Assembly (NCBI GenBank): GCA_029862005.1
Contig: JAOTYD010000004.1
Span: forward strand, 1 to 64,000
Origin: Gammaproteobacteria bacterium
Lineage (GTDB): Bacteria; Pseudomonadota; Gammaproteobacteria; GCA-001735895
Reading direction: 5' to 3'
Length of the DNA: 64,000 nt
Positions 1 to 64,000 of this stretch are shown here, piece after piece. Under the pieces are notes generated by a model, which ran no database searches, was not told the origin of the DNA, and was given only the letters and a program-made list of their open reading frames with translations. The position numbers and the translations under genes are program-made. The stretch's first letter is position 1; the number at the start of each line of letters is the position of its first letter.

Positions 1-333
1 ACGGTCAAGGTTGAGATCGACAACAACGCCGGTACCGTCATTGCCAAGAAAGTTAACGTTGGTGGAGTGGGTGATAGAAGTACATTATCACTCAGGCCCG
101 AGCGCGTCACGGTTAATCCGGAACCGGGCTCATTACCCAATATTTTCAACGGCGTTGCCGAAGAATTGATTTACCTCGGGGACCACATCCGTACCCGTTT
201 CACGGTATTGGGGCATGACGATTTTATTGTAAAGATTCCAAATTCAGCCAATCACGCGCAACTTGAAGAAGGTGGCACGGCTAATATCGGCTGGACTGCG
301 GAAGACTGTCGAGCACTGGACCCATCGGATTAG
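1..333 (+). CDS. Polyamine-type ABC transporter ATP-binding protein, C-terminal part only
   Basis: The window opens inside this gene: the frame is open from base 1 to a TAG at 333, giving 110 residues. No Walker or signature motif is present. The piece matches the TOBE_2 domain at the end of PotA/FbpC-type ATPases: a short beta-rich stretch with SLRPERVTV, then NGVAEELIYLGDHIRTRF. In this family the domain sits beside the nucleotide-binding domain and helps control transport. A binding protein and two permeases follow on the same strand, so it is very likely the ATPase of that importer. The substrate class (spermidine or putrescine) is inferred from the neighbours. Confidence 0.88.
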   Translation, partial: TVKVEIDNNAGTVIAKKVNVGGVGDRSTLSLRPERVTVNPEPGSLPNIFNGVAEELIYLGDHIRTRFTVLGHDDFIVKIPNSANHAQLEEGGTANIGWTAEDCRALDPSD

Positions 334-408
334 TTTCCGGGGTAATAGGTCATTCGACAAATTTTTCGTTTATTTATAACTAGATACAAGCAAAGAGGAG
401 CATTTTTG

Positions 409-1500
409 ATGAACAAGATTTTAACAAAGACCCTGCTGGCAACAGTAGCAGCTGGAGTGGTCTCAATCGCCCACGCGGATACTACGATGGTCGTGGTTTC
501 CTGGGGTGGTGCCTACACTAAAAGCCAGCAGCGTGCTTATCACGAGCCTTACATGAAATTGAATCCGGGCATTACCATAGTTAACGACGATTCCGCTTCG
601 GAAGGAGCCTCAAAACTTAGGGCACAAGTGGAAGCAGGCAATGTTACCTGGGACTTACTCGACGCTGAAGCGCCAAATGCAATAACGTTATGCGACGAAG
701 GCCTGGTCGAAGAAATTGATTTCGACAAGGATCTCGCTCCGGCACCCGATGGAACCCCGGCCAGTGTAGATTTCGGCAAGGCACTAGTATCAGACTGCTT
801 TATTCCGCAGATCGCCTATTCGACCACACTTGGCTATCGTTCCGATATTTTTGATGTCGCGCCCACCAAAATGGCGGATGTCTTCGATCTGAAAAAATTC
901 CCCGGCAAGCGTTCCCTCGAGAAACGTCCCGATCCGAATCTGGAATGGGCCCTGATTGCCGACGGCGTCGCGCCTGAAGATGTTTATAAAGTGCTGGATA
1001 CCGAGGAAGGAGTCGCCAGAGCCTTCGCAAAACTGGACACCATCAAGGACCACGTTGTCTGGTGGACCAAGGGTTCCCAGCCGATGCAGTTACTCGCCGA
1101 TGGAGAGGTGGCGTTTGGTTCCGCGTATAACGGCCGGTTGTTCGAGGCAATCGAGGTCAACAAGCAGCCGATTAAGATGCTCTGGGATGCACAAGCAATT
1201 CAGTTAGACGGCTGGGTGGTTCCCAAAGGTGCGCCTAATAAGGATGAAGTCATGAAATACCTGCGTTTTGCAACCGACACTCAACGGCTTGCAGACCAGG
1301 CGAAGTATATTTCCTATGGCCCCCTGCGCGCCTCTTCCGCACCGATGGTTGGTAAACATGCAGACCTCGGCATAGATATGGCCCCGCATATGCCAACGGC
1401 ACCCGAGAATATGAAAGGAGCCATTTTCTATGATTTCGAATGGTGGGCGGATAACAAGGACGATTTGGCCGAACGTTTTGAAGCATGGCTGGCTAAATAA
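409..1500 (+). CDS. Periplasmic solute-binding protein of polyamine ABC importer (PotD/PotF-like)
   Basis: A 363-residue protein of the COG0687 spermidine/putrescine-binding family. Residues 1-23 form a signal peptide ending AHA, with mature protein from Asp24. The mature part starts with a beta strand and VSWGGAY, typical of this family, and ends with the FEWWADN helix region. I chose ATG 409 over the in-frame TTG at 406 because GAGGAG at 395-400 lies eight bases before it. It probably captures a cationic amine in the periplasm and delivers it to the two permeases downstream. The exact ligand cannot be read from the sequence. A stem-loop follows the stop codon. Confidence 0.9.
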   Translation: MNKILTKTLLATVAAGVVSIAHADTTMVVVSWGGAYTKSQQRAYHEPYMKLNPGITIVNDDSASEGASKLRAQVEAGNVTWDLLDAEAPNAITLCDEGLVEEIDFDKDLAPAPDGTPASVDFGKALVSDCFIPQIAYSTTLGYRSDIFDVAPTKMADVFDLKKFPGKRSLEKRPDPNLEWALIADGVAPEDVYKVLDTEEGVARAFAKLDTIKDHVVWWTKGSQPMQLLADGEVAFGSAYNGRLFEAIEVNKQPIKMLWDAQAIQLDGWVVPKGAPNKDEVMKYLRFATDTQRLADQAKYISYGPLRASSAPMVGKHADLGIDMAPHMPTAPENMKGAIFYDFEWWADNKDDLAERFEAWLAK

Positions 1501-1528
1501 AGGCTGTTAGATAGAGGCTGTTAGAGAG
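1501..1528 (+). repeat. Short tandem direct repeat after the binding-protein gene
   Basis: The 11-base unit AGGCTGTTAGA occurs twice in close succession directly after the stop codon, with four bases between the units. It may be a replication-slippage duplication. No function is evident. Confidence 0.6.
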
Positions 1529-1541
1529 ACTCTAGTAAAAA

Positions 1542-1575
1542 TTAATCCGGGGTTCCGATGAGGGCCCCGGATTAA
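1542..1575 (+). promoter_or_regulatory. Intercistronic stem-loop between binding-protein and permease genes
   Basis: TTAATCCGGGG (1542-1552) is perfectly complementary to 1565-1575, giving an 11-bp GC-rich stem with a 12-base loop. No run of T follows, so it is not a standard intrinsic terminator. Stem-loops after the binding-protein gene of ABC operons, as in malE-malF, protect upstream mRNA from 3' exonucleases and let the binding protein be made in excess over the permeases. That role here is inferred from position. Confidence 0.6.
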
Positions 1576-1599
1576 ACTAACGAAACGGAACAACATAAA

Positions 1600-2871
1600 A
1601 TGGCTACTGCTGAAGCTGAAAATGAATTGATTACGACCGCCGATGGCGTTCCGTTGAAGGAAAGCCTGAAGAAGGCGCTTTGGCAACGCAAAAAAACAGC
1701 ATTGCTGCTGGTGGCGCCACTCTTTCTCTTCGTCCTGATTACCTTCCTTATTCCTATTTTCGATATGCTCATTCGCAGCGTTGACAACTCTATTGCTGGC
1801 GAACAATTTCCAAATGTCGTCGTAGAAATAAGGAACTGGGACCTCGATTCCACTGAGTTACCCGATGAGGCAACGTTTCAGGCGCTGATAGAAGATTTCA
1901 AAGTTGGTGCCAAGGAAAAAACCATTAGCCGCCTGGGCAGGCGCCTGAACTATGAACAGTCGGGCATGTCCGGCCTGTTTAGAAAAACCGCGCGCAAGAT
2001 CAAAAAACTGGAAAGCTGGGAATCTGCAAAAGCAGCAATGATTGCCATCGACAAGGATTGGGGCGACATCGAAACCTGGAGGCTGATCAAACGGGAAAGT
2101 GGTAAATACTCCAGTTCCTACTACCTCGCTGCATTCGATGCCCAAAAGAATAGCGATGGCTCGATTGCGATGAAAGCCGAGGACCAAAAAGTCTATATAG
2201 CCTTATTTTGGCGAACTATCAGGCTAAGTTTCACGATAACCTTTCTTACCATAATTTTGGGTTACCCGATCGCCTACCTGTTATCGACCGTAAAAACCAA
2301 GACCAGTAATATGTTAATTATCCTGGTGTTACTGCCATTTTGGACCTCACTTCTGGTCAGAACCTCGTCCTGGATAGCGCTGTTACAAAAAGAAGGCGTG
2401 TTAAACGATATCCTGGTTGGTATCGGAATACTGGGTGACGATAATCGGCTGGCGATGATTCATAACGAAACCGGCACCGTTATCGCGATGACCCATATCC
2501 TGCTGCCGTTCATGGTTTTGCCGCTATTCAGCGTGATGAAAACCATTCCGCCAAGTTGGGTGCGAGCGGCACGATCGATGGGGGCAACCCCGTTTACAGC
2601 GTTTTGGCGCATTTACCTGCCCAATACCATCCCAGGTATCGGAGCGGGCGGTATCCTGGTTTTTATATTAGCCATTGGTTATTACATCACTCCGGCGCTG
2701 GTTGGCGGTACCAAGGGCACCTTGATCAGCAACTTTATCGCCTATCATATTTCAACATCTCTGAACTGGGGCCTGGCCGCCGCGCTTGGAACCATACTGC
2801 TGCTGCTGGTATTGGCCTTGTATATTCTGTACGACAAAGTTGTCGGCATCAATAATATGAAACTGGGGTAG
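1600..2871 (+). CDS. ABC transporter permease (PotB/PotH-like) with large periplasmic insertion
   Basis: A 423-residue inner-membrane permease. One membrane helix (about residues 35-58) is followed by a charged, soluble stretch of some 135 residues (about 60-200) and then five more helices. The cytoplasmic EAA loop that docks on the ATPase is visible as VRAARSMGATPFTAFWRIYLP near residues 322-342. E. coli PotB is about 275 residues, so the extra block between helices 1 and 2 is an insertion; it should face the periplasm, where it could contact the binding protein. The next gene starts three bases after this stop, so the two permeases are probably translationally coupled. Confidence 0.9.
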   Translation: MATAEAENELITTADGVPLKESLKKALWQRKKTALLLVAPLFLFVLITFLIPIFDMLIRSVDNSIAGEQFPNVVVEIRNWDLDSTELPDEATFQALIEDFKVGAKEKTISRLGRRLNYEQSGMSGLFRKTARKIKKLESWESAKAAMIAIDKDWGDIETWRLIKRESGKYSSSYYLAAFDAQKNSDGSIAMKAEDQKVYIALFWRTIRLSFTITFLTIILGYPIAYLLSTVKTKTSNMLIILVLLPFWTSLLVRTSSWIALLQKEGVLNDILVGIGILGDDNRLAMIHNETGTVIAMTHILLPFMVLPLFSVMKTIPPSWVRAARSMGATPFTAFWRIYLPNTIPGIGAGGILVFILAIGYYITPALVGGTKGTLISNFIAYHISTSLNWGLAAALGTILLLLVLALYILYDKVVGINNMKLG

Positions 2872-2874
2872 ACG

Positions 2875-3726
2875 ATGGCCTTACCGATTCACGCCACACT
2901 AGGCGAACGCATCTGGCACTACTGCTTTTTAACCATCTGCGTATTAATATTCTTATTCCTGATATTTCCGATACTGATTATTTTGCCGCTATCGTTCAAC
3001 GCGCAGCCATTTTTCTCTTTTACTTCGGAAATGCTCCAGCTCCAGCCAGAAGCATTTACCACCAAGTGGTACGAGGAATTTTTAAATAGCCGTAACTGGC
3101 AAGGTGCCGTTAGAAACAGTTTCATCATCGCTTTCTTTTCAACGATCATATCAACTTTCCTGGGCACCCTGGCCGCACTGGGACTGAGTCGGCCCGATTT
3201 CCCGTTTAAAACCACGATAATGGGGCTACTGATTTCGCCTATGGTGGTGCCGCTGATCATTTCCGCCGCGGGGATGTTTTTCTTCTATTCGAGAATCGGA
3301 TTGCAGGGTACGCATGTCGGTGTCATATTGGCACACGCGGCCCTGGCAACTCCGTTTGTGGTGATTACAGTTACCGCCACGCTCACCGGTTTCGATCACA
3401 GTCTGACTCGGGCAGCTGCCAGCCTGGGATCTAACCCCACCCATACTTTCTTCCATGTCACCGTGCCGCTGATCATACCCGGCGTCATTTCCGGGGCGCT
3501 GTTTGCGTTTATTACCTCTTTCGATGAAGTCGTGGTGGTGTTATTCGTTGGCAGTTACAACCAGAGAACCATACCCTGGCAAATGTTTTCGGGAATCAGG
3601 GAGCAGATAAGCCCCACCATTATGGCAGTTGCTACCATATTGATTATGATATCAGTCGCATTATTGGTATTTTTGGAACTGATGCGCCGGCGAACTGAAC
3701 GCCTACGCGGCATTACGCCCCACTAA
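2875..3726 (+). CDS. ABC transporter permease (PotC/PotI-like)
   Basis: A 283-residue permease, the usual length for PotC, with about six hydrophobic helices. The EAA loop appears as LTRAAASLGSNPTHTFFHVTVP around residues 179-200. It would pair with the longer permease just upstream to form the membrane channel of the importer. Its TAA overlaps the end of the convergent gene on the minus strand by four bases, so the operon ends here. No ATPase gene follows; the ATPase is the partial gene at the window's left edge. Confidence 0.92.
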   Translation: MALPIHATLGERIWHYCFLTICVLIFLFLIFPILIILPLSFNAQPFFSFTSEMLQLQPEAFTTKWYEEFLNSRNWQGAVRNSFIIAFFSTIISTFLGTLAALGLSRPDFPFKTTIMGLLISPMVVPLIISAAGMFFFYSRIGLQGTHVGVILAHAALATPFVVITVTATLTGFDHSLTRAAASLGSNPTHTFFHVTVPLIIPGVISGALFAFITSFDEVVVVLFVGSYNQRTIPWQMFSGIREQISPTIMAVATILIMISVALLVFLELMRRRTERLRGITPH

Positions 3727-4634
3727 TCGGCAACAGAAAATCCTGTCTGGTGAACAACACCGGCGGCTATTAACTCATCGATTTCAGGCCACCACATACT
3801 CTCCGGGGGGTGCATAAATATTTTGTCGATAAACTCCGGTGCTACTCCCTGATTTACAAATATCGCCATGTCTTTGGCTTGTTCGTTGTCAACATTGATC
3901 GAGGGAATAAGGCTGTAGGTCTTGTACTGATGAAATCCCAGTCTCGCGTTCGTTCCCAGTGAGCGGGTAGTGCCGGCAACAAACGCTGTGGTGCAAGACG
4001 ACAGGCATTGTTCCAGAGAAAAAGTTTGCAACTTGTTTTCCCTGATTAATCTTGCTAACCCCCTACCTTCGTATATCTGACCACCCTCACTATCGAGAAT
4101 TATCCCCGTGACTCGTGGATGCCGGTCAATTAAATCCGAGACATTATTCGTGATGCCGATTTCGAGCGGGCCGCGCAAGTGAATGAGGGTATCTTGTTTG
4201 ATCAAATCCAGTGAGTATTCAGGGATTGGTGGCTTGATTCGTTCGAGCGCCAGCTTTTGTTTATAAATTTGCAGAGACTGATAGGTCTCTAATGTCGAAA
4301 TCAAAATTACCGCCAAACTCACGGCCACGGCAAATTGTGCTGCAAGCGCCCGCATCCGGCCGGTGTTCAATCTGATACGCGTAGCACAGGAGCGTAAAAC
4401 GCCAACCACCTGCCAGGGATAAATGACCAACTTTACGACGATAAAGTAAACGATTACAGCGATCGTGACGGCAATTTCATCGACGATAAAGGGTGGGAAT
4501 AGTAATCGCTCCAGCAGGCCAAGTAATAAAAACAACAGCACAAAATTAACCCAAAAGGCCTGGGTTAACGAGACCCTACCCTGCCAATGTTTCTTTATGT
4601 AATCTAATAAATAAGTTTTCACTAAAGCCCACAA
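3723..4634 (-). CDS. Membrane-anchored ClpP/SppA-fold protein (COG3904-like)
   Basis: About 303 residues. The N-terminal half has hydrophobic segments near 28-46, 53-73 and 98-116. The C-terminal half (about 145-295) resembles the ClpP/crotonase fold of SppA-like serine peptidases: ILDSEGGQIYEG at 179-190, a serine pair at 212-213 in CLSSCTTAFVAG, and His235 in GFHQY. This pattern is seen in COG3904 predicted periplasmic proteins. Cys210 and Cys214 flank the candidate nucleophile, which is unusual. The start is unclear: TTG at 4634, or GTG four codons later, neither with a good ribosome binding site. Peptidase activity is inferred, not shown; the substrate is unknown. Confidence 0.65.
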   Translation of the reverse strand: MWALVKTYLLDYIKKHWQGRVSLTQAFWVNFVLLFLLLGLLERLLFPPFIVDEIAVTIAVIVYFIVVKLVIYPWQVVGVLRSCATRIRLNTGRMRALAAQFAVAVSLAVILISTLETYQSLQIYKQKLALERIKPPIPEYSLDLIKQDTLIHLRGPLEIGITNNVSDLIDRHPRVTGIILDSEGGQIYEGRGLARLIRENKLQTFSLEQCLSSCTTAFVAGTTRSLGTNARLGFHQYKTYSLIPSINVDNEQAKDMAIFVNQGVAPEFIDKIFMHPPESMWWPEIDELIAAGVVHQTGFSVAD

Positions 4635-4706
4635 ATTCAGGACGTAGATGGTCCGACCATATAATCACCAGTCCGGGTTCCAGTCGTTTATACTACAGCG
4701 ATTTGA

Positions 4707-5063
4707 AGTGAATGGGAGCCATACATTACCGTCTGGGACGGCCAGGTACTCGAAGAAGAATGGCCGGTATTACTCACAGGCGTACCAAATAAAGATGAGG
4801 CCAGGGAGTTCCTGGTTCATGCATCATCACCGGCGCAGCAAGCAGCTCTGACCAGGTACATCAATTACGGTCCGATGCGGGCATCTGCAATTGACATTAT
4901 CCGCGACGGAGAACCATGGATTCATAACGGTAAAGACGTTTTCGAACACATACCGATCTGCCCAGAAGTTATGCCTCGCACAATTGTTGCCGATCCCGAA
5001 TGGTGGGCCGACTATGGCGGATCCGTGGATGAGCGTTACACAGCCTGGATTAGCTCGCTCTAA
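4707..5063 (+). pseudogene. C-terminal remnant of a second PotD/PotF-like binding protein
   Basis: Read in one frame, these bases encode about 118 residues that align with the last third of the intact binding protein at 409-1500. Shared landmarks are VWDGQ/LWDAQ, GVPNKDE/GAPNKDE, YINYGPMRAS/YISYGPLRAS, and DPEWWADY/DFEWWADN, in the same order and spacing. An in-frame TGA at 4704-4706 closes the frame upstream, and there is no signal peptide, no N-terminal lobe and no plausible start. The fragment therefore looks like the decayed end of a duplicated or related transporter gene rather than a working protein. Confidence 0.8.
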
Positions 5064-5191
5064 CAACAATGACAACCTTGTAAACCCCGGGTACTATTCG
5101 GATCGATACTTTTTGTCGCTACCGTCATGAGACCTCAGATCCTACCGAAAAGCCTACATCTTGTATTTGAAAAAATGTTAGCCGTATCGAT

Positions 5192-5422
5192 ATGAATACG
5201 GGTGACAGGGTGTACTACCTGTACATCGATAAAAACGGCACCCCGATAAAATTCGCCGCCATCGTGCTGGGGCTCGAGGCGGACGGTATCCTGATTCGCG
5301 TCGGACGTTACGATGTGCACAGCAAAGAAGTATCGACCTTTGAATCGGTCGTTTCGGAAGCATCGTTGCAGCCACGTAGCATACCCTGTAGCTATGAAGA
5401 TGAACTGCAGGAAAAGGCGTAA
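5192..5422 (+). CDS. Small hypothetical protein, 76 residues
   Basis: A short open frame with an ATG start and TAA stop, six bases upstream of the AEC permease gene and on its strand. The product is soluble and mixed in charge: an N-terminal beta-like stretch (RVYYLYIDKNG), a central hydrophobic strand pair, then an acidic tail (EDELQEKA). I recognise no family. Its close spacing to the permease suggests co-transcription. It could be a small SH3-like beta-barrel, but that is only an impression from the strand pattern. Confidence 0.55.
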   Translation: MNTGDRVYYLYIDKNGTPIKFAAIVLGLEADGILIRVGRYDVHSKEVSTFESVVSEASLQPRSIPCSYEDELQEKA

Positions 5423-5428
5423 CCGTCC

Positions 5429-6357
5429 TTGATCACAACCCTCAATGCCATCGCGCCAATCTTCCTGATCATCGCCACCGGTTACCTGTTGTTCAAAACC
5501 CGGATTGTCGACGAGTCGGTATGGTCGGCGATCGAGCATATCTGTTTCTACCTGCTGTTTCCGTTTCTAATCATACGCACGCTCAGCCGCGCCGATCTTG
5601 GCAGCGTGCCGGTAATCGATTTCATGATCGTAATCATCGTTGCCATTATTGGCATGTCGGTATTGCTGATCCTGACACAGGTGCTGGTGTGGCGGCGTTT
5701 TCCGCAAAGCGGGCCGAGTTTCAGCAGCATATTTCAGGGTGCGACCCGATTCCATGGTTTCGTCGCAATCGCCGTCATCGGCCCTCTTTACGGTGATGCC
5801 GGAGTAACCCTGGCGGCGCTGGCGCTCGCTGTCATGGTGCCGCTACTGAATGTCATTTCGGTCGTCGTGTTATCGATTTACGGACACAGCGAGACCCGGC
5901 CGCAAGTGGTGGTGATAGGCAAAAAAATAGCGACCAACCCGTTGATTATCGCCTGTATCGTGGGCTTGTTGTTCAACTGGCTGGGCATGCCTGACATACT
6001 GTTCGACGCGATCGACATCATCGGTGCCGGTGGTCTCGGACTGGCATTGCTCGCGGTTGGTGCGGGTATGAACCTGGGCCAGGCGGCACAGCACAAAATG
6101 CTGCTCACGATCGGTGTCCTGACCCGCCTGATCGGCATGCCCGCGATCGTCATCGCAATGTCGTGGCTGGTCGGGCTCGACGGGCTTGCGCGTACAGTTG
6201 CGATCATCGCCGGCGCGGTCCCGACCGCGGCGTCGGCTTATGTCATGGCGCGCAAAATGGGGGCAATGCAGAGCTGATGTCGAGTATCGTGACCTTCCAG
6301 GTCATCGTCGCTTTCTTTACGCTGCCGTTATTTATCTATATCGCCGAACAGCCCTAG
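5429..6357 (+). pseudogene. AEC family transporter (auxin efflux carrier type), frameshifted near the 3' end
   Basis: The frame begins at TTG 5429 and reads as a typical AEC/malonate-type permease: hydrophobic helices from residue 1, a polar central loop near the middle (YGHSETRPQ), and PTAASAYVMARKMG near the end. At a run of five G (6259-6263) the frame falls out and stops at 6277. The next frame then continues perfectly in family style as GGNAELMSSIVTFQVIVAFF and ends at TAG 6357. One extra G would restore a normal protein of about 309 residues. It is either a recent single-base loss that removes the last helix, or a sequencing error at a homopolymer. Confidence 0.8.
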
Positions 6358-6414
6358 AGGACGTCATCACTTCGAGCCTGGCTTTGTTGCTAATTTTATC
6401 GATGTAACAATAAG

Positions 6415-6502
6415 GTGGGCGGAAAACTTTTTTGACGAGCAAAAAAGTATTCCGCCCACGGTGACCAGCATAGTTACCTAAAAGGAGTCAGGAAAACCTG
6501 TC
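6415..6502 (+). repeat. Palindromic repeat family A, copy 1
   Basis: A 20-bp stem (6415-6434 with 6440-6459, one mismatch) with a five-base ACGAG loop. The inner stem is ACTTTTTTG paired with CAAAAAAGT. About 47 bases after the core stem a second conserved block, GGAAAACCTGTC (6491-6502), ends the unit. Three more copies lie at 9654, 9830 and 11447. The stem sits 58 bases past the AEC gene's end. It could slow transcription, but GC-rich sequence rather than U-rich RNA follows the stem. Confidence 0.8.
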
Positions 6503-6529
6503 ATACCACAGCTGGACCTCAACAGAGCC

Positions 6530-6624
6530 CTGTCATCCCGCGGCTTGACCGCGGGTTCCAGTACTCGATTACCTGCAAGCTAATAAAATCTAACGGCTAC
6601 CGCGATCGAGCCGCGGGATGACAG
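6530..6624 (+). repeat. Palindromic repeat family B (GTCATCCCGCGG type), pair 1
   Basis: CTGTCATCCCGCGGCTTGA (6530-6548) matches the reverse complement of 6606-6624 at 18 of 19 positions. The arms enclose about 57 bases. The right arm is identical over 19 bases to 26739-26757. Such GTCAT-bounded GC-rich palindromes are common dispersed intergenic repeats in proteobacteria. Confidence 0.75.
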
Positions 6625-6646
6625 TTTTCTGGAGCGTGGTAAGTCC

Positions 6647-7783
6647 TCAAGATTGTGGGGGGATCAGGACAAAGTTACCAAAATGCTGTTTCTTGAGGAA
6701 TTCCTGTTGCGCGATTGCGATATCTTCTAGCGGGAAAATTTTTGCGACCAGCGGAATGATTTCACCACGCTCGATATAGCCGACCAGGTTCGGAAACACC
6801 GGTTCATCCCAGGCGGTACAGCCGATCAACCTTAAATCCTTGAGATAGAAATCTCGCATATCCATGTTCACCATCGGCCCGGCGATGGCACCAGATGATG
6901 CGTAACGCCCGCCCCGGCTGAGCAGTTTGAGCAGGGGGGTAAATCCGGCACCGGCAACATTATCGATCACCACATCAACACTGGACTCTCCCAGTTCTGC
7001 GATCAGATCAGTGCCGCGTTCGACGATGCGATCGATATTAAGGTGCGCAACCGAGTCAATTTTAGACTTTCCGACGATCGCGGTTACCCGTGCACCCCTG
7101 CGTTTTGCCAGCTGCACCACGGCCGAACCGACGCCACCCGAGGCCCCGGGCACCAGCACATGGTCACTCGCGCCAACGCCGGCTCGATGAACCATGTTCT
7201 CTGCCGTGCCGTAGGCGCAGGGAATGGTCGCCAGTTCTACATCGCTCCAGTCACAATCTACACTGAATACTTCGCTCGCCGGTACTTTAACGTACTGCGC
7301 GAAGGCGCCGTCAAAATCCGAGGCCATCCAGATATTGTCGAGCGAATCGAATCCGTCGACACGCATGCAGGCACGCACCAGCACGCGCTGACCTGTCCAC
7401 GAGGCGTCGACATCCTCGGCCCGCGCTACCACCTCACCACAGCAATCGGTTCCCTGGATGAACGGGAACGGCGTGGCCCGGTTCCAGCCACCATCGGCGA
7501 GTTCGCCGGGATCTCGATCGTTATCGGCGAACTGCTCGGTGCCGCTGGTTACCGACGACGAATACCAGCCCAGGCGCGTATTGATCTCGGTGTTATTAAT
7601 CCCCGCGGCGAGCACCTTTAGTAATAGTTCGCCGGATTCAAGCCTGGGGATCGGCACGTCGCGATAGTCGAGCTTGTCATAGTCTCCATTGCCGGTTGTT
7701 ACTACCGCTTTCATGCTTTCCTGGCCGGGATTAAGATCGAACCGATTGGGTTTGCTACGGGTTAAATAACTGAGATCGGGCAT
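6647..7783 (-). CDS. Zinc-type alcohol dehydrogenase / quinone oxidoreductase (MDR superfamily)
   Basis: Up to 378 residues. The N-terminal GroES-like domain carries GINNTEINTRLGWY and GTDCCGEV; the Rossmann domain carries PGASGGVGSAVVQLAK for NAD(P)H binding. Structural-zinc cysteines of classical ADHs are absent, which points to the zinc-less quinone-oxidoreductase/MDR branch. The family's usual start (MKAVV) lies at 7714 with AGGA just upstream; the longer start at 7783 also has a purine-rich stretch before it, so the start is uncertain. The substrate is unknown. The gene is flanked by repeats and by a divergent TPR gene and shows no operon partner. Confidence 0.8.
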   Translation of the reverse strand: MPDLSYLTRSKPNRFDLNPGQESMKAVVTTGNGDYDKLDYRDVPIPRLESGELLLKVLAAGINNTEINTRLGWYSSSVTSGTEQFADNDRDPGELADGGWNRATPFPFIQGTDCCGEVVARAEDVDASWTGQRVLVRACMRVDGFDSLDNIWMASDFDGAFAQYVKVPASEVFSVDCDWSDVELATIPCAYGTAENMVHRAGVGASDHVLVPGASGGVGSAVVQLAKRRGARVTAIVGKSKIDSVAHLNIDRIVERGTDLIAELGESSVDVVIDNVAGAGFTPLLKLLSRGGRYASSGAIAGPMVNMDMRDFYLKDLRLIGCTAWDEPVFPNLVGYIERGEIIPLVAKIFPLEDIAIAQQEFLKKQHFGNFVLIPPQS

Positions 7784-7947
7784 TTTCTTTTCCCTGTATC
7801 GATGACCGGCAGCATAATCGTCGCAACCAAATTTGTCGAATGACTCCCTGTATTCCTACCGGTTTAAAACAGGATTCTGTGATACAAATCCTGTACTGTT
7901 TAGCCAACAAATCACTATAATCGTTGGGGATTTATTAAAATAATTAT

Positions 7948-9615
7948 ATGCACGACTATTTCAATCTCGGCAATTACCAGCGACCAATAACCACTTCCGT
8001 CGAAGCGGCACAAACCTGGTTTACGCGTGGTTTGATCTGGTGTTATGGCTTCAACCAGGAGGAAGCCGTGCGCTGTTTTGACAAAGTTATCGAGCTCGAT
8101 CCAAAGTGCGCGATGGGCTACTGGGGCATCGCTTACGCGGCCGGTCCTTTTTATAACAAGCCCTGGGCATGGTTCGGATTCCAGGAACGTGACGAGGCGA
8201 TCGCCTACTGCCACGAATACGCGTCCAGGGCAGCAGCATTAAAGCAAAATGCCAGCCCGGTTGAGCAGGCACTGATCAACGCACTATGCGCGAAACATCC
8301 GGCCGCAGAGGCAAAAGACCAGGCGGCACTGGATAACTGGGCGCAGGACTACGCCGATGCAATGCGGCGTGTTTACGATGAATTTGCCGAAGATCTCGAT
8401 GTCATTTGCCTGTGCGCGGAAGCGGTCATGAACCTGACGCCGTGGAAGCTGTGGGATTTACATCATGGCGTCCCGGCGCAAGATGCCTGTACCGAAGAGG
8501 CAATCGCAATTCTCGAGCATGGCCTGGGAATTGTGGCACGGGAAAATCTCGAACCCCATCCAGGCATCCTGCATTTTTACATCCACGTTTACGAAATGTC
8601 GCCCACGCCCGAGAAAGCATTACCCTGTGCCGATCAATTGCGCAATCTATGCCCCGAGGCCGGGCACCTGGTTCACATGGCGAGCCACATCGACAGCCTC
8701 TGTGGGCATTGGCAGAATGCCGCCGATGCCAATCGCCGCGCGATCAAGGTCGATCGCGAATATGTCAAACTGCGCGGTCGTGACGAGTTTTACATGATCT
8801 CGATCGTGCACAATCACGACTTCAACATCTGGGCGTCGATGTTTCTCGGTCAGTTTGACGAAGCCTTGCAAAGCGCCGATGAAATCTGCGACCTGGTACG
8901 CGACAAGAGGCGACTCGGCGACAAGTGGTACCTGGCCTCGACCCTCGACGGCTACTATGCCGGGCGCGCCCACGTACTGGTGCGTTTCGGGCGCTGGCAA
9001 CAGATCTGTGATGAAGACATGCCCTATAAGCCCGACGCAGTGCCGATTACGACGATTCTGCTGGTGTACGCCAAGGCAATCGCGCATGCGGCCCTCGGTG
9101 ATCTCGATTCGGCACGTACCTACCAGCAGGAATTTTACAAACGCTATCGACAGGTGCCCGAATGGCACATCATGGCAAATAATCCGAGTCGCGACATTCT
9201 TGCGGTTGCGCAGGCCATGATGAATGGTGAAGTCGAGTATCACGCCGGTAATCACGAGCTCGGGTTTCGTTACCTGCGTGAGGCAACCGTACTTTGCGAT
9301 AACCTCGAGTACTCGGAGCCCTGGCCCTGGATGCACCCACCGCGTCATGCGCTCGGTGCGCTGTTACTCGAGCAAGGTCGTGTCGATGAAGCCCTTATCC
9401 ATTACCAGGATGACCTCGGCATCTACAATCGTCTACCGCGCTGCGCCCAGCATCCCGGCAATATCTGGGGTCTGCACGGTTATCATGAATGCCTGACCCG
9501 ACTCGGACGGCTTGACGAGGCTGAGGCGATCAAACCGCGCCTCGATGAAGCGATGCGACAATCCGATATCGAGATCAAGTCTTCCTGCTGCTGTCGCGGC
9601 ATGAAAGCCAGCTAA
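7948..9615 (+). CDS. TPR-repeat protein with a C-terminal cysteine triplet
   Basis: A 555-residue soluble protein with no signal peptide or membrane segment. Several TPR-like helix pairs are visible, for example AVRCFDKVIELDPKCAMGYWG near residues 39-59 and repeats around 430-540 (EQGRVDEALIHYQDDL). It is rich in conserved-looking His and Trp residues (HFYIHVYE, HMASHID, HNHDFNIW), unusual for plain TPR scaffolds and reminiscent of a helical enzyme or metal-binding protein. It ends SSCCCRGMKAS. No Shine-Dalgarno is evident before ATG 7948. Proteins of this length are usually annotated only as tetratricopeptide repeat proteins; the function is unknown. Confidence 0.75.
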   Translation: MHDYFNLGNYQRPITTSVEAAQTWFTRGLIWCYGFNQEEAVRCFDKVIELDPKCAMGYWGIAYAAGPFYNKPWAWFGFQERDEAIAYCHEYASRAAALKQNASPVEQALINALCAKHPAAEAKDQAALDNWAQDYADAMRRVYDEFAEDLDVICLCAEAVMNLTPWKLWDLHHGVPAQDACTEEAIAILEHGLGIVARENLEPHPGILHFYIHVYEMSPTPEKALPCADQLRNLCPEAGHLVHMASHIDSLCGHWQNAADANRRAIKVDREYVKLRGRDEFYMISIVHNHDFNIWASMFLGQFDEALQSADEICDLVRDKRRLGDKWYLASTLDGYYAGRAHVLVRFGRWQQICDEDMPYKPDAVPITTILLVYAKAIAHAALGDLDSARTYQQEFYKRYRQVPEWHIMANNPSRDILAVAQAMMNGEVEYHAGNHELGFRYLREATVLCDNLEYSEPWPWMHPPRHALGALLLEQGRVDEALIHYQDDLGIYNRLPRCAQHPGNIWGLHGYHECLTRLGRLDEAEAIKPRLDEAMRQSDIEIKSSCCCRGMKAS

Positions 9616-9653
9616 CCTTCCGGTCCTTACGCAAAAAGATACTGCCAGGGCTC

Positions 9654-9737
9654 GCGGAAAACATTTTTGACGGGCAAAAATGTATTCCGCGCGCTGGAAC
9701 TATCTAGATGGCGTTAAAAGAATCGGGAAAACCAGTC
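9654..9737 (+). repeat. Palindromic repeat family A, copy 2
   Basis: GCGGAAAACATTTTTG (9654-9669) pairs with 9675-9690, loop ACGGG. Relative to copy 1 the inner stem pair T-A has become A-T on both sides. The unit ends with GGGAAAACCAGTC (9725-9737), the same distance from the stem as in copy 1. Confidence 0.8.
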
Positions 9738-9829
9738 GCCACCTTCTCAAAACTTTAAGTTAGTACGGGCTATCACCAGAACTAAAAACAGCCGAGTCGA
9801 TGAGTATGACAAACTATTTACGTGAACTT

Positions 9830-9915
9830 GACCGGCATTCCTGACCCTCTCAATGCTGCCTCGGTGGTCACAGTGGGTGAAATACATTTTTGCTCGTCAA
9901 AAATGTTTTTCACCC
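9830..9915 (-). repeat. Palindromic repeat family A, copy 3 (reverse orientation)
   Basis: On the minus strand: an 18-bp stem (9875-9892 with 9898-9915) with the loop ACGAG, the T-to-A swapped inner stem as in copy 2, then the GTGACCA flank, and the terminal block GGTCAGGAATGCCGGTC (9830-9846). Overall length is nearly that of copies 1 and 2. Confidence 0.78.
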
Positions 9916-9990
9916 GCCCCTGCACGATCCCCTGCTTCGAAGAGGCCTAGCGTATCGAAAATAGCCAGATCAGTGTGAGTGAGATTAAAG

Positions 9991-10950
9991 CTAACGGCCT
10001 CTTACCTGGACTTCGTGGCCCGATTCCTCGGGTTCGTCGTCGACCATTTCCGGCGGGAAGCCGGGGGCGAGAATCTCGACCTGCGCTTTTTCCTCCAGAC
10101 GCTTGATGATATTGGGAGATAACTCGCGCGGCCCGTAACGTTCCTGACCCTGCTGAAATATCTGCTCCATCAGCGGCGCCAACTCGAGTTCGAGCCCACC
10201 CCGTTTCGCAACATCGTTGAACAGCCCGATGTCCTTGCAGACCAGGTCCATGGTAAAGCTGATATCGCGACTACCGTTTAATATGACCTGGCTTTCGGTT
10301 TCGTGCACGAAGGAGTTGCCGGATGAGATTCTGATTGCCTCGTAGGTCGTGTTCATATCCATACCGGCGACCTTGGAAGTAACCAGCGCCTCGCACAGGC
10401 TTAACAAGTTCGCGGTCGCGAGATAATTGGTGACGACTTTCAGCACCGAGGCTGAACCGAGTTCCCCGGTGTGCAGGATGCGCCGTCCCATCGTGGTCAA
10501 CAGCGGCAACATGGTTTCGAAAGTCGCGCGCTCACAACCGGCAAAGATGGCGATGTTACCGGTTGCCGCACGGTGACAACCGCCGGAAACCGGGCAATCG
10601 ACCGGTTCGGCACCTACCGCCCTGACCTTTTCACCCAGACGCAGCACTTCATCCTTGTCGGTTGTGCTCATCTCCGCCCAGACCTTGCCTGGACCCAGGC
10701 CCGCCAGCGCGCCGTCTTCGGCTTCCATGACCATTGCGCTGGCGGCCGGACTCGGCAGGCAGGTTATCAGGACGTCGACGTTTTGCGCCATCTCTCGCGG
10801 ACTATCAGCCCATGCGGCGCCGCCATCGAGAAACGGCTGTGCGATCCCTGCATCCAGATCCCTGACTGTCAGGTTGACACCGTTTCGCAGCAGGCTGCCG
10901 GCAAGCTTGCCACCCACATTTCCAAGACCGATAAAACCCACTTTAAGCAT
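9991..10950 (-). CDS. NAD(P)-dependent 3-hydroxyisobutyrate dehydrogenase-like oxidoreductase
   Basis: About 319 residues from the chosen ATG at 10950, which gives the standard family beginning MLKVGFIGLGNVGGKLA with the dinucleotide motif GxGxxG. A longer frame starts at 11001 but adds a basic tail foreign to the family. The substrate-binding signature is seen as DCPVSGGCHRAATGN and the catalytic-lysine region as LKVVTNYLATANLL, so it belongs to the beta-hydroxyacid dehydrogenases. The C-terminal 40 residues are acidic and extend past the usual end. The exact substrate (3-hydroxyisobutyrate, tartronate semialdehyde or other) is not resolvable here. Confidence 0.85.
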   Translation of the reverse strand: MLKVGFIGLGNVGGKLAGSLLRNGVNLTVRDLDAGIAQPFLDGGAAWADSPREMAQNVDVLITCLPSPAASAMVMEAEDGALAGLGPGKVWAEMSTTDKDEVLRLGEKVRAVGAEPVDCPVSGGCHRAATGNIAIFAGCERATFETMLPLLTTMGRRILHTGELGSASVLKVVTNYLATANLLSLCEALVTSKVAGMDMNTTYEAIRISSGNSFVHETESQVILNGSRDISFTMDLVCKDIGLFNDVAKRGGLELELAPLMEQIFQQGQERYGPRELSPNIIKRLEEKAQVEILAPGFPPEMVDDEPEESGHEVQVRGR

Positions 10951-11127
10951 TTGAATCCACCCCGAGACCGAATCAAAACTGCGCCGAATTCTACGCTTCA
11001 TTTCCCGCCCGGGTAAACAATATTTTTGTTCATGCCCGATCGATCAACTTGATGCTGGATTTGGATCCCGCGCATCTTTATACTCGCGCTGCCTTGCAAC
11101 CCTATATCACTACTCGAGACTTGACTG

Positions 11128-11424
11128 ATGGCTAAACTCACAACCGTATACTGGCGCGACATCCCGGCCCAGGTTATCGCCAAGGAACGCCGCGACACGG
11201 CCAAGATCGTGCTCACTGAGCGCTTTGCCGAAGCCATCGACAAGGCCGCAATGCGTGCCAGGATGGCAGGAACGGATGCTTACCTCGAGCAGTGGCGGCG
11301 CGAGGTTGTCAATTGCGGCAAGGATTTGCAGGCCGCGGTCGATGATGCTGCCAAAAAGCTCGAACATGACTACGATGACGCACGTCTCGAGGCATTGATC
11401 AGTAACGGGGGCAACAACAGCTGA
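11128..11424 (+). CDS. Small conserved protein of the Virulence_fact (PF13769) type
   Basis: A 98-residue protein starting MAKLTTVYWRDIPAQVIAKE. The YWRDIPAQV motif and short, charged helical remainder match the family named Virulence_fact in Pfam, which despite its name occurs widely in non-pathogenic proteobacteria and has no firm biochemical role. The middle region is helical and ends acidic. It stands alone between the dehydrogenase (divergent) and repeat DNA, so context offers no further clue. The name should not be read as evidence of virulence. Confidence 0.7.
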   Translation: MAKLTTVYWRDIPAQVIAKERRDTAKIVLTERFAEAIDKAAMRARMAGTDAYLEQWRREVVNCGKDLQAAVDDAAKKLEHDYDDARLEALISNGGNNS

Positions 11425-11446
11425 ATCGATGATGCTGCAGGGGCGA

Positions 11447-11483
11447 GCGGAAAACTTTTTTGACAGGCAAAAAAGTATTCCGC
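11447..11483 (+). repeat. Palindromic repeat family A, copy 4
   Basis: GCGGAAAACTTTTTTG (11447-11462) pairs with 11468-11483, loop ACAGG, inner stem of the copy 1 type. The GTGACCAGTATCAGGA flank follows, but the terminal GGAAAACC block is degenerate. It lies 22 bases after the small conserved gene. Confidence 0.78.
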
Positions 11484-11517
11484 GCGCTGTGACCAGTATC
11501 AGGATGGCCTTATGAAG

Positions 11518-11611
11518 TATGTCATTCCGGCGCAAGCCGGAATCCAGTCCAGCTATCCCGCACGCAATGCGCCTCCTCCTGGATCCCGCGGTTAAACCGC
11601 GGGATGACATA
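11518..11611 (+). repeat. Palindromic repeat family B, pair 2
   Basis: Two facing hairpins: ATTCCGGC/GCCGGAAT with a GCAA loop (11524-11543) and a 10-bp perfect palindrome TCCCGCGGTT/AACCGCGGGA (11584-11604). The pair is bounded by TATGTCAT and its reverse complement ATGACATA. It looks like a BIME-type unit just past the end of the SRAP gene. Confidence 0.75.
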
Positions 11612-11619
11612 ACTAACTG

Positions 11620-12267
11620 TCATTCCAACGGCTTGATCAAATCAGGGCCCTCGTTACGCGAATTGCTGACGGCGCTACTGACGGCGTAATACTGGTAATC
11701 GGGAGCAGTTTCAAGTAACAGTTGGTCAGCGGCGTCGGTTTGATCCGAGCTACAGTCAAGCCAGGCCGTATAATCCTGCGGCGCGATATAAACCGGCATG
11801 CGTTGATGTAATTCCTGCATTGTACCCCTGGCCTCGGTCGTCAGCACCGCGCAGGATTGAATTTCATTGCCCTCGGCATCCTGCCAGTGTTCCCAGATAC
11901 CGGCCATTGAAAAAAGTTGATGATCGATATGGCAGCAGTAGGGTTGCTTATGTCCGTTTTCGAGCCGCCATTCGTAGAATCCGTTGGCCGGCACCAGGCA
12001 ACGGCGACGTTTATAGGCGTTGCGGAATGAAGGTTTCTCGGCGACGGTTTCGGCGCGCGCATTAAACATTCGGTTCCCCATCGTAACATCCTTCGACCAG
12101 GAGGGAATCAGTCCCCAGCGATAGAGGCTGAATTTTGAGTCGCTGAGTGCCAGCACCGCGGTTGTCGGTGCGATGTTATAACGCGCCGTGAAAAGGTCGG
12201 GTGGGGGCACATTGTAATGCTCTATAATATCGCCAGCCTGGGCATCCAGAAAAAACCGTCCACACAT
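11620..12267 (-). CDS. yedK: SOS response-associated peptidase / abasic-site crosslinker (YedK/HMCES)
   Basis: A 215-residue SRAP-domain protein. I set the start at ATG 12267 rather than 12291 because the family needs Cys right after the initiator Met: the sequence reads MCGRF, and Cys2 forms a thiazolidine crosslink with abasic sites in single-stranded DNA. Other conserved marks are RYNIAPT, the FNARAET segment, GFYEW with the catalytic Glu, and HQRMPVY with the catalytic His. It protects stalled forks by capping abasic sites. It converges on the repeat region and diverges from uup. Confidence 0.93.
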   Translation of the reverse strand: MCGRFFLDAQAGDIIEHYNVPPPDLFTARYNIAPTTAVLALSDSKFSLYRWGLIPSWSKDVTMGNRMFNARAETVAEKPSFRNAYKRRRCLVPANGFYEWRLENGHKQPYCCHIDHQLFSMAGIWEHWQDAEGNEIQSCAVLTTEARGTMQELHQRMPVYIAPQDYTAWLDCSSDQTDAADQLLLETAPDYQYYAVSSAVSNSRNEGPDLIKPLE

Positions 12268-12339
12268 TACGACCCCCGAATCAACTTTCAAATCGACGTG
12301 AATACCGCATAATAACGCAGTTTCACTCGCGCTAGACAG

Positions 12340-14199
12340 ATGCCACTGCTACAGGCCAGGAATCTTCACCACAGCTTTGGTGACCAACCGTTGCTTGATA
12401 ACGTCAACCTGACGCTCGAAGCGGGTGAACGGGTGTGCCTGGTCGGACGCAACGGTAGCGGTAAATCGACCCTGTTGAAAATTATCGCGGGTAATATAAA
12501 GGCAGACGAGGGCGAAATCACTCACGCTGCCGAGATGCGCGTTGCAGCCCTTCAGCAGGATGTTCCCAAGAAATTCGATGGCAGCGTTTACGACTGTATC
12601 GCCCTGGGCATCGGTGAACTCGCCGGGATCATCACCAAATGGCATCACGCGGCGCTTGAATCGACGACGAATCCTGGCGCTCTCGATCGCATGCAGTCCT
12701 ACCAGGATCAAATCGAAGCACACGACGCCTGGAATCTTGAAACCCGGATTTCGAGCACGATTTCGCGTCTGTCGCTGCCGGCCGACCAGCTTTTCGACGG
12801 ACTTTCCGGCGGTATGAAGCGACGGGTCCTGCTCGGCCAGGCGCTGGTAGCGGAACCGGATTTACTGTTACTCGACGAGCCTACCAATCATCTCGATATC
12901 GATTCGATTCTGTGGCTCGAAAACCTGTTGCTGGGATTCAACGGTACACTGGTATTTATCACCCACGATCGCAGCTTCCTGCAGCGACTCGCAACCCGCA
13001 TCATCGATCTTGACCGCGGACAGTTGACTAGCTGGCCCGGCGACTACGAGAGGTACCTGGAGGCGCGGGCCGCGCAACTGGAAACCGAGGCTCGACATAA
13101 CGCGCTGTTTGACAAAAAACTGGCGCAGGAAGAAAACTGGATCAGGCAGGGCATCAAGGCACGGCGTACGCGCAACGAGGGTCGTGTGCGTGCCCTGGAG
13201 AAGATGCGCAGGGAACGGGCAATGCGGCGCGAACGCAGCGCAAGCGCGACGTTAATCACGCAACAGGCAGAGACCTCGGGCAAGATCGTTATCGAAGCTG
13301 AAAACCTCGGCTTCAGCTGGGAGGACAAACCGATCGTCAGCAATTTCAGCTGCAAGATACTGCGCGGTGAAAAAATCGGAATCCTGGGTCCAAACGGTTG
13401 CGGAAAATCGACGCTGATTCAGCTGTTGCTTGGTCAGCTGAAGCCGCAGACGGGCTGGATCAGAACCGGCACCCGGCTCGAGATTGCCTATTTCGATCAA
13501 CATCGTGAAACACTCGATCCAGAGATATCGGTACGCGACAATCTCGGCGCGGCGGGCGACCAGGTCACGATCAACGGACAGTCACGGCACGTGGTCGGTT
13601 ACCTGAAGGACTTCCTGTTCAACGAGAAATCAATCCACATGCCGGTTAAGGCGCTGTCGGGTGGAGAACGCAATCGGCTGCTGCTGGCGCGCCTGTTTAC
13701 GCGCCCCTTCAACCTGCTGGTCATGGATGAACCGACCAATGATCTAGATATCGAAACCCTGGAATTACTCGAGGCACTCATCATCGACTACAGCGGCACG
13801 CTGTTGCTGGTCAGCCACGACCGCGTCTTTATCGACAACACGGTCACCAGCACGCTGGTATTCGAAGGTCCCGGCCTGGTCAGGGAATATGTCGGTGGTT
13901 ACGAGGACTGGTTGCGCCAGCGTCCGCAGGACAAAACCGTCACCTCGAAATCATCGGTCGCACAAAATCCGGTAACAACAGCGCCCAGGCGCCAACCCGA
14001 TCAAAATGAGTTACGCGCCCTGCCCGGCAAGATTGAAAAACTGGAAGCCCGGATCGAGATCCTGCAGCTGAAAGCCAGTACACCGGATTATTACCAACAG
14101 GACGCCAAAGTCATTCGCGACGAACAGCAGCGGTTACAGCAGCTCGAGTCCGAGCTGCAGGATCTGTACCATCGCTGGGAAGAACTCGAAGCGGGATAG
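12340..14199 (+). CDS. uup: ABC-F ATPase Uup
   Basis: A 619-residue cytosolic ABC-F protein with two ATPase domains and no membrane segment. Domain 1 has Walker A GRNGSGKST, signature LSGGMKRR and Walker B LLLLDEPTNHLD; domain 2 has GPNGCGKST, LSGGERNRLLLARL and LLVMDEPTNDLD. A linker rich in Arg/Glu (about residues 245-300) joins them, and the last 70 residues form the coiled-coil DNA-binding domain typical of Uup rather than EttA or YheS. Uup influences transposon excision and branched DNA or ribosome-related intermediates. The length matches E. coli Uup (635). Confidence 0.93.
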   Translation: MPLLQARNLHHSFGDQPLLDNVNLTLEAGERVCLVGRNGSGKSTLLKIIAGNIKADEGEITHAAEMRVAALQQDVPKKFDGSVYDCIALGIGELAGIITKWHHAALESTTNPGALDRMQSYQDQIEAHDAWNLETRISSTISRLSLPADQLFDGLSGGMKRRVLLGQALVAEPDLLLLDEPTNHLDIDSILWLENLLLGFNGTLVFITHDRSFLQRLATRIIDLDRGQLTSWPGDYERYLEARAAQLETEARHNALFDKKLAQEENWIRQGIKARRTRNEGRVRALEKMRRERAMRRERSASATLITQQAETSGKIVIEAENLGFSWEDKPIVSNFSCKILRGEKIGILGPNGCGKSTLIQLLLGQLKPQTGWIRTGTRLEIAYFDQHRETLDPEISVRDNLGAAGDQVTINGQSRHVVGYLKDFLFNEKSIHMPVKALSGGERNRLLLARLFTRPFNLLVMDEPTNDLDIETLELLEALIIDYSGTLLLVSHDRVFIDNTVTSTLVFEGPGLVREYVGGYEDWLRQRPQDKTVTSKSSVAQNPVTTAPRRQPDQNELRALPGKIEKLEARIEILQLKASTPDYYQQDAKVIRDEQQRLQQLESELQDLYHRWEELEAG

Positions 14200-14201
14200 C
14201 T

Positions 14202-14675
14202 TCAATCCTGGGCAATGTCGAGCCAGGCGCCTTGGGTAATCTGCTGCAACTGTTGCGGGTTCATGCGAAATACCGATTCCGGGGTACCGGCGGCTACCCA
14301 GATTACGGCGTGACGCCACAGCGAATCATCGAGCAGGGTACGCAGCGATTTGGCATGGCCCACTGGCGGCACTCCGCCGATCGCAAATCCGGTCTGTTGC
14401 CGCACAAATTCCGCGTCGGCCTTGCCGAGCTCGATTCCGGTTTCAAGTCTCACTTTTTGCAGGTCGACGCAACGATCGCCGGCGCACATAATCAGCACTG
14501 CTTCGTTATTGGCCTGGTCCCTGAAGATCAATGAATTCGCAATCTGACCAACCTCGCAACCGAGCGCATCGGCGGCCAGTTGTGCGGTTCGCACCGCGTC
14601 CGACAAAATCCTGATCTCGCATTCGTATCCTGCCCGTTCGAGACAGTTCTTCACTTTGAGGTTGGCGGGTTTCAC
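14202..14675 (-). CDS. YbaK/EbsC-family aminoacyl-tRNA deacylase-like protein
   Basis: A 157-residue single-domain protein. Family marks are TAQLAADALGCEVGQIANSL, the lysine-containing LGKADAEFVRQQTGFAIGGVPPVGH stretch, and the closing hydrophobic segment. Relatives such as YbaK hydrolyse mischarged Cys-tRNA-Pro in trans; others in the family (YeaK, ProXp) act on different mischarged tRNAs, so the specificity is not assigned. The start is GTG at 14675. It is convergent with uup (two bases apart) and divergent from pcnB. Confidence 0.85.
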   Translation of the reverse strand: MKPANLKVKNCLERAGYECEIRILSDAVRTAQLAADALGCEVGQIANSLIFRDQANNEAVLIMCAGDRCVDLQKVRLETGIELGKADAEFVRQQTGFAIGGVPPVGHAKSLRTLLDDSLWRHAVIWVAAGTPESVFRMNPQQLQQITQGAWLDIAQD

Positions 14676-14743
14676 CGAAACTAACGCTACTTTCGCGATC
14701 TGAAATGCTATGATGCCGACATTCTACAGGATCGAAAAACCGA

Positions 14744-16030
14744 GTGAAGCACAGAGAGGCGAGTTCAGACAAGTTAGTCGTTATATCCCGGAACCAGCAC
14801 GCTATTTCAAGAAAATCGATATCCGATTCCGCACTCAAGGTGCTTTATCGGTTGTCCAAGTCAGGCCATAGAGCCTGCCTGGTGGGCGGGGGTGTACGCG
14901 ACCTGCTGCTCAAGATGCAGCCCAAGGATTTTGACGTGGCCACCGATGCCACGCCGGAGGAAGTGCGTGCACTGTTTAAAAATAGCCGCATCATCGGGCG
15001 TCGTTTCCGACTGGTCCACATCCGCTTCGGCAGAGACATCATCGAAGTCGCAACGTTTCGAGCCCATGACGAGGATTCACCCAAAACTGAACTCGATCGT
15101 CACGGGCGCATTTTACGTGATAATACCTTCGGCGATATCGAGGAAGATGCGCTGCGTCGGGACTTTACCGTCAATGCCCTCTACTACGATATCCATGATT
15201 ACTCGGTGCTCGATTACGTCGGTGGATTACAGGATATCGAAGACCGGCAATTGCGCCTGATCGGTGACGCGGCAACGCGTTACCAGGAAGATCCGGTGCG
15301 CATGCTGCGCGCGGTGAGATTTGCGGCCAAGCTCGATTTTTCGATTGAAGAATCAGCTGCGAGTGAAATTTACGAATACGGCCACCTGCTCGCGGTCATT
15401 CCACCGGCACGGATGTTCGATGAAGTGATCAAGCTGTTTCACTCGGGTAAGGCTGTGCGTGTGTTTGAGCTGCTGCGCGAGTACCGACTGCTAAAATACC
15501 TGGTGCCCGCCCTGGACGAGTGGTTGCAGGAAGAACCCAGCGAATCGATGCTCGACTTTATCGACCAGGCGCTGGTTAATACCGATAACCGTGTTAACAC
15601 CGGTCAATCGGTATCACCCGGTTTTATTTTCGCGATCCTGCTATGGCCGGTAGTACAGCAACAGGCAATCCGGATGCAGCCGGACCGACAGAAAATGATA
15701 GGCGCACTGGCCCAGGTCGGCGAAACCGTTATGAAACGCCAGGTGCGCCACGTTTCGATACCGCGACGCTTTAGCCAGATGGCGCGCGATATCTGGACTT
15801 CGCAGCCGCGTTTTCATCGCACCCAGGGCAAACAACCAATGCGCCTGCTGGCCTATCCGGTGTTTCGTGCGGCCTATGATTTCATGTGCATACAGGCGAT
15901 GGTCGGATTGTTCCCGCATCGGCTCAGTCACTGGTGGACTGATTTCCAAAGCAAACACGAGGTTGTCGCCGAGCCGTCACGAAAAAAAACACAGCAACCA
16001 CGAAGACGGCAAAGACGCAATGCCGGCTGA
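14744..16030 (+). CDS. pcnB: Poly(A) polymerase I
   Basis: A 428-residue nucleotidyltransferase of the class II tRNA-NT/PAP family. The start is GTG 14744. The early SRNQHAISRKSISDSALKVL segment matches E. coli PcnB and distinguishes it from CCA-adding enzyme. The active site shows LVGGGVRDLLL and the DFDVATDA metal-binding aspartates, then RRFRLVHIRFG and RRDFTVNALYYD. The C-terminus is basic (KKTQQPRRRQRR), which fits RNA binding. It adds 3' tails that promote RNA decay. Its last 11 bases overlap the start of folK, so the two are translationally linked. Confidence 0.93.
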   Translation: MKHREASSDKLVVISRNQHAISRKSISDSALKVLYRLSKSGHRACLVGGGVRDLLLKMQPKDFDVATDATPEEVRALFKNSRIIGRRFRLVHIRFGRDIIEVATFRAHDEDSPKTELDRHGRILRDNTFGDIEEDALRRDFTVNALYYDIHDYSVLDYVGGLQDIEDRQLRLIGDAATRYQEDPVRMLRAVRFAAKLDFSIEESAASEIYEYGHLLAVIPPARMFDEVIKLFHSGKAVRVFELLREYRLLKYLVPALDEWLQEEPSESMLDFIDQALVNTDNRVNTGQSVSPGFIFAILLWPVVQQQAIRMQPDRQKMIGALAQVGETVMKRQVRHVSIPRRFSQMARDIWTSQPRFHRTQGKQPMRLLAYPVFRAAYDFMCIQAMVGLFPHRLSHWWTDFQSKHEVVAEPSRKKTQQPRRRQRRNAG

Positions 16031-16523
16031 AGAAGTTTTCATTGGGTTGGGGAGCAACATCGGCGATTCATCGACCATCGTTGAGCAGGCCATGATCGCG
16101 CTGGGTAATATCAGCCATTGCAGTCTGCGCGCGAGTTCGTCGCTGTATCGCAGCGAAGCGATCGGCGATATTCCGCAGGATGACTATATCAACGCCGTTG
16201 TGCTGCTCGATACCAGCCTCGAGCCGATCGAATTACTGCTCGAAATGCAGGCCATTGAATACGCCTATTATCGCCGCCGCGAGCAGGAAGAACGCTGGGC
16301 GCCGCGCACCCTCGACCTGGATATAATCCTGTTCGGCGATCGCAGTATCGACGACAGTCACCTGGTTATTCCGCATCCACAGTTTGCGCAGCGATTATTC
16401 GTCCTCGAACCGATGTTTGAGATCGATGGCGACCGATTTATTCCGGGATACGGTAGTTTGAGTTATCTTATCGATAATGCCCCTGCAATCTCGCTCGAAA
16501 AGCTGGTAAATTCGCGTGACTGA
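16020..16523 (+). CDS. folK: 2-amino-4-hydroxy-6-hydroxymethyldihydropteridine pyrophosphokinase
   Basis: A 167-residue protein starting MPAEEVFIGLGSNIGD at ATG 16020, inside the end of pcnB. The HPPK motif RTLDLDIILFGD is present, with HPQFAQRLFVLEP near the C-terminus. It transfers pyrophosphate from ATP to 6-hydroxymethyl-dihydropterin in folate synthesis. The pcnB-folK order is shared with E. coli. The longer open frame reaching 15867 reads pcnB DNA out of frame and is not the real start. The next gene's GTG overlaps this stop by eight bases. Confidence 0.94.
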   Translation: MPAEEVFIGLGSNIGDSSTIVEQAMIALGNISHCSLRASSSLYRSEAIGDIPQDDYINAVVLLDTSLEPIELLLEMQAIEYAYYRRREQEERWAPRTLDLDIILFGDRSIDDSHLVIPHPQFAQRLFVLEPMFEIDGDRFIPGYGSLSYLIDNAPAISLEKLVNSRD

Positions 16524-17163
16524 ACGGTTTCGCTACATTGTGGTCGAGGGCCCGATCGGGGTTGGCAAGACCAGTCTTGCCAGCAAGCTGGCCGATGAAT
16601 TTGAAAGCGAGTTACTGCTGGAGAAACCCGAGGAGAACCCGTTCCTCGCCAACTTTTATCACAATCCCCGTCAATATGCGTTATCGGCACAGCTACATTT
16701 CCTGTTACAGCGCGCACAACAGGTACAGGATTTCCGCCAGGCCGACATGTTTCATGGATCCTACATTGCCGATTTCATGGTCGACAAGGACAGACTGTTT
16801 GCGCAGATGACGCTCAGTAGCGACGAGCTTGCGCTTTACCAGAAAATCTATACGCACCTGACGCTTGATGCACCAAAGCCCGACCTGGTGATTTACCTGC
16901 AGGCACCCGTGGAGACGCTGCGCCAACGCATCGCGCGACGCGGAATCGATTACGAACAGCAGATTCGCGATGACTATCTGATGCGCCTGTCAGAATCCTA
17001 CACCCGCTTTTTTTATGACTACGATGACAGTGCACTACTCACCGTTAATACCGAGTCTACAGATCTGATCAATAATCCCGATGACTACGCGGCAATACTC
17101 GAAAAAATTAGTAATATCCATTCTGGACGTCACTATTTCAATCAGTCATCATTCGCCCTCTAG
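16516..17163 (+). CDS. Deoxynucleoside kinase (dCK/dGK family)
   Basis: A 215-residue P-loop kinase: VEGPIGVGKTS at about 10-20, the ERS-like region at FHGSYIADFMVDKDRLFA, and the lid arginines in RQRIARRGIDYEQQI. It phosphorylates a deoxynucleoside, salvaging DNA precursors; which base is preferred cannot be told. The GTG start at 16516 overlaps folK. Proteins of this type lie between folK and panB in a number of gammaproteobacteria, where they are named deoxynucleoside or deoxyadenosine/deoxycytidine kinase. Absent from the E. coli folK-panB operon. Confidence 0.88.
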   Translation: MTERFRYIVVEGPIGVGKTSLASKLADEFESELLLEKPEENPFLANFYHNPRQYALSAQLHFLLQRAQQVQDFRQADMFHGSYIADFMVDKDRLFAQMTLSSDELALYQKIYTHLTLDAPKPDLVIYLQAPVETLRQRIARRGIDYEQQIRDDYLMRLSESYTRFFYDYDDSALLTVNTESTDLINNPDDYAAILEKISNIHSGRHYFNQSSFAL

Positions 17164-17177
17164 CGAGCCCGGGCATC

Positions 17178-17996
17178 ATGTATACCCCTAAACCACTCGA
17201 AGACAGGATCACGATACCGCACCTGAAACAGCTCAAACAACAAGGTGAGAAGTTTGCCTGCCTGACCGCTTATGACTACAGTTTTGCGCGCCTGCTCGAG
17301 GAATGTGGAGTCGAGGTCGTGCTGGTGGGGGATTCACTGGGGATGGTGATCCAGGGCCACGAGACGACCATTCCGGTAACGCTGGATGATATCAAGTATC
17401 ACGGCAAGGCGGTCGCCGCCGGGTTACAGAACGCGATGCTGATGCTCGACATGCCGTTCGGCTCGCTCAACTCGCCGCAACAGGCGCTCGATCACGCCAG
17501 CGAATTGATCAAGCAAACCGAGGCCCAGGTGGTCAAGCTCGAGGGCTGGGAATCGCAACTCCCGATCGTCGAAAACCTGGCCCACTTCGGGATCGCCACC
17601 TGTGCACACCTCGGGCTGCAGCCGCAAATGGTGCACAAGATGGGTGGTTATCGCGTGCAGGGCAAGGCCGAGGGTGCGGCGGCACAAATGCTTGCCACCG
17701 CGGTCGATCTGCAGGGCGCAGGTGCCGATATCCTGCTGCTCGAATGCGTTCCTGCCACCCTTGCAGCCGAAATTACTGCTACGCTCGAAATCCCGGTGAT
17801 CGGGATCGGCGCTGGCACCGATGTCGATGGACAAATCCTGGTACTGCAGGATGTGCTCAACGTAACCGCGGGTAAAAAGCCCCGCTTCTCCAAGAATTTC
17901 ATGCAGGATCAGTCCAGCATCCAGGAGGCGATCGCGTGTTATGTCGGCGAGGTCAAAAACGGCAAGTTCCCGGACGAGTCCCACAGCTTCACCTGA
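17178..17996 (+). CDS. panB: 3-methyl-2-oxobutanoate hydroxymethyltransferase
   Basis: A 272-residue protein of standard length. Landmarks: FACLTAYDYSFARLLEE, the metal-binding VVLVGDSLGMVIQGH, and VIGIGAGTDVDGQILV near the end. It condenses 5,10-methylene-tetrahydrofolate with 2-oxoisovalerate to give ketopantoate, the first step of pantothenate synthesis. It begins 14 bases after the kinase gene and precedes panC by nine bases, so the set from pcnB to panC is one probable operon. The folate made by the upstream folK supplies its cofactor. Confidence 0.96.
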   Translation: MYTPKPLEDRITIPHLKQLKQQGEKFACLTAYDYSFARLLEECGVEVVLVGDSLGMVIQGHETTIPVTLDDIKYHGKAVAAGLQNAMLMLDMPFGSLNSPQQALDHASELIKQTEAQVVKLEGWESQLPIVENLAHFGIATCAHLGLQPQMVHKMGGYRVQGKAEGAAAQMLATAVDLQGAGADILLLECVPATLAAEITATLEIPVIGIGAGTDVDGQILVLQDVLNVTAGKKPRFSKNFMQDQSSIQEAIACYVGEVKNGKFPDESHSFT

Positions 17997-18005
17997 GATA
18001 CGCGC

Positions 18006-18857
18006 ATGTACCAGGCCACCAGCGTCACCGAATTGCAGCAATATGTACAGCACTGGAAAGATCACGACCAGTCGATCGCTTTCATTCCGACCATGGGCAA
18101 CCTGCATGCCGGGCACATGTCCCTGATCGAAAAAGGCCAGTCACTCTGCGATCGCAGCATCTGCAGCATTTTCGTCAACCCGATGCAATTCGGACCAAAC
18201 GAGGACTGGGACCACTATCCGCGAAGCCTCGACCAGGACCTTGAATTGCTCAAGGCGATCGGTTGCGACCTGGTTTACCTGCCAACCGCGTCGGAACTCT
18301 ACCCCGACGGGCTCGACAAGATCAGCCAGGTCCAGGTTACCGACCTGACCGATCACTACGAGGGTGCGCACCGGCCGGGGCATTTTACCGGGGTTGCGAC
18401 CGTGGTGCTGAAGCTGTTCAACATTGTCAAGCCCGATGTGTCGGTGTTCGGCAAGAAAGATTTCCAGCAATACCGCGTTATCAGCAAGATGGTCGATGAT
18501 TTCAACATTGACGTGCAGATTATCGGTCAGGAAACCACGCGCGAGGCCTCGGGGCTTGCGACCAGCTCGCGCAACCAGTACCTGGACGAGGCGCAAATTG
18601 AAAAAGCCGCGCTGATTTTCAAGACCCTGCAGCAGACCGCGCAGCAGATCGACGCGGGTGAACGCGATTTCGTAAAACTGCAGGAGACGGCGATTTCCAT
18701 TCTCGACAAGGCCGGTTTCAAAATCGATTACTTTACCATCTGTAACGCCGAAACCCTGCTACCGGCAACGCCGGAGGATCGGGACCTGGTAATCCTCGTG
18801 ACCGCGGCTCTGGGTCAAACGCGTCTGCTCGACAATATCGAACTCTCGCTCTGGTAG
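18006..18857 (+). CDS. panC: Pantothenate synthetase
   Basis: A 283-residue ligase of the nucleotidyltransferase fold: FIPTMGNLHAGHMSLIEKG with the HxGH ATP site, NPMQFGPNED for pantoate, and GKKDFQQYRVISKMV. It joins pantoate and beta-alanine with ATP to form pantothenate. Like its neighbours it is a textbook-length copy with no oddities. No panD is seen in the window, so beta-alanine supply must come from elsewhere. It faces the end of the WYL regulator, with five bases between the two stops. Confidence 0.96.
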   Translation: MYQATSVTELQQYVQHWKDHDQSIAFIPTMGNLHAGHMSLIEKGQSLCDRSICSIFVNPMQFGPNEDWDHYPRSLDQDLELLKAIGCDLVYLPTASELYPDGLDKISQVQVTDLTDHYEGAHRPGHFTGVATVVLKLFNIVKPDVSVFGKKDFQQYRVISKMVDDFNIDVQIIGQETTREASGLATSSRNQYLDEAQIEKAALIFKTLQQTAQQIDAGERDFVKLQETAISILDKAGFKIDYFTICNAETLLPATPEDRDLVILVTAALGQTRLLDNIELSLW

Positions 18858-18862
18858 CCGTC

Positions 18863-19837
18863 TCAGGCTTCGGCGTAGAGCGCCTGCATCGCAACGATGC
18901 GCTGTTTTACCCGCGCCTTCAATTCGGGCGGTGCCAGCACCTCGACCTCGGCCCCGTGTTTTAAAATATCCATCACCAGTTCGGTATCCTGGCTATAGGG
19001 CAGGCGCAAAATATAATACCCTTCACCATCGAATTCGCTCTGCTGGTCCGGGTGCCAGGTTTCACGTGAGACCCAGCGCGCCAACTGCGGGCTGAAGCGC
19101 AGCACTGCCTCGCGGGTTCTGGCACCGGAGAAAATGCCGTAACCACTCTCCAGTTCGCGGTTGAGCTCAGTCTCGTCGACCTCGATTGACGGCTCGCCGG
19201 TAATCTGCAGCACCTGGATGGCATCGATCGAAAAACTGCGTAAACCGCTCCGTAAATGACACCAGGCATCGAGATACCAGTTGTCACGATAGTAGATCAG
19301 TCGTTGCGGTGACACACGTCGCTCGCTGCTGCTGTCAGCAGGCCGGCTATAGTAGGTCATATCGACGCATTTTCTCGACAGCAACGCCTGGCACAGAACC
19401 TGGAAATTCTCGCTGCGATACGCTTTCGCGGCCAGCGGGATAATGCGGATACGGTGCGAGATTTCGTCGACACTGTGATCACCGTCATCGAGCAGCATGC
19501 GAATACGTGAGCGCAAGGGCTCGATGTGATTTGACAACACCCCGGGCTGCAGGTTTTCGAGCAATGCATCCATGGTCAGCAATGCCTGGATCTCGCTGGT
19601 ATTGAACCATAAACCGGGCAGTTGAAACTGGGCATCTCCGTCACCCTGTTCATAGCAATAGCCGCGTCGCTCGCGATCCCAGACGATGGGTGCCGCAAGC
19701 CGGTCGCGCAGGTACTCGAGGTCACGTTTGAAAGTTGCGGGCGATACCTCGAGCGCATCGAGAAACTGGCTGCGAGTGACCACGCGCTGGTTGCACAACA
19801 TCTGGTCAATCAGGTGAAAACGTTCGGTTCGGTCCAT
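18863..19837 (-). CDS. WYL-domain transcriptional regulator
   Basis: A 324-residue regulator. The N-terminal 60 residues hold a DeoR-type winged helix (SQFLDALEVSPATFKRDLEYLRD). The middle and C-terminal parts form the WYL domain, with YYRDNWYLDAWCHLRSGLRSFSIDAI as the clearest signature, followed by a WCX-like beta region (LRFSPQLARWV). Such proteins sense nucleic-acid or small ligands through the WYL pocket and repress or activate neighbours. Its target is unknown. It is divergent from the cupin-like gene, with 82 bases between starts that could hold a shared operator. Confidence 0.87.
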   Translation of the reverse strand: MDRTERFHLIDQMLCNQRVVTRSQFLDALEVSPATFKRDLEYLRDRLAAPIVWDRERRGYCYEQGDGDAQFQLPGLWFNTSEIQALLTMDALLENLQPGVLSNHIEPLRSRIRMLLDDGDHSVDEISHRIRIIPLAAKAYRSENFQVLCQALLSRKCVDMTYYSRPADSSSERRVSPQRLIYYRDNWYLDAWCHLRSGLRSFSIDAIQVLQITGEPSIEVDETELNRELESGYGIFSGARTREAVLRFSPQLARWVSRETWHPDQQSEFDGEGYYILRLPYSQDTELVMDILKHGAEVEVLAPPELKARVKQRIVAMQALYAEA

Positions 19838-19919
19838 AGATAATACCCTTTTTCTTGCTGGCTCACCTTATGAGCCACATGCTTCTGGATAATACCACGA
19901 TCGGAAAAAGGAAAACGAA

Positions 19920-20438
19920 ATGCCCTGGTTAAAATTTTTACTGTATCGACTGTCGGCCTATTGTCGTTGCCGCGTCATAAACGGACCCGACGACCAACCC
20001 TACCTCGAGCGCTACCACTTGCTGCGACTGCCGCTGGGATACCAGGTATATCTGCATCGCTTCGTTGCCAGTGATCCAGGCCGGGGGCTACATAATCACC
20101 CCTGGAAACGCGCGATCTCACTTGTCCTGAGTGGTGGCTACGAGGAGACACGCATGCTCGACGCGAAAGCAGGCAATGCCTTGCAGAGCCGCTGGCTGCA
20201 TGCTGGATGTTTCAATTTAATCTCGGGTGAAGTTTTTCATCGCGTCAATATCCCCGAGAATTCCGAGTGCTGGAGCCTGTTTATCCACGCGCCCAAAGCC
20301 AAGGCCTGGGGTTTTATCCAGCAGCAGGAATACCGCGATCATAACGAAATCATCGCCCAGGCCAGCAACCCGCTGTGGTGGAAGCAGGCGCAGCGCCCGA
20401 TTCAATGTCCGCAGATGCGCCTGCCCTGTTCGATCTGA
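19920..20438 (+). CDS. Cupin-like protein of unknown function
   Basis: A 172-residue soluble protein. The start is ATG 19920 with AAAAAGGAAAA just before it. The core contains HRFVASDPGRGLHNHPW (about 42-58), a broad glycine-rich strand, and a second histidine in GEVFHRVN (about 100), the spacing expected of a small cupin barrel with metal-binding histidines. I do not recognise a named family. It is divergent from the WYL regulator, which may control it. The C-terminal SNPLWWKQAQR segment is basic and aromatic. Confidence 0.6.
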   Translation: MPWLKFLLYRLSAYCRCRVINGPDDQPYLERYHLLRLPLGYQVYLHRFVASDPGRGLHNHPWKRAISLVLSGGYEETRMLDAKAGNALQSRWLHAGCFNLISGEVFHRVNIPENSECWSLFIHAPKAKAWGFIQQQEYRDHNEIIAQASNPLWWKQAQRPIQCPQMRLPCSI

Positions 20439-20491
20439 CAACGCCTGGATTTGCGGTAGACAGCTCGCCAACCTCAGACCAGATCCTGCCG

Positions 20492-21475
20492 CTAGTCTGT
20501 CGAACCTGCGGGTATTTCCGGATAGATCTTCGAATGGGCCATTCCAGGGTGACGATCGCCGTATCGTGCCGGTACATCCTGGGTCCAGTCGCTTGGAATT
20601 ATGGTCGGCAGTATTAACAGTACGACGAACATCAGCTTTTTTATCAAAAGCCCACTCATGGATTCAGCACCCGGCGCCCGCCGATCGACATGAGGTGCGT
20701 TCGCTTGTGACGGCTCTTTTTCCCGGCGGTAACACCAGACTAACAGTCCGATTCCTATTATGGTCATCAGGATATTGAATTCCTGTCCCGGCGGAAGACC
20801 GTACAAACTGGAGCGATACTCGCGAAAGAAATCGATAAAAATACGCAGAAAGCCATACCATAAAATAAAGTGACCGACCAATACCCCGCGCGGAGGATTC
20901 GTTTTTTTGATGAGCAGCAACAAGGGCACCAGCAGCAGGTTTTTTAGCCCGTCATAGAGTACCACCGGATGTCGAAAGCCGTTTAGATCGGGAAACTTGA
21001 CTCCCCATGGCATGTCGGTGAGGCTGCCTACGATTTGTCCATCGATGAAGTTTCCGATGCGACCAAACGCCATGATGAATGCCGCCGCAATCGCCAGCAC
21101 ATCGGCAACCTCGAGAAAATTTCGACGATGCAGTTTGCAGAATAAAATCACGGCGATGGTTGCGCCGAGCAGGATACCGTGGGTCGACATCCCGCCCAGC
21201 CAGATTGCGGGTATGTGCGCAAGATGCGAACCGTAATAAGCCCATTCGTAAAAAATGACTTCGACCGCACGGCCGCCAAGCAGCACGCCGAAGGCAATAT
21301 ATATGATCAGCCTGAAGACATCATCCATGTCAAACGCGAGGACTGTTCGATTGGCGCGCAGCCAGATAAAACCGACCAGGAATCCAAGACTGTAACTGGC
21401 GCCGTACCACCAGAGGTAAAATCCTCCAACCTCGGCAAATATCGGGTCGATATCGTGAATGAAGGGACCTGACAT
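20492..21475 (-). CDS. Divergent Lgt-like (prolipoprotein diacylglyceryl transferase family) membrane protein
   Basis: A 327-residue integral membrane protein with the Lgt helix pattern. It keeps the GGMSTHG histidine (like H103 of E. coli Lgt), the arginine and asparagine of GRIGNFIDGQIVG, and the arginine of YGFLRIFIDFF. But the glutamate of the canonical signature NGE is Gln here, and the later glutamate is Asp. A C-terminal tail of about 55 residues adds another hydrophobic segment and a charged end. The canonical lgt is present at 40192-41034, so this is a second, altered paralog. Its substrate is unknown. Confidence 0.75.
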   Translation of the reverse strand: MSGPFIHDIDPIFAEVGGFYLWWYGASYSLGFLVGFIWLRANRTVLAFDMDDVFRLIIYIAFGVLLGGRAVEVIFYEWAYYGSHLAHIPAIWLGGMSTHGILLGATIAVILFCKLHRRNFLEVADVLAIAAAFIMAFGRIGNFIDGQIVGSLTDMPWGVKFPDLNGFRHPVVLYDGLKNLLLVPLLLLIKKTNPPRGVLVGHFILWYGFLRIFIDFFREYRSSLYGLPPGQEFNILMTIIGIGLLVWCYRREKEPSQANAPHVDRRAPGAESMSGLLIKKLMFVVLLILPTIIPSDWTQDVPARYGDRHPGMAHSKIYPEIPAGSTD

Positions 21476-21594
21476 TGATTCAACCTGTACCCTATTTTGC
21501 TTAACTTTAAGCCGGTTTCAGCCTGTTTAGTTGATTTGCGTCGGATTTTTAGCATGTGATAATAGGTTTCGGCTTCATTCAACGCGTGGAATTT

Positions 21595-23226
21595 ATGACC
21601 GATAATCCGGTTTGGCGCTGGTTCGACAACACCTTTCTTGATCTTGGGCGGCAGTTCCGCTGGTCTTACCTGCCCCCATTGATGGTATACCTGGCGGCTG
21701 GCGTTTCGGGCCTGACCTCGATCGTCGGGACATTTTTCATCAAGGAGTATCTCGACCTGTCCGCGGCCTTTCTCGCCGGACTGGCGTTCTGGGCGGGTAT
21801 TCCATGGACTTTAAAAATGCCAATCGGTCACCTGGTTGACCTGATCTGGCGACGCAAGGCCTTGCTGGTTTACATCGGCGCCAGCCTGATTGCGCTCAGT
21901 ATTTTAATCATGTATGGCATCATCGCGCATACGGCGACGATGGCCGAGTTCATCAAAGTCGAAGCCTGGTTCGTCATTGCAACCATCCTGGCGCCGACCG
22001 GTTACGTGGTGCAGGACGTGGTCGCGGACGCGATGACGGTGGAAGCCGTGCCGACGATAGACGAAGACGGTAACGCTTACCCGGAAAGCGATATCAAGAC
22101 CATGCACACCACGATGCAGACCCTCGGCCGGGTCGCGATCATCGGCGGTCTGATTGCGGTCGCCGCATTGAACATCACGATGTTCGAGGGCGTGGAGAAC
22201 ATGTCAGAAGAAATGAAGGTCGAGATCTACGCGGATATCTACCTACTGGCTTTGATCATTCCCATCATATCGATTATGGGTGTTATCCTCGGCAGGATAC
22301 TGTTGCGCCAGCGCGCACGACAGTTGGAAGCACAAGGCCACGACCATACCAGCATCGATAAATTACTGTTCGCCCCTGCCGGTGAGACCCGGCCCAACTG
22401 GTGGATTCTCGGCGGCAGCCTGGTTTTTGCCGTGTTCACAGTCAGCATGGGCGTCAGCGAAATCCCGTTCGCACAGGAGATAATATTCATCGGTTCGATG
22501 ACAATCGTCCTGTTCCTGATGTATCGATTGCTGCTTGAACTCAAACCCGAGCAGCGCAACATGCTGATCGGCACCGCGGTGATTATTTTCGTATTTCGCG
22601 CGGTCCCTCTTCCCGGCCCAGGAGCCGGATGGTTTGAAATCGATGTACTCGATTTTGACCAGCAATTTTTCTCGGTACTGTCGCTGATCGCGTCCATGCT
22701 CACGCTGGTCGGAATGGTAGTGTTGCGCCCAATGATGGCAAAGCGTTCGATCGCCTATGTTGTCGTCCTGCTGACCATCGCCGCGGGCATCCTGTCGCTT
22801 CCGAATATCGGACTTTACTATGGCGTACACGAATGGACCGCTGCACGAACCGGAGGTGTGGTCGATGCTCGCTTTATCGCCATTATCGATACTGCAATCG
22901 AATCACCGCTCGGCCAGATAGCCATGATCCCGATGCTGGCCTGGATTGCCAAGAACGCACCCGCACACCTGAAAGCCACATTTTTCGCGGTCATGGCATC
23001 ATTCACCAACCTGGCGCTTTCGGCGGCAAGCCTTGGAACCCGGTACATGAACGAAATTTATACCATCACGCGCGAGGTTCGCGACCGCGTGACTGATGCG
23101 ATTCAGACCACGGCCGACTATAGCGAACTCGGGTGGCTCCTGATCGTCGTGGCATCGATCGGCGTCATTGCTCCGTTGCTGACGGTGCTGTTGGTTCAGC
23201 ACTCGCCGCTGCGCACCCAACAATAA
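21595..23226 (+). CDS. BT1/MFS-type membrane transporter
   Basis: A 543-residue membrane protein with about 12-14 hydrophobic helices. Helices 1-2 contain WSYLPPLMVYLAAGVSGLTSIVGTFFIKEYLDLS, followed by GIPWTLKMPIGHLVDLIWRRKALL, which resembles the folate-biopterin transporter (BT1) branch of the MFS. A periplasmic or cytosolic loop near 135-195 is acidic (VPTIDEDGNAYPESD). ATG 21595 is preferred over GTG 21556 because the first gives an ordinary soluble N-terminus and TGGA just before it. The substrate is not known; the BT1 label is tentative. It is divergent from the Lgt-like gene. Confidence 0.65.
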   Translation: MTDNPVWRWFDNTFLDLGRQFRWSYLPPLMVYLAAGVSGLTSIVGTFFIKEYLDLSAAFLAGLAFWAGIPWTLKMPIGHLVDLIWRRKALLVYIGASLIALSILIMYGIIAHTATMAEFIKVEAWFVIATILAPTGYVVQDVVADAMTVEAVPTIDEDGNAYPESDIKTMHTTMQTLGRVAIIGGLIAVAALNITMFEGVENMSEEMKVEIYADIYLLALIIPIISIMGVILGRILLRQRARQLEAQGHDHTSIDKLLFAPAGETRPNWWILGGSLVFAVFTVSMGVSEIPFAQEIIFIGSMTIVLFLMYRLLLELKPEQRNMLIGTAVIIFVFRAVPLPGPGAGWFEIDVLDFDQQFFSVLSLIASMLTLVGMVVLRPMMAKRSIAYVVVLLTIAAGILSLPNIGLYYGVHEWTAARTGGVVDARFIAIIDTAIESPLGQIAMIPMLAWIAKNAPAHLKATFFAVMASFTNLALSAASLGTRYMNEIYTITREVRDRVTDAIQTTADYSELGWLLIVVASIGVIAPLLTVLLVQHSPLRTQQ

Positions 23227-23268
23227 ACGGCCTAAAATTTGCAATAATTGAGCCGGGGAGGAACTTCA

Positions 23269-23913
23269 ATGCAAAAAATGATCGTCACGGGGAGCCTGTT
23301 GCTGCTTGCCACACAAGCGCTGGCCCACCACCCGCTTGCCGGCATGCCGATGGAATCCTTCACAGATGGATTTCTGTCCGGTGTCGGACATCCCCTACTC
23401 GGATTTGACCATTTATTCTTTGTCATGCTGGTCGGGATCGCAGCGATACTTACAGGCCGACGATTGCTCGCCCCGCTGGCCTACATCCTTACCATGCTCG
23501 TCGGTTGCGTGGTGACCGCGCTATGGGCCCCGGTGCCGGCGACGGAATTGATGATAGCATTATCGCTGCTGGTGCTCGGCTCAATGTTGCTGAGCGGACA
23601 TCGATTTGGTCTATCGACGGTTCTGATCGCCTTTGCCGGTTTCGGGCTATTTCACGGCGCTGCTTTCGGGGAATCACTTGCGACCCAGGAAGCGGGATTT
23701 GGCCTCCAGGTGTTAACGGGCTACCTGCTGGGTCTCGGTCTCACCCAGCTTGCAGTTGCGGTTGCCACGGGCCTGTTTTGCATGATGCTATGGAAGGTCT
23801 CGCACCCACGAGCACTGCAGCCGCGCCTGGCAGGCGCCATGGTGGCCGGGATCGGCCTCTACCTGACGCTGGAACATTTCGAGGATTCGTTAATACGCGT
23901 TATTTCGAGTTAG
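23269..23913 (+). CDS. HupE/UreJ-family metal permease (probable cobalt or nickel)
   Basis: A 214-residue protein: signal peptide 1-19 ending QALA, then the family's histidine-rich opening HHPLAGM and GVGHPLLGFDHLFFVMLVG, followed by six hydrophobic helices, one with FHGAAFGES. HupE/UreJ proteins import Ni or Co. ATG 23269 has GGAGGA seven bases upstream; the earlier in-frame start at 23248 lies before the ribosome site. The three genes on the other strand, ending four bases into this one, encode a cobalt-type nitrile hydratase, so cobalt is the most likely cargo here. Confidence 0.85.
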   Translation: MQKMIVTGSLLLLATQALAHHPLAGMPMESFTDGFLSGVGHPLLGFDHLFFVMLVGIAAILTGRRLLAPLAYILTMLVGCVVTALWAPVPATELMIALSLLVLGSMLLSGHRFGLSTVLIAFAGFGLFHGAAFGESLATQEAGFGLQVLTGYLLGLGLTQLAVAVATGLFCMMLWKVSHPRALQPRLAGAMVAGIGLYLTLEHFEDSLIRVISS

Positions 23914-24275
23914 GCCCGTGGGTCAGTTTTGAGTTTTACCGGTTGCCCGTGAGGGGTCGACAGGTAGGCCTGTTCCCAGTCTTCGCGTTTACCCGACATT
24001 GCCTGCTGATCGATTTCACTATGCTCTGCCACCAGCCGCTCGAGCGCGATCAAAACACACTGATAGTAGGTTGACTGGTCATCGGTAGCGGCGCCGGATT
24101 GAGCCTGCGTTAAAGCCGCCCCAAGGGCGTCAGACCAGGCGCTTGCACTGAACATCCCGTATTGCACCAGGGTATCGGCAATCGCCAGGGCTTCAGCCTG
24201 CCACGGTTCATCGAACGCCGGTTGCCCGTCGACGCTGGCGAGAGGTTTCAGTAATGTCGATTTCGAATCACCCAT
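23910..24275 (-). CDS. Nitrile hydratase accessory protein (activator/metal chaperone type)
   Basis: A 121-residue acidic helical protein, third gene of the nitrile hydratase operon, two bases after the beta-subunit gene. It carries EPWQAEALAIADTLVQYGMFSASAWSDALGAAL, which resembles the N-terminal helices of nitrile hydratase beta subunits and of the P14K/NhlE-type activators that load cobalt into the alpha subunit. Cobalt insertion by such activators is known for Co-type enzymes from Pseudomonas and Rhodococcus. Assignment rests on this similarity and on gene order. Confidence 0.8.
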   Translation of the reverse strand: MGDSKSTLLKPLASVDGQPAFDEPWQAEALAIADTLVQYGMFSASAWSDALGAALTQAQSGAATDDQSTYYQCVLIALERLVAEHSEIDQQAMSGKREDWEQAYLSTPHGQPVKLKTDPRA

Positions 24276-24277
24276 CG

Positions 24278-24943
24278 TCAGGCCTCGACCAGATAATTTT
24301 CCCAGAGATCGAGGAAGACTTTATCCTGGCTCCACTTCGCTTCCGGCCAGAGCTCCGACGCCTCGAACATGACGCTATAGCAGTGCTGGTGAATTTCCTC
24401 GCCTTGCGCTGACAGGTCCGGAAACACGTGCGCACCGTGGTAAGCGTGCACCGTTCCCCGCCGGTCCCTCGCATACTGTGGCAAGCGGGTGTGACCGCTG
24501 TTTCCATGGCGGGAAGTCATCACCTGCTGCCCGACGGCAAACAAAGGCGGAGTTTCGATTTCGTCATCGAAGCGAACGGCATGGGCATGATCTTCCTGCA
24601 GTACCTGCTGTAGCGTCATCGCCGCTGCCGGCTCGCTGTAATCAGATTCTTTGGTGATTGATTTGCCAGCATTTATTTCCTCCAGCGAAATCCATCCCGC
24701 CTCGATATAAGTCGAGAAATCGGTCTGCGCCCAGGAATCGAAATACGGCCGGCCGAGGTAGTCGTCGGGCATAATCAGTTCACGGCAATGCCGCCACCAG
24801 TCAATGGTAATACCCGGGGTTCGCGCACATTGTGCAATTCCCCACTCTCGACCTTCCCAGTCTTCGTGAAAAGGTCTTTCATCATCATCGACATCGATTG
24901 GGCCATAGCCCTGCTTACCGCCCAGATCATGAATGCCATCCAT
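24278..24943 (-). CDS. nthB: Nitrile hydratase beta subunit
   Basis: A 221-residue protein beginning [16 protein letters not shown], the family's standard start, with EWGIAQCART and the C-terminal barrel (VGQQVMTSRHGNSGHTRLPQYARDRRGTV, then SVMFEASELWPEA). The beta subunit packs over the alpha subunit's metal and contributes arginines to the active site. Its ATG overlaps the alpha gene's stop by one base (TAATG), so translation is coupled. Gene order alpha-beta-activator is typical of Co-type enzymes. Confidence 0.94.
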   Translation of the reverse strand: MDGIHDLGGKQGYGPIDVDDDERPFHEDWEGREWGIAQCARTPGITIDWWRHCRELIMPDDYLGRPYFDSWAQTDFSTYIEAGWISLEEINAGKSITKESDYSEPAAAMTLQQVLQEDHAHAVRFDDEIETPPLFAVGQQVMTSRHGNSGHTRLPQYARDRRGTVHAYHGAHVFPDLSAQGEEIHQHCYSVMFEASELWPEAKWSQDKVFLDLWENYLVEA

Positions 24944-25593
24944 TAGCTGCCACCCTCGATCTTTACACCCAATTCCCGGTCAGTGCCAATCATCGAATTG
25001 CGCGATACCAGCGCAGCCAGTTCATCCTCGCTCATATCCTCGGTACCCGGGGGGCGCTGCGGTAATACCAGGTAGCGCAGCTCCGCGGTGCTGTCCCAGA
25101 CGTGAATCTCGACATCGACGTCGATATCGACACCAAACTCTAGCAGCACTCCGCGCGGATCCCGCACCGCCCGGGAGCGATAAGCCGCCACCTTGTACCA
25201 CGGGGGCGCGATGCCCAGTATCGAGAATGGATAACAGGAGCACAGCGTGCACACCACCAGGTTGTGAACCTCATCGGTATTTTCAACCACTTTCAAATGC
25301 GCGGTCGCTTTACCGAGAAATCCAAGCTCATCGATCGCGGCGGGCGCATCGCGCAGCAGCCGGGCCTTGTATTCCGGGTCGCACCAGGCTTTTGCCACAA
25401 CCCGGGCGCCGCGCCTGGGACCGATTTCCTCGGTATAGGCTTCGACCCAGGCGTCGATGGTTTGCGGATTGACCAGGCCCTTGTCCACCAGCAGCGTCTC
25501 CAGCGCCTTGACGCGCAGCGCCGATTCGGAAGGCAGATGACTATGCAGGTGCTGGTGGATTTCCGCTACTTTGCTGGCATCAAAATCTGTCAT
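24943..25593 (-). CDS. nthA: Nitrile hydratase alpha subunit, cobalt type
   Basis: A 216-residue protein. The metal claw is CTLCSC at residues 115-120 (Cys115, Cys118, Ser119, Cys120). Thr at the second position marks cobalt enzymes; iron enzymes carry Ser there. Other marks are [14 protein letters not shown] and [25 protein letters not shown]. The complex hydrates nitriles to amides. No amidase gene follows in this window, so the fate of the amide is open. First gene of a three-gene operon. Confidence 0.95.
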
Positions 25594-25770
25594 TACGACA
25601 GTTTACTGTATCTCGGAGTGAATTTTGAGTACCAGGTTCATCTGCCGGTGGTCTCTTGCGATCGCATCAATCGATGCAAACGGAATCGCGATGCCGTTGA
25701 ATCGAGCCGGTAGTGCTGACATGCATTCGACTCGGTTGGATTAAACAGCATCACCACTGTCCCCGGGAGA

Positions 25771-26706
25771 ATGGCTCGGTTACACTCGCCAGCTATTTTT
25801 CACCTCCAGATCCGGTTCGTGCTGACAACCATACGTCGCCCTACACCTTTCGATGTCTCGAAACTCCTGTTCGTCGGGGCAATCTGGGGTGGTGCATTCC
25901 TGTTCGTGTCGATTGCGCTGAATGATTTTGAGCCGGTCAGCATTGCGGCCTGGCGCGTTTCGCTGGGCGCCCTCGTGTTACTGGTTATCGCAGCTGTAAT
26001 CGGCCAGCAGTTTCCGCGTGGATTGCACATCTGGCGTCTTATTTTTGTGGTTGGATTCCTCAACAGCGCGGTGCCATTCTTTTTGATCAGCTGGGGGCAG
26101 CAATTTATCAGCAGTGCCGAGTCCGCCATCCTGGTAGCGATGGGCACTTTTGTGTCCCTGCTACTGTCGCATTTCACCAGCCAGGACGAACGCATCAATA
26201 TATCCCGCGTGATGGGTGTTGCCGTAGGTTTCGTCGGGGTTCTGGTACTGGTGTTCTGGGACCTGATCGAATCGGGCGCGGGAAACCTGTGGGGACAGAT
26301 CGCAGTCATGACAGCAGGCTGCAGTTACGCGACTTCGGCGGTAATTGCTCGACGCCTGACGCATCTACCGATGATTTCAACCTCGGCCGTAACCATGACC
26401 GGTGCCAGCCTTTACCTGGTACCGCTGGCATTTCTGCTAGAAGATCCATTACCCGCTGAAGTCGCCAGTTCATCTGTTATCGCACTGGTCTACCTGGGCG
26501 TCATCGCGACTGCACTCGCATTCACGGTGCGCTTTTTCATCATTCGTGCCAACGGTGCCGTCTTCATGTCATTGGTAGGCTACCTGGTGCCCCTGTTTGG
26601 CGTTATCTGGAGTGGGCTGTATTTTGCCGACACAATCAATCTACAAACCGTGATTTCACTGTCGTTGATTATGCTCGGCATCGCAATTACGCGTCGAGGC
26701 AGTTGA
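25771..26706 (+). CDS. DMT superfamily (EamA) transporter
   Basis: A 311-residue membrane protein with ten helices in two EamA halves. The halves are recognisable from FVGAIWGGAFLFVSIALNDFEPVSIAAWRV and, in the second half, GCSYATSAVIARRL. Members export metabolites or amino acids; the cargo here is unknown. The first 25 residues before the first helix are atypical, so translation may begin later than ATG 25771, for example at the in-frame GTG near 25819. It is divergent from the nitrile hydratase operon with about 175 bases between, and a repeat follows its stop. Confidence 0.82.
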   Translation: MARLHSPAIFHLQIRFVLTTIRRPTPFDVSKLLFVGAIWGGAFLFVSIALNDFEPVSIAAWRVSLGALVLLVIAAVIGQQFPRGLHIWRLIFVVGFLNSAVPFFLISWGQQFISSAESAILVAMGTFVSLLLSHFTSQDERINISRVMGVAVGFVGVLVLVFWDLIESGAGNLWGQIAVMTAGCSYATSAVIARRLTHLPMISTSAVTMTGASLYLVPLAFLLEDPLPAEVASSSVIALVYLGVIATALAFTVRFFIIRANGAVFMSLVGYLVPLFGVIWSGLYFADTINLQTVISLSLIMLGIAITRRGS

Positions 26707-26738
26707 TGACCTGGATCCCACCGGACCGACGCATCGGG

Positions 26739-26795
26739 TCGAGCCGCGGGATGACAGGTATCTGCGTCATTACGGCGAAAGTCCGAATCCAGTCC
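26739..26795 (+). repeat. Palindromic repeat family B, copy 3
   Basis: TCGAGCCGCGGGATGACAG (26739-26757) is identical to 6606-6624, and 26766-26795 matches 11521-11550 at 26 of 30 positions. It lies between the convergent DMT transporter and S-formylglutathione hydrolase genes. Confidence 0.75.
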
Positions 26796-26839
26796 AAACA
26801 ATTGCGCGTGAAACGAGCGCCCAGTATACGGGACGATGG

Positions 26840-27676
26840 TTACTTCAGGAACTTTGCGTGGTAGTCGAAATGTTCTTCGATGAAGCTGGCGATAAAGTGA
26901 TAGCTGTGATCATAGCCGGGCTGCATACGTATATTTACCGGCTGTCCCACGGCGTCGCAAGCTGCCTGGAAATTATCGGGTAACAGCTGCCCCTCGTGCA
27001 GGAATTCATCGGCATCCCCCTGGTCAATCAGGATATCGCTAACCCGCGCTCCACTTTGCACCAGGCAGGTTGCGTCGTAATTTTCCCAGGCCGAGGTATC
27101 GTCGCCCAGGTAAGCCCCGAAACAACCCTTTCCCCAGCCGCAGTAAACCGGATTTGCGATCGGTGCAAAGGCTGACACCGAGCGAAACTCGGCCGGGTTT
27201 TTTAGTGCGCATATCAGGGCACCGTGTCCACCCATGGAATGCCCGGTGACTGACTTGACACCGGGTATCAATGGCAAATTGGCTTCGATCAGGGCCGGTA
27301 ATTCATGCGTCACATAAGCATACATCTGGTAGTGCGGCGACCAGGGGCCTTGCGTTGCGTTGACATAAAAACCGGCGCCCTGCCCAAGATCGTAGCGTTC
27401 GGGTTCGTCGGCAACATCATCGCCGCGCGGACTGGTGTCGGGGAACACGATAGCAATGCCGTGTTGTGCGGCAAAACGCTGGAATCCTCCCTTGGTGCGT
27501 GCATTGTCATCGGTGCAGGTTAGTCCCGAAAGCCAGTAAAGCGCCGGTACTTTTTCGTCCCGCGATTTCGGCGGCAGGTAAACCGAGAATATCATCTCGC
27601 ACTGGCAGCTGCTCGATGAGTGGGTATAGCGGTTCAGGTAACCGCCGCTCTCCTTAATACTTTCAATTTCTTTCAT
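26840..27676 (-). CDS. fghA: S-formylglutathione hydrolase
   Basis: A 278-residue esterase-D type alpha/beta hydrolase. Nucleophile Ser147 in GHSMGGHGA, acid near Asp223 in DQGDADEF, and His near 257 in YDHSYHF. LYWLSGLTCTDDN is a family mark. It hydrolyses S-formylglutathione to formate and glutathione. It directly follows the class III alcohol dehydrogenase gene (12 bases apart), which makes its substrate, so the pair forms the glutathione-dependent formaldehyde oxidation route. Confidence 0.95.
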   Translation of the reverse strand: MKEIESIKESGGYLNRYTHSSSSCQCEMIFSVYLPPKSRDEKVPALYWLSGLTCTDDNARTKGGFQRFAAQHGIAIVFPDTSPRGDDVADEPERYDLGQGAGFYVNATQGPWSPHYQMYAYVTHELPALIEANLPLIPGVKSVTGHSMGGHGALICALKNPAEFRSVSAFAPIANPVYCGWGKGCFGAYLGDDTSAWENYDATCLVQSGARVSDILIDQGDADEFLHEGQLLPDNFQAACDAVGQPVNIRMQPGYDHSYHFIASFIEEHFDYHAKFLK

Positions 27677-27688
27677 GTCGAGCGAGCA

Positions 27689-28804
27689 TCAAAACAGGAT
27701 TACGGATTTAATGCTTTTACCTTCATGCATCAGATCGAAAGCGGTATTGATTTCCTCCAATGGCATGGTATGGGTCACCAGGCTGTCGAGCTCGATGGTG
27801 CCGTCCATGTACTGATCGACCATACCCGGCAACTCGGTGCGTCCCTTGACACCGCCGAATGCAGTTCCAATCCAGCGCCGTCCGACAACCAGGTTAAAGG
27901 GCCGCGTCCTGATTTCTTCGCCGGCACCGGCAACGCCAATAATGGTTGAAGTCCCCCAGCCCATATGCGTGCATTCGAGCGCATCGCGCATGACGTTGAC
28001 GTTACCGATACACTCGAAGGAATAATCGACGCCGCCACCGGTTATTTCCTGGATGTACTCGGGTAAAGAACCATCCACCTCTTTTGGATTGATAAAATCA
28101 GTAGCGCCGAGCGACTTTGCCATTTCCCATTTTTCAGGATTGATATCAACCGCAATGATGCGCTCGGCCTTTGCCATCATTGCACCCTGTACCGCCGACA
28201 GGCCGACCGTACCGAGACCAAACACCGCTACCGACGAGCCGGGTTGCACCTTTGCCGTATTCAGTACCGCACCGATGCCGGTCGTGACGCCACAACCCAG
28301 CAGGCAGGCCTTGTCGAGCGGTGCTGCCTTGTTGATCCTGGCGAGTGCTATTTCGGGCACCACGGTATACTCGGAAAAAGTTGAACACCCCATGTAGTGG
28401 TAAAGGTCTTTGCCATTTTGTGAAAAACGGCGGGTACCGTCTGGCATGAAACCGGTCCATACGGTGCCGGCAATCGACTGGCACAGGTTGGTTTTATCCG
28501 AGCTGCAGTAGGTGCAACCCGGCTCACCGCATTCGGGAATGTAAAGCGGGATAACATGATCGCCTGCTTTCAAATTCTTAACTCCGGGACCGCACTCCAT
28601 GACCTCGCAGCCACCCTCATGGCCCAGAATTGCCGGAAATGCGCCTTCCGGATCCTCACCCGAGAGTGTGAACGCGTCAGTATGACAGACACCGCTCGCG
28701 TGCACCTTGAGCAGGACTTCGCCCTCGCGCGGGCCTTCGACTTCAACTTCTTCTAATTCAAGTGGTTTTTTCGGTTCCCACGCGACCGCGGCTCTCGATT
28801 TCAT
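27689..28804 (-). CDS. frmA: S-(hydroxymethyl)glutathione dehydrogenase / class III alcohol dehydrogenase
   Basis: A 371-residue zinc alcohol dehydrogenase. The catalytic zinc site is at [10 protein letters not shown], the structural zinc at [17 protein letters not shown], and NAD binding at [14 protein letters not shown]. The start ATG 28804 has GAGGAGCAACC upstream. It oxidises the formaldehyde-glutathione adduct to S-formylglutathione and can reduce S-nitrosoglutathione. Together with the following hydrolase it detoxifies formaldehyde. No FrmR repressor is adjacent. Confidence 0.95.
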
Positions 28805-28966
28805 GGTTGCTCCTCAGGTTTTATTAAGGTTATATACCAATCGCAGCCTAATTTAGAATGCCCGGGCTAGTCAAGATACTGCAATTTCGACCATGACGGG
28901 TAAAATAACTGAATTATTCGCGTAATTCCGACTCGAATATCTATCGGCCAAGACCAGGAGACTGAC

Positions 28967-29935
28967 ATGCGCTTAATGCCGTCAAAGAAGACCAGGATAC
29001 TGGCACTCGTCGGAATATTACTGGGAGTCGTGGTGTATAAGTTTGCCATTTCCGCCGGTCCCTCGAACGGTTTTGATTTGTCAAATGCCACGTTGCCACG
29101 AGACGAGATCTTGCACGGTGGACCGCCACGCGATGGCATCCCTGCATTATCCGATCCGAAGCTGATCGCGGCGCTGGATGCGGAATACCTTGAACCCACC
29201 GACCGGGTTGTCGGAATTACCCTGAAAAACCAGTCACGTGCTTACCCGATCGCCATTCTGAACTGGCACGAAATTGTCAACGATGAAATTGATGGTCAAC
29301 GATTCGCGATCACTTACTGTCCGCTATGTGGAACCGCGGTTGCGTTCGATGCAACCATCGACGGCCAACCAACCGATTTCGGGGTTTCAGGATTACTCTA
29401 CAACAGTGACGTCCTGTTATACGACCGCGATACCGAATCGCTGTGGTCCCAGATACTGGGAAAATCCGTATCGGGTAAACGGGTTGGCAAATCGCTCACC
29501 GCCATACCCATCAGCCACACGACCTGGCGAGACTGGCTCGAACAGCATCCGGAGACGATGGTGCTGTCCGACGACACCGGATTCTCCCGTGATTATCAGC
29601 GCGATCCCTACGCCGGCTACGAGGAGTCCAGGTACACTTACTTTGCAGTCAACAACGAGGCACCGGATTACTACCATCCCAAGGAAATCGTGGTTGGACT
29701 CGGTGTCGACGGGGTCTACAAGGCCTATCCATTCGTTGAACTCGACAAGCAGGGTAAATCCCAGTTCAGCGATACCGTCAATGGCAAGCGCTTCAACTTC
29801 GACTGGGATACGGCAAATCGCAGTATCACTGTCACCAATGCCGATGGCCAGGCGATCGCAAGTATCCAGGGCTTCTGGTTCGCCTGGTTCGCGTTTCATC
29901 CCGATACCGAGATCTTCAAGGCCGCAGGCTCGTAA
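28967..29935 (+). CDS. DUF3179 domain protein
   Basis: A 322-residue protein with a single N-terminal membrane helix (about 9-28) and a long extracytoplasmic part. The DUF3179 core is visible: AYPIAILNWHEIVND, then ITYCPLCGTAVAFD with the conserved Cys-x-x-Cys pair, and a second half with TDFGVSGLLYNSDVLLYDRDTESLWSQ. The AGGAG before ATG 28967 supports the start. Biochemical function is unknown for the family. It stands divergent from frmA and upstream of lptD without being close enough to call an operon. Confidence 0.85.
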   Translation: MRLMPSKKTRILALVGILLGVVVYKFAISAGPSNGFDLSNATLPRDEILHGGPPRDGIPALSDPKLIAALDAEYLEPTDRVVGITLKNQSRAYPIAILNWHEIVNDEIDGQRFAITYCPLCGTAVAFDATIDGQPTDFGVSGLLYNSDVLLYDRDTESLWSQILGKSVSGKRVGKSLTAIPISHTTWRDWLEQHPETMVLSDDTGFSRDYQRDPYAGYEESRYTYFAVNNEAPDYYHPKEIVVGLGVDGVYKAYPFVELDKQGKSQFSDTVNGKRFNFDWDTANRSITVTNADGQAIASIQGFWFAWFAFHPDTEIFKAAGS

Positions 29936-30064
29936 AACCAAAATTATCTTCTTTAGAAGATAGCCACCTCGGTGAGACCTGTCAGTCGATTCCCGCAAAT
30001 TTGTTAAGCTGGGATTAACCGGGACCGGATAATGTGACAGAATGTAATTATTTTCTGGTTCAAC

Positions 30065-32248
30065 TTGCTGCGCCCACATTACCTACTTATCGCAGGTTTG
30101 CTACCCGCGCTTTTCACCCGGCCCGGCTTATCGGCAGAAGACTGGGATCTTTGTCATATTCCGTCGTTCAGTTATCTACCTGCCGAAACCACATCATCCG
30201 ATGAAACCCTGATTGAGGCGCAAAGTGTCGTCGGCGAAGACAGCGATTTGATCCGGCTCACGGGCGATGTCAGCATCACCCGCGCACAACAGAAAATAAG
30301 CGCAAATGAAATGCTGTTCAACAAGGCAACCGAGCAAATCAGCGCCACTGGAGAAGTGGAATTTGCAGACCCAAACTATCGCCTGCGAAGCTCAAGTGTT
30401 CAAATCGATAATCAGAATGATCGCGCTACGTTTGCCCAGCCGGAATTCGAGTTAACGGGTCGCCACGCGCGCGGAGAAGCTCACAAAATAGAGAAGCTAG
30501 ACCGCTATCGCAGCCGATTCACCAAACTTACCTACACTTCCTGTGACCCAAATGACCGCGACTGGCACCTGCGCGCGACTGAATTGGAGATCGACGACGA
30601 AAGCGGTCGCGGCAGTGCGACACACACCTTGATCTATTTTCAAGAGGTTCCCTTTCTGTATTTGCCATACTTCCAGTTCCCAATTGACGATCGCCGTATG
30701 TCGGGCATTCTCGCTCCAACAATCGGCTACGACGAAACCAATGGTACCAACCTTGTCGTTCCCATTTACTGGAATATCGCGCCGAATTACGACATGACCA
30801 TTACCCCTGCCTCGTGGGGAAAACTCGGGTTGCAGCTCAATACGGAAAACCGTTACCTGTTTGAATCCAATTGGGGGGAGCTGGATTTGTCCTATCTCGA
30901 TGATGAAGAACTCGACAGGTCACGCTGGTTCCAAAAATGGCAACATCAATCGAAATTTGGTTATGACGTCAACGCAGAGTTACTGCTGGCCGAGGTTTCA
31001 GATAAAGACTTTTTCGATGATTTCGCGAGTATCGCGCCCGAGTACAAAGACGTCCTGCACCTGGAACGCCACGTTAGCTTCGCGCGCGCCGGCGAGGTCT
31101 GGAACACCAAATTACTGTGGCAGGATTACCAGACGATCGACGAAACTACCGCGATCGTGAGTCGCCCTTATCGTCGCTTGCCGAGCCTCACCCTTAGCGC
31201 GCAACCTGAACTTTGGATCGAGGACCTGCAAACGCCCATCGATATCGAAATCACGCGCTTCGATCGAGATGAAAACGTTATCGGTACCCGTAGCCATATC
31301 GTCACTTCACTTATCTGGGACTCCTCACAAAGCTGGTATTTCTTTAAGCCCGAGTTACAGCTCGCGTTCACCGATTATCAACTCGACGATAATCCTGGTG
31401 ATGACGCGATATACCGTGCCATACCGACCTTGAGCATTGACACGGGTCTGGTTTTTGAGCGGCTTGCAGGCTCTTCGAACCAGTGGCTGCAAACGCTCGA
31501 ACCGAGGTTCTATGTTGTCCATACCCCTTTCGAAGACCAGAACGATATTCCTGATTTCGATACTTCTTTAAGCAGCAGCACCTATAGCAACCTTTTTAAA
31601 AACAACCGCTTCACTGGCGCGGATCGAATCGGGGACACCACCCAGGTAACCTTTGGTCTGGCGAGCCATATTTACGACACTGACAGCGGCGTCGAACTGT
31701 TGCATGCGCGCATCGGGCAGATTTTCTACTCCGAGGATCGCCGCGTCAGTCTTGATGGCAGTCGCGACGAGGATACCAAGTCCGATGCGATCGGTGAACT
31801 GGATATCTGGCCCAATCCCAGGATTAAAGTTTCGGCGCGTACGGTTTATGACCAGGACCAGAGCGAGCTTACCGAGAGAGACTTGTCGATTAACTATAGT
31901 CACGATGGGCTGGTCGCAAATTTTGGTTACTACTTTGATAACGAAGAACTCGAACAATCCCTGGTCTCGATAGTCTATCCAGTTAATGAACGCTGGACCC
32001 TGGTGGCTAAATATCATCAATCAATGCTATTTGACCGGCCGGTAGAGAAATTGTTAGGGATAAACTATGAATCCTGCTGCTGGGGCCTTAAAATACTCGC
32101 CGGCCAGACCGCGGATGTAGACGAGGATTTTGCAGAACCGGATAACAGTATTTACTTCGAGCTCACGCTCAAAGGTTTGAGCCAGGTGGGCCGGGATATT
32201 GACCTGCAGCTAACTGAAGCGATTCCCGGTTATCGCCCGGGCTTCTGA
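30065..32248 (+). CDS. lptD: LPS assembly outer-membrane protein LptD
   Basis: A 727-residue outer-membrane protein: signal peptide, periplasmic OstA jellyroll (about 40-185, with the IRLTGDVSITRAQQKISANEM repeat pattern), then a large beta barrel. Cys30, Cys160 and the Cys671-Cys672 pair reproduce the spacing of the E. coli disulfide set (31, 173, 724, 725), which must form for function. It inserts lipopolysaccharide into the outer leaflet with LptE. The start is TTG 30065; no ATG fits. SurA, which folds it, is encoded 16 bases downstream. Slightly shorter than E. coli LptD. Confidence 0.94.
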   Translation: MLRPHYLLIAGLLPALFTRPGLSAEDWDLCHIPSFSYLPAETTSSDETLIEAQSVVGEDSDLIRLTGDVSITRAQQKISANEMLFNKATEQISATGEVEFADPNYRLRSSSVQIDNQNDRATFAQPEFELTGRHARGEAHKIEKLDRYRSRFTKLTYTSCDPNDRDWHLRATELEIDDESGRGSATHTLIYFQEVPFLYLPYFQFPIDDRRMSGILAPTIGYDETNGTNLVVPIYWNIAPNYDMTITPASWGKLGLQLNTENRYLFESNWGELDLSYLDDEELDRSRWFQKWQHQSKFGYDVNAELLLAEVSDKDFFDDFASIAPEYKDVLHLERHVSFARAGEVWNTKLLWQDYQTIDETTAIVSRPYRRLPSLTLSAQPELWIEDLQTPIDIEITRFDRDENVIGTRSHIVTSLIWDSSQSWYFFKPELQLAFTDYQLDDNPGDDAIYRAIPTLSIDTGLVFERLAGSSNQWLQTLEPRFYVVHTPFEDQNDIPDFDTSLSSSTYSNLFKNNRFTGADRIGDTTQVTFGLASHIYDTDSGVELLHARIGQIFYSEDRRVSLDGSRDEDTKSDAIGELDIWPNPRIKVSARTVYDQDQSELTERDLSINYSHDGLVANFGYYFDNEELEQSLVSIVYPVNERWTLVAKYHQSMLFDRPVEKLLGINYESCCWGLKILAGQTADVDEDFAEPDNSIYFELTLKGLSQVGRDIDLQLTEAIPGYRPGF

Positions 32249-32264
32249 TGAAGGTAGGTAAGAA

Positions 32265-33554
32265 ATGAACATTTTTCGCATGATACTGGCCATCGGCATC
32301 TTGTTGCTTATGCAAACCGCCACAGCAGCACAGGTATCCCTGGATTCGATTGTCGCCATCGTCGATGAAAGCGTTATTACCGAGCGTGAGCTGAGGGACC
32401 GGATCGACCTGGTAAAAGACGACTTCGAGCGAGCCAATCGAAGCCTCCCCAGGTCCGACGTGCTGGAGCGACAGGTTCTCGAAGCCCTGATCAACGACTC
32501 GCTGTTGTTACAGGAAGCCAGTCGTCGCGGGATCAAGATCACCGACGGCCAGCTCAACCAGGCAATGCAACGCGTAGCACGCCAGAACAATATGAGCCTG
32601 TCCGACTTTCGGGACGCGGTTATCGCGGATGGACTGGATTATGACAAGTATCGCGAAACCGTTCGCCGAGAACTGACCCTGTCGACATTGAGACGCCAAT
32701 ACAGCCAGCGCAATGCAACGATCAGTGATGCCGAAGTCGACGATTTCATGAAACTGAGCGGGGAAGAAGGTGCTAGTTACGAGTATCGAATATCCCATAT
32801 TCTTATCGCGTTGCCTGATGCGGCCTCCCCGGAGGAAGTTATCGATGCGCAGAAAATCGCCCAGGATATCCTGTCGGAACTCGATCGTGGAGCCCGGTTC
32901 GATCATCTCGCTAATACTTACTCTTCCGGGGACACTGCCCTGCAAGGGGGCGACCTGGGCTGGCGTAGGAAGGCCGAAATTCCAAGCCTGTTTACAATCC
33001 AGGTGCTGGCGATGGAGCCCGGCGGCCACGCGGGGCCGATTCGAAGCGCCAGCGGATTTCACATAGTTCATCTCAACGAACGGCGCAACCTTGAGCAAAC
33101 CATAACCCAGCAGACACGCAGTCGACACATTTTAATCAAGCCCAATGAACTGGTTTCAGAGGATGAGGCACGTAATCGCCTGCTCGAGTTCCGCGACAGG
33201 ATCCTGGCCGGGGAAGATTTTGCAAGACTCGCCAAACTCTACTCGGTTGATTACGGCTCGGGTGCCAATGGAGGCGATATCGGGTGGATGGACCCGGGTG
33301 CCACGGTCAGGGAATATGAAGCGGTAACCAAACAACTCAAAGAGGGTGAAATCAGTCAACCGACCCGCAGTCAATTTGGCTGGCACCTGATCGAAGTTAC
33401 CGGCCGCCGCGAGGTTGATGAAACTGCACAAAACAAACGTCGTAAGATATATACGCAGTTACTCGAACAGAAACAGCGCGAAGTATTTGATCTCTGGAAA
33501 CGTCGCTTAAAGGATGAAGCCTATATCGTCTATCCCAAGAAACCCGATGCATGA
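32265..33554 (+). CDS. surA: Periplasmic chaperone / peptidyl-prolyl isomerase SurA
   Basis: A 429-residue protein: signal peptide of about 22 residues ending ATAA, an N-terminal chaperone domain (AIVDESVITERELRDRI, EALINDSLLLQEA), then two parvulin domains (about 170-275 and 285-385), the second with SRHILIKPNE, GANGGDIGW and RSQFGWHLIEV. It escorts outer-membrane proteins such as LptD to the Bam complex. RBS AGGTAAG precedes ATG 32265. Its end overlaps the pdxA start by eight bases. Length equals the family norm (428). Confidence 0.95.
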   Translation: MNIFRMILAIGILLLMQTATAAQVSLDSIVAIVDESVITERELRDRIDLVKDDFERANRSLPRSDVLERQVLEALINDSLLLQEASRRGIKITDGQLNQAMQRVARQNNMSLSDFRDAVIADGLDYDKYRETVRRELTLSTLRRQYSQRNATISDAEVDDFMKLSGEEGASYEYRISHILIALPDAASPEEVIDAQKIAQDILSELDRGARFDHLANTYSSGDTALQGGDLGWRRKAEIPSLFTIQVLAMEPGGHAGPIRSASGFHIVHLNERRNLEQTITQQTRSRHILIKPNELVSEDEARNRLLEFRDRILAGEDFARLAKLYSVDYGSGANGGDIGWMDPGATVREYEAVTKQLKEGEISQPTRSQFGWHLIEVTGRREVDETAQNKRRKIYTQLLEQKQREVFDLWKRRLKDEAYIVYPKKPDA

Positions 33555-34539
33555 GACGCGGATTATAATCAGTTCTGGCGAACCTGCGGGAATCGGCCCG
33601 GATATCATTGCAAAAATTGACCCCGCGAATTTTGACGCGCAACTGGTGGTTATCGGTGATTCCGAAATGATGCAAATGCGGGCTGCCGCACTGGGATCAA
33701 AAATCAAGTTTGTCGATTATGATACCGGTACTTTTCCCGCTGACGCGATCGCGGTTATTGATCAACCCCTGGCGCAACCCTGCCAACCAGGACGACTTGA
33801 TACCGCCAACGTAGCTTACGTGCTGCATCTCCTGGACACGGCCAGCAAGGCATGCCTCGACAATCGATTTGACGCCATGGTAACGGCGCCGGTTCAAAAG
33901 GAAATCATTAACCGCGCCGGAATCCCCTTTTCCGGACATACCGAGTATCTCGCCGAGATCTGCAGTTCACCGAGACCGGTGATGCTGCTGGTTGCCGAAG
34001 ACCTGAAAGTAGCCCTGGTGACAACACATTTGCCGTTGCGCCAGGTCGCCGATGCAATCGACGAGGCCGCGATCAGGCAGGTTATCGAAATTCTCGATCA
34101 TGATTTACAGCATCGCTTCGGTATTCAGCAACCGCACATCAAGGTAGCGGGCCTCAATCCCCATGCCGGAGAAAACGGGTTCCTCGGGCGCGAGGAAATC
34201 GAAATTATTATCCCTGCACTGGAAAGGCTAAAGTCGGAAGGGATAAACCTGAGCGGACCCTTCCCCGCTGATACACTGTTTACTCCTCATATGCTGATCG
34301 ATGCAGATGCGATCGTGGCAATGTATCATGACCAGGGTCTACCGGTTCTGAAGCATATTGGCTTCCATAACGCCGTTAACACCACACTGGGATTGCCGAT
34401 TATACGAACCTCGGTTGACCACGGGACCGCGCTCGATCTAGCTGGTACAACCGAGGCAAAACCCGACAGCCTCATTGCCGCAATTGATTCGGCAATTTTA
34501 CAAGCACATTGCAAGCAGCAGCATGCCCCGGGCGCGTAA
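33547..34539 (+). CDS. pdxA: 4-hydroxythreonine-4-phosphate dehydrogenase
   Basis: A 330-residue protein from ATG 33547, which overlaps the surA stop; the 33514 frame extension is a read through surA DNA. Marks: SSGEPAGIGPDI, the metal-site histidines in TTHLPLRQVADAI and AGLNPHAGENG, and MYHDQGLPVLKHIGF. It makes the pyridoxal phosphate precursor 3-amino-1-hydroxyacetone phosphate. Order surA-pdxA-rsmA is the classic gammaproteobacterial arrangement. Its end overlaps rsmA by 17 bases. Confidence 0.95.
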   Translation: MHETRIIISSGEPAGIGPDIIAKIDPANFDAQLVVIGDSEMMQMRAAALGSKIKFVDYDTGTFPADAIAVIDQPLAQPCQPGRLDTANVAYVLHLLDTASKACLDNRFDAMVTAPVQKEIINRAGIPFSGHTEYLAEICSSPRPVMLLVAEDLKVALVTTHLPLRQVADAIDEAAIRQVIEILDHDLQHRFGIQQPHIKVAGLNPHAGENGFLGREEIEIIIPALERLKSEGINLSGPFPADTLFTPHMLIDADAIVAMYHDQGLPVLKHIGFHNAVNTTLGLPIIRTSVDHGTALDLAGTTEAKPDSLIAAIDSAILQAHCKQQHAPGA

Positions 34540-35296
34540 ACGCTTCGGACAACATTTTCTGCATGATCAGAACGTCATCGAATCCATTCTGCATGCGATC
34601 GACCCGCAGCCGGGCGAAACCATAGTAGAGATAGGTCCCGGGCGCGGCGCGCTCACTTACCCATTGTTGCAGCGTTGTAAAACCCTGATTGCGATCGAAC
34701 TCGATCGCGACCTGGTGCCCCTGTTAGAGAAACAGGCGTCAGCTTTCGGCAAGCTCGAAATCATTAACGAGGATATCCTTGAATTCGACCTGTTAACGAT
34801 CCCGCACGAAGCTGGTTTGCGCCTGGTGGGCAATCTACCCTACAACATATCTACCCCGCTGATGTTTCATCTACTCGAGTCGGCCAATGCCATTCGAGAC
34901 ATGCATTTTATGGTGCAAAAGGAAGTTGCGTCGCGAATCGTTGCCAGTCCCGGTGACTCGAACTACGGCCGTCTTTCAGTAATGTTGCAGTACCAATGTG
35001 ATTGCCAGCACCTGCTAGATGTTGCGCCAGGCTGCTTCAAGCCACCCCCGAAAGTGAATTCGGCCCTGATTCGCCTGCTACCCCTCAGCCACCCGCGACA
35101 TGATGTTGGCGACTACGCGACTTTCTCAGGAATCGTGCAGTCGGCTTTTGGCCAGCGCAGGAAAACCATTTCAAATTCACTGAAAATGACACTGGATCGT
35201 GAAACCATTATAGCTTGTGGCATCGATCCGGGGTTGCGGGCCGAGAATCTTGCACTTTCCGATTTTGCCAAACTCAGTAGAGCCTGCACACCATGA
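34523..35296 (+). CDS. rsmA: 16S rRNA dimethyladenosine transferase
   Basis: A 257-residue Rossmann methyltransferase starting MPRARKRFGQHFLHD at ATG 34523. SAM motif I is VEIGPGRGALT and the catalytic motif IV is VGNLPYNIST. It dimethylates two adenosines of helix 45 in 16S rRNA late in 30S assembly; loss gives kasugamycin resistance in known species. The longer frame at 34475 reads pdxA DNA. The last four bases form ATGA with the folA start, so the two are coupled. Confidence 0.96.
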   Translation: MPRARKRFGQHFLHDQNVIESILHAIDPQPGETIVEIGPGRGALTYPLLQRCKTLIAIELDRDLVPLLEKQASAFGKLEIINEDILEFDLLTIPHEAGLRLVGNLPYNISTPLMFHLLESANAIRDMHFMVQKEVASRIVASPGDSNYGRLSVMLQYQCDCQHLLDVAPGCFKPPPKVNSALIRLLPLSHPRHDVGDYATFSGIVQSAFGQRRKTISNSLKMTLDRETIIACGIDPGLRAENLALSDFAKLSRACTP

Positions 35297-35784
35297 AGAT
35301 TCTTTCCCTGATCGTCGCGATGGACGAGAACCACCTGATCGGCCGTAACAACAGCTTGCCCTGGCACCTGCCAGCCGATCTCGCATATTTCAAGCGCACC
35401 ACAATGGGGAAACCTGTTGTCATGGGGCGCAAGACTTTTGAATCAATCGGTAAACCACTCCCCGGGCGACGCAATATTGTTATTACACGAAATGCAGATT
35501 TTAATGCCCCGGGTTGTGAGATCGCCGACAGTATCGAGGCTGCAATGTCACTGGCCCATGACGATGACGAGGTCATGCTGATCGGGGGCGCAAGCCTGTA
35601 CCAGCAAACCATCGAGCGGGCGACAAAACTCTATATCACTCGAATCCACCAGTCTTTCAACGGCGATACCTGGTTCCCGGAGTTTGATTTGAGCGATTGG
35701 AAAGAAGAGCATCGGGAAGACTTTGAAGCAGATCACAGTAATCTTTACGCGTATTCCTTTATTAAATATGTGCGGGAAATTTGA
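35293..35784 (+). CDS. folA: Dihydrofolate reductase
   Basis: A 163-residue enzyme: IVAMDENHLIGRNNSLPWHLPADLAYFK with the catalytic acid and Trp, MGRKTFESIGKPLPGR for NADPH, and LIGGASLYQQTIERAT. It reduces dihydrofolate. ThyA, which makes dihydrofolate, lies nearby at 39414-40208. In E. coli folA is near apaH-apaG-rsmA-pdxA; here the same genes are split by the FHA/FecR/GAF trio and apaGH are on the other strand. Confidence 0.95.
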   Translation: MKILSLIVAMDENHLIGRNNSLPWHLPADLAYFKRTTMGKPVVMGRKTFESIGKPLPGRRNIVITRNADFNAPGCEIADSIEAAMSLAHDDDEVMLIGGASLYQQTIERATKLYITRIHQSFNGDTWFPEFDLSDWKEEHREDFEADHSNLYAYSFIKYVREI

Positions 35785-35833
35785 CTTAAATTGGGGTAGA
35801 CTGTTGCGCCCGGATGTAGGAGGGACAACCTAA

Positions 35834-36151
35834 ATGGATAAGGATCCGATACAGGATTTAAGCCTGATCGAAAGCCGAAGTTATATTATCGGTAGAGAGG
35901 GCCATATTTACATCAATGACCCTACCGTTAGCAAACAACACGCTGAAATAAGGATCACGAATGGTGAGGTGTATCTTCGCGACCTCGATTCGACGAATGG
36001 CACTTATCTGATAAAAAATAACAGGCTGGTACCTTTTCACGAGGGCTATGTGCAGGCGCATCAGCCGATCGTGCTGGGTAATCGTCAATATACGGTTCAA
36101 AGTTTGCTGGAAATTGCGGGCGCCTTTGCCGCGCATTACGACGACTCTTAA
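35834..36151 (+). CDS. Single FHA-domain protein
   Basis: A 105-residue protein that is nearly all forkhead-associated domain: YIIGREG, then VSKQHAEIRI with the phosphothreonine-contacting Ser and His, and LDSTNGTYLIKNNR. Such domains bind phosphothreonine peptides. GGAGGG lies 8 bases before ATG 35834. There is no Ser/Thr kinase gene next to it in the window. The next two genes, convergent with it, encode a FecR-domain protein and a GAF protein, a combination often found around signalling genes. Confidence 0.88.
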   Translation: MDKDPIQDLSLIESRSYIIGREGHIYINDPTVSKQHAEIRITNGEVYLRDLDSTNGTYLIKNNRLVPFHEGYVQAHQPIVLGNRQYTVQSLLEIAGAFAAHYDDS

Positions 36152-36230
36152 ACCTCGTAATTCCGCCCAGAAGTTATCGCCGGCGGCAAGTCAGCCAGGC
36201 GATAGCCATTTTACCCGGGGTCATGCCCGG

Positions 36231-37241
36231 CTATAGTCCCACGGCCAGCAATAGCAGGCCCATCACCCAAATCCAGGTAGAGCTTGATGACTGATCTTCC
36301 TGTGACTCTTGTTGCAGGATCTTTTGATTGTAGATCTGTGCCTCACCGCTGTCCAGCAGACCAACGGGTAGCGGCGCTTTCTCCTCTAGCACCAGGCTCT
36401 CCGTCGTTGACGTTGCATACTCTCCCGTCGCCATCAAGACCCGGGTCTCGTCATCGCCAGTCAGCGTAATCGCCCCGTCGATTACCACCGCGTGCAACTT
36501 TGCGTCCGTGTCATTGCGACTGGCGGTCCGGGTGCAGTCATCCTGTTTACATAGCTTGACTACGTAATCGGTGCCGCGTATGCCAATCGTCGCAAAACCC
36601 GTCTGGACCTGGTAATTGGCAGACGCACTGGCACCGATAGCGCCGGTTATCTTGCGCAGACCGCCACGGATCAAATCCATAATGCTGCTGCTGTCCTTGC
36701 CGTAACCGGCCGTAATCGTGTACTTGCTGATTTTCAGTACCGAGTCCGCCTTCAGGTGTACCTCGGCACCGTCGTCCATTAACAGCTGAAGGCTGGAATC
36801 CATCGCTGTTTCGAGACGGTCACCTTCGAAAATCTGGGTGTTGGTTTCAAGTTGCTTAACCTTGCCATTGATATCCCTGGCGGTTGCCTGCCCATCCAGT
36901 TGTGCGACATAGCCAACCTTGATTTTGGGTTCAAGCTCCTCCTGCTCTGCGATTCGTTTGATGTCCACCAGCTTCAACCGCATGCCGGGAATCAACCGCT
37001 CGGAATACTGCACGAACGAGTTGGGATTTGTTTCAATCAGCCTGGCCTTGATCTGTGGCCATAAATCCTTTTCATTGGGATATATTCGACGAATGATATC
37101 GTCGATCGTCATTTCGTCCGAGATCTTCAGAATTACCCGGGACGATGGAACCAGTTCTATGCCAGCCGCATTTACCACCGGTTGAAAAAATGCATACGGT
37201 AACAGTGTCAACAACAGGGTGTATAGAATATGCCTGTTCAA
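36231..37241 (-). CDS. FecR-domain periplasmic protein with LysM-like N-terminus and C-terminal membrane helix
   Basis: A 336-residue protein. Signal peptide of about 25 residues, then a LysM/FimV-like stretch (ISDEMTIDDIIRRIYPNEKDLW, NPNSFVQYSERLIPGMRLKL). The FecR domain covers about 115-245, with EGDRLETAMDSSLQLLMDDGAEVHLKADS and FATIGIRGTDYVV. Residues 319-336 make a terminal hydrophobic helix (TWIWVMGLLLLAVGL) that would anchor the C-terminus. FecR-fold proteins of this type are envelope proteins, often near adenylate cyclase or FHA genes. The GAF gene upstream overlaps this start by four bases. Confidence 0.82.
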   Translation of the reverse strand: MNRHILYTLLLTLLPYAFFQPVVNAAGIELVPSSRVILKISDEMTIDDIIRRIYPNEKDLWPQIKARLIETNPNSFVQYSERLIPGMRLKLVDIKRIAEQEELEPKIKVGYVAQLDGQATARDINGKVKQLETNTQIFEGDRLETAMDSSLQLLMDDGAEVHLKADSVLKISKYTITAGYGKDSSSIMDLIRGGLRKITGAIGASASANYQVQTGFATIGIRGTDYVVKLCKQDDCTRTASRNDTDAKLHAVVIDGAITLTGDDETRVLMATGEYATSTTESLVLEEKAPLPVGLLDSGEAQIYNQKILQQESQEDQSSSSTWIWVMGLLLLAVGL

Positions 37242-37864
37242 GATTCGTCACCCTCCATCAAAGTAAAATCTTCAGCCTGTTGCAGCGCCTGGCTTACAAA
37301 ACGGGCGGTAACCCGTAAAATTGCAAGATCGTTTTCGTCAAACTGGTCACTGGACATGTTGTTGACTACCTCGATAGCCCCGTAAGTTTTCTCGCTGCTA
37401 TACAATGGCGCACACATGAGCGCGTTGGTATTAAAACCGATGACCTGGTCGATTTCCGCAGACCATTTCGATGAACCGTGTACGTCGGTCACCAGCATTG
37501 CCTCGTGCGTCCTTACCACGTAACCAGCAACACCGGTTTCGATGCTGATACGAAGATTGAGCAACTGCGGCCTGGCATCGCCAATGACTTCCGCGAACAC
37601 CAGTTCATTGGTCTCGTCGTCAACCAGAATAAGCGAGCCGTTTTCCGAATCACAGGCATGTAATGCAAGTACAAGCAAGTCATTGATCAACCTCCTGAGG
37701 TCAAAACCTGACCGCATTGCACGCATTGTTTCATCCATGCGATCAAGTGCGCGAAACGCTTGCTGGTGCTTGACGATGCGTGTATCGAGCTTCTGAATAC
37801 GAGCCTTTAGTAACTCGTTCTCACGTCTCAGCATCTCCAGGATATCGCGACGGTTTATGCCCAT
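37238..37864 (-). CDS. GAF-domain protein with N-terminal coiled coil
   Basis: A 208-residue cytosolic protein. Residues 1-55 are a charged coiled coil (RRENELLKARIQKLDTRIVKHQQ); the rest is a GAF domain (SLILVDDETNELVFAEVIG, the characteristic GVAGYVVRTHEAMLVTDV and NALMCAPLYSSEKTYGAIEVVN). No HTH, kinase or GGDEF output follows, so it is a stand-alone ligand or redox sensor. Its stop overlaps the FecR gene's start (ATGA type), so the two are translationally coupled. Upstream lies a 274-base gap with no gene. Confidence 0.83.
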   Translation of the reverse strand: MGINRRDILEMLRRENELLKARIQKLDTRIVKHQQAFRALDRMDETMRAMRSGFDLRRLINDLLVLALHACDSENGSLILVDDETNELVFAEVIGDARPQLLNLRISIETGVAGYVVRTHEAMLVTDVHGSSKWSAEIDQVIGFNTNALMCAPLYSSEKTYGAIEVVNNMSSDQFDENDLAILRVTARFVSQALQQAEDFTLMEGDES

Positions 37865-38138
37865 GGTTACAAGGTCAAGTATAGGTAAAATTAGGCAAAA
37901 CCGATTAAAGATACCGACAAACGTCGCTTTAAAACGTTAACTGGTATCTAAAAAGTGAACTAATTAACGCCATGAAAACCGTAATTATTACGTTTACGTC
38001 GCCAGGGCTGGGTTAGAGCCGGATTAAAGGGGGGTGACTAATTACCCGGGATTGAATTTGCGATTTTTCGGCCAAACACTTTCGAAGCCACTGTATAGAT
38101 GCGCCAAAAAGGGCCTATTTCGACGATTTTAGCGACAA

Positions 38139-38987
38139 TTAACTACTTTTTGCCAATTTTATCGGCCTTTTAATGTATGAATCTACGAAAAACCAGTCTT
38201 CGGCATGATCGTCGACCCGCAGTGCCACCAGGTGCCCGCCCCAGACACAGCCCCCGTCCAGCGCAAAATAGCGCCCATAACATCCCACCGGGAGCGTTGA
38301 CCAGTGTCCGAACAAAACCCGTACATCGTCCCGGAGCGTGGCTTTCATTTGAAACCAGGGCGTCAGTCCAGAGCGGAGATATCGACGCAGACTACGGTTG
38401 ACGGTAAAGTCGAGCTGCTGCAAATGGTTGAAATATCGCATGCGCGTAAAAACATTCGTAATAAAGCGCAAACGCTTGCCACCCTCGAGATCTTCCGACC
38501 ACTCAACCGGCTTGTTGCCGTACATCTTTCTGAAAAACCAGGCTGCCTGGTCACCACGCAGCGTCGTCTCGACCTCCCGGGCGAGTTTCCTGGCCTTGCT
38601 GAGCCCCCAGGCAGGATGAATCCCGGCATGCACCACCACGGTCTCATGCTTTTTGTCATAGTGCAGTAAAGGTTGCGACTGTAACCAGTCGAGCAGTTCA
38701 TCCCGATCGGGGCTGTTGAGTATCTTTTGCAAATCCCTCGAGACACGAACTTTCCTGGTTCCGTGATGTAGCGCGAGCAAATGCAAGTCGTGATTGCCAA
38801 GTACGGTGAGTGCGCTGTCGCCCAGGGATTTTACGAAACGCAAGGTCTGCAATGATTCCGGACCGCGATTCACGAGATCGCCACAAAACCAGAGCGTATC
38901 CTTGGACTCATCGAAATCGATTTTCTCGAGAAGTCGGCAGAGCTCGCTATAGCAGCCCTGTACATCACCTATCGCGTATATAGCCAC
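38139..38987 (-). CDS. apaH: Symmetrical bis(5'-nucleosyl)-tetraphosphatase ApaH
   Basis: A 282-residue phosphoesterase. Metal motifs: AIYAIGDVQGCYSE, FCGDLVNRGPES, VLGNHDLHLLAL and VHAGIHPAWG. It cleaves Ap4A and Np4-capped RNA. The start is GTG 38987, seven bases after apaG, in the apaG-apaH order known from E. coli. The set of thyA, apaG and apaH reads as one minus-strand run downstream of lgt. Confidence 0.95.
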   Translation of the reverse strand: MAIYAIGDVQGCYSELCRLLEKIDFDESKDTLWFCGDLVNRGPESLQTLRFVKSLGDSALTVLGNHDLHLLALHHGTRKVRVSRDLQKILNSPDRDELLDWLQSQPLLHYDKKHETVVVHAGIHPAWGLSKARKLAREVETTLRGDQAAWFFRKMYGNKPVEWSEDLEGGKRLRFITNVFTRMRYFNHLQQLDFTVNRSLRRYLRSGLTPWFQMKATLRDDVRVLFGHWSTLPVGCYGRYFALDGGCVWGGHLVALRVDDHAEDWFFVDSYIKRPIKLAKSS

Positions 38988-38994
38988 CGGCTAA

Positions 38995-39378
38995 TTAATG
39001 CAATACCCGGGGAGTGGACAGCACAAACTCGTCGATGGGGGCATCGAAATGCGAGCCATCATCGGCCAGCATCTGGTAGCTGCCTCTCATGGTGCCAACC
39101 GCGGTTTCCAGCATGGTCCCCGAGGTGTAGACAAATTGCTCACCGGGCTTCAGCAAGGGTTGCTCACCAACTACGCCATCGCCCCGTACCTCCTGTACCT
39201 TCTGATTGGAATCGGTTATGACCCAGTGACGGGTTAGAAGTTGGGCGGCTTGCTGACCCTCGTTCTGTATCGTAATCGTGTAGGCAAAAACATAGTGGTT
39301 CTGCTCAGGATTCGACTGATCCTCGATATACTGGGTTTTTACGTCAACCTTGATTTTGTGTGTATCTGGCTGGTTCAT
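38995..39378 (-). CDS. apaG: ApaG protein (ApaG/DUF525)
   Basis: A 127-residue Fn3-like protein of normal length with the family marks VFAYTITIQNEGQQAAQLLTRHWVITDSN and GEQPLLKPGEQFVYTSGT, and a conserved end GSYQMLADDG. Its biochemical role is not settled; it binds nucleotides or metal in some species. It is the usual partner of apaH. Confidence 0.95.
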   Translation of the reverse strand: MNQPDTHKIKVDVKTQYIEDQSNPEQNHYVFAYTITIQNEGQQAAQLLTRHWVITDSNQKVQEVRGDGVVGEQPLLKPGEQFVYTSGTMLETAVGTMRGSYQMLADDGSHFDAPIDEFVLSTPRVLH

Positions 39379-39413
39379 CTAATCTGGTATCCCGTTTATC
39401 ATATGCCGCTGGT

Positions 39414-40208
39414 TTATACCGCGACAGCTGCTTTTATATGCTCGTGGCACTGGTAGTTCTCAAGTTCGAAATCCTCGAAACGAAACGCAAACAGGTCCTT
39501 CACTTCTGGGTTCAGCTTCATCCGGGGCAAAGCGAAGGGCTTGCGCTGAAGCTGCAAGCCTGCCTGTGCGAAGTGGTTGGTATAAAGGTGCGCATCGCCG
39601 AGCGTATGCACAAAATCTCCCACTTCCAGATCGGTTACCTGAGCTACCATCATTAACAATAGCGCATAGGACGCAATATTGAACGGTACCCCCAGAAAAA
39701 CATCGGCGCTGCGCTGGTAGAGCTGGCAGGAGAGGCGCCCGTCGGCAACATAAAACTGGAAAAAGGCATGGCAGGGCGGCAACGCCATATTCTCGATTTC
39801 CCCCACGTTCCAGGCACTGACAATCAGACGGCGCGAGTCCGGACTCGTTTTAATATTGTCGACCAGCTGTTGAATCTGATCGATTGCACGACCATCCGCA
39901 GACCTCCAGGAACGCCATTGCGCGCCGTAAACCGGGCCCAGGTCGCCATTTTCATCGGCCCATTCGTCCCAGATCCGAACCTTGTTCTGCGCGAGATAGC
40001 GAATATTCGTATCACCCTGCAAAAACCATAATAATTCATGGATGATCGAGTGCAGGTGAAGCTTCTTGGTGGTAATCAGCGGGAATCCCTGGCCCAGGTC
40101 GAAGCGCATCTGGTAACCAAATACCGAGCGGGTACCGGTGCCGGTGCGATCCGTTTTATCGCTACCGTTTTCGAGCACGTGCTGCATCAGTTCAAGATAT
40201 TGACGCAT
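39414..40208 (-). CDS. thyA: Thymidylate synthase
   Basis: A 264-residue enzyme, the same length as E. coli ThyA. The active-site Cys lies in [12 protein letters not shown]; the substrate Arg is in [11 protein letters not shown] and [13 protein letters not shown]. It methylates dUMP with methylene-tetrahydrofolate and yields dihydrofolate, the substrate of folA nearby. The ATG at 40208 overlaps the lgt end by 17 bases, as in the lgt-thyA pair of E. coli. Confidence 0.97.
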
Positions 40209-41034
40209 GGTTGCCTTGCCTTTTTGCGAGTGTCAGCAGAATTAAGCCAACTATAATCATTGGAATCGATAATACAATGCCCCTGGTGAGCCAGTCGGTA
40301 TTAAACAGGTAACCGATGTGAGCATCCGGCAAGCGAATGAATTCAACGCTGGTGCGAGCAAGGCCATATAACAAAAGGAAATAACCTGAAATCACCATCA
40401 CCGGGCGCGGTCTTATCGACAATAGCCACAGTGCCGCAAACAACAGGATTCCTTCGAGCAACATCTCATAAAGCTGCGTGGGATGGCGCGCACTGAAACA
40501 TAAGGGTCCTGCGAAATCGACATAGCGGTCGGGCGGAAATTGCTCGCAGGACAGTTTCATCGCCCAGGGTACATTGCCGGGTGCACCCCAGAGTTCGGCA
40601 TTGATAAAATTTCCAAACCGGCCGGCTGCGAGTCCCAGCGGCACCAGCGGTGCAATAAAGTCGGTTAACTCCCAGAACCGGCATCCCAACTTACGTCGGT
40701 ATATCTCCATCGCAACCAGCACGCCGAGAAACCCCCCATGAAAAGACATGCCGCCTTCCCAGATCTTGAATAGATACAGCGGGTTTTGTATGAAACTGTC
40801 GAAGTTGTAGAAAATTACCGAACCTATGCGCCCGCCCAACACTGCTCCCAGCGCGCCATAGAATATCAGGTCATCGATTTGGTCAGGCTTGACCAACGAA
40901 TTATCCTGGCGGGCTCGATACTTGCCGAGCCACCAGGCGCTGCCAAATGCGAGCAGGTACATGAGCCCGTACCAGTGAATCTTGACGGGGCCCAGGGAAA
41001 TCGCGACGGGATCGATCGACGGAAAAGCAATCAT
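40192..41034 (-). CDS. lgt: Prolipoprotein diacylglyceryl transferase (canonical)
   Basis: A 280-residue membrane enzyme with seven helices. It carries all key residues: [21 protein letters not shown] with Arg, Asn and Glu, HPTQLYE and [12 protein letters not shown]. It transfers diacylglyceryl from phosphatidylglycerol to the lipobox Cys of prolipoproteins. I set ATG 41034; the frame extends to 41118 but [12 protein letters not shown] is the normal beginning. Compare the divergent paralog at 20492-21475. Confidence 0.95.
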
Positions 41035-41116
41035 TGCGGAAATTTCTGATTCAAACTCATGAGTATGCCTGATCAGGGTGTTATTATCGCACGGAAACAA
41101 TACGGATGGCACAAAC

Positions 41117-43159
41117 ATGTCGAATGCCCTCGCTGGCGAATCAAGTCCCTACTTGCGCCAACATGCAGATAATCCGGTGAATTGGTTGCCCTGGTCGCAG
41201 CAGGCCCTGGACCTGGCCCGCGAACAGAATAAACCCATACTGCTGTCGATCGGTTACTCGGCCTGTCACTGGTGTCATGTCATGGCGCACGAATCGTTCG
41301 AAGACGAGGCCACGGCAGCGCTGATGAACCAGCATTTCATCAACATCAAGATAGATCGGGAGGAGCGACCGGATATCGACCGAATCTATCAGACCGCGCA
41401 TCATTTAATCGCACAGCGCCCCGGCGGCTGGCCACTAACCATGTTTTTATCACCGCAGGATTGCGTGCCATTCTTCGGTGGCACCTATTTCCCGAGCCAA
41501 CCGAAATACGGCATGATTGCGTTTAGCGATTTACTTGAGCGCATAGCAGCTATATATCAGCAGGAGCCCGACAAGATCAGGCAACAGGGTGAAGCGATCC
41601 AGCAGGCCCTGATTGATATCGAAATGCGTGAAAACCAGAACCTGCACGACGCAAAGATCAGCGCGCTGGATACTTTCGATACCCAGCTGATCAAGGTCCA
41701 TGATCCCCAGTTTGGCGGTTTTGGTCAGGCACCGAAATTTCCCCAGCCCGCCATTTTGCTGCAGGCACTGGGTCGGGCGTTTCAAAAATCATCTGCTGAT
41801 CCTGTCTACGGCGCAATCGACTTCAGCCTGCAGCAAATCGCGCGCGGTGGAATCCGGGATCACGTCGGGGGTGGCTTCTTTCGTTACTCGGTAGATGATA
41901 AATGGATGATCCCGCATTTCGAAAAGATGCTGTATGACAACGGTCAGCTATTGGAGGTATTTGCGAAAGCCTGGCGATTAACCGGGGATCACCTGTTTGC
42001 AGATGCCGTCGACGGCATCGTGAACTGGCTTGAGCGCGAAATGGTTACCGACTCGGGCGCATTTTATGCTGCTCTGGACGCTGATTCCGAAGGCGTCGAA
42101 GGCAAATTCTACCTGTGGACGCCCGAACAGGCACAGCAGTTAATAGACAGCCAATTCTACCCGGTATTCGCTCATCAGTACGGGCTCGACCAGGCCGCAA
42201 ATTTCGAAGGCAAATGGCATCTGCACGCCTACTTCGGCGAACCGGAGTTGCTCGACGAGTTCAGACTCGAAGCAAAGGAATTCCGATCCCAACAGGAGCG
42301 GGCACGACAGCTCTTGCTCGCGCAACGCGCAACCCGCATCCGCCCCGGACTCGATGACAAGATATTGACCGGTTGGAACGCATTGGTGATACGCGGGCTC
42401 GCTAGCGCAGCTCGGATTTTCATGCGCCAGGACTATTTCGACATCGCGCAGCGCTGCCTGCAGGCGCTGAAGAATGATTGCTGGCGGGAAGACCGCTTAC
42501 TTGCGCTCAGCATAACCGCCGGTAAACAATTACCCGCCTATCTTGATGATTACGCCCATCTGCTACAGGCGATCCTTGACTGCCTGCAGTACCAGTGGAA
42601 CGACGAAGATCTGGCTTTCGCGGTTAAGCTTGCCGATCAACTGCTCGATCGATTCGCCGATCCTGACCACGGGGGCTTTTTCTTTACCGCAGCCGATCAT
42701 GAAAAACTCATCCAGCGTCCCAAGTCCTGGCAGGACGAGGCGATGCCCAGTGGTAACGCTGTCGCCGCACTTGCCCTGCATCGACTGGGCCTGCTAATCG
42801 GGCGACAGGCCTATACCCAAAGCGCGGAAAGAGCATTGCAATCAGTGGCTGACAATGTGAACCAGACGCCTTTCCACGCTGCCGGTTTTATCGCGTTACT
42901 CGAGGCGCTTAACAGTCCACCCTTCCAGATTATCCTGCGCGGTGAGCCCACGCCGTTGGCACAGTGGCGTGACGAGATATTACCGCGATTGAAACCCGAT
43001 CAATCCGCATATTTCATTCCGAACGATGCGCAGGATTTACCCGCGGAGATCACACAAAAAACCAGCGACCGTGCGGTTAGTGCTTGGATTTGTGAAGGCT
43101 TTGTTTGTCGTCAACCCCTGCATGAGCTTGACACATTGCTGCATTCACTAGACAAATAA
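41117..43159 (+). CDS. Thioredoxin-domain protein of the YyaL/DUF255 family
   Basis: A 680-residue cytosolic protein. The first 150 residues form a thioredoxin-like DUF255 domain: [15 protein letters not shown] at the start, [20 protein letters not shown] with the Cys-x-x-Cys pair, and GGTYFPSQ. The rest is an alpha/alpha toroid of the six-hairpin glycosidase type ([25 protein letters not shown]). It is divergent from lgt. ATG 41117 is chosen because the family begins MSNAL...ESSPYL. Members are called spermatogenesis-associated protein 20 in animals; the bacterial role is unclear. Its end overlaps dgkA's end by 12 bases. Confidence 0.88.
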
Positions 43160-43510
43160 AACCAGCAACCAGACGACAGCCATTAAAATTATTGCCAGCG
43201 CCACCGCGGCGGAGCCCATATCCTTGGCGCGTCCAGAGAGTTCATGCTGCTCGTCACCGAAACGATCGACAACTGCTTCGACCGCGGAATTAAGGATTTC
43301 AACCAACGGCAGCAGCAATACGCTTGATACCAGCAACGCCTTCTCAATACCGCTATCACCGAGAAAAAGCCCGAGCGGAATCATAACGATACAGAGCCAG
43401 ATTTCCTGGCGAAACGCTGCCTCGTGACGATACGCGGCACACATCCCCTGCCACGAGTAACCTGTCGCTTTTATAATTCGCGTGAGTCCCTTGTTACCGC
43501 TATCGGCCAT
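43148..43510 (-). CDS. dgkA: Diacylglycerol kinase DgkA
   Basis: A 120-residue three-helix membrane enzyme: [20 protein letters not shown], the catalytic [15 protein letters not shown], and [15 protein letters not shown]. It recycles diacylglycerol made when membrane-derived oligosaccharides take head groups from phosphatidylglycerol. ATG 43510 has AGG eight bases upstream; the frame to 43564 adds a tail without membrane character. Confidence 0.92.
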
Positions 43511-43587
43511 GTGGTCGCCTAAACCAGAGGATTTGATGCCGGCACAGAGGATATCGCGCAGCAATGTTCATGGCAAAATCCTGACGG

Positions 43588-43977
43588 CTATTCTTCTTCA
43601 GCTATGACATCCGTGTAGGCTTCTGCATCGAGTAAAGATTCGACTTCTTCCGGGTCTTCCATTGCTACCTTGTACATCCAGCCGTCCCCGTAAGGATCGT
43701 TATTGATTTTCTCCGGTGCCCCCTCAAGCACATCGTTAACTTCGATGACTTCTCCGGATATCGGCGCATATATGTCGGAGGCAGCCTTGACCGATTCGAT
43801 GACGCCGACCGAGTCGCCCGCCGCGATCGAGCTGCCCTGCTCGGGTAATTCAACATAGACAAGATCGCCCAACAGCTCCTGGGCATGATCTGACACGCCT
43901 ATAGTCGCGACATTGTCTTCCACCAGCACCCATTCATGCGAAGATAAAAACTTCAATTCAACTGGTACTTCACTCAT
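43588..43977 (-). CDS. gcvH: Glycine cleavage system H protein
   Basis: A 129-residue protein with the lipoylated lysine in [12 protein letters not shown] and the conserved opening [38 protein letters not shown]. It carries the aminomethyl group between P, T and L proteins. It follows gcvT by six bases. The usual third gene, gcvP, is not downstream; dgkA takes that place. Confidence 0.96.
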
Positions 43978-43983
43978 TTATAA

Positions 43984-45078
43984 TTACCCCCCATTAGTTA
44001 ACATTGATTTCCCCTCGCGCACAAAGGGAAGTTTAACAATCTCAGCTTTCAGTAACCGGTTGCGAACTTCGACTTCCACCTGCCCGCTTGCGCCGACAGG
44101 CACCCTCGCCATTGCGATGGATTGCTGCAACGTGGGCGAATAACTACCCGAAGTAATCTCGCCCTCACCTTGCGCGGTCAACACCTTTAAATGATTACGC
44201 AAAACGCCCTTGTCCAATAGTAACAGACCGACGAAGCTTTGCTGAACTCCCGCCGACAGTTCCGCCTCGAGCGCCTGCCTGCCGATAAAATCGCGCGGCT
44301 CGGACATCGCCACGGTCCAGCTCAACCCAGACACCAGCGGGCTGGTATTTTCATCCATGTCGGTTCCGTATAAATTCATACCCGCCTCGAGACGCAGGGT
44401 ATCGCGTGCGCCAAGCCCGCAAGGTGCAATGCCGGCCTCCAGCAGGCGATTCCAGAGATCGGCAATCTGTTCACTCAACATCAGGATTTCGAAGCCGTCT
44501 TCCCCGGTATAGCCGGTACGTGCGACGAAACAGTCGTCGAATTCCACGCCCTGGAAACGCGCCAATTGCTGCAGCGGCGTCTGCTGATATTCAGCAAACA
44601 GTTGCGTGGCCTTATCTCTCGCGCTGGGTCCCTGAACCGCCAGCATCGCCACATCTTCGCGGAATTTTATGTTGAGATCGGTATAGGATTGCCCCTGCAA
44701 CTCGAGCCAGGCGAGGTCTTTTTCGCGCGTGGCCGAATTAATCACCACGCGGTAAAAATTGTCCCGCAGGTAATAAACAATCAGGTCATCGATCACACCG
44801 CCCTGTTCGTTAAGCATACAGCTGTAGAGCGCCTTGCCCGTCAGCGTTAGCCTGGCAACATCATTCGCGAGCAGATGTAGCAAGTAGGCTTTGGCATCTG
44901 CCCCGCTGATATCGACGACGGTCATATGCGAGACATCGAACATCCCGGCATCGTGACGCACTGCTTCATGTTCCGAGATTTGTGAACCGTAATTGATGGG
45001 CATGTCCCAGCCCGCAAAATCGACGATTTTAGCGCCAGCATCGAGGTGGCACTGGTAAAGTGGTGTTTTATTTCCCAT
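43984..45078 (-). CDS. gcvT: Glycine cleavage system T protein (aminomethyltransferase)
   Basis: A 364-residue protein from ATG 45078, which has GGGAGGT nine bases upstream. Marks: DFAGWDMPINYGSQISEHEAVRHDAGMFDVSHM and TGYTGEDGFEI. It transfers the methylene group from the H protein to tetrahydrofolate and releases ammonia. No glycine riboswitch could be recognised in the 101 bases before it. Confidence 0.96.
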   Translation of the reverse strand: MGNKTPLYQCHLDAGAKIVDFAGWDMPINYGSQISEHEAVRHDAGMFDVSHMTVVDISGADAKAYLLHLLANDVARLTLTGKALYSCMLNEQGGVIDDLIVYYLRDNFYRVVINSATREKDLAWLELQGQSYTDLNIKFREDVAMLAVQGPSARDKATQLFAEYQQTPLQQLARFQGVEFDDCFVARTGYTGEDGFEILMLSEQIADLWNRLLEAGIAPCGLGARDTLRLEAGMNLYGTDMDENTSPLVSGLSWTVAMSEPRDFIGRQALEAELSAGVQQSFVGLLLLDKGVLRNHLKVLTAQGEGEITSGSYSPTLQQSIAMARVPVGASGQVEVEVRNRLLKAEIVKLPFVREGKSMLTNGG

Positions 45079-45179
45079 CGATGAATTACCTCCCAGATCG
45101 GTCGCCACGTCAAGCGTTGGGCATAGAGAATAGAGCCTGTCCGGTTCTAATTAAAGCGTTATCTACACCACCGGCCTGC

Positions 45180-46364
45180 TCAGGTGATGTTCTGAATCGC
45201 TTTTTCCATAATCGCGCGCTTGAACCATGGCGTTTCATCGACAATGCGCATGCCCAGGTCACGAACGGCAGTAAGCCCTTTCTGGTCCAGTCCGTAAACC
45301 CATTTAAGCGCACCGAAGCTGGTACCCGCGAGCCAGGTTTCGCTTTTACGCTGACGTTCGTAACGACGCAGTTTTTTTTGTGGAATGTTTTCGCTACGCT
45401 CGCCGATCAACTGCGTCAGGGTCTCGACATCGCTGAAACCGAGGTTTACCCCCTGGCCGGCGAGCGGATGCACACTATGAGCGGCGTCACCGATCAGCAG
45501 TACCCGGCCTTTCAGCCAGTGCTCGCAGTGATGCCAGCCAAGCGGAAAACTCAGGCGGGAGCTGCTGGCTTTCACCCGACCAAGCTTGAACTCGAATGCC
45601 TCGCCCAGTGCATCACAAAATTCATCATCATTGAAGGCCAGGAGCTGGCTGGCAAGATCATCGTCGCAGGACCAGACCACCGCGCACTGACCGTTCGCCA
45701 GCGGCAAAAACGCCAACGGGCCGGTACTCAGGAAACGCTGCCAGGCGGTAAAGCGATGCGAATATTCCGTATCGACGTTGGCGACAAATGCGGTTTGCCG
45801 GTATTGTCCGGACCGCGCGATGATACCGGCGAGGTTGCGCGTCGGCGAGTTGCGACCGTCGGCGGCCAGCAACAAGCCGGCCGTGAGGCAACGCCCGGAG
45901 CCCAGGCGCAGCTCAACGCCCTGTGCATCATTCTCAAGCACCGCCTCAACGCTGTCCGGCATGAACCATTCGATCCGGGTCTCACGCTCGCAGGCTCGGT
46001 AGAACGTGTGTTGAAGCTGCCGATTTTCAACGATTGCGCCGAGATTGTCACGCGCCAGGTCGACTGCATCAAAAGCAACACTGGCCTCGCCGTGCTGGTG
46101 CCAGATATACATTTGCTCGTAGTAGCAAATCCGCTTGTCATCGAGCTGCTGCCAGATTCCTAGCTGTTCCAGGATGCCGCGTGAACGCGGACTAATCGCG
46201 GACACGCGCAAATCATATTGATCATCGGTTACCTCATGGCTTTCAATCGGCCGCGCTGCCTCGACAATCGCAACCCGGTATCCTCTACCTGCCAATGCAA
46301 GCGCCGCGCAGGCACCGACCATTCCGGCGCCGACGATAACAATATCGTAAGAGCCGGAACTCAC
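45180..46364 (-). CDS. ubiI: UbiH/UbiF/VisC-type FAD monooxygenase, probably UbiI
   Basis: A 394-residue flavin hydroxylase. FAD binding by VIVGAGMVGACAALALAGRG, the DG motif LAADGRNSPTRNLAG, and the GD motif VLLIGDAAHSVHPLAGQGVNLGFSD. UbiI hydroxylates C5 of the ubiquinone ring; the order pepP-ubiH-ubiI matches E. coli, which supports the assignment over UbiF. Starts with GTG 46364, sharing four bases (GTGA) with the ubiH stop. Confidence 0.88.
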   Translation of the reverse strand: MSSGSYDIVIVGAGMVGACAALALAGRGYRVAIVEAARPIESHEVTDDQYDLRVSAISPRSRGILEQLGIWQQLDDKRICYYEQMYIWHQHGEASVAFDAVDLARDNLGAIVENRQLQHTFYRACERETRIEWFMPDSVEAVLENDAQGVELRLGSGRCLTAGLLLAADGRNSPTRNLAGIIARSGQYRQTAFVANVDTEYSHRFTAWQRFLSTGPLAFLPLANGQCAVVWSCDDDLASQLLAFNDDEFCDALGEAFEFKLGRVKASSSRLSFPLGWHHCEHWLKGRVLLIGDAAHSVHPLAGQGVNLGFSDVETLTQLIGERSENIPQKKLRRYERQRKSETWLAGTSFGALKWVYGLDQKGLTAVRDLGMRIVDETPWFKRAIMEKAIQNIT

Positions 46365-47566
46365 AAGTGCCCTCGCAGCAGGCGATTGCCACCGAAGGTC
46401 ATGCCCATACCGGTTAATGCGGCCTGGGTTTTCAGCGGTGGTACCAGATCCAGCAGGCCGAGACCCGCAGCGCGCACTACATCCAGCAGTGGTAACTCGT
46501 TCGAAAACATTGTGACCAGGCCATCGCCGTAACGGATGATTCGACGGTGCTCGTCGGCCCGCAGCATTCCATAGTCAGTTACCAGTTGACTGAGTTCGTT
46601 GTCAAGATCTGCCAGGGGCCGGTCATAAAGCAACTCGTGGAGGCATGCGATATCTCGTAACGACAGGTTAAAACTTTGCCCTGCAACCGGGTGCAAGGCA
46701 TTCGCAGCATTGCCGATTAACAGGCAACGACCTGCATTCAACGCCTCGGCGCGGGTGCGCTGAATCGGGATCGAGAAGCGTTCGCCGACACGCTCGATCA
46801 ATCCCAGTCGAAATCCGAAACGGTCCTGCAGGACTGCGCTGAATTCAGTGTCATCATGATTACAAACCACGCTCGCCCGGTCCAGCGCAAGCGTCCATAC
46901 GCAGGCGTAACGCTTGCCACCCAGCGGCAGCATTGCCAGTGGTCCCTGTGGTGTGAAACGCTCATAGGCTGTGTCCATTTTCGGTTTTCCGAACTCGACG
47001 TTGCAGATCACGGCAGCCTGCCCGTAATCGTGGCTTTCATGCCCGATGCCGAGCGCCGAGCGGGCGGGCGAATGCGCACCGTCAGCAATCAGCGCAAGCC
47101 TGGCCTTCAGCACCTGTTTACGTTTATTTTTACGATAGCCGATGGTCACCTCGGCGCCCTGGCCGATCGATTCGAACTCGGCGTTTTGTTCGAGTTTTAT
47201 ATTATCCTGATCTTTAATCGCGTCGAGCAGGCAACGGCCGAGCGCCTGGTTTTCAATGACATACCCCAGAGCGTCGAGCTGATAGTCTTCAGCCCGTAGC
47301 CTGGTGACACCCCAGCGACCGAGTGACGACACATGAATATGCCGGATCGGGGCTGCCTGTGCTTCGATTTGCGACCAGATGCCGAGCGCCCTGAAAACCT
47401 GCACGCTGCTGGCAGCGAGTGCGATCGAACGTGCATTCAATCCGTCAGCCCGCGATTGTTCGAGGTTACCCGCTTCGATGATGGATACGCGCCGTCCCGG
47501 ATGTTGTAGCACCAGTGCAGCACACAGACCGACCAGGCCACCACCGATTATCGCGATATCACGCAT
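46361..47566 (-). CDS. ubiH: 2-octaprenyl-6-methoxyphenol hydroxylase
   Basis: A 401-residue flavin monooxygenase paralogous to the next gene. FAD motif IIGGGLVGLCAALVLQ, DG motif LIADGAHSPARSALG, GD motif LLIGNAANALHPVAGQSFNLSLRD. It is UbiH by gene order and by the conserved NAANALHPVAGQ form of the GD motif. Its start directly abuts the pepP stop. Confidence 0.9.
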   Translation of the reverse strand: MRDIAIIGGGLVGLCAALVLQHPGRRVSIIEAGNLEQSRADGLNARSIALAASSVQVFRALGIWSQIEAQAAPIRHIHVSSLGRWGVTRLRAEDYQLDALGYVIENQALGRCLLDAIKDQDNIKLEQNAEFESIGQGAEVTIGYRKNKRKQVLKARLALIADGAHSPARSALGIGHESHDYGQAAVICNVEFGKPKMDTAYERFTPQGPLAMLPLGGKRYACVWTLALDRASVVCNHDDTEFSAVLQDRFGFRLGLIERVGERFSIPIQRTRAEALNAGRCLLIGNAANALHPVAGQSFNLSLRDIACLHELLYDRPLADLDNELSQLVTDYGMLRADEHRRIIRYGDGLVTMFSNELPLLDVVRAAGLGLLDLVPPLKTQAALTGMGMTFGGNRLLRGHL

Positions 47567-48871
47567 TCAGCTTGCCATCAGGGCTTCGATCTCGACCGGC
47601 TTACGCGGCAAGGCATCGGTCAGGATTTCATATCCCTGACGCGTGACCAGCACGTCGTCCTCGATTCGAATTCCGATATCCCACCATTTACGATGCACGC
47701 CTTTACTGCGTGCCGGGATGTAAATGCCTGGTTCTATCGTCATGACCATGCCCGGTTCCAGCAGTCGCCATTGATCCCCGACCTTGTAGTCACCGACATC
47801 GTGGACATCGAGCCCAAGCCAGTGACCGGTGCGGTGCATGTAGAATTTCCGGTAGGCCCGTTCCTTGATGAGCTTGTTGACGTTGCCCTTGAGCAGCTTC
47901 AGCTCAACCAGTCCTCGCGTAATAACGCGCACCGCGGCGTTATGTGGATCGTTCCAGTGATTACCCGGTTTAACTTTCCTGACCGCCGCCTGGTGGGCGG
48001 CAAGCACAATATCGTAAACCTCGCGCTGGGTCCGGGTATATTTTCCGTTAACCGGAAACGTGCGGGTGATATCGGATGCATAACCTTCCACTTCGCAGCC
48101 TGCGTCGATCAACAACAAATCACCATCGTTTAACTCGTCTGAATTATCGGTGTAGTGCAGGATACAGCCATTGGCCCCGCCACCGACAATCGCCGAATAG
48201 GCATGATTGGCGTTATTGCTGCGATACTCGTGATCAAACTCGGCCGCAACATGATATTCGTACTTGCCCGGCGCACACAGCTTCATCGCGCGCTTGTGTG
48301 CACGTACGTTGATTGCAGCCGCCTTGCGCAGCAAACGCAATTCTTCACGACTCTTGTAGAGCCGCATGTCGTGCAGTATGTAATCGAGAGAGACAAACTC
48401 GGAAGGCACATGCAGTCCCGCGCGCGACTGCTCCTTGATGTGGTTTACCCAGCCGATCAGGCGCTTGTCGAAATCGGGGTAACGACCCATGACGTTATAG
48501 ATGCTGTCGGTTCCCTCGAGCAGGCCCGGCAGAATATCATCGATATCGTCGATCGGAAACGAATCATCAGCGCCATGGAATTCGATAGCGCCTTCCTGGC
48601 CCGCGCGGCGTCCGTTCCAGGTTTCCTGTTCCGGGTCCTTTTCTCGACAAAACAGGATGTACTCACCATGCTTGCGGCCCGGCATCAGGACCATCACCGC
48701 ATCGGGTTCATTAAACCCGGTCAGGTAAAGGAAATCGCTATCCTGCCGGAACGGAAAATGGGCATCGCGATTGCGGATGATTTCAGAAGCTGAAGATAGA
48801 ATCGCGATCGTATTCTTACCCATCATCTTCATGAGCTGGCTGCGACGGCGTTTAAACTCGGTTGGTTTCAT
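47567..48871 (-). CDS. pepP: Xaa-Pro aminopeptidase P
   Basis: A 434-residue metallopeptidase. The C-terminal pita-bread domain holds the two-manganese site: LLLIDAGCEVEGYASDITRTF, HRTGHWLGLDVHD and MVMTIEPGIYI. The start MKPTEFKRRRSQLM at 48871 suits the family; the frame beyond it (to 48925) is the repeat at 48898. It releases N-terminal residues before proline. First gene of the pepP-ubiH-ubiI run, preceded by ygfB. Confidence 0.94.
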   Translation of the reverse strand: MKPTEFKRRRSQLMKMMGKNTIAILSSASEIIRNRDAHFPFRQDSDFLYLTGFNEPDAVMVLMPGRKHGEYILFCREKDPEQETWNGRRAGQEGAIEFHGADDSFPIDDIDDILPGLLEGTDSIYNVMGRYPDFDKRLIGWVNHIKEQSRAGLHVPSEFVSLDYILHDMRLYKSREELRLLRKAAAINVRAHKRAMKLCAPGKYEYHVAAEFDHEYRSNNANHAYSAIVGGGANGCILHYTDNSDELNDGDLLLIDAGCEVEGYASDITRTFPVNGKYTRTQREVYDIVLAAHQAAVRKVKPGNHWNDPHNAAVRVITRGLVELKLLKGNVNKLIKERAYRKFYMHRTGHWLGLDVHDVGDYKVGDQWRLLEPGMVMTIEPGIYIPARSKGVHRKWWDIGIRIEDDVLVTRQGYEILTDALPRKPVEIEALMAS

Positions 48872-48897
48872 CAGGTGCTCGTAAATTAAGTCCGCCT

Positions 48898-48923
48898 GTC
48901 TTCCCCGCTTGCGTGGGGATGAC
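48898..48923 (+). repeat. Short family B-like palindrome between ygfB and pepP
   Basis: GTCTTCCCCGC and GTGGGGATGAC face each other around TTGC (one mismatch in the stem). The ATGAC end is that of family B. In the minus-strand transcript of ygfB and pepP it would form a hairpin between the two genes. Confidence 0.6.
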
Positions 48924-48933
48924 AATGATTAAG

Positions 48934-49476
48934 TTAATGCATAGTTGTCGAAGACTTGAGCGGATTTAGCGACTCGTTCAACATCAATGTCGCGATGCGC
49001 ACATGCTCGACAATTTCGGTATACTGAAGCTCGGCCTCTTCGCTGGTCTCTTCTTCGTGGCTGAGCTTACTAATTTCAAGTAAATCTGACAAACACTCGC
49101 GCGATTCGTCGTCGAGCGTACCTTCGACACCGGACTTGAAGACACCAATTCCGTAAAGAAAGCCCTGACACCATGCCGACAGACCCAGCAGGCGTAGACT
49201 GAAATCGTCTGCGTCATCCGGCAACAGCAGCTCAAAGTGTAATTCCTGGTCGTTTAACTGGGCCCAGGTTTGCTCGTAAAGTTGCTCGAGCAGGCCAAGC
49301 TGCTCGGTTGCCAATACATTCCCTCGCTCGGGCAGGTCATCCAGTGTATGCCCAAGCCAGGTCGCACAGGGTGCATTGTCAATCAACAGGGCGCAGAGGG
49401 TACCGTGTGATTCAGCCGCATCAGTCGTTGCGCCCAGGCGTTCCAGCGCGGATTGCACCAGATCGAAATCGAGCAT
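48934..49476 (-). CDS. ygfB: UPF0149 family protein YgfB
   Basis: A 180-residue acidic helical protein. It has SHGTLCALLIDNAPCATW near the start, LLPDDADDFSLRLLGLSAWCQGFLYGIG in the middle, and EYTEIVEHVRIATLML-type end. It is the usual first gene before pepP. Function is debated; in Pseudomonas YgfB affects antibiotic-response gene expression. Divergent from the small coiled-coil gene and zapA. Confidence 0.92.
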   Translation of the reverse strand: MLDFDLVQSALERLGATTDAAESHGTLCALLIDNAPCATWLGHTLDDLPERGNVLATEQLGLLEQLYEQTWAQLNDQELHFELLLPDDADDFSLRLLGLSAWCQGFLYGIGVFKSGVEGTLDDESRECLSDLLEISKLSHEEETSEEAELQYTEIVEHVRIATLMLNESLNPLKSSTTMH

Positions 49477-49583
49477 TGTAGAAAACCTACAGATTCGTAT
49501 AATTTTTGTATTCTAGCATCCGAAATCAGCTGCAAAAACATCTGCATGTTGACCTGCGCCACATAAGGCCCGATGATTGCACT

Positions 49584-49814
49584 ATGGACTCAGATAAAGA
49601 CAAGTATACCGAAGATGACCTGCGCCAGCTCGAACAGCGTATCGACGAGCTTATCGATACCGTCGGACTACTGAAGAACGAAAATACCAGCTTGCGACAG
49701 CAAAAAGACAAGCTGGCGACCGAACGCTCTCAGTTGATCGAAAAAACCGAGATGGCCCGCAGCCGGGTCGAGGCGATGATTTCCCGCCTGCGATCGCTCG
49801 AGCTAGGCTCATGA
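49584..49814 (+). CDS. Small coiled-coil protein, TIGR02449 family (ZapB-like size)
   Basis: A 76-residue protein that is almost entirely coiled coil (DDLRQLEQRIDELIDTVGLL, then QQKDKLATERSQLIEKTEMARS). I start it at ATG 49584; the frame to 49506 is not conserved in character. The gene overlaps zapA by four bases (ATGA), an arrangement common in gammaproteobacteria for TIGR02449. A link to cell division is suggested by that position only. Confidence 0.85.
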   Translation: MDSDKDKYTEDDLRQLEQRIDELIDTVGLLKNENTSLRQQKDKLATERSQLIEKTEMARSRVEAMISRLRSLELGS

Positions 49815-50122
49815 CAGACGTGCAACCGATAAACATTTCCATCCTGGACAAGGATTACAAGGTCGCCTGCCCACCGGGCGAACAATCGGCACTGCTTGAG
49901 TCCGCCAAGTTTCTCGATAATAAAATGCGCGAAATCCGTGACAGCGGTAATATCATGGGCTCCGAACGAATCGCGGTCATCACCGCGTTAAACATGGCTA
50001 ACGACCTGCTAAGGACCAGCAATGTAGACAAGGAACTGGGCCAGGACCTGCCACCCCGTCTGAAAGACCTGGAAAACAAGATCTCCCGCGTGCTTGAACA
50101 GGCGCGGCAATTAGAGATTTAG
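49811..50122 (+). CDS. zapA: Cell division protein ZapA
   Basis: A 103-residue protein: SILDKDYKVACPPGEQSALLESAKFLDNKMREIRDSG then a coiled-coil tail. ZapA binds and bundles FtsZ filaments. It is followed by the 6S RNA gene, as in E. coli, where zapA precedes ssrS. Confidence 0.94.
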   Translation: MTDVQPINISILDKDYKVACPPGEQSALLESAKFLDNKMREIRDSGNIMGSERIAVITALNMANDLLRTSNVDKELGQDLPPRLKDLENKISRVLEQARQLEI

Positions 50123-50141
50123 TTCCTATTAGTATTTTAAA

Positions 50142-50171
50142 TTGTACTTTTCGCTGAAATAGAGCCATAGT
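50142..50171 (+). promoter_or_regulatory. Candidate sigma70 promoter of the 6S RNA gene
   Basis: TTGTAC (50142-50147) and CATAGT (50166-50171) with an 18-base spacer. A start about seven bases on falls at 50178, where the closing stem of 6S RNA begins. It matches the consensus only moderately. Confidence 0.5.
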
Positions 50172-50177
50172 TATCTC

Positions 50178-50362
50178 GATACTGACTACGGTGATCGTTA
50201 GCATCCATCATAATCCTTGAGCCTATTTATCAATCTCGGGGACTTCCGTGTAACACTGATGTGCATGCCTGACGAGTCAGGAAGCCTAATGGGTTACCAA
50301 TATCCCCACCTGAACCTTCGGTTCAAGGTTGATAGATTTGCGACGACACCGTGGTTGGTATC
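50178..50362 (+). ncRNA. ssrS: 6S RNA
   Basis: About 185 bases (E. coli 184). The ends form a 16-bp closing stem (50178-50193 with 50347-50362, with a few G-U pairs). The hairpin CCTGA/TCAGG (50268-50281) followed by AGCCTAA, and ACCTGAACC/GGTTCAAGGT (50308-50329) followed by TGCGACGAC, reproduce the conserved arms of gammaproteobacterial 6S RNA. GGGGA and TCCCC flank an open central region that would mimic a melted promoter for sigma70 RNA polymerase. It lies right after zapA, as in E. coli. No gene for 5-formyltetrahydrofolate cyclo-ligase follows. Confidence 0.88.
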
Positions 50363-50435
50363 CTTATACCAGCGCTCACTTTCCCGGTTTTTTGACTGCC
50401 AGGGCTCCGCTCCCGGACACCCTCAACGCCAGCCT

Positions 50436-51959
50436 CTACTTCAGAAATAACTGGTAAGCTTCGTTTTCGGTTTCGTTCCAGTAGGGTATCTTGAGGCTCT
50501 TCAAAAACGCATTAAAGGCCCGTTTGTCATCCTTACCGACCTGAAATCCCATCAGGATACGGCCAAAATTTGAACCGTGATTGCGATAGTGAAACAGGCT
50601 GATATTCCAACGATTACCCACTTTCATTAAAAAATCTAATAAGGCGCCCGGTTTTTCCGGAAACTGGAAACGGTAGAGCAGTTCGGAGGTGACACTGCTG
50701 CCAGGATGCCCACCGATCATGTAGCGGGTATGCAGCTTGGCGACCTCGTTACCGGTCATGTCGACAACCTTGTAACCCTTCGCAGCCAGTTTTTCAATAA
50801 GCTTGTTCTTCTCTGCAATTCCGTGGGTAAGCTGGATCCCTGCAAAAACCCGCGCCGTCTTGTCGTCCGCGTAGCGGTAGTTGAACTCGGTAATCGAGCG
50901 ATGACCGATTAACTGACATAGCCTCTTGAAACTGCCCGGACGTTCCGGGATTTCAACCGCAAGCAAGGCCTCTCTATCTTCACCGAGTTCGGCGCGTTCC
51001 GACACGTGTCGCAGGCGATCGAAGTTCATGTTCGCACCGCAGTTAATCGCTACCAGCGTTTGCTGCTTGATGCCGTGGATTTCGACGTATTTTTTGAGTC
51101 CGGCGAGCGATAATGCACCCGCAGGTTCACAAATTGCGCGCGTGTCCTCGTAAGTGTCCTTGATCGCCGCGCAAATCTGGTCCGTCGAAACCAGGATCAC
51201 GTCATCAACCAGGTCCCTGATTATTGACCAGTTGTTCTTGCCGACCTGCTTCACCGCGACACCGTCGGCGAAAATCCCGACTTCCTTCAAACTGACGCGC
51301 CGGCCCGCTTTGCGCGCTTCGTAAAAACAGGCGGCATCGTCGGGTTCCACGCCAATTATTCGGGTTTCCGGCTTTACTGCCTTGATGAATCCGGCAATCC
51401 CTCCAATCAGGCCGCCCCCACCGACCGCAACGAAAATTGCATCTATCTTGTCGGGATGCTGGCGGATAATTTCATGCGCGATGGTGCCCTGACCTGCCAT
51501 GACGTCAAAATCATCGAACGGATGAATAAACGCCAGTCGTTCCTTCTTCGCGAGTTTTAACGAGTAATCCTTGGCAGCATCAAAATTCTCACCGTAGAGC
51601 ACCGCTTTTGCGCCGTAGGACCTGACCGCGGTAACCTTGATATCAGGGGTCGTGGTGGGCATCACGATGGTTGCCTTCAGATGAAGCTTCCTGGCGGCTA
51701 AAGCCACACCCTGCGCATGGTTACCGGCCGACGCGGTAATAACGCCCTTTAATCCGGGGTTTGCCTGCAGTTCCTGGTAAATCTTGTTGAAGGCACCACG
51801 ACATTTGAATGAGAACACGGGCTGCAAATCTTCGCGCTTGATAAATACCTGGCTGTCGTAGCGCTTCGAAATTCGCGGCATAAAATCCAGCGGCGTTTCG
51901 CGGGCAACGTCGTATACCCTCGCGGTCAGCACTTTTTCTAGAAATTTTTCCTTTCGCAT
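50436..51959 (-). CDS. ilvA: Threonine ammonia-lyase, biosynthetic
   Basis: A 507-residue PLP enzyme. The PLP lysine lies in FSFKCRGAFNK, the phosphate loop in VGGGGLIGGIAG, and two ACT-like regulatory domains occupy about residues 335-507 (RPGSFKRLCQLIGH, KPGALLDFLMKVG), as in the isoleucine-inhibited E. coli enzyme. It begins the isoleucine pathway by converting threonine to 2-oxobutanoate. The gene is convergent with the 6S RNA gene. Confidence 0.95.
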   Translation of the reverse strand: MRKEKFLEKVLTARVYDVARETPLDFMPRISKRYDSQVFIKREDLQPVFSFKCRGAFNKIYQELQANPGLKGVITASAGNHAQGVALAARKLHLKATIVMPTTTPDIKVTAVRSYGAKAVLYGENFDAAKDYSLKLAKKERLAFIHPFDDFDVMAGQGTIAHEIIRQHPDKIDAIFVAVGGGGLIGGIAGFIKAVKPETRIIGVEPDDAACFYEARKAGRRVSLKEVGIFADGVAVKQVGKNNWSIIRDLVDDVILVSTDQICAAIKDTYEDTRAICEPAGALSLAGLKKYVEIHGIKQQTLVAINCGANMNFDRLRHVSERAELGEDREALLAVEIPERPGSFKRLCQLIGHRSITEFNYRYADDKTARVFAGIQLTHGIAEKNKLIEKLAAKGYKVVDMTGNEVAKLHTRYMIGGHPGSSVTSELLYRFQFPEKPGALLDFLMKVGNRWNISLFHYRNHGSNFGRILMGFQVGKDDKRAFNAFLKSLKIPYWNETENEAYQLFLK

Positions 51960-52068
51960 AGCCCGTTTATTGTTTATATCTGCTATTTATTGTCTAAACC
52001 GCGCAATGACTTGCGTGGACTGGAAGTGATTATCATAATTGATTGCGCGCGAAGCAACAGGTAAATCC

Positions 52069-52731
52069 ATGACGCCCGATGATAAAAAACGTAATGCCGC
52101 AGAGGCCGCGATCGATTACGTCAAGCCCGGTTCGACGATCGGCGTCGGTACTGGCTCGACTGTTAATTATTTTATCGACTTGCTGGCCGAAAAAATGAGC
52201 GGCAAGATCGCCGCCGCGGTTTCCAGTTCCGATGCTTCCAGCGAGCGTTTGCGAGATCATGGAATCGCGGTTGTCGATTTAAACGAGGTCGGCGGGCTCG
52301 ACCTTTATGTCGACGGTGCCGATGAGTCCAATCATCAGCTGCACCTGATCAAGGGCGGTGGAGGGGCCTTGACGCGTGAGAAAATTGTTGCAGCAGCCAG
52401 CGCGGTGTTTGTCTGCATCGCCGACGACAGTAAGCTGGTAGACAGGTTGGGCGCGTTTCCGCTGCCGGTGGAAGTCATCCCAATGGCACGCGGACTGGTC
52501 TCCGGAGCGCTGCAGGCACTTGGCGGCGAGCCACGATTGCGGGAGGGATTTATCACCGATAATGGCAACCAGATTCTCGATGTCCATGGACTGCAGATCA
52601 GCGACCCTATCGACATGGAAATCCGGATCAACCAGATCACCGGTGTGGTTTGCGTCGGTCTGTTCGCGCATCGTCCGGCCGACGTCCTCATTCTCGGATC
52701 CGAGGACGGGATCAGATCCATACAGATATAA
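52069..52731 (+). CDS. rpiA: Ribose-5-phosphate isomerase A
   Basis: A 220-residue enzyme. Marks: [27 protein letters not shown] and [14 protein letters not shown] with the catalytic Glu region. ATG 52069 has AGGT before it; the earlier frame start at 52039 lacks one. It interconverts ribose-5-P and ribulose-5-P in the pentose phosphate pathway. It ends directly at a bidirectional terminator shared with rpsI. ilvA upstream is divergent, as in E. coli and many relatives. Confidence 0.95.
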
Positions 52732-52755
52732 AAAAGCCCGCATACGCGGGCTTTT
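52732..52755. terminator. Bidirectional intrinsic terminator between rpiA and rpsI
   Basis: AAAAGCCCGC (52732-52741) pairs perfectly with GCGGGCTTTT (52746-52755) around the loop ATAC. Runs of A before and T after allow termination in both directions, fitting the convergent genes rpiA (+) and rpsI (-). Confidence 0.9.
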
Positions 52756-52773
52756 CGGTATGCGGTCTGTTGT

Positions 52774-53166
52774 TTAACGCTTGGAAAACTGAACGCCGCG
52801 GCGGGCTTTACGCAAACCAACCTTCTTGCGTTCGACTTCGCGTGCATCACGCGTCACAAAACCTTCCTTGCGCAGCGTTTCGCGAAAAGTTTCGTCATAT
52901 TGCAGCAATGCACGTGTAATTCCGAGGCGAATCGCGCCAGCCTGGCCACTGGGGCCGCCACCCGATACATTGACGTTGATATCGAATTTATCCACCAAAT
53001 CAACACTTTGCAACGGCTGACGTACCACCATGCGCGAGGTTTCGCGGCCAAAGTACTCGTCGATGGTTCTGTTATTAATCGTGATCGCGCCTTTACCTGA
53101 CTTCAGGTAAACCCGTGCCGATGAACTCTTGCGACGACCGGTACCGTAGTATTGTTCTACTGCCAT
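52774..53166 (-). CDS. rpsI: 30S ribosomal protein S9
   Basis: A 130-residue protein, the E. coli length. It begins [17 protein letters not shown] and ends in the basic tail [14 protein letters not shown] that reaches the P-site tRNA; the RGGG-like core [17 protein letters not shown] is present. It follows rplM by 11 bases, the standard pair. Confidence 0.97.
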
Positions 53167-53177
53167 AATTTGACCTG

Positions 53178-53606
53178 TTATATTTCGAGAGGCTGGGGTT
53201 GCTGCGCGGCATGATGATGCACGTCACCCGCGTATACCTTCAGCTTCTTGTACATTGCCCGGCCCAGGGCGTTCTTGGGTAACATGCCCTTGACCGAATG
53301 CTGGATGATTCTTTCCGGGTGCTCCTTGCGTAACTTCGCCAGGTTAGTCGATTTCAAACTGCCGATATAGCCGGTGTGATGGTGGTACATCTTGTCGGTT
53401 TCCTTGTTGCCGGTAACCCGTACCTTTTCCGCATTGATGACGATAATATAATCGCCGGTATCGACATGAGGTGTGTATTCTGGCTTATGTTTGCCACGCA
53501 AACGACGCGCGATTTCAGTCGACAGCCGACCCAATACCTTGTCGCTGGCATCGATTACGTACCAATCGCGTTTTACCGAATCGGGTTTTGCGCTGAAGGT
53601 TTTCAT
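53178..53606 (-). CDS. rplM: 50S ribosomal protein L13
   Basis: A 142-residue protein, same as E. coli, beginning [20 protein letters not shown] at ATG 53606 with AGGATTGAAT before it. The frame extends to 53672 but only through upstream leader. Conserved landmarks: [34 protein letters not shown], and [11 protein letters not shown]. It heads the rplM-rpsI operon. Confidence 0.97.
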
Positions 53607-53661
53607 ATTCAATCCTGATAAGTTGCCGTTACGCCGTTGTCTTCTTTCACAAAGGGCGCGA

Positions 53662-53690
53662 ATACTAACCAATTAAACCCCGCTTGACAA
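53662..53690 (-). promoter_or_regulatory. Sigma70-type promoter for rplM-rpsI
   Basis: On the minus strand TTGTCA (53685-53690) and TAGTAT (53662-53667) are separated by 17 bases, upstream of rplM. Five of six and four of six consensus positions match. Position before a ribosomal operon supports it. The start site would be near 53655, giving a leader of about 50 bases. Confidence 0.65.
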
Positions 53691-53802
53691 GATGTAACAC
53701 CGTTGATTTCATGGGATATTTGGCGTCTTGGATTAATATCCTGATTTCGCTGATAATATGTGCTCTTTCGACCGATCTTTAACTCGGTATCCTGGACTCG
53801 AC

Positions 53803-54441
53803 ATGCGCAATTTAAGCTTTACCGATCGCCTGCTGGACGAACTGCAACACGGCCTGAGCACCAGTCACCTGCAGCCCGGCGCGGCCAAACGTGTTTATCC
53901 AGCCGATGATGCGGAGCAAGCTGAGCTATCCCCCGGGGAAAAGGCGCATGTTGCCGGCTTGATGCGGGTTAATAATGCCGGGGAAGTTGCCGCCCAGGGG
54001 CTTTATCGTGGCCAGGCATTCAGCGCCCGCAAACAGGCGCTCAGTAAAGCGATGAAACAGGCTGCCGAGGAAGAAAACGAACATCTCAACTGGTGCCAGC
54101 GACGCCTGTCGGAACTCGGTGAGCGTCGTAGCCTGCTCGACGGGGTCTGGTACTGGGGTTCATTCACGATCGGCGCACTCGCGGGTGCAGCGGGTGACAA
54201 GTGGAGCCTCGGCTTCGTCAAGGAAACCGAATACCAGGTCTGCTCGCACCTCGACCGGCACCTGGAGCAGCTCCCTGAACAAGACCAGCGCAGTCGCTCG
54301 ATCGTCGCGGCGATGCGCGACGACGAGCTGCGCCACGCAGAGAACGCGGCCGAGGCCGGCGCCGCTGAATTGCCGCAACCGGTCAAAGCCGCGATGACCC
54401 TGGTCGCCAAAGTCATGACCGTCACCGCCTACCGCATCTAA
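53803..54441 (+). CDS. coq7: Demethoxyubiquinone hydroxylase (Coq7 family)
   Basis: A 212-residue di-iron protein with two ferritin-like motif sets: MRVNNAGEVAAQGLYRGQ with E, EEENEHLNWCQ with ExxH, FVKETEYQVCSHL and DDELRHAENA with ExxH. It hydroxylates C6 of the ubiquinone ring, the reaction done by UbiF in E. coli; together with UbiH and UbiI homologues at 45-47 kb it completes the three ring hydroxylations. ATG 53803 gives the family-like start MRNLSFTDRLLDE. Confidence 0.9.
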   Translation: MRNLSFTDRLLDELQHGLSTSHLQPGAAKRVYPADDAEQAELSPGEKAHVAGLMRVNNAGEVAAQGLYRGQAFSARKQALSKAMKQAAEEENEHLNWCQRRLSELGERRSLLDGVWYWGSFTIGALAGAAGDKWSLGFVKETEYQVCSHLDRHLEQLPEQDQRSRSIVAAMRDDELRHAENAAEAGAAELPQPVKAAMTLVAKVMTVTAYRI

Positions 54442-54496
54442 AACCCAATCATTGCGATACCCAGGCTGCATCCAGCTATGCAATAGCAACTTCCTG

Positions 54497-54643
54497 GGCC
54501 ACCTCGGGAGAAAGTCTGCAAAAGGCGCTCCCTACCGGCGCCAGCGCCGGTAGGTCCATCCATGGAATCGCTTGGACCCCGAGACGTCGGATCGCGGCAT
54601 CCATGCCTCGGTACACTTTTGCAGACTTTCTCCCGAGGTGGCC
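54497..54643. repeat. Palindromic element with 28-bp perfect terminal inverted repeats
   Basis: Bases 54497-54524 are the exact reverse complement of 54616-54643. Inside lies a second hairpin CTACCGGCG/CGCCGGTAG (54532-54553), and shorter pairs (GTCC/GGAC, CCGAG/CTCGG). The unit lies between coq7 and the OsmC gene. It encodes no protein I can support and looks like a miniature mobile element or a structured RNA. Confidence 0.75.
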
Positions 54644-54690
54644 TACAACTATCGAGGCGTGGACGTGGGTCGCGCCGCTTAGTGGTAAAG

Positions 54691-55110
54691 CTAGTCGAGG
54701 TTGACGACTTCGAAGTCGTGGGTGATCGTGGCGACCTTTTCGAGCATGCGCGAGGCTGAACAGTACTTGTCGGCGGATAAATCCACTGCCTTTGCAACTT
54801 TAGTTGGGTCGAGGTCACGACCGGCGACGATAAAATGGAGATGGATTTTGGTGAACACCTTGGGAATGGTGTCGGCGCGCTCGGCTTCGATTTCGACCTC
54901 GCAGTCGTCCAGTTGCTGGCGCGATTTTTGTAAAATTGAAACTACGTCAAACGCGGTACAGCCCCCGAGACCCAGCAACAGCATTTCCATGGGTCGCACA
55001 CCGAGATTGCGCCCGCCGGCATCAGGCGCGCCGTCCATCACCACCGAGTGACCGCTACCCGATTCACCCACAAAAGACATGTGATCCAGCCACTTGATTC
55101 TGCACTTCAT
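54691..55110 (-). CDS. OsmC-family protein (YhfA-like)
   Basis: A 139-residue OsmC-fold protein with the conserved [23 protein letters not shown] (catalytic-type Cys51) and a second Cys at [12 protein letters not shown]. The domain reduces organic peroxides in Ohr/OsmC members; YhfA members have less clear activity. Divergent from crp, and next to it as yhfA is in E. coli, which supports the YhfA assignment. Confidence 0.88.
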
Positions 55111-55186
55111 AGTTAATTCCTATTGCTGTCGAATTGCTCTTTTTGTGCTATCTTTACGCTCATACGCGGACCAGATAATTATAATC

Positions 55187-55834
55187 ATGTCAGTTAACCC
55201 GATCACAAAAGTAATACCCCGGCAAAATGCCGCCCTGGACAATTTCCTGCATCATTGCCACACCAAGAAGTACGCGGCGCGAAGCACGATAATCCATGCG
55301 GGAGACGAATCCGAGACGCTGTACTATATCATCGAGGGTTCCGTGAGCGTAGTCATCGAGGACGAGGACTGTAACGAGATCGTACTCGCCTACCTGAATC
55401 CGGGGGATTTTTTCGGTGAAATGGGTTTATTCATAGAGGACACCAGGCGCAGTGCCTGGGTCATCACCCGCACCGCCTGTGAAGTCGCCGAAATTCATTA
55501 CAACCAGTTCATGCAGCTGGCCAAGGACACGCCCGAAATCCTGTTTCAACTGTCCTCGCAACTGGCCAGCCGATTGCGCAATACCAGTCGCAAGGTTAGC
55601 AATCTTGCCTTCATGGACGTTACCGGTCGCGTCGCGCGTACCCTGCTTGACCTGGCACGCGAGCCCGATGCAATTACCCATCCGGATGGCATGCAAATCA
55701 AGATTACGCGTCAGGAAATCGCCAAGATTGTCGGTTGTTCACGCGAAATGGCGGGTCGGGTCATGAAAACACTCGAGGAAGACGGTCTGATTTCGGCGCA
55801 CGGCAAGACCATTGTCGTCTTCGGCACCCGATAA
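55187..55834 (+). CDS. crp: cAMP receptor protein (Crp/Vfr type)
   Basis: A 215-residue regulator: cAMP pocket [20 protein letters not shown], hinge, and the DNA-reading helix [31 protein letters not shown], which keeps the Arg and Glu contacts of E. coli CRP. The end [13 protein letters not shown] matches E. coli CRP closely. ATG 55187 begins the family-like start; the frame to 55094 crosses the OsmC start. It would control carbon or motility genes when bound to cAMP. Confidence 0.92.
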
Positions 55835-55907
55835 AACTGTTCCGGCGGAATTCATCCGCAGCCCGTTCCCGGCCTAATCGATATCGCTGTCGAAACTGGC
55901 TTTCCAG

Positions 55908-56708
55908 CTAGTAAAAAAGTTCGCGCAGGCCCTGTCCCGGGTCCGGTGCCCGCATAAAGGCTTCACCCACCAGAAAAGCATGGACATCGTGCCGGTGCAT
56001 CAAGGCAACGTCGTCGCGTCCATGAATCCCGCTCTCGGTAACCACCAGGCAACCGGTGGGGACCTCGTCAAGCAGGTTAATCGTGGTCTCCAGGCTGGTA
56101 TCAAAGGTACGTAAATCGCGATTGTTAATCCCCACCAGTTCCAGTTCGAGTTCGAGTGCACGCTCGAGCTCGTCACGATCATGGACCTCAACCAGTACGT
56201 CCATGCCCAGCGAGCGTGCCTGTCGATGCAGACTTGCGAGGGCTGCATCATCGAGCGCGGCGACGATTAACAGGATGCAGTCGGCGCCGATCGCCCGCGA
56301 TTCGACCACCTGGTAGGGATCGACAATGAAATCCTTGCGAATAACCGGCAGCTGGCAGGCGGTACGCGCGGCCACCAGGAAATCCTCGTGCCCCTGGAAA
56401 AAATCCTGATCGGTCAGCACCGACAGGCAGCAGGCACCACCCGCTTCATAGGACCGGGCAATCTCGTCGGCGTCGAAGTTTTCGCGGATCACGCCCTTGC
56501 TGGGCGAGGCTTTCTTTATTTCCGCGATTACGGCCGACTCGCCCCGCTCGACACGCTGCTTTAACGCCGCGGTAAATCCGCGGGGAGCCGATGCCTCGCG
56601 AGCCCGCTGCTGCAAGGCATCCAAAGACGTGGTTTGCCGGCGTGACGCAATCTCCTGCTGTTTGCGCGCCAGAATTCGATTAAGAATATCCGGTCGTGAA
56701 GCGTTCAT
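55908..56708 (-). CDS. trpC: Indole-3-glycerol phosphate synthase
   Basis: A 266-residue TIM barrel: [53 protein letters not shown] and [12 protein letters not shown]. Fourth enzyme of the trp operon as ordered here. It is a single-function protein, without the PRA isomerase fusion found in E. coli. Its start overlaps the trpD stop by one base. Confidence 0.96.
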
Positions 56709-57721
56709 CAGGCGTTCGATCGGACCACCAGGTTTTGCAGCACCTCGGCGGCCTTGCCACTGCTGATTGCCTGCCTGGCGGCCTCAACCCCGGCTGCCAG
56801 GGTGTCAGCACAACCCGATACATAAATTGCGGCACCGGCGTTGAGACAGACAATATCATGTGCGGGACCCGGATTATCCGCCAGCACCGAGCGGATCATG
56901 GCCAGGCTCTGCTCCGGAGAATTCACTCGCAGCTCATCCAGTGACGCCAATGCCATCCCGAAATCGGATGGCGTAATCGTGTAACTGGTAACTTTGCCAT
57001 CTTTAAGTTCAGCGACATGGGTCGGCGCCGAAATGCTGATTTCGTCCAGTCCATCCTCGGCATGCACAACCATGACATGACGGCTTTTGAGCTGCTTTAA
57101 CACGTTTGCCATCAGTTCTACCAGCGCATCATCGAATACGCCGATTATCTGGTTGGGTGCGCCCGCCGGGTTGGTCAGGGGACCAAGTACGTTGAATATG
57201 GTCCTGACCGCCATTTCCTTACGCGGACCGATCGCGTGTTTCATTGCACCGTGATGCGCAGGGGCGAACATGAATCCGACACCAACCTGCTCGATACATC
57301 CAGCCACCTGTGCGGGCGAAATATCCAGTTTTACGCCCGCGGCCTCGAGCACATCGGCACTGCCTGAATTACTGGTCATGGAGCGATTACCATGCTTGGC
57401 GACTTTTGCACCGGCTGCCGCCGCCACGATGGCGCTCGCAGTCGAGATATTAAAGCTGCCCGAAGAATCACCACCGGTACCCGCGGTATCGACAAGACGA
57501 TCGCTGCTTACCTCGACCCGCGTCGACAGATCTCGCATCACACGGGCGGCGGCAGAAATTTCGTCGACGGTTTCACCCTTCATGTGCAGACCCACCAGGA
57601 ACCCGCCTATCTGGGAGGCCGTGCATTCTCCGGTCATGATTTGCTGCATGATCGAATTCATTTCATCGCTGCTCAAGTCCTGGCGCGCGATCACCGCCTT
57701 AATAGCCGCCTGTATCTCCAT
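56708..57721 (-). CDS. trpD: Anthranilate phosphoribosyltransferase
   Basis: A 337-residue protein with [28 protein letters not shown] and the phosphoribosyl-pyrophosphate site [28 protein letters not shown] before ATG 57721 is a strong ribosome site. It is not fused to the glutaminase, unlike E. coli TrpGD. Operon order trpE-G-D-C is complete. Confidence 0.96.
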
Positions 57722-57733
57722 TATTCCTCCTGC

Positions 57734-58324
57734 CTAATGGATGCCTTGTTGAAGAAAATTTCGCAACAGGGCGTGACCGTGCTCGGTCAGAATCGATTCC
57801 GGATGGAATTGTACGCCCTCGATTACAAGTTTACGGTGACGCAGGCCCATGATTTCATCGAGACTACCGTCCGCGTTTTCGGTCCACGCCGTGACTTCGA
57901 GACAATCCGGAACACTGTCCTTGTCAATCACCAACGAATGGTAACGCGTTGCTATAAATGGGTTTTCGAGACCTCCAAAAACTCCGGCGCCGGTATGGAA
58001 TATCCGCGATGTCTTGCCGTGCATGATTTGTCGAGCATGTACGATTTTTCCCCCGTAAACCTGCCCGATACTCTGATGACCGAGACACACACCGAGAATC
58101 GGTTTTTTCCCGGCCAGCGACTCGATCGCGGCCATCGATATCCCGGCTTCGTTCGGGGTACACGGACCGGGCGATATCATGATATGACTGCAGCCCGAAT
58201 TCAGAATGGCATCGACGCCGACCTGATCGTTGCGCACCACTTCGACATCGGCATCAAGTTCACCGAGATACTGCACCAGGTTATAGGTAAACGAATCATA
58301 GTTGTCGATCATCAGGACTTTCAT
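57734..58324 (-). CDS. trpG: Anthranilate synthase glutamine amidotransferase
   Basis: A 196-residue class I amidotransferase: [22 protein letters not shown]-type start, [13 protein letters not shown], the nucleophile Cys in [16 protein letters not shown], and [10 protein letters not shown]. It supplies ammonia to TrpE. The ATG overlaps the trpE stop (ATGA). Could also serve PabB if that protein is present. Confidence 0.95.
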
Positions 58325-59835
58325 GATTCTTCTCCGCCAGCTTCTCCGTCACAGGGATCACGCGACGGCAATCCTGCTTCGGCCAGTGCCACGGCACGAA
58401 AAATGGCGCGCCCCTTGTTCATGGTTTCGGCCCATTCGTTTGCCGGAACTGAATCATAAACGATTCCGGCACCCGCCTGAATATAGAGTGTTTCATCTTT
58501 TATCACCGCGGTACGAATCGCGATCGCGGTATCCATGTTACCGCTCCAGGAAATATAGCCTACCGCACCTGAATAAATGCCCCGTTTTACCGGCTCCAGT
58601 TCATCGATTATTTCCATGGCCCGGATTTTCGGTGCCCCCGAAACGGTACCCGCAGGGAAAGTTGCACGTAACACGTCGAAAGCCGTCAATTCCGGTCTGA
58701 TCCGGCCCTCGACGTTGGAAACGATATGCATAACATGGGAATAACGTTCCACGATCATCTGCTCGGTCAGGTGCACGCTACCCACCTGACTTACCCTGCC
58801 GGCATCGTTACGCCCGAGATCGATTAGCATCAGGTGCTCGGCCAGCTCCTTGGGGTCATTGAGTAATTCTCGCTCCAGTTCCAGATCGTGCTCCGCGGTC
58901 CTGCCCCGTGGCCGGGTTCCGGCGATCGGACGTACCGTGACCGCCTCGTCTTCAAGGCGCACCAGAATTTCGGGAGAAGATCCGACCACGTGATGGTCAT
59001 CCAGATTCAGGTAATACAGGTAAGGCGACGGGTTGAGGCCGCGCAGTGCGCGATACAAATCTATGGGTGCGGACCGGTAAGGTATCGAGAGTCGTTGCGA
59101 TAAAACGATCTGCATCGCATCGCCGTCAATAATGTACTGGCGCGCCTTTTCCACTGCATCTTCAAAGCCCTGCTGGGTAAACTCGGACGTAAAGTCCTGT
59201 TCCCGCACCGTTTGCGGCCGCGAATCGGTGCTGGTATCGAGCTGAATCGAGCCCAGTCTGGTTTCAAGCTCATCGAGTTGAAGTTGCCCCTGGTGCCACG
59301 CCTTTTCTGATGTGGGCTCGACATGCACGATCAGAAACATGCGCGATGAAAGATTATCGAACACCACCAGCTTGTCGCTCAGCATCAACAGGATATCGGG
59401 AGTCTGGTGTCGATCGGGATTGGGGCAGTGCGCGAGTTTGGGCTCAATGTAGCGAATCGTATCGTAACCGAAGTAACCGACCAGGCCGCCATGAAACTTG
59501 GGCAGGCAATCTGCCTCGGCAACCTTGAAGGAATGCAGGTAGTTCTCGATAAAGCGCAGTGGATCGTCAGTTTCTTCGTCACTGACAATTTCACCGTCGA
59601 CCTCGAGTAGCACCCGTTTGGAAAATACCTTGATGCGCGTATTGCAGGCCATACCAATGATCGAGTAGCGACCCCACTTCTCGCCACCCTGCACCGATTC
59701 GAATAAATAGGTGTAAGGCTTGTCTGCCAGTTTCAGGTAAGTGCTTAACGGGGTATCAAGGTCGGCGAAGACTTCGCGTACCAGCGGAACACGATTGTAA
59801 TCACGCTTGATTTGATTGAATTGCTTGAGATTCAT
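58321..59835 (-). CDS. trpE: Anthranilate synthase component I
   Basis: A 504-residue chorismate-using enzyme: catalytic [31 protein letters not shown], and [19 protein letters not shown]. The N-terminal domain shows [22 protein letters not shown], which holds the tryptophan feedback site. It starts the tryptophan branch. No attenuator leader with Trp codons is found in the 186 bases before it. Confidence 0.95.
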
Positions 59836-60021
59836 GGGTGACTCTTAAAACGAATGAACAGAAAAAAGGTAACAGACAACAATAGCTTGCGATCACCATC
59901 GCCAGCCCTGTGTACCTTCATTTTTCTGCAAACGTTGTTGAGTCATCCGGATTAACTTTTCAGTCAGACGGCAGAATCTAACATAGCCTTTCGGACATGG
60001 CTATGACTATTTCCGGTGTTT

Positions 60022-60717
60022 TCAGATCGAACCGACGCGCTCCAGCTGGCTGCGAAACTGCTTAAGGATACCGTCATAACGGTTTGGATCATCGGGATCG
60101 GCACAGCCGAAAATTCCGGAACCGGAAACGAAGGTATCGGCACCCGCAGCAGCGATCTCGGCTACATTGTCCACCTTGACGCCACCATCGATTTCAAGGC
60201 GGATATTGAATCCGGAGTCATCGACCCTGCGACGCGCAGCACGCAACTTGTCAAGCGTCGCCGGAATGAAACTTTGTCCGCCGAAACCCGGATTGACCGA
60301 CATCAGCAGTATCATATCGATTTTATCGAGCACGTGGTCCAGGTAACCTAACGGGGTCGCCGGATTAAATACCAGGCCGGCCTTGCAACCGCTATCCCTG
60401 ATCAGCGACAGACTGCGATCGATATGTTCGGACGCCTCGGGGTGAAAGGTGATGTAACTGGCGCCTGCGCTGGCGAAGTCAGGGATGATTCGGTCCACCG
60501 GCTTGACCATCAGGTGCACATCGATTGGTGCCTCGACACCGTGTTTACGCAGGGCCTCGCAAACCAGCGGACCGATTGTCAGGTTTGGCACATAGTGATT
60601 GTCCATGACATCGAAATGGACGATGTCCGCGCCGGAGGCGAGAACGTTATCGACTTCTTCGCCGAGCCGCGCAAAATCGGCCGACAGGATGGACGGTGCT
60701 ATCTGGTAATCGGGCAT
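60022..60717 (-). CDS. rpe: Ribulose-phosphate 3-epimerase
   Basis: A 231-residue TIM barrel: [49 protein letters not shown] and [12 protein letters not shown] with the metal ligands. The start is ATG 60717, with AGGAAATAAC upstream. It precedes the trp operon, as rpe does in E. coli relatives, though the usual gph gene between rpe and trp is missing. Confidence 0.95.
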
Positions 60718-60867
60718 GTTATTTCCTGGTTGCAAGTGGCAGGCAATTTACACCAATTCAATCTCGATTTCAGCCGATCAAAATGGATAACAGTGCCTAG
60801 CCCAAATGAGATCTGCCGCCTCTACGCTGTTAAACTGTCGCAATTGCGAAGCTAAAGTTTCATCGAT

Positions 60868-61065
60868 ATGTCCGCCGAACAACAGCTAAAACAGGAGCTC
60901 GCGGCCCTGCGCCACGAATTGCGGCGCATCACTGACAGCCTCGAGCGCAATCGAACGCGTGAACTGGAGCAACGCGCACAGCAGTTGCGCGCCAGTATCG
61001 CGCTATGCGAACGGGACTTGAACCGGGTAACCGACCCTACTCAGGAACGACCAGCTGACGGATAG
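60868..61065 (+). CDS. Small coiled-coil protein, 65 residues
   Basis: A short frame whose product is almost all charged helix (LKQELAALRHELRRITDSLERN, then RTRELEQRAQQLRASIALCERDL), likely a coiled coil. I recognise no family. It overlaps the 3' end of the Mut7-C gene by 29 bases on the other strand. Divergent from rpe. Confidence is limited because helix-rich short frames also arise by chance. Confidence 0.5.
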   Translation: MSAEQQLKQELAALRHELRRITDSLERNRTRELEQRAQQLRASIALCERDLNRVTDPTQERPADG

Positions 61066-61831
61066 CGTCATTCATATGCGCCACGTGCGAGCCCTCCCAG
61101 TAAACCTTGTGGCAACGACTGCAGCGATAAAACTCCTGGTAGTAACGACGGGTAAGCGGCTCGAGATCAGACCATACCTGCTCGCGGGCGACAGGTTCGA
61201 TTTTTCCATTGCAATCCAGGCAAAGTCGTAACGGCCTGACCTGTTTATAGAGATCGAGTCGTTGCATGACTTCCCTGAGCTGGGTGTCAGGATCATCCGA
61301 GCGCACCCAGTAGCCATGGGTAATCGCACGGCGAAACAGCAACCGCCGATCGCGTGTCAGAACGATACGCTTTTCACGCACCGCGATGTCAACGATTTCG
61401 TCATCGACGAGTCGATTTCCGTAGGCCGTATCGAGTCCTATCATGCGTAAACGCCGCGCCAGCTTACCGAGGTTGACGTCGACGATGAAAGCTGTTTTAC
61501 GCAGCGGTTTTGGCCTTAGTCGCTGCAAGGGCGTAATATCGAGGCTTTCGAACACCGGGTAAACGGCCACCCTGTCAGTATTTCTTAGCTTGTAGTCAAA
61601 GCCAACCGATTCATCATTAACCACGATCAAATCGACCTCGCCGTGGGGTACCCCGAGAACCTCGATCGGATCCTTTATCGCGGGCTGGCCACAAAAACGG
61701 TATTCGATGGTTTGCTTGCGCTGCTCCGGTGGCAGGAATTCATTGAGTTCCTCGTAAAAGCGAAAATTGGCGAGATATGGTTTCAAGCTTATAATTTCAG
61801 TCCCGTTCATCGAGGCGCAGGCGATCATCAC
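61037..61831 (-). CDS. Mut7-C RNase-like protein with ubiquitin-like N-terminal domain
   Basis: Up to 264 residues. About 15-95 forms the Mut7-C_ub ubiquitin-like fold (TIEYRFCGQPAIKDPIEVLG), about 110-190 the PIN-like Mut7-C domain (AFIVDVNLGKLARRLRMIGLDTAYG, VLTRDRRLL with likely metal-binding acids), and the end carries two Cys-x-x-Cys zinc pairs (CLDCNGKIEP, CSRCHKVYW). Function is unproven; the fold suggests an RNase. The start is uncertain: GTG 61831, or ATG 61828, or ATG 61810 (MNGTEIISLKPYL). It is divergent from pcm with almost no space between. Confidence 0.82.
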   Translation of the reverse strand: MMIACASMNGTEIISLKPYLANFRFYEELNEFLPPEQRKQTIEYRFCGQPAIKDPIEVLGVPHGEVDLIVVNDESVGFDYKLRNTDRVAVYPVFESLDITPLQRLRPKPLRKTAFIVDVNLGKLARRLRMIGLDTAYGNRLVDDEIVDIAVREKRIVLTRDRRLLFRRAITHGYWVRSDDPDTQLREVMQRLDLYKQVRPLRLCLDCNGKIEPVAREQVWSDLEPLTRRYYQEFYRCSRCHKVYWEGSHVAHMNDAIRQLVVPE

Positions 61832-61835
61832 AACA

Positions 61836-62600
61836 ATGTCTGGAATTATCTCATATCTTAAAGCGGTCTCCGTAATATTCGGGCTAATGCTAATCGTTGC
61901 TACGATACTCGTTCATGTTGAGCAAGTGCGGGCCAGGGATTCATTTGAGGCGAGTCGCGCCAAAATGATAGCCCTGATCGAGCGAGACGTTCGCGATACC
62001 AGTGCGTACCTGAAGCGCTCGAACCTGGATAGCCGGGTACTGGAAGCGATGGCAAGGGTACCACGACATGAATTCGTACCGAGCGACCGCCTTGACCAGG
62101 CCTACCATAATCGTCCGCTGCCGATCGGGCATGGCCAGACCATTTCACAACCCTACATTGTCGCCATCATGACCGATCTGCTGGAACTTAAGCCGCAACA
62201 CAGGGTGCTGGAAATCGGTACTGGCTCCGGCTACCAGGCAGCCATACTGGCCGCGCTCGATGCCAGGGTCTGGAGCATCGAAATCATCGAGCCACTCGGA
62301 CAGCAGGCAAAAACACGCCTGCAGCGCCTCGGCTACGATGCCGTCGAGGTGCGCATTGGTGATGGTTACTACGGCTGGCCCGAGTACGCACCATTCGACG
62401 CTATCATCGTCACCGCCGCTGCGAACCACATTCCACCGCCACTGGTAAAACAACTCGCGGTTGGCGGCAAGATGATCATTCCGGTGGGGAGCCGTTTTTC
62501 AACCCAGGAACTGATTCTGATTACCCGCGTCAACGAGGATGAAGTGCTGACGCGCCAGGTACTGCCAGTTCGATTTGTACCACTGACCGGTGGACACTAG
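61836..62600 (+). CDS. pcm: Protein-L-isoaspartate O-methyltransferase with N-terminal membrane segment
   Basis: A 254-residue protein from ATG 61836. SAM motif I is VLEIGTGSGYQAAILAAL, preceded by PIGHGQTISQPYIVAIMTDLLEL, the standard Pcm signature. Unlike E. coli Pcm (208 residues) it has an N-terminal stretch SGIISYLKAVSVIFGLMLIVATILV that is either a membrane anchor or signal peptide, followed by a short charged linker. It would therefore repair damaged aspartyl residues in the envelope rather than the cytosol. A start at 61767 would still include this helix. No surE neighbour is present. Confidence 0.9.
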   Translation: MSGIISYLKAVSVIFGLMLIVATILVHVEQVRARDSFEASRAKMIALIERDVRDTSAYLKRSNLDSRVLEAMARVPRHEFVPSDRLDQAYHNRPLPIGHGQTISQPYIVAIMTDLLELKPQHRVLEIGTGSGYQAAILAALDARVWSIEIIEPLGQQAKTRLQRLGYDAVEVRIGDGYYGWPEYAPFDAIIVTAAANHIPPPLVKQLAVGGKMIIPVGSRFSTQELILITRVNEDEVLTRQVLPVRFVPLTGGH

Positions 62601-62864
62601 TACTCCTTCAATGAGATATCTTAGGATTCGACCAGTCAGGAAGCAGTTAGCCGCTAGGCGTGCGACTGCAGGACTAGCCGTTGCTAATTCAAGGGAGCAC
62701 AACAACGCAGCTGACTGCTTCCTGGCTGGCCCGGAGGGAGCGCCCCAGAAAGGCCAAGGCAAGGCGCAGTCCGCAGGGAATGGCATGCCCTTTACAAGGA
62801 CTGCAACGCGGTATTGGCCTTTCTGGGGCGCTCTGCATCCCAAGATATCTCAATGAAGGAGTAC
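62600..62864. mobile_element. 265-bp miniature inverted-repeat element with two internal hairpin arms
   Basis: Outer repeats 62600-62622 and 62842-62864 match at 22 of 23 positions as inverted copies. Between them lie two long hairpins: 62632-62651 with 62710-62729 (18 of 20 pairs) and 62738-62757 with 62814-62833 (20 of 20). The whole unit could fold as a cruciform with two arms. It has no transposase and fits a non-autonomous MITE. It starts on the last base of pcm's stop codon. Confidence 0.8.
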
Positions 62865-62872
62865 CATCCGGG

Positions 62873-64000
62873 GTGAGTGCGAGCCAACAACCACGGTTCT
62901 CGATCGCGCTGATTTCCGCCGCGGTGCTCGGCTACGAGGTTCTGCTGATGGCGCTGTTTTCGCAAATCCAGTGGCATCATTTCGCCTACATGGTCGTCAG
63001 TGTCGCGCTGCTCGGATTCGGTGTCAGCGGCAGCCTGCTGGTATTCACGGGTAAGCGGCTGGTTCGCCACTTTCGTGGCTTTGCCGTAAGCCAGGCCTGC
63101 CTGTTTGCGGTCAGCTCGTTACTGGGTTTCGCGCTCGCACAACTGCTTTCATTCAATCCCGAAGAGCTCATCTGGGATAACGACCACTGGTTACGACTGG
63201 CACTGGTAATTTTGCTGTTGACCATACCATTTATTTTTGCAGCTAACCTGATCGGCCTGGCCTTAATCGGGTACCGCCAGCACCTGGCGAGAATCTACGC
63301 GGCCGATCTGCTTGGCGCAGGAATCGGCGCACTGGGAATCATCGGGCTGCTTTACCTGATGCCGGCAGCGCATGCCCTTGTCGTTATTTCAGTACTCGGT
63401 TTTGCTGCTGCGGCAACGCTTTGGATCGAATGTGGGGGCAAACCCGCGCCGGCACTGGTCGGTTTCGCCGTCGCGGTAATCGTCCTGTATCTGCTGCCAG
63501 GTCCCTGGATTGAACCCCGGGTTTCTCCATATAAGGAACTAAGCCAGACTCTGCGAATACAGGGAACCCGTATTATCGAGGAACGCTTCAGCCCGCTGGG
63601 CAGGCTTACCGTGGTCGAGAGCAAGTCGATACCCTTACGCCATGCACCGGGGCTCAGTCTTAACGCGCGCAGCGAACCGCCAGCACAACTGGGACTGTTC
63701 ACTGACGCTGACGCAATGACTGCCATTACACGTTACCGCGGGGTGCGCGAGGACCTGGTTTACCTCGACGATATGACCTCCGCACTGCCTTATCACCTGG
63801 CACGCGTCCGCAGCGTGCTGGTTCTGGGAGCCGGCGGCGGCGCCGAGGTACTGCAGGCGATTTATCATGATGCCCAACATATTGGTGCTGTCGAAATAAA
63901 TCCGCAGGTGGTCGACCTCGTGCGCCACCGTTTTGCCGAATTCAGTGGCGGGCTATACGATCAGGAACGCGTCAGCGTACACATCGCGGAAGCACGCGGC
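62873..64000 (+). CDS. Membrane protein with C-terminal spermidine-synthase-like domain, 5' part
   Basis: Reading from GTG 62873 gives 376 codons open to the edge of the window. The first 215 residues hold about seven hydrophobic helices (YEVLLMALFSQIQWHHFAYMVVS, LIGLALIGYRQHLARIYAADLLGAGIGALG). After a short polar stretch, residues from about 300 show a Rossmann methyltransferase or spermidine-synthase core, VLVLGAGGGAEVLQAIYHD then GAVEINPQVVDLV, as in membrane-fused synthase-like proteins. No catalytic Asp pair can be confirmed in this fragment. AAGGAG at 62856-62861, inside the repeat element's right end, is the only ribosome site before this GTG. Confidence 0.75.
   Translation, partial: MSASQQPRFSIALISAAVLGYEVLLMALFSQIQWHHFAYMVVSVALLGFGVSGSLLVFTGKRLVRHFRGFAVSQACLFAVSSLLGFALAQLLSFNPEELIWDNDHWLRLALVILLLTIPFIFAANLIGLALIGYRQHLARIYAADLLGAGIGALGIIGLLYLMPAAHALVVISVLGFAAAATLWIECGGKPAPALVGFAVAVIVLYLLPGPWIEPRVSPYKELSQTLRIQGTRIIEERFSPLGRLTVVESKSIPLRHAPGLSLNARSEPPAQLGLFTDADAMTAITRYRGVREDLVYLDDMTSALPYHLARVRSVLVLGAGGGAEVLQAIYHDAQHIGAVEINPQVVDLVRHRFAEFSGGLYDQERVSVHIAEARG

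What the first reader, a model, noticed from the sequence alone, without database searches (positions are those of the whole stretch)
20492..21475. Second Lgt-like enzyme with the key Glu replaced by Gln
The Lgt fold residues are kept (His in GGMSTHG, Arg and Asn in GRIGNFID) but the signature NGE becomes DGQ and a conserved Glu becomes Asp. The normal lgt is elsewhere at 40192, so lipoprotein modification is covered. A paralog with altered chemistry might transfer another lipid or act on another acceptor. It sits next to a BT1-type carrier and a cupin gene.
Basis: partly seen in the sequence, partly recalled or inferred. Interest (0 to 1): 0.5.

Follow-up and report, generated by a model that had tools for sequence, protein, structure and literature searches.

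The report
Second lipid-attaching enzyme with rebuilt face
This bacterium has, besides the usual enzyme that attaches lipids to proteins, a rare and distinct cousin that keeps the catalytic core but has a changed lipid-selecting site and an extra conserved tail, so it may attach lipid to something else, though this is not yet shown.

Summary
Window 20492-21475 (-) encodes a second Lgt-fold protein ("Lgt2", my name); the normal lgt is at 40192-41118. Glu151 of E. coli Lgt is Gln here, Glu243 and Glu202 are Asp, Asn149 is Asp. This is a family trait: Lgt2 is one clade (SH-aLRT 100 on the core alone) seen in records titled Gammaproteobacteria, Desulfobacterota, Acidobacteria, Verrucomicrobia and others. 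Gln is in 76 of 76 rows (66 distinct genes) and in 0 of 75 other Lgts. 46 of 50 host genomes have two or more Lgt-family matches. It is rare and patchy, without conserved neighbours; the BT1 carrier and "cupin" look incidental. Tyr26, His103, Arg143, Asn146, Gly154, Tyr235, Arg239 and Arg246 are kept, while arms, head and N-terminus are more conserved than in other Lgts. Best reading: an active diacylglyceryl transferase specialised for one partner, perhaps not a lipoprotein. Activity, topology and substrate are inferred. Published data on Glu151 conflict, so Glu-to-Gln alone proves no new chemistry. New variant of a known kind.

The parts
20492..21475 (-). Lgt2: Lgt-fold membrane protein, 327 aa, Lgt core plus an eighth predicted helix and tail
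   Evidence: Z 22.1 to E. coli Lgt 5azb, rmsd 2.9, 249 residues
21179..21181 (-). His99 (E. coli H103) in GGMSTHGI; F102 equivalent is Thr98
21026..21061 (-). signature R139-G150, RIGNFIDGQIVG (R143..G154 of E. coli), N149->D145, E151->Q147
20822..20845 (-). R211-IFI-D215-FF-R218 (R239, E243->D, R246)
20600..20659 (-). predicted eighth helix (residues 273-292), without counterpart in the other Lgts aligned
20519..20599 (-). conserved C-terminal tail (residues 293-319)
40192..41118 (-). normal lgt of the same genome ([13 protein letters not shown])

Best explanation
Lgt2 is a distinct paralogue of lipoprotein diacylglyceryl transferase that has probably spread between lineages. It probably still breaks the C3-O bond of a glycerophospholipid in the membrane cavity with the kept residues (R139, R211, H99, Y24, N142, Y207, R218) and passes the diacylglyceryl group on. 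The donor-selecting site (E151->Q, N149->D), the pocket beside the catalytic His (F102->Thr/Ser), loop L6-7 (fixed at 12 residues) and the outer face have been rebuilt, and an eighth helix would bring a conserved tail to the periplasmic side as a lid or specificity part. So it would serve one defined acceptor (or an unusual donor) instead of the general pool of prolipoproteins, which the normal Lgt handles. Shown here: the clade, its invariant changes, the extra helix and tail in sequence, the second Lgt-family match in 46 of 50 host genomes, and tighter constraint on arms, head and N-terminus. Inferred: activity, periplasmic side of the tail, its closeness to the active site, horizontal spread, and the substrate.
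For: Single clade, SH-aLRT 100, on the core without helix 8 or tail (65 of 140 rows) and with them. Score gap: in 119 Acidobacteriota genomes the three complete copies score 474-505 bits (a fourth is split) and every other listed match at most 141; in 369 Gammaproteobacteria the three complete copies score 501-530, a cut one 317, others at most 190. Q147 in 76/76 rows (10 are the same gene met twice; 66 distinct); the 75 other Lgts have E 37, C 36, G 1, D 1. D215 in 74/74 against E in 75/75. Tail: T298, R308, H309, Y318, P319 in 64/64, D300, Y305, S315 in 63/64. The six residues that Legood 2026 calls absolutely required, and Y235 and R246, are invariant. At core identity 35-45% (means 42% Lgt2, 39% and 38% others) the arms are 55% alike in Lgt2 against 34% and 29% in the Asn146 and Cys146 classes, head 77% against 57% and 58%, N-terminus 62% against 41% and 35% (pairs not independent). 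46 of 50 host genomes have two or more PF01790 matches.
Against: No activity or substrate is shown. Three positions that Mao 2016 found intolerant (F102 to A/W, E151 to A/Q, E243 to A/Q/R) are changed here, which could also mean loss of activity. Yet E151A and E243A support growth in Legood 2026, and other Lgts carry Cys at 151, so these changes need not alter function. Loop L6-7 is less, not more, conserved in Lgt2 than in other Lgts (46% against 60%). No conserved neighbour or operon points to a new acceptor. Four of 50 host genomes showed only one PF01790 match, possibly incomplete assemblies. The tail's side rests on helix count and a positive linker (net charge above 0 in 47 of 64). Model coordinates could not be read, so closeness of tail and active site is not tested.
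Confidence: 0.5

Rival explanations
1. Lgt2 is an ordinary lipoprotein-modifying isoenzyme that acts on a subset of prolipoproteins or under special conditions; the changes tune specificity.
For: The residues Legood 2026 calls absolutely required for Lgt are kept; genomes with two lgt copies are common (about 1,300 in that paper); TIGR00544 hit above cut-off.
Against: Family-wide change of F102 and E151, which Mao 2016 found intolerant to A/W and A/Q; outer face unusually constrained, whereas Legood 2026 describes arms and head as poorly conserved in Lgt; a tail this invariant across phyla is hard to tie to varied lipoboxes (inference).
Confidence: 0.3
2. Lgt2 hydrolyses the phospholipid (a membrane phospholipase C-like activity giving diacylglycerol), with tail residues such as His309, Asp300 or Arg308 helping water attack.
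For: Mao 2016 hypothesises slow hydrolysis of PG to DAG in Lgt crystals; polar tail residues are invariant or nearly so.
Against: No direct evidence; tail position relative to the active site not known.
Confidence: 0.1
3. Non-catalytic relative acting as a partner or regulator of normal Lgt.
For: E151Q is inactive in E. coli by Mao 2016; 46 of 50 host genomes have another PF01790 match.
Against: R139, H99, N142, Y24, R211, Y207, R218 are invariant in the 74-76 rows that cover them; of 30 co-resident Lgts fetched, 13 are of the Asn146 and 17 of the Cys146 class, which does not suit one specific partner.
Confidence: 0.1

Closest known systems
Lgt, phosphatidylglycerol:prolipoprotein diacylglyceryl transferase (PF01790, TIGR00544; E. 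coli 5azb/5azc)
   Same: Fold (Z 22.1), and the H103, R143, N146, G154, Y26, Y235, R239, R246 equivalents
   Different: E151->Q, N149->D, E202->D, E243->D, F102->T/S, short L6-7 loop, eighth helix and conserved tail; found in addition to another Lgt-family match in 46 of 50 genomes
Cys146/Cys151 class of Lgt (Acidobacteriota and others; substitutions N146C and E151C/D noted in Legood 2026)
   Same: E151 also lost; R143, R239 and E243 kept
   Different: Outside the Lgt2 clade and without helix 8 or tail; it is the co-resident Lgt in 17 of 30 hosts whose other Lgt was fetched, so it may be the housekeeping one there (inference)
Lgt subgroup lacking R143 and R239 (Legood 2026; main text only seen, not Fig. 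S8)
   Same: Also proposed there to use another substrate or mechanism
   Different: Lgt2 keeps both Arg
Second Lgt copies of Streptomyces, Mycobacterium smegmatis, Bacillus cereus group plasmids, Leptonema
   Same: Paralogue beside another Lgt
   Different: Passages read do not mention this motif set or tail; the best plasmid matches to Lgt2 are 32% identical. Not aligned here

Membership tests
PF01790 LGT fold family | Profile match above curated cut-off | tested here: met
   171.6 bits against 24.9, whole profile
PF01790 LGT fold family | Lgt fold | tested here: met
   AF2 model pLDDT 84.4, pTM 0.85; Z 22.1 to 5azb, next row 6.3
Lgt enzyme proper | TIGR00544 equivalog cut-off | tested here: met
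   155.8 against 118.9 bits
Lgt enzyme proper | Signature G142RLGNFINGELWG154 with Asn149 and Glu151 (as printed in Mao 2016; PROSITE pattern itself recalled, not run) | tested here: not met
   GRIGNFIDGQIVG; D145 and Q147 in 76 of 76 rows; but 36 of 75 other Lgts also lack Glu there (Cys)
Lgt enzyme proper | Residues called absolutely required: Y26, H103, R143, N146, G154, R239 (Legood 2026) | tested here: met
   present in every row that covers them
Lgt enzyme proper | Seven helices, chain ending after TM7 | tested here: not met
   extra predicted helix 273-292 and tail
Lgt enzyme proper | Transfers diacylglyceryl from PG to lipobox Cys | not testable with these tools
   needs assay or complementation

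The most novel reading that the evidence does not exclude
Lgt2 transfers diacylglycerol from a membrane phospholipid to a non-lipoprotein acceptor (a small molecule, sugar or a single dedicated protein), making an undescribed lipid or anchor; its tail forms the acceptor site.
Probability: 0.25. Interest if true: 0.78.

Novelty: new variant of a known kind. Interest (0 to 1): 0.47.

Why it matters
Lgt is generally treated as having one job, and as an antibiotic target. A clade that keeps its catalytic core yet has a fixed, different donor site and an added conserved tail, found beside another Lgt-family match in 46 of 50 genomes searched and scattered over phyla, suggests the fold has been recruited for a second reaction or a special substrate. 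It also gives a natural Glu151->Gln and Glu243->Asp enzyme, useful for settling the conflict over what these residues do. Since the window protein passes the Pfam and NCBIfam cut-offs for Lgt, such genes would likely be named lgt (inference).

Tried and rejected
Link to the BT1 carrier and 'cupin': rejected. Ten same-genus genomes without Lgt2 have the BT1 gene (G001, G005, G006, G008, G010, G011, G013, G014, G015, G017; two of these matches are partial). In G003 and G004 Lgt2 is on another contig than BT1 (G004's copy is cut by a contig end). In G014 the cupin-BT1 interval holds a 170-aa ORF that looks GNAT-like by eye (no family search run), and in G005 other ORFs.

Stand-alone tail protein: apart from Lgt2 tails, the two best of many weak matches to the tail profile in 49 genomes had E 8e-5 and 0.012; both lie antisense over an ORF that reads like a cytochrome c (by eye), with a stop inside, so I take them as chance. 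The tail has no Pfam match.

Conserved neighbours: genes in the 65 loci were called by a home-made heuristic that is weak in GC-rich DNA (in L078, L081 and L087 it missed Lgt2 itself). Apart from the BT1 site, the most frequent immediate neighbours were a 136-150 aa membrane protein in 4 loci and a chalcone-isomerase-like protein in 3 or 4. Not enough to infer a pathway.

Viral contigs: no relative. Plasmids and phages: all matches under 60% identity, the rows shown 29-35%, i.e. other Lgts.

Caution on bias: the scan used WLGGMSTH and GNFIDGQI as patterns, so it favours DGQ. Members found by other means (by protein, by profile) also carry DGQ where the site is covered; only L160 is known to lack both patterns, so the unbiased control is small. 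In the tree my label regex also caught 13 other Lgts with DGQ elsewhere, giving 9 label changes; one search repeats it with a proper label and gives 1. Prevalence samples include the centre genome, chosen because it carries Lgt2, and score only the best few candidates of each genome. The comparison of 30 genomes mixes Asn146 and Cys146 classes on the other-Lgt side, which lowers that side's identity.

Rows dropped: copies L128 and L130 were left out, and 4 of its 79 low-scoring rows are pieces of Lgt2 (L095, L014, two of L131), leaving 75 true others; short rows (under 220 or 215 aa) and identical rows were dropped; I gave 50 of the 65 loci (left out: 11 of the window's genus, and L053, L091, L096, L097).

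No paper describing this clade was found in five library searches (one search listed 20 of 139). Supplements were not available, so Fig. S8 and Table S2 of Legood 2026 could hold members. Seen: Mao 2016 PMC4728403, passages; Legood 2026 PMC13251419, abstract, sections 5, 11, 13, 14 and passages; PMC4758666, two passages. Other papers: search listings only.

Full report
What is there. The 327-aa ORF at 20492-21475 (-) is a full-length Lgt homologue (Pfam LGT 171.6 bits; TIGR00544 155.8 bits), one of two PF01790 matches in the assembly. The other, at 40192-41118, is a normal Lgt (252.7 bits). The AlphaFold model (pLDDT 84.4, pTM 0.85) matches E. coli Lgt 5azb with Z 22.1 over 249 residues; the next entry has 6.3.

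The changes are a family trait. Same-genus orthologues occur in 12 of 31 genomes, own included (G004 cut by a contig end, G020 split over two contigs). A scan of named genomes gave 65 loci, 45-88% identical, with record titles from many phyla; some may be misbinned contigs. Among 76 rows of this type (66 distinct genes), Q147 (E151), D145 (N149) and D175 (E202) are in all 76 and D215 (E243) in 74 of the 74 that reach it; among 75 other Lgts position 151 is E 37, C 36, G 1, D 1, position 149 is never D, and position 243 is always E. Because the scan used the peptides WLGGMSTH and GNFIDGQI, I looked at members found otherwise: L159 and L160 have DGQ, and L160 (GNFVDGQ, GGMATH) lacks both peptides.

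An extra helix and tail. After the Lgt core come a variable linker, a hydrophobic stretch (mean hydropathy 1.7) and a tail. In 64 sequences that reach the end, T298, R308, H309, Y318 and P319 are invariant and P294, S295, D300, Y305 and S315 are in 63 of 64; Cys occurs in the tail of one. The other Lgts aligned have nothing alike there, and the tail has no Pfam match. If the normal topology holds (cytoplasmic C-terminus after TM7, recalled), helix 8 puts the tail in the periplasm, the active-site side; this is inference.

A separate clade. With core columns only, Lgt2 (65 rows of 140) is one side of a branch with SH-aLRT 100 and length 1.11. The sample covers gammaproteobacterial, acidobacterial and co-resident Lgts, not Firmicutes or Actinobacteria. 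Profile scores are bimodal. Frequency in even samples, centre genome included: 4 of 119 Acidobacteriota (one split), 4 of 369 Gammaproteobacteria (one cut), 3 of 240 in the phylum of a Verrucomicrobia record, 1 of 247 in the phylum of a Desulfobulbaceae record. So it is rare and patchy. In 435 pairs of 30 genomes that carry both, Lgt2 is more alike than the other Lgt in 424 (median 57% against 30%). With the interleaved phyla in the tree this suggests transfer between lineages, but strong constraint, mixed classes among the other Lgts and misbinning could contribute. Within the window's genus Lgt2 adjoins BT1 in the window, G002, G007, G009, G016, G018, G020, G023 and G028 (L035), but not in G003 or G025 (L042, L039).

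Not a replacement. 46 of 50 Lgt2-bearing genomes searched have two or more PF01790 matches; four have one. Of 30 co-resident Lgts fetched, 13 are of the Asn146 and 17 of the Cys146 class.

How it may work. [quoted passage not shown] R143 and R239 form the second, catalytic site; E151A/Q, F102A/W, E243A/Q/R and H103 changes were inactive. Legood 2026 (sections read): Y26, H103, R143, N146, G154 and R239 are absolutely required, but E151A and E243A support growth in a dlgt dlpp strain. Lgt2 keeps those six and Y235 and R246, but changes E151, E243 and F102 (to Thr/Ser), and has loop L6-7 at 12 residues in 73 of 74 rows against 13-24 in 75 others. At matched core identity its arms, head and N-terminus are more conserved than in other Lgts, though L6-7 is less so. 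I read this as an active transferase with one fixed partner. An isoenzyme for a subset of lipoproteins remains a serious rival, and loss of activity is not excluded.

Neighbours. Apart from the BT1 site of its genus, no gene family was found immediately beside Lgt2 in more than 4 loci, with a rough gene caller. BT1 and the 'cupin' gene look like chance companions.

Verdict. It is a new variant of a known kind, of moderate interest until a substrate is found.

Noticed in passing
many of L108-L157 (Acidobacteriota and others): A large class of Lgts has Cys at both 146 and 151 of the signature (37 rows with C146, 36 of them with C151), mostly with Tyr for His103; the paired Cys suggest a disulfide. 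The single substitutions are noted in Legood 2026; the pairing is seen.
   Followed up: partly
21476-21555: The divergent gap between Lgt2 and BT1 holds a conserved element (around GCATGTGATAATAG and TTGATTTGCGTCGG) in the same-genus loci aligned; three genus loci with BT1 but no Lgt2 have no close match. It may be a promoter towards BT1.
   Followed up: partly
L039 8994-9401; L042 8924-9373; L053 3813-4220; L054 directly before Lgt2: A 136-150 aa membrane protein lies directly beside Lgt2 in four gammaproteobacterial loci; the L039 copy has no Pfam match.
   Followed up: no
L088 3490-4179; relatives by clustering in L084 and L086, by eye in L090: A chalcone-isomerase-like protein (PF16035, tested for L088 only) follows Lgt2 in several loci of one Lgt2 subclade.
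   Followed up: no
L046 and L053: One assembly (JAHEGU01) carries two different Lgt2 genes plus a normal lgt.
   Followed up: no
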